A DNA stretch of 10,399 nt, from the NCBI GenBank assembly GCA_020346805.1, contig CP070790.1, positions 444,288 through 454,686 of the forward strand, read 5' to 3'. Source of the DNA: Planctomycetota bacterium (GTDB lineage: Bacteria; Planctomycetota; Phycisphaerae; UBA1845; PWPN01). Below the pieces are notes generated by a model. It searched no databases. It saw only the letters and a list, made by a program, of their open reading frames with translations, and was not told the origin of the DNA. Shown in pieces: positions 1-10,399 of this stretch (position 1 is its first letter; each line of letters starts with the position of its first letter). The translations under genes and the position numbers were made by a program.

Positions 1-3000
1 GATCCATAACCGCCGTAAAAACGCGATCGGGAGGAACCGCTTTTCTGTTGCAGTTCCTGATATTTGGTTTCCAGAATGGGCTGGACCATGTCGGCAACAT
101 CCGAGGGGCGGGCCTGCTTGATATCGTAATGCTTGATCACCAGGGTCATATCTTCACCCTGGCGGGACTCCAACATCTTTTTGACCATTTCGTCGATTTC
201 TTCCATTCGGGTAGATGGAGCCGATACAATCAGCATATTGCTGCCATACTCACCAAAAAACTTGACCGGGGATGTCGACGAGCGTCCATAACGATCTCCT
301 CCAAACATCTCCCGCAGGTTTCGGGCCAGATAATATGTGCCGTAATAATCTGTAGTTTCCACCATATAGGTGCGGACCTCGTTATCTTTGGTGGGATCGG
401 TATCCAGTTGGGCAATAACCTCTTCGATTTCATCCATCTTGTCCTTGGGGGCAAAAACAACAATACCTTTATCGAAATCCTGGACCCTGACATCCCCGGG
501 TGAAGATGTGCGAGAGCTTCTATACCTGTCTTCTTGGTACAAGGCCTCGATAACGTTCTCCAGCTCTCGACCTTCCATATACTTAAGTATAAATGTCTTG
601 CGAATATATTCTTTGGCGGCATATTCCTGATCGATTTGTTTGGCCAACGTCTCCGCCTTGGTGAAATCCTCTTCGGATGAGGAAACCAGTACGCGGCTGC
701 TCACCGATTCGGGGACAACGCGGAATGGAGTCTTCTGAGACCCGCCGTATCTATAGCTATAGCGACTCTCTGCAAAGAGCTCTTCAAGTTTCTCGGCGAC
801 ATATTCGGGATCTGCGTTTTCCAGAGCTATAGCCCGGAATTCGGCCTCATCCGCCGGTCCCGGCTTATCCAATTCCGCCACCAACTGCGCAGCTTTATCC
901 TGATACTCTTGAGTCGCCGTGACAATCACAGAATTGCCGGTTGAATCGTAAGTAACATTAAACGCAGAACCCGATTTTCTCGCTCCATCTCTAAATCCAT
1001 AATTAATTGCCGAAGATGCGGTCGACGCCTGGGCATACTTGAGCTGATAGACCTGGGTTAATACCTCTTCACCGGGTATATCCATTTCGGCAATCAACTG
1101 GGCGGCTTTTTCTTGATACTCTTGGGTGGTAGTGACAATTACCGTATTGGTGGTTGTATCATAGTTGACAGAAAATGGTGCATTTTTTGTTCTGGCAAGC
1201 GTATAAAAAGCATTATAAACTGCCGTATACACCGACGATGCGGTAGCGCTTTTCAGTTGATAGGTCTTAGGACTGGCAACCGCGTCAGGATCCTGCACAT
1301 CCATTTCGGTGATGATTTTGGCGGCTTTTTCCTGAAACTCTTCTGTTGTCGTAACAACCACCTTATTGCTTGTTGTATCATAGTTAACGGAAAACGGTGC
1401 ATTCTTTGTGCTGGCCAGCCTATACAAACCATTATAAACCGCCGAATAAACACTCGAGGCCGAAGTATTTTTAATTTGATATGTCTTGGTATCCGCCGTC
1501 TGACCTTCGACATCCATCTCGGCAATCAACTGGGCGGCTTTCTCCTGATACTCTTGGGTGGTAGTGACAACCACCGTATTGGTGGTTGTATCATAGTTGA
1601 CAGCAAATGGTGCATTTTTTGTTCTGGCAAGCGTATAAAAAGCATTATATACTGCTGAATATACCGAGTATGCGGTTGCATTTTCCAATTTATACGTTTT
1701 CGGACTGGCAACCGCTTTAGGATCCTGCACATCCATTTCGGTGATGATTTTGGCGGCTTTTTCCTGAAACTCTTCTGTTGTTATAACAACCACCTTATTG
1801 CTTGTTGTATCATAGTTAACGGAAAACGGTGCACCTTTGGTGCTGGCCAGCCTATATAAACCATTATAAACTGCCGAATAAACACTCGAGGCTGAAGTAT
1901 TATTAATTTGATATATCTTGGTGTCCGCTGTCTGACCTTCAACATCCATTTCGGCAATCATCTTGATAACTTTTTCCTGAATATCATCCGTTGCCGTAAC
2001 CACCACATAATTATTAGTCGTATCATAAGTTGTATAAAATGCCGCACCCATACTACTGGCTACTCTATAGAAGGTATTGTAAACCGCCGAATAAACCGAC
2101 GAGGCGCTGGCATGCTTGAGCCGATATACCTTGGTCGATGTCGGCTTGCTTTCCACATCCATTGCGGCAATCGCTTCCGCCGTCTTCTCGTGCCATTCTT
2201 TGGTGGCGGTAACAATCACCGCATTGTTTTTCGTATCGTAACTCACTGAAGGCATGGCCGGATCACCATATCGGCCTCGGGGGAATGAGCTGCTATAAAA
2301 CTGATTCAGAGCCGAATAGACCGTAGATGCCGACGTATTCTTGATTTGATAAGCTTTAGTTGTTTTTTCAACATAACCTTCCTCTTCGATTTTCTTGATC
2401 AGTTTTTCGATTTCCGGCCAGTTTTCCTCTTTGCAAAGAATAACCAGGGTCTTGGATGAATCTTCAGACATAAATTTCGGCAGCCCCGAAGCCGCAGAAT
2501 AGCGAGAATACCCACCTCCGCCGGCTGCATAGCGTTCTGAAAGAAGCCGGGACAGTGTCGACGGAGTACTATATTTAAGCGTAACCACATGCTCCTGGGC
2601 CCCTTGATTTGGATCGACATCGAGTTCTTCGACCATGCCCATGACTTCTTCGAGCTGCTTCACGTCTATGGCACTGATAACCAATCCTTTGGGATTTGAC
2701 TGGTCGGCAAGGGCCCTGAACTGTCGGCCGTCGCTGCGACGCGATCGGGGATCAGCCCCGAAGACGCTGGAGAAGGTCGAGGCCACTGACGATCCCTGGG
2801 CATGCTGCAAAATCACATATTTGTAAGTGGATTCTTCTTCCGGTACATCCAGATCCTTGATGTAGCCTTTGATTTCTTCCATCTCATCGGGTTCGGCCTT
2901 GACCAGAATAGCCCGCATCTTGGGAACCGGTTGCAGAACCGCGGTGGTTGGTTCCTTCTGCATACGCGCGGGTGGCGGAGGCTTTGGTGGTTGCCCACGT

Positions 3001-4463
3001 TTAACGGCAGGTGCCGGGGGCTGAACCATCCTCATCTCACCCAGCATTTGCTTAACAATATTAACGACTTCGTTAGGATCGGCGTGTTCCAGCCGAATCA
3101 ACTCTCCCCGGTCTTTTGCACCTGACGGTATATCTATATATGTTTCAAGCAACTCCTGAACCAGCTTGTGCTTGGCCGGCGAGGCCCGTACCAAAAGCCT
3201 GTTCAAGCGTGTATCTTCCCGAATATCTACCGAATCGGCCGTTGACATACCTACACCACTTATGGCAGGTTGGGGGGGCGGCGCCGGGGTTCGAGTTGTT
3301 CTGCTCGTTCTGGACGGCTGAACCCGGGGAGCAACAGCGGTAGGTGTTACGCCACCCGAATCCGGCAGCAAGGCATACAACATTGTAGAGGCGTCGCTAG
3401 GGGAGGCATGTTTTAGGGTATATACTTTCAATTCCCGGCCGTCACCGCCCTGAAACTCGTTACCGCGGATAAATTCCAACTGTTGTTCGATGTAATAAAC
3501 AAAACCTCTAAGCTCGATTAGATTGCTATTCGGAATGATGGTGGCACGAGCGGAATTAAGAGGCACTTTATCCACCGCCACCGTGGCCAGCCAATCCGCA
3601 GAAGCCTCCTTCGGCTGATATACTACCGAAGCCACTTCCCACAAAGGGAGCTTAGCTTTTTTATATTGCTCGACCGTGTTATAGGCCCGTTCCGGTGGGA
3701 TATGACGATACCACTCGGTCATCTTACGAATCACCAGATAACTGCCGCGTCTGACAACCCAGAAATCCATCTCCGAAATGATTATGTTGAAGGTGGTGAG
3801 GGCCTCATCATAAGTCATCAACTTGACGCTCTGGAAGCTGATCTTCTTGGCCGGTTTTGTATCCATCGTACTAAGGCCGACCATGCTCAGTCCACTCATC
3901 TCCTCAAGGTCCTGACATATTTGATCAAAAGATGCATCTTTCCAGGAAAAGAAATACGGTCGATCCTCCGGCGGAAGCTGCCACCATCCGGGTTCAAGTT
4001 TTTTCAAGTCGGGTGCGTCTTTTGAAGGGGTGGACGGAGCTTTAGTCGGCACTGCTCTGGGTGCAGGTTTGGGCTTTTTCGCCGACGCCCTGGCTTGTTC
4101 TTCCAGCTTTTTCAGCTCCTCATCGGTAACATCTTTCAGTTTATTGGCATCAATCTTCATCTTGCTGGGATCGGCTTCCGGCCGCCTTGATGTTACAGGC
4201 CGCCGCGTCACCGGAGCCGGGCGGGTGGTCGAAGCCGGCCGCGTTGCGGTGGGCCCTCCCGTCTGCTTCTGGGTACGGCGTTGGGCAGCCAGTCTTTCGC
4301 GCCTGGCCCGCGCCGCATCCAAGGCCTTTTTCCGCTCTTCGGGTGTTTGCGCTTTCGGTGCACCAAATGAGGGACTCGACCATAAGCCCGCAAAAAAGCA
4401 CATTATTAATAGTACGGGCAGGACTCTTCCGACGTATGCCATGTTGCTTCGTTTGTTTTTCAT
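1..4463 (-). CDS. gspD: Giant GspD-like secretin with tandem N-domain modules (3' end beyond window)
   Basis: Open for 1487 codons from ATG 4463 to the left edge; the C-terminus is not seen. Residues 1-35 look like a Sec signal peptide (basic start, hydrophobic VLPVLLIMCFFAGLW, likely cleavage after FGA). Residues 36-166 are a charged, Pro/Ala-rich linker. Residues 167-248 resemble a secretin N0 domain (FSWKDASFDQICQDLEEMSG onward, ending in YLVIRK). From 249 onward there are about 15 complete N1/secretin_N-type modules of roughly 71-111 residues, each with a strand such as YQLKNAS, a helix, a strand pattern like NxVVVTTT, and a helix ending in AEMD or similar; a sixteenth begins at 1439. Approximate module starts are 249, 342, 453, 545, 622, 698, 770, 841, 912, 985, 1056, 1129, 1200, 1279 and 1355. 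Modules starting at 342 and 453 carry Pro-rich inserts. Secretins form the outer-membrane channel; in GspD the N-domains form stacked periplasmic rings. The beta-barrel secretin domain should follow to the left but is unseen, so gspD is inferred from domains and operon. Confidence 0.82.
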   Translation of the reverse strand, partial: MKNKRSNMAYVGRVLPVLLIMCFFAGLWSSPSFGAPKAQTPEERKKALDAARARRERLAAQRRTQKQTGGPTATRPASTTRPAPVTRRPVTSRRPEADPSKMKIDANKLKDVTDEELKKLEEQARASAKKPKPAPRAVPTKAPSTPSKDAPDLKKLEPGWWQLPPEDRPYFFSWKDASFDQICQDLEEMSGLSMVGLSTMDTKPAKKISFQSVKLMTYDEALTTFNIIISEMDFWVVRRGSYLVIRKMTEWYRHIPPERAYNTVEQYKKAKLPLWEVASVVYQPKEASADWLATVAVDKVPLNSARATIIPNSNLIELRGFVYYIEQQLEFIRGNEFQGGDGRELKVYTLKHASPSDASTMLYALLPDSGGVTPTAVAPRVQPSRTSRTTRTPAPPPQPAISGVGMSTADSVDIREDTRLNRLLVRASPAKHKLVQELLETYIDIPSGAKDRGELIRLEHADPNEVVNIVKQMLGEMRMVQPPAPAVKRGQPPKPPPPARMQKEPTTAVLQPVPKMRAILVKAEPDEMEEIKGYIKDLDVPEEESTYKYVILQHAQGSSVASTFSSVFGADPRSRRSDGRQFRALADQSNPKGLVISAIDVKQLEEVMGMVEELDVDPNQGAQEHVVTLKYSTPSTLSRLLSERYAAGGGGYSRYSAASGLPKFMSEDSSKTLVILCKEENWPEIEKLIKKIEEEGYVEKTTKAYQIKNTSASTVYSALNQFYSSSFPRGRYGDPAMPSVSYDTKNNAVIVTATKEWHEKTAEAIAAMDVESKPTSTKVYRLKHASASSVYSAVYNTFYRVASSMGAAFYTTYDTTNNYVVVTATDDIQEKVIKMIAEMDVEGQTADTKIYQINNTSASSVYSAVYNGLYRLASTKGAPFSVNYDTTSNKVVVITTEEFQEKAAKIITEMDVQDPKAVASPKTYKLENATAYSVYSAVYNAFYTLARTKNAPFAVNYDTTTNTVVVTTTQEYQEKAAQLIAEMDVEGQTADTKTYQIKNTSASSVYSAVYNGLYRLASTKNAPFSVNYDTTSNKVVVTTTEEFQEKAAKIITEMDVQDPDAVASPKTYQLKSATASSVYTAVYNAFYTLARTKNAPFSVNYDTTTNTVIVTTTQEYQEKAAQLIAEMDIPGEEVLTQVYQLKYAQASTASSAINYGFRDGARKSGSAFNVTYDSTGNSVIVTATQEYQDKAAQLVAELDKPGPADEAEFRAIALENADPEYVAEKLEELFAESRYSYRYGGSQKTPFRVVPESVSSRVLVSSSEEDFTKAETLAKQIDQEYAAKEYIRKTFILKYMEGRELENVIEALYQEDRYRSSRTSSPGDVRVQDFDKGIVVFAPKDKMDEIEEVIAQLDTDPTKDNEVRTYMVETTDYYGTYYLARNLREMFGGDRYGRSSTSPVKFFGEYGSNMLIVSAPSTRMEEIDEMVKKMLESRQGEDMTLVIKHYDIKQARPSDVADMVQPILETKYQELQQKSGSSRSRFYGGYG
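867..2372 (-). repeat. Array of seven closely related N1-type modules in the secretin gene
   Basis: Codons 698-1199 encode seven successive modules of 71-73 residues sharing the pattern YxxKxxxASxVYSA, then F or Y, then a YDTTxNxVVVT-like strand and a helix ending in MD or LD. They are much more alike than the flanking modules, pointing to expansion by tandem duplication. Lengths are 72, 71, 71, 73, 71, 73 and 71 residues in translation order. Confidence 0.85.
1080..1943 (-). repeat. Two tandem copies of a 432-bp, two-module unit
   Basis: The stretch 1512-1943 is repeated at 1080-1511 with a constant offset of 432 bp. Each copy encodes one 71-residue module (starting VEGQTADT) and one 73-residue module (starting VQDP), 144 residues in total. 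By eye the protein copies differ at about 12 of 144 positions, and several nucleotide blocks of over 30 bp are identical. This is a recent in-frame tandem duplication that keeps the reading frame exactly. Confidence 0.92.
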
Positions 4464-4536
4464 CGTCCCTAATCTCCAAAATGACGTAGCTATGACCGTC
4501 TAATATGCAACAGTATTCTTATCAACACCATAAGTA

Positions 4537-4566
4537 ATCTTAAATTTTACTTGTTCATTTATCCAA
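4537..4566 (-). promoter_or_regulatory. Weak candidate promoter for the secretin gene
   Basis: Minus strand TTGGAT (4561-4566) and TAAGAT (4537-4542) are separated by 18 nt, an acceptable sigma-70-type spacing. Each box matches the consensus only partly, in an AT-rich context where chance matches are common. It lies just downstream of the inverted repeat. Treat it as a possibility only. Confidence 0.2.
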
Positions 4567-4570
4567 TGAA

Positions 4571-4609
4571 GACCTATATCATTACCTGCATGCCAAATAT
4601 ATATAGGTC
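4571..4609. repeat. Perfect 9-bp inverted repeat in the gap before the secretin gene
   Basis: Plus strand GACCTATAT at 4571-4579 is matched by ATATAGGTC at 4601-4609, with a 21-nt spacer that itself contains the palindrome GCATGC. The arms could be an operator for a dimeric regulator or an RNA stem-loop in the leader between gspM-like and the secretin. No run of T follows on the minus strand, so a rho-independent terminator is unlikely. Confidence 0.5.
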
Positions 4610-4628
4610 GATTTATCGTCTTAATCAT

Positions 4629-5696
4629 TTATCCCGGTCCCTTGGTTATACCCCCAGACCTCTGTTGAAGTTTCGACAATTCATGAAACACCGCGGGGTA
4701 ATCTTCCTTGGTCAAAGGTTTACACTCTTTAAGCTTTAATCCCATGGGATGAAATCGCCATTGGCCTTGTTTATCCGAGACGGCCCCTGTGGGATGGACG
4801 AAAACCAACGTACCTCCATAGAGCGTTTCACCGACTTCCACCCGTTTATCCTCAGCATTTTTGTTGCGCTCATCCTCCAGTACCACCTGCTGGCCTCGTG
4901 GTGAACTGAGTATACGCCTCAGGGCCAGTTCACTGTCCGGCGGAGGGGGAGGCGGTTTGGGTGGGGATGGGGGCTTGGGTCCCGTCCCCGTCGGTCTTTG
5001 TACGGTGGTAGGCCTGGGTCTGGGCGTCGGCTTAAAAGCCTCAAATAACTCGGGCTTGATACTTTTTTGGTAGTCATTCAACGAGGCAAACGCCAGACGA
5101 TCGGGAACTTCCGCCGGTTTGGTCTGGGCCAATTTGGTCTCTATCATCTTTGCGGGAACCGTCTTGTTCGAAGGAAGGATCAGCGTTTCAAAATGAGCGT
5201 CCATCTTCAGTTGACCCTGCTTTTTCTTATCGGAGACCAAACCAATTTCCAAATGCGTACAGCGAACCAGATAATGTTGACGATGAATGTTGAATAAAAA
5301 TTGGACGACCTGTTGTAGTCTGCCTTCAGAAGTTACACGAAATTCCAGCGCTTTTACGCCGTTCTTGCCAACCTTATCCTCCTTTTGATTCAACTTGATA
5401 ATCGCTTGACCCATACCGGACTTTGAAGCCAACTCATTAAGTTTGTCGCGTAATCGTTCTTTGGTCTGATTCAAATCCGTGGAAATTGTCTGCATACCTG
5501 TCTCAAACCACTCATTTATGCCCTTAACCGCTCGTCTCTTTTCCGCTTTGGCGATCGTGTCTTTCTTTACTAAGCTGCTTATCTTGTCATCCAAACCATC
5601 AATCTTGGCTTCGTAGCTCCTCTTAACTGTGCGACCGACGGCTAACAAGCCAAAGATGGCAAGAAAGACTATCAGAAATTTTTCACGCGGATTCAT
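4629..5696 (-). CDS. gspM: GspM/PilO-like inner-membrane protein with C-terminal GspC/PilP-like domain
   Basis: 355 residues from ATG 5696. Residues 1-6 are cytoplasmic, 7-21 a membrane helix (FLIVFLAIFGLLAVG), and 22-95 a charged region likely to form a coiled coil. Residues about 115-178 resemble the ferredoxin-like PilO/GspM periplasmic fold (ALEFRVTSEGRLQQVVQFL onward). A proline-rich linker occupies 222-254. Residues about 257-328 are a small beta-rich domain with RRILSSPRGQQVVL, VGETLYGGTLVFVHPTGAV and LKLKE, a pattern reminiscent of the GspC homology region or PilP, which binds the secretin N0 domain. In T2SS, GspM pairs with GspL, and GspC bridges to GspD. The location between gspL and the secretin gene fits both roles. 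A GTG at 5702 would add two residues. No strong ribosome binding site is visible. The GspM call rests mainly on position and architecture; the C-terminal assignment is weaker. Confidence 0.7.
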   Translation of the reverse strand: MNPREKFLIVFLAIFGLLAVGRTVKRSYEAKIDGLDDKISSLVKKDTIAKAEKRRAVKGINEWFETGMQTISTDLNQTKERLRDKLNELASKSGMGQAIIKLNQKEDKVGKNGVKALEFRVTSEGRLQQVVQFLFNIHRQHYLVRCTHLEIGLVSDKKKQGQLKMDAHFETLILPSNKTVPAKMIETKLAQTKPAEVPDRLAFASLNDYQKSIKPELFEAFKPTPRPRPTTVQRPTGTGPKPPSPPKPPPPPPDSELALRRILSSPRGQQVVLEDERNKNAEDKRVEVGETLYGGTLVFVHPTGAVSDKQGQWRFHPMGLKLKECKPLTKEDYPAVFHELSKLQQRSGGITKGPG

Positions 5697-5743
5697 AAAC
5701 ACACACTCAATTACTATCTACAAACACAACAATTCTCTCTTGG

Positions 5744-7330
5744 CTACGACTCCGGAAGCAGCGATTTAAGTTTCAAATAAATTTTATCCTTATATGGATA
5801 TTTCGGATTCTTCTTATTGGGCTCCCAGTTGCCGGGCGCGGCTAGAAAAACGGGATCGCCTTTTTTATCCTTGATCTCCGAAATTGCATTCACGATTTTG
5901 GTGCCCACTTTTTTATTGACGGCGACCAATTCAACATTCATTTCCCCTTTGTCGGTACTAAATGCTAACTTGGTAATGTAGCCTTCCTTATTGGAGGGAA
6001 AAATGTCGGCCAACTGCTTCAGCGGGTCGATCCAGGCGACGCTTTGCCCTTTCCATTGTCTCACGTCGTTCAACTGGTCCATTAAATCCTCATAGAGTTT
6101 TATCTCTTTCTCCGAGTTTTTGACTTGCTCGGTAAGCAAATCGATCTCGGCGTTCCTCCACCTGATGGGGTTGTAAGCCGTAACACCGGCCGCCGCTACA
6201 AACAGCGCTACCGTAGCGGCAATCACCGGCATACGTTTTACCCGTTCCCGGCGTTGGGCTTCGGGCTCTTTCGGATTCAAAAAGTCGAAACGATAGGCTC
6301 CCTCAATAGTGGAGCTTAATGCCAAGCCAACAACCGAACAGAACGGGGCGGCAGACTGTTGGACCGCCTTGGGCCATCGTAAAGATCTTGGGGCCTCGTA
6401 AATCTCGGTGGAGACGTTGTTGAAACGGGTTTCAAAAGCTTCAACCACCGTCTGATCGACTCCCACCGTTCCAGCTAATATTATCCGGTCGATCTGAGCG
6501 GTGGGATCGGTTGACCGGTAAGCTTGAATGGTCCTGCTGACTTCAATCAACAATGTCTCCATAGGGCTTGGCCGGCCGATATGATCGTCAGCAAGCGGAA
6601 TTCCTTCATCGTCACCACTGATTTTCAAGACAGGTTGATTACCGTCAGAATAGTCCTCTAATCCTTCGGGGGGTATCGATACCGCAGCGGCGCGGGAGTA
6701 TACCAGTCGGCCGTCTCTAAGTATGTCGATTTCCGTCATGGCCGGGCCGATATCCACTATCATTGTGTACCCCGCAGGGGCTTCTTCCGATACCGTGGCC
6801 ACCTGATGGGCATAAGGACGCAGCCCGATACGTTCGAGTTTCAAACCGGCAGCTACAATCGCTCGTTTATAATTGTCAAGCACCATATTGCGGACCGCTG
6901 ACATCCATACCTCACAGGTTTTGGCTTCCCCTTCAGGCTCATGAGTCAGAGCAAAATCAATTACCGCTTCATCCTTACTAAAAGGAAGATCCTTGGCCGC
7001 CTGGATATGCACCATAGCCGCCAGTTCATCTGTTGAACCTTTGGGCAGGGATATCAGATTCAAGACCGCATCTTGCCGCGGGATATCCACGATCGCCCTT
7101 CGTGTACGAATACGGTGTTCGCCAAGCGTGCGACGAATAGAATCACCCAGCGACGCCGGATCGCGAATATTGGTACCGGGAATCATGGGAACATTAACTG
7201 CCCTTCGAATGCGGATACCCGCTCGAGACAGGCTCGCATCCACAATACGAAGGGAACACTCGTCCCAGTCAATACACAAAACACTTCGATCACCAATCGG
7301 TATACGCAAGACCTTCACTCCTCTCGTCAT
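5744..7330 (-). CDS. gspL: Type II secretion inner-membrane platform protein GspL (PilM-PilN-like)
   Basis: 528 residues from the chosen ATG. Residues about 8-355 form a PilM/GspL-type actin-like domain: CIDWDECSLRIVD (19-31) as phosphate-1, IVDIGPAMTEIDIL (191-204) as phosphate-2, and IILAGTVG (283-290) as the adenosine-motif strand. A basic stretch (RRERVKR) precedes a membrane helix at about 369-386, then a heptad-like segment (391-425) and a PilN/GspL-like periplasmic domain. In T2SS, GspL binds the GspE ATPase in the cytoplasm and GspM in the periplasm. The start is ATG at 7330, overlapping gspK by 41 bp. A GTG at 7369 is in frame but would overlap gspK by 80 bp. A TTG at 7309 with AGGAG 8 nt upstream is an alternative that would remove seven residues. 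The protein is longer than the usual GspL of about 400 residues. GspL is preferred over a separate type IV pilus PilM because of the adjacent gspJ and gspK and the single-chain membrane anchor. Confidence 0.85.
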   Translation of the reverse strand: MTRGVKVLRIPIGDRSVLCIDWDECSLRIVDASLSRAGIRIRRAVNVPMIPGTNIRDPASLGDSIRRTLGEHRIRTRRAIVDIPRQDAVLNLISLPKGSTDELAAMVHIQAAKDLPFSKDEAVIDFALTHEPEGEAKTCEVWMSAVRNMVLDNYKRAIVAAGLKLERIGLRPYAHQVATVSEEAPAGYTMIVDIGPAMTEIDILRDGRLVYSRAAAVSIPPEGLEDYSDGNQPVLKISGDDEGIPLADDHIGRPSPMETLLIEVSRTIQAYRSTDPTAQIDRIILAGTVGVDQTVVEAFETRFNNVSTEIYEAPRSLRWPKAVQQSAAPFCSVVGLALSSTIEGAYRFDFLNPKEPEAQRRERVKRMPVIAATVALFVAAAGVTAYNPIRWRNAEIDLLTEQVKNSEKEIKLYEDLMDQLNDVRQWKGQSVAWIDPLKQLADIFPSNKEGYITKLAFSTDKGEMNVELVAVNKKVGTKIVNAISEIKDKKGDPVFLAAPGNWEPNKKNPKYPYKDKIYLKLKSLLPES

Positions 7331-9218
7331 CTCGCACTGGATAGCCGATTCCCAGCGAGGTAACCTCACAATAGTATTTGATACGTGATAGATGACCTTG
7401 CATCTCGACCACCGCCCGTATTCGGCAAGTAGTGCCTATATGATCGGCAAAACCAATTGCATCAATATTAAATTGAATCGATCGCGCGGTTAACATGTTT
7501 GAAACTAAAGCGAAAGTTTCAGATTCCAATATGCCGGCGGTTACCAACCAGGCAGTTGTCATTTTTTCTTCGCCGTCAATCTGTTGACGTTGTGAAACAA
7601 TCGTATCCACTTGTGATTCCGATAATCCCGGAACGGTTAGCAATACCATCTTAGGCGCCGTGTTTACGTTAATCAGACCCTGCAAGGTAGGCGAACTTAC
7701 CGCCGTTAAACGATCCAGTAGTATCGACATATCCTGTGCCGTAACCGGGCTTGGGATCGAATCCCCTTTTTCCTTCTTCTCTTCCCCTTCGTCGCCTGTT
7801 GATGGCTTTTTGTCGTCGTCTTTGACAATATCTTTCCCCCGACGACCGGACTTGCCCCGTAAGCCCCCGCCTCCGGGCCGGTCTTCTTCCTCTTCCTCTT
7901 CCATCTCCCCCTCTTCCCCATCCCGGTCATCTCCATCTTCTATATCGGTTTCTCGTTCGTCTTGGTCATCGACGTCCTTGTCCCCGGACTCGTCTCTTTC
8001 CTGCTCATCCTTTTCTTCATCAAGCTCCAATTCTTCTTTTTCTTCTTTTTCCTCTTCTTCCTCTTCATCTTCTTCTTCTTCAACTTCCTGGTCTGGTTTT
8101 TCCGCAGCGGCTAGCTGTGTTTCAAAATTTTCCCATGCTTTGTCATAATTCGCACTGCCGTCTTCATACACCTCAAGTCCCAAAAGTTCCCCTACCGACC
8201 GGAATTTATATCCCCTCTTCTGGGCCTCGACGATAAAATCGACAATGTCCGGTCTAAGCTCATCGACCAGATATTTGATGGATTCCGGACATTCTTCACA
8301 CCCCGATTGAAGTTCGCTGAATTTGAACTTATTTATATCTATGCGCTGTTTGTTGTCGTTTGCTCTATTCTGATCCCAGGAATAAACCGTCAGATAAGAC
8401 AATAAGCCGCGATCTAAAGATCCATTGGCGTCATCAATGGGGAAGGTTCCCTCCGTACCATCGTCTTCATTAACCTCCATATACCCGTTGCGGTTGAAAT
8501 CCTCGCCATACAGCAGTTGGCCGTCGAAACCCTTGACCATCAAAAGCTCTTCAACGGTTTCAAAGGGCCTGTTTTTGGCACTGTAGGACGGCTCCAGGCC
8601 AAGATAGTAACTACTTTCGGCACCGTCAGTGGAATTAAGCTTGTCGTCGGCATCTCGCCAATCAATTAATGCATCGGCCAGTTCCTTGGCGGTCACATCC
8701 TCGCGCCTAAACTGCTCCTGATTGAATAACTTCAGCAGTTGCCATCGCGAAGCGGTGTTAATATTTATCTTACTGGCCTCGTCGGTCAGGCCGTAGCGCA
8801 TCTTTACCTCTTCGGTGGTAGACTCCTGGACTTGATAGGAAACGATACTAAAGCGCCAGGCAGGCTGACCTTCCACTTCCTCCTGGTCTGCCAAATTGGT
8901 TGAACCGCCTTTCTTATCCGGCGCCCATACCAGAATTCTCCGAAACGCTTCCGGATTGTTGTACCACATATCCATATCCGTGCGCTGTTCACGCAGCAGT
9001 AAGGTAGCTCGAGCGATTCCCGATTCAGCGGCCAGCCTGGCCTGCTGCGTTTCACGTATGGCGTTTACCGAGGCCAAATCGGCGTTCATGCGGAAAGAAA
9101 AGCTCACCCCCAATAAGGACAGCATGGCAATAATCACCAACACCACAACAATTAACATCCCCCGCCGAGTGGTGGTCGAACATGGCTTCATTATATGACA
9201 ATTATTCGACACCATCAT
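7290..9218 (-). CDS. gspK: Type II secretion pseudopilus tip protein GspK, with large acidic insert
   Basis: 642 residues, about twice the usual GspK length. Residues 1-20 are a leader ending in RRG; cleavage before M21 leaves a helix (LIVVVLVIIAMLSLLGVSF) with no Glu at mature position 5, as is normal for GspK, the subunit that caps the pseudopilus. Residues 144-157 (LTDEASKININTAS) and 512-544 (LQGLINVNTAPK onward) are helix-hairpin-helix-like segments characteristic of the T2SK family. Residues 240-251 (DFNRNGYMEVNE) fit an EF-hand loop with ligands at positions 1, 3, 5 and 12; calcium sites are known in GspK of enterotoxigenic E. coli. Residues 374-488 form a Glu/Asp/Lys-rich insert. A CEEC motif lies at 307-310. 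The ATGA overlap with gspJ indicates coupled translation. The choice between ATG 9218 and ATG 9215 changes only one residue. Confidence 0.92.
   Translation of the reverse strand: MMVSNNCHIMKPCSTTTRRGMLIVVVLVIIAMLSLLGVSFSFRMNADLASVNAIRETQQARLAAESGIARATLLLREQRTDMDMWYNNPEAFRRILVWAPDKKGGSTNLADQEEVEGQPAWRFSIVSYQVQESTTEEVKMRYGLTDEASKININTASRWQLLKLFNQEQFRREDVTAKELADALIDWRDADDKLNSTDGAESSYYLGLEPSYSAKNRPFETVEELLMVKGFDGQLLYGEDFNRNGYMEVNEDDGTEGTFPIDDANGSLDRGLLSYLTVYSWDQNRANDNKQRIDINKFKFSELQSGCEECPESIKYLVDELRPDIVDFIVEAQKRGYKFRSVGELLGLEVYEDGSANYDKAWENFETQLAAAEKPDQEVEEEEDEEEEEEKEEKEELELDEEKDEQERDESGDKDVDDQDERETDIEDGDDRDGEEGEMEEEEEEDRPGGGGLRGKSGRRGKDIVKDDDKKPSTGDEGEEKKEKGDSIPSPVTAQDMSILLDRLTAVSSPTLQGLINVNTAPKMVLLTVPGLSESQVDTIVSQRQQIDGEEKMTTAWLVTAGILESETFALVSNMLTARSIQFNIDAIGFADHIGTTCRIRAVVEMQGHLSRIKYYCEVTSLGIGYPVRDDERSEGLAYTDW
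7755..8099 (-). other. Acidic low-complexity insert within gspK
   Basis: Codons 374-488 of gspK encode mostly Glu, Asp and Lys, with runs of up to six or more Glu, ending in a short Gly/Arg-rich patch (PGGGGLRGKSGRRGKD) and a mixed-charge tail. The flanks carry the conserved GspK fold, and the reading frame stays open through the insert, so this is an in-frame insertion between the two halves of the protein rather than a frame error. On the plus strand the same bases give a CT-rich tract that would read as polyserine, which is an antisense artefact. Confidence 0.85.
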
Positions 9219-10201
9219 AATCCCTCCTGACGTCCCAACTGCAATGAGCGCGACGCACCGTATTTACGTGAGCTGAGGAGCGTCCTATCTGCCTGATTTA
9301 AATATACCACAACCGTAAACCGATCGGGATGATACTCTTCGCGCTCGCGGCGTTCCTCTAAATCTTCATCTTCATTAAGATCAAATTCCTCTTCGGGATT
9401 GACCCTTTCTTGTCCTACCGTGATTCTTACTGCCTGAGGTAAGACATGTTCTCCCTCCTCCTGCTCACAGTCTTCACATTCTTCCGACTGAACCCCACCT
9501 TCATCTTGTCCTCCCCCCTCTTGCCCCTCTTCAAATGCCACCCGCCAGGCATCGTGCCATTCTGCTCCATCGAAATACTCAAATCGCAGATATTTGATTT
9601 CCGGTGCAAAAAGTTCCGTCTCGCTCTCGATCACCTTTTTGACTTTCTTCTCTTGTTGCTTATCTGATCCCGGCTCCTCTTCAACAACTACGTAGGCGGG
9701 ATTGGGATCGAAGGTCTTTTGTTCGGAGCGCAATAACCCATGACATAATTTCACTCCCTCATCATCCACAAATTCATCGTCCCAAAGTAACTGGTAGGAA
9801 ACCCTCCGGATGTCCATCTCTGCGGGGGGCGCATCCTTAAATATCGAATTATACTTATTAAAGGCATTATGCCGATCGGGCATGTTTACATAGACAATAG
9901 TAATGGAATCTTCGGAACCTTTGAATCCCCTTCCATCCCCCGGCAAAATATCTGTAGCATGGCGAAGCTCATTTATTATCCGCGCTAACACCGCACGGGT
10001 CAGCATCACATCTCGAGTTATCTTGCCGCCATCATGACGCACCCGTAACGTATTAGCATAAAAACCATACACCCCGGAAAGAAGGGCAATCATCAACGAC
10101 AGGGCAAGGATTGCCTCAAGCAAGGTAAATCCCCGAAAATGGGCGCGGTCGTAACCTGCTTTTTTCATCGGCACGTCACTTTTTGTCTTTTCAAACGCCA
10201 T
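9215..10201 (-). CDS. gspJ: Type II secretion minor pseudopilin GspJ
   Basis: 328-residue prepilin-like protein. Residues 1-24 are a basic leader ending in RG, followed by FTLLEA: this is the class III prepilin peptidase site (cleavage between G24 and F25, Glu at mature position 5) and then a hydrophobic helix to about residue 48. The C-terminal half has YFDGAEWHDAWR (209-220) and LPQAVRITV (254-262), both typical of GspJ. GspJ forms the pseudopilus tip with GspI and GspK in the periplasm and primes pseudopilus assembly. The protein is longer than classical GspJ (roughly 200 residues) mainly because of acidic stretches around 171-197 and 223-289, including a CEDC motif at 242-245. ATG at 10201 is chosen because of the AAAGG site and the 8-bp spacing to asnA. 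The TGA stop overlaps the gspK start. GspJ rather than another minor pseudopilin is supported by these motifs and by gspK following directly. Confidence 0.9.
   Translation of the reverse strand: MAFEKTKSDVPMKKAGYDRAHFRGFTLLEAILALSLMIALLSGVYGFYANTLRVRHDGGKITRDVMLTRAVLARIINELRHATDILPGDGRGFKGSEDSITIVYVNMPDRHNAFNKYNSIFKDAPPAEMDIRRVSYQLLWDDEFVDDEGVKLCHGLLRSEQKTFDPNPAYVVVEEEPGSDKQQEKKVKKVIESETELFAPEIKYLRFEYFDGAEWHDAWRVAFEEGQEGGGQDEGGVQSEECEDCEQEEGEHVLPQAVRITVGQERVNPEEEFDLNEDEDLEERREREEYHPDRFTVVVYLNQADRTLLSSRKYGASRSLQLGRQEGL
9223..9228 (-). promoter_or_regulatory. Strong ribosome binding site of gspK
   Basis: Minus-strand AGGAGG, a full Shine-Dalgarno match, lies inside the last codons of gspJ. Two ATG codons follow in the same frame: at 9218 (spacing 4 nt) and at 9215 (spacing 7 nt). 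The second has the more usual spacing, so the true start may be one codon downstream of the annotated one. Confidence 0.6.
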
Positions 10202-10209
10202 TTTCGTTG

Positions 10210-10399
10210 TTACCTTTCGCCAACCTTTTCCGGCTTCGATTCATTACGCAGCAATTTATTTAACGCCTGAGCGTCGCCTCCACCCTTAAGCAGATCCTCC
10301 GGCCAAATACCCACTGCAACCTCACCAATATGGGCTGTACGCAAGTAGAACATACACAGTCGTGATTGACCAATACCACCGCCAATGGTTTGCGGCAGC
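10210..10399 (-). CDS. asnA: Aspartate-ammonia ligase, C-terminal part (5' end beyond window)
   Basis: The last 62 codons plus a TAA stop are visible; the gene runs off the right edge. AsnA makes asparagine from aspartate, ammonia and ATP in the cytoplasm and is related to class II aminoacyl-tRNA synthetases. The visible part contains [16 protein letters not shown], which matches the conserved C-terminal motif 3 region of AsnA (glycine-rich stretch followed by QSRL, with the arginine expected to contact ATP), then AHIGEV and GIWPED, also typical of the AsnA C-terminus. A charged tail of about 25 residues follows. The stop lies 8 bp before the gspJ start, so the two genes are probably co-transcribed, although no functional link between asparagine synthesis and T2SS is known to me. 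Family call is firm; completeness cannot be judged. Confidence 0.88.
10213..10217 (-). promoter_or_regulatory. Ribosome binding site of gspJ
   Basis: On the minus strand AAAGG directly precedes and abuts the asnA TAA stop and lies 11 nt upstream of the gspJ ATG at 10201. It is a modest Shine-Dalgarno match inside the end of asnA, which suggests translational coupling. The next in-frame ATG (10168) has no comparable site. Confidence 0.45.

Follow-up and report, generated by a model that had tools for sequence, protein, structure and literature searches.

Giant GspD-type secretins of the Phycisphaerae, in split and fused genes, and the tube that they may form

Described secretins and the front part of a larger one

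Known GspD secretins carry an N0 domain and three N1-type domains in one chain. In general, a secretin assembles in the outer membrane as a 12–19-fold ring multimer. Across described secretins, the periplasmic ring domains number about two to six, with two in f1 pIV (PMC8563730) and six rings (N0–N5) in Thermus thermophilus PilQ, which is among the largest characterised and is said to reach across most of a wide periplasm (PMC5745081). In Klebsiella, the PulD channel with the HR domains of PulC extends to a periplasmic depth of about 20 nm (PMC6882859), and another paper mentions an enlarged planctomycete periplasm in general terms (PMC11131199); a measured envelope width for the Phycisphaerae was not found in the open-licence literature. 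The proteins considered here resemble GspD, PulD and ExeD in their signal peptide, N0 domain, N1-type b-a-b-b-a domains, PF00263 barrel and T2SS partners, and their modules show direct sequence and fold matches to these proteobacterial proteins. They differ in having 34–69 modules, distributed over one to three chains. With PilQ they would share a long N-ring stack said to cross most of a wide periplasm, but they have several times more modules than its six rings, T2SS-type partners and split genes. We found no description of giant or multi-gene secretins in the open-licence literature. The sequences are already public, as “secretin N-terminal domain-containing protein”, “type II secretion system protein D” or hypothetical, and the architecture seems undescribed.

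The window, that is, the whole stretch of DNA analysed here (10,399 bases), is one entire MAG contig, flanked on both sides by exactly 100 N. It holds the front part of what we read as the first gene of a giant GspD-type secretin (D1; 3..4463, minus strand), a frame of 1487 aa open from its ATG and truncated at the window edge, which is the contig end, with the rear of the gene absent. Because the window is a complete contig, D1 could not be extended directly, and because a gap of 100 N lies between, the left-hand sequence is no proof of linkage. A leftward continuation was rejected, as the frames read beyond the gap belong to an ABC transporter contig, and a frame crossing the N run was discarded.

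The first-pass annotation had taken D1 for a secretin built of N0 and N1-type domains and exceptional in length, and all three points are borne out. D1 matches Pfam Secretin_N (E 1e-104), and fold searches of its modules return GspD N domains, with lower Z scores for other folds, KH-like ones among them. The TIGR02517 gspD match (E 1.9e-91, 307 bits) falls below the 351-bit cut-off, and D1, a fragment without the barrel that this model covers, is not assigned as an equivalog on that ground; PF00263 is absent from the 1487 aa present of this incomplete frame. The chain begins with a signal peptide (residues 1–34, 4362..4463, the end approximate and the cleavage site judged by eye; hydrophobic core at residue 14 with a mean hydropathy of 2.47) and a Pro/Lys-rich stretch. 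N0 follows at residues 168–261 (3681..3962), identified by a profile match and by a predicted model with a PDB match. Pfam's own N0 model does not match D1, and in the relatives P0147 and P0156 it scores 25.8 and 24.6 bits, just below its 27-bit cut-off. The N1 domain (residues about 272–340, 3444..3650) is b-a-b-b-a in the predicted model (m76c9a18ee646), to which the PulD N0–N1 structure matches over 163 residues; our purpose-built module HMM did not match this domain.

That HMM delimits module 1 (residues 346–440, 3144..3428), modules 2 to 14 (residues 456–1430, 174..3098), with inter-module linkers of 5–19 aa, and module 15, a stump of 44 residues (3..134) truncated by the contig end. Hence D1 comprises N0, 15 complete N1-type modules (N1 and modules 1–14) and a partial 16th. 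Modules 9–11 are predicted as three b-a-b-b-a units (pLDDT 94) in a GspD-like arrangement. A unit of two modules is duplicated in tandem (modules 7–8 and 9–10; 1080..1960, 432-base period, TRF 91% matches), with 94% identity between modules 7 and 9 and 89% between 8 and 10. Overall identity is low: of the 91 module pairs, 70 reach 36% at most and only two lie above 80%, which argues that most of these modules are not copying errors. An alignment of overlapping module triples (A3) was replaced by one of non-overlapping triples (A4; four window rows plus 60 of 70 triples, those 70 drawn from 176), because MAFFT had slid identical modules over each other.

Four genes on the same strand lie upstream of D1. 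The nearest encodes a 357-aa protein (4629..5702) in the GspM position, so placed because it stands between a GspL-like gene and the secretin; Pfam gives no family for it at E<=1, and among NCBIfam models none matches credibly (best E 0.05). The GspL-like protein has a PilM domain (5744..7369; PF11104, E 5.4e-28), and a match of this kind occurs in 30 of the 31 genomes searched (this one included). Next come a 642-aa GspK minor pseudopilin (7290..9218; PF21687, E 1.3e-16, above cut-off; NF037980, E 2.3e-28, below cut-off) and, adjoining it, a GspJ-like minor pseudopilin (9215..10201) with weak matches, both below cut-off (N_methyl 0.0024, T2SSJ 0.013). A relative, G026, has a GspJ match, also weak, at the same position, and has F, K and L clustered with H, I and J, the last three as weak matches. 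Elsewhere in the MAG, a GspG above cut-off adjoins a GspF below its cut-off, and there are nine GspE-family matches. Judged by these matches, the system has the T2SS partners GspE, F, G, J/K and L/M, with GspM by position only. The acidic insert of the GspK-like protein is long and Glu/Asp-rich, with a TTC repeat at 8031–8081, and its gene overlaps the listed start of the next by 80 bases. The genome also has a large prepilin-type set, with 46 matches to the GspG pseudopilin model of which one is above cut-off. A second secretin of ordinary size (673 aa; L006, 5997–8018, plus strand), in which no N1-type module was found at 1e-3, lies near a pilin-like gene and a PilM-like one, the latter recognised by eye, and probably belongs to a separate pilus-type system.

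Split and fused genes and a probable barrel partner

A 350-aa N-terminal piece of D1 was searched against 31 genomes (its own and 30 relatives), and whole loci were then fetched; matches were found in 25 of the 31, in frames of up to 5021 aa. Ten genomes have the secretin split over adjacent genes, the first without a barrel and the last with one. Given as modules in the first plus the second gene, these are G003 (30 + 14), G011 (32 + 14), G006 (32 + 14), G009 (32 + 15), G004 (36 + 11), G016 (55 + 14), G027 (25 + 15), G019 (23 + 14) and G023 (24 + 12), with three genes in G013 (9 + 13 + 14). Seven relatives have a fused single frame of 4144–4890 aa, and the six counted whole contain 34–41 modules and a barrel. 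There are thus 34–69 modules per system, in one to three chains, among the 16 relatives counted, far beyond the first-pass figure of about 15 or more. The tally covers 17 of the 30 relatives, the other 13 either giving no N-terminal match (G010, G014, G020, G024, G025) or having a contig or scaffold end in or soon after the gene (G001, G002, G005, G007, G008, G012, G017, G030), which in G017 is interrupted by a 100-N gap. Counts come from the purpose-built HMM, which was trained on the same proteins; they vary by one or two between runs (22 or 24 in the first gene of G023, 54 or 55 in that of G016) and exceed strict Pfam counts, with 14 against 12 in the window protein (P0001), 41 against 30 in P0002 and 55 against 33 in L057. 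Pfam alone finds 50 modules in P0147 and 40 in P0156. In G001 (L051, 800–5389, minus strand) the first gene stops after 12 modules, and the 799 bases left on the contig yielded no frame with modules; this early stop is either another split point or a frameshift.

The genome of the window also has a gene for a 1618-aa protein (D2) with 14 Secretin_N stretches and a Secretin (PF00263) barrel (E 7e-51), starting 63 nt from the end of another contig. The protein groups with the D2 proteins of relatives, and its 14 modules match modules 33–46 of G011, which make up the second gene there, one to one. On the side of D1, modules 1–4 and 12–14 match G011 modules 1–4 and 6–8, with additional modules in between that include the 432-base tandem duplication. 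Taken together, D1 and D2 give 22 of 24 reciprocal hits in order (best of 500 shuffles, 12). If the missing part resembles G011 modules 9–32, we estimate the complete system at about 38 + 14 modules. A PF00263 barrel is thus present in this genome's system; since D1 and D2 lie on separate contigs of a 73%-complete MAG, we infer their adjacency from the relatives. Because the window's family has a split secretin, D1 itself very probably lacks a barrel. The first-pass annotation had looked for the barrel further along the same gene and took a barrel-less gene to speak against a secretin; resolved relatives of the family end the first gene without one, as the complete D1 probably does, and the secretin reading stands because in those relatives the barrel is in the adjoining gene.

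Split and fused forms are collinear, with 25 of 31 hits in order between split G011 and fused G026 (best shuffle, 11). In a distant fused pair, G026 and G015, 10 of 19 reciprocal hits are in order, a figure that the best of 500 shuffles also reached, and module order is only partly kept between distant families. The fused chains contain long module-free stretches, in the window's order mostly of 170–430 aa: among 120 listed fused giants, there are two breaks longer than 120 aa in 108, one in eight and three in four. The gene borders of G013 lie at sites corresponding to these breaks, and in four of the seven fused relatives one such break still carries a stretch that resembles a signal peptide. 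It is possible that these stretches are cleaved, in which case all members could work as several chains. Fusion of separately exported proteins and splitting both fit; on the barrel tree, the fused state needs four changes and the split state three, a single origin of each is compatible with the starred branches, and the direction is not decided. A short sequence from the Thermoguttaceae, which has a long branch, is placed inside the giants.

The proposed tube and its alternatives

We consider it probable (roughly 0.7) that the window gene is the first of two that jointly encode one giant type II secretin forming a ring-stack tube. The chain would start with one N0 at the inner-membrane end, followed by a few dozen N1-type ring-building domains, and the next gene would add about 14 more together with the outer-membrane barrel. 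Copies of D1 and D2 would be exported separately and would stack end to end, docking into a hollow tube of perhaps 100–200 nm. Such a tube would serve a GspE/F/G-L/M-J/K machine, conveying its pseudopilus and its substrates over a wide periplasm from the inner membrane to the outer one. Its length would be set by how many modules it has, a number that would grow by tandem duplication. Nearly every system has a single N0 and a single barrel, and their constant order, irrespective of whether one, two or three genes encode them, points to one tube in series.

Taking the rise as roughly 3 nm per ring, our own estimate, the tube would be about 115 nm long for 39 modules, 155 nm for 52 and 205 nm for 69, provided that rings form over the whole length. 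The fullest version of the proposal, in which two or three polypeptides form stacks of 9–55 ring domains that dock into a tube of 100–200 nm, its length set by module number and matched to a wide periplasm, is more tentative, and we would put it slightly short of even odds. The first-pass suggestion of a tube spanning a wide periplasm is part of the proposal and may be apt. With up to ten times the usual number of ring domains, the giants would offer a direct test of N-domain count as a ruler of periplasm width; they also let one ask how a machine operates when the periplasm is unusually wide, and by what means a tube longer than 100 nm could be traversed by a filament or a folded enzyme. The split genes suggest that a single tube can be encoded in series by different subunits, and a giant secretin could be among the longest protein tubes crossing a cell envelope.

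A rigid continuous tube does not need the module-free stretches that break the stack in the window's order, and they count against it. They would better suit an arrangement in which only the N0/N1 end and the last modules by the barrel form rings, the middle being a flexible tether that joins the outer-membrane channel to the inner-membrane platform in place of GspC linkers. Two long breaks per chain are found in most fused members of the order, GspC (PF11356) was found in none of the 31 genomes of that order although the E. coli and Caulobacter controls matched, and PulC spans the periplasm in Klebsiella (PMC6882859). However, the window's modules keep short linkers, three of them are predicted in a GspD-like arrangement, and in the other families of the class, nine of 11 fetched giants are free of breaks longer than 120 aa. 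Seen in genomes of the window's order, the absence of GspC may mean nothing; it would also suit a tube that itself reaches the inner membrane. On balance, we regard the tether as unlikely and favour the continuous ring-stack tube.

It is also worth considering whether D1 lies outside the channel altogether, as a separate exported repeat protein, for example an adhesin, encoded in a T2SS operon. In the window's family it indeed lacks a barrel and has its own signal peptide, but N0, modules and barrel follow one another in one polypeptide in other families, the N0 profile matches D1 and not D2, and the modules of D1 plus D2 largely follow the order of the fused protein. Such a separate role for D1 is very improbable beside its role as the front part of the secretin.

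Distribution in the Phycisphaerae

The window protein itself, as a query against named genomes, gave no match, and a barrel alignment was used for a second scan. Beyond the window's order, the 11 single-frame giants fetched of 20 listed have 36–61 modules, the largest with 6169 aa. The protein clusters matched numbered 258 for the barrel of a fused protein, 838 for that of the 6169-aa protein and 102 for the N0 region from a first gene; these sets overlap, and 120 of the 258 and 120 of the 838 were examined. Among 311 listed proteins, a barrel is present in 283 (2794–6165 aa; 23–64 modules, median 39, quartiles 37–44) and absent from 28 (19–38 modules), and N0 occurs exactly once in 303, not at all in seven and twice in one. 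That the long arrays are assembly artefacts, expanded or mis-joined repeats, can be dismissed as scarcely credible: contigs often end inside the gene (the window, L047, L050, L053 and L065), as repeats break assemblies, and some genomes, among them that of the window, consist of contigs linked through runs of 100 N, but N-free giant frames occur in single-contig genomes (G056, G018, G022), giants recur across these many protein clusters, and most window module pairs are far from identical. Contig ends within the gene are what a long repeat array would be expected to cause, and MAGs may therefore under-report the true lengths.

In a 120-genome sample of the Phycisphaerae, at least 30 have a barrel in a frame of at least 2000 aa, and other families in the sample have short frames only, among the matches listed. 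In a sample of the phylum (n=147), 137 genomes are from other classes, and their longest barrel frame among the matches listed is 1413 aa. Named giant loci are titled Phycisphaerae, Phycisphaerales, Phycisphaera(ceae) or just Planctomycetota, with one Planctomycetia (L122), in keeping with the first-pass guess of a planctomycete source. For this barrel and N0, the closest short proteins found are the GspD of Armatimonadota, whose complete frames (793–971 aa) have 3–4 modules, and of other planctomycete classes; those of deltaproteobacteria have two modules. A secretin of intermediate size, with 1324 aa and seven modules, occurs outside the Phycisphaerae in a member of the Thermoguttaceae (L139, 7301–11272, plus strand).
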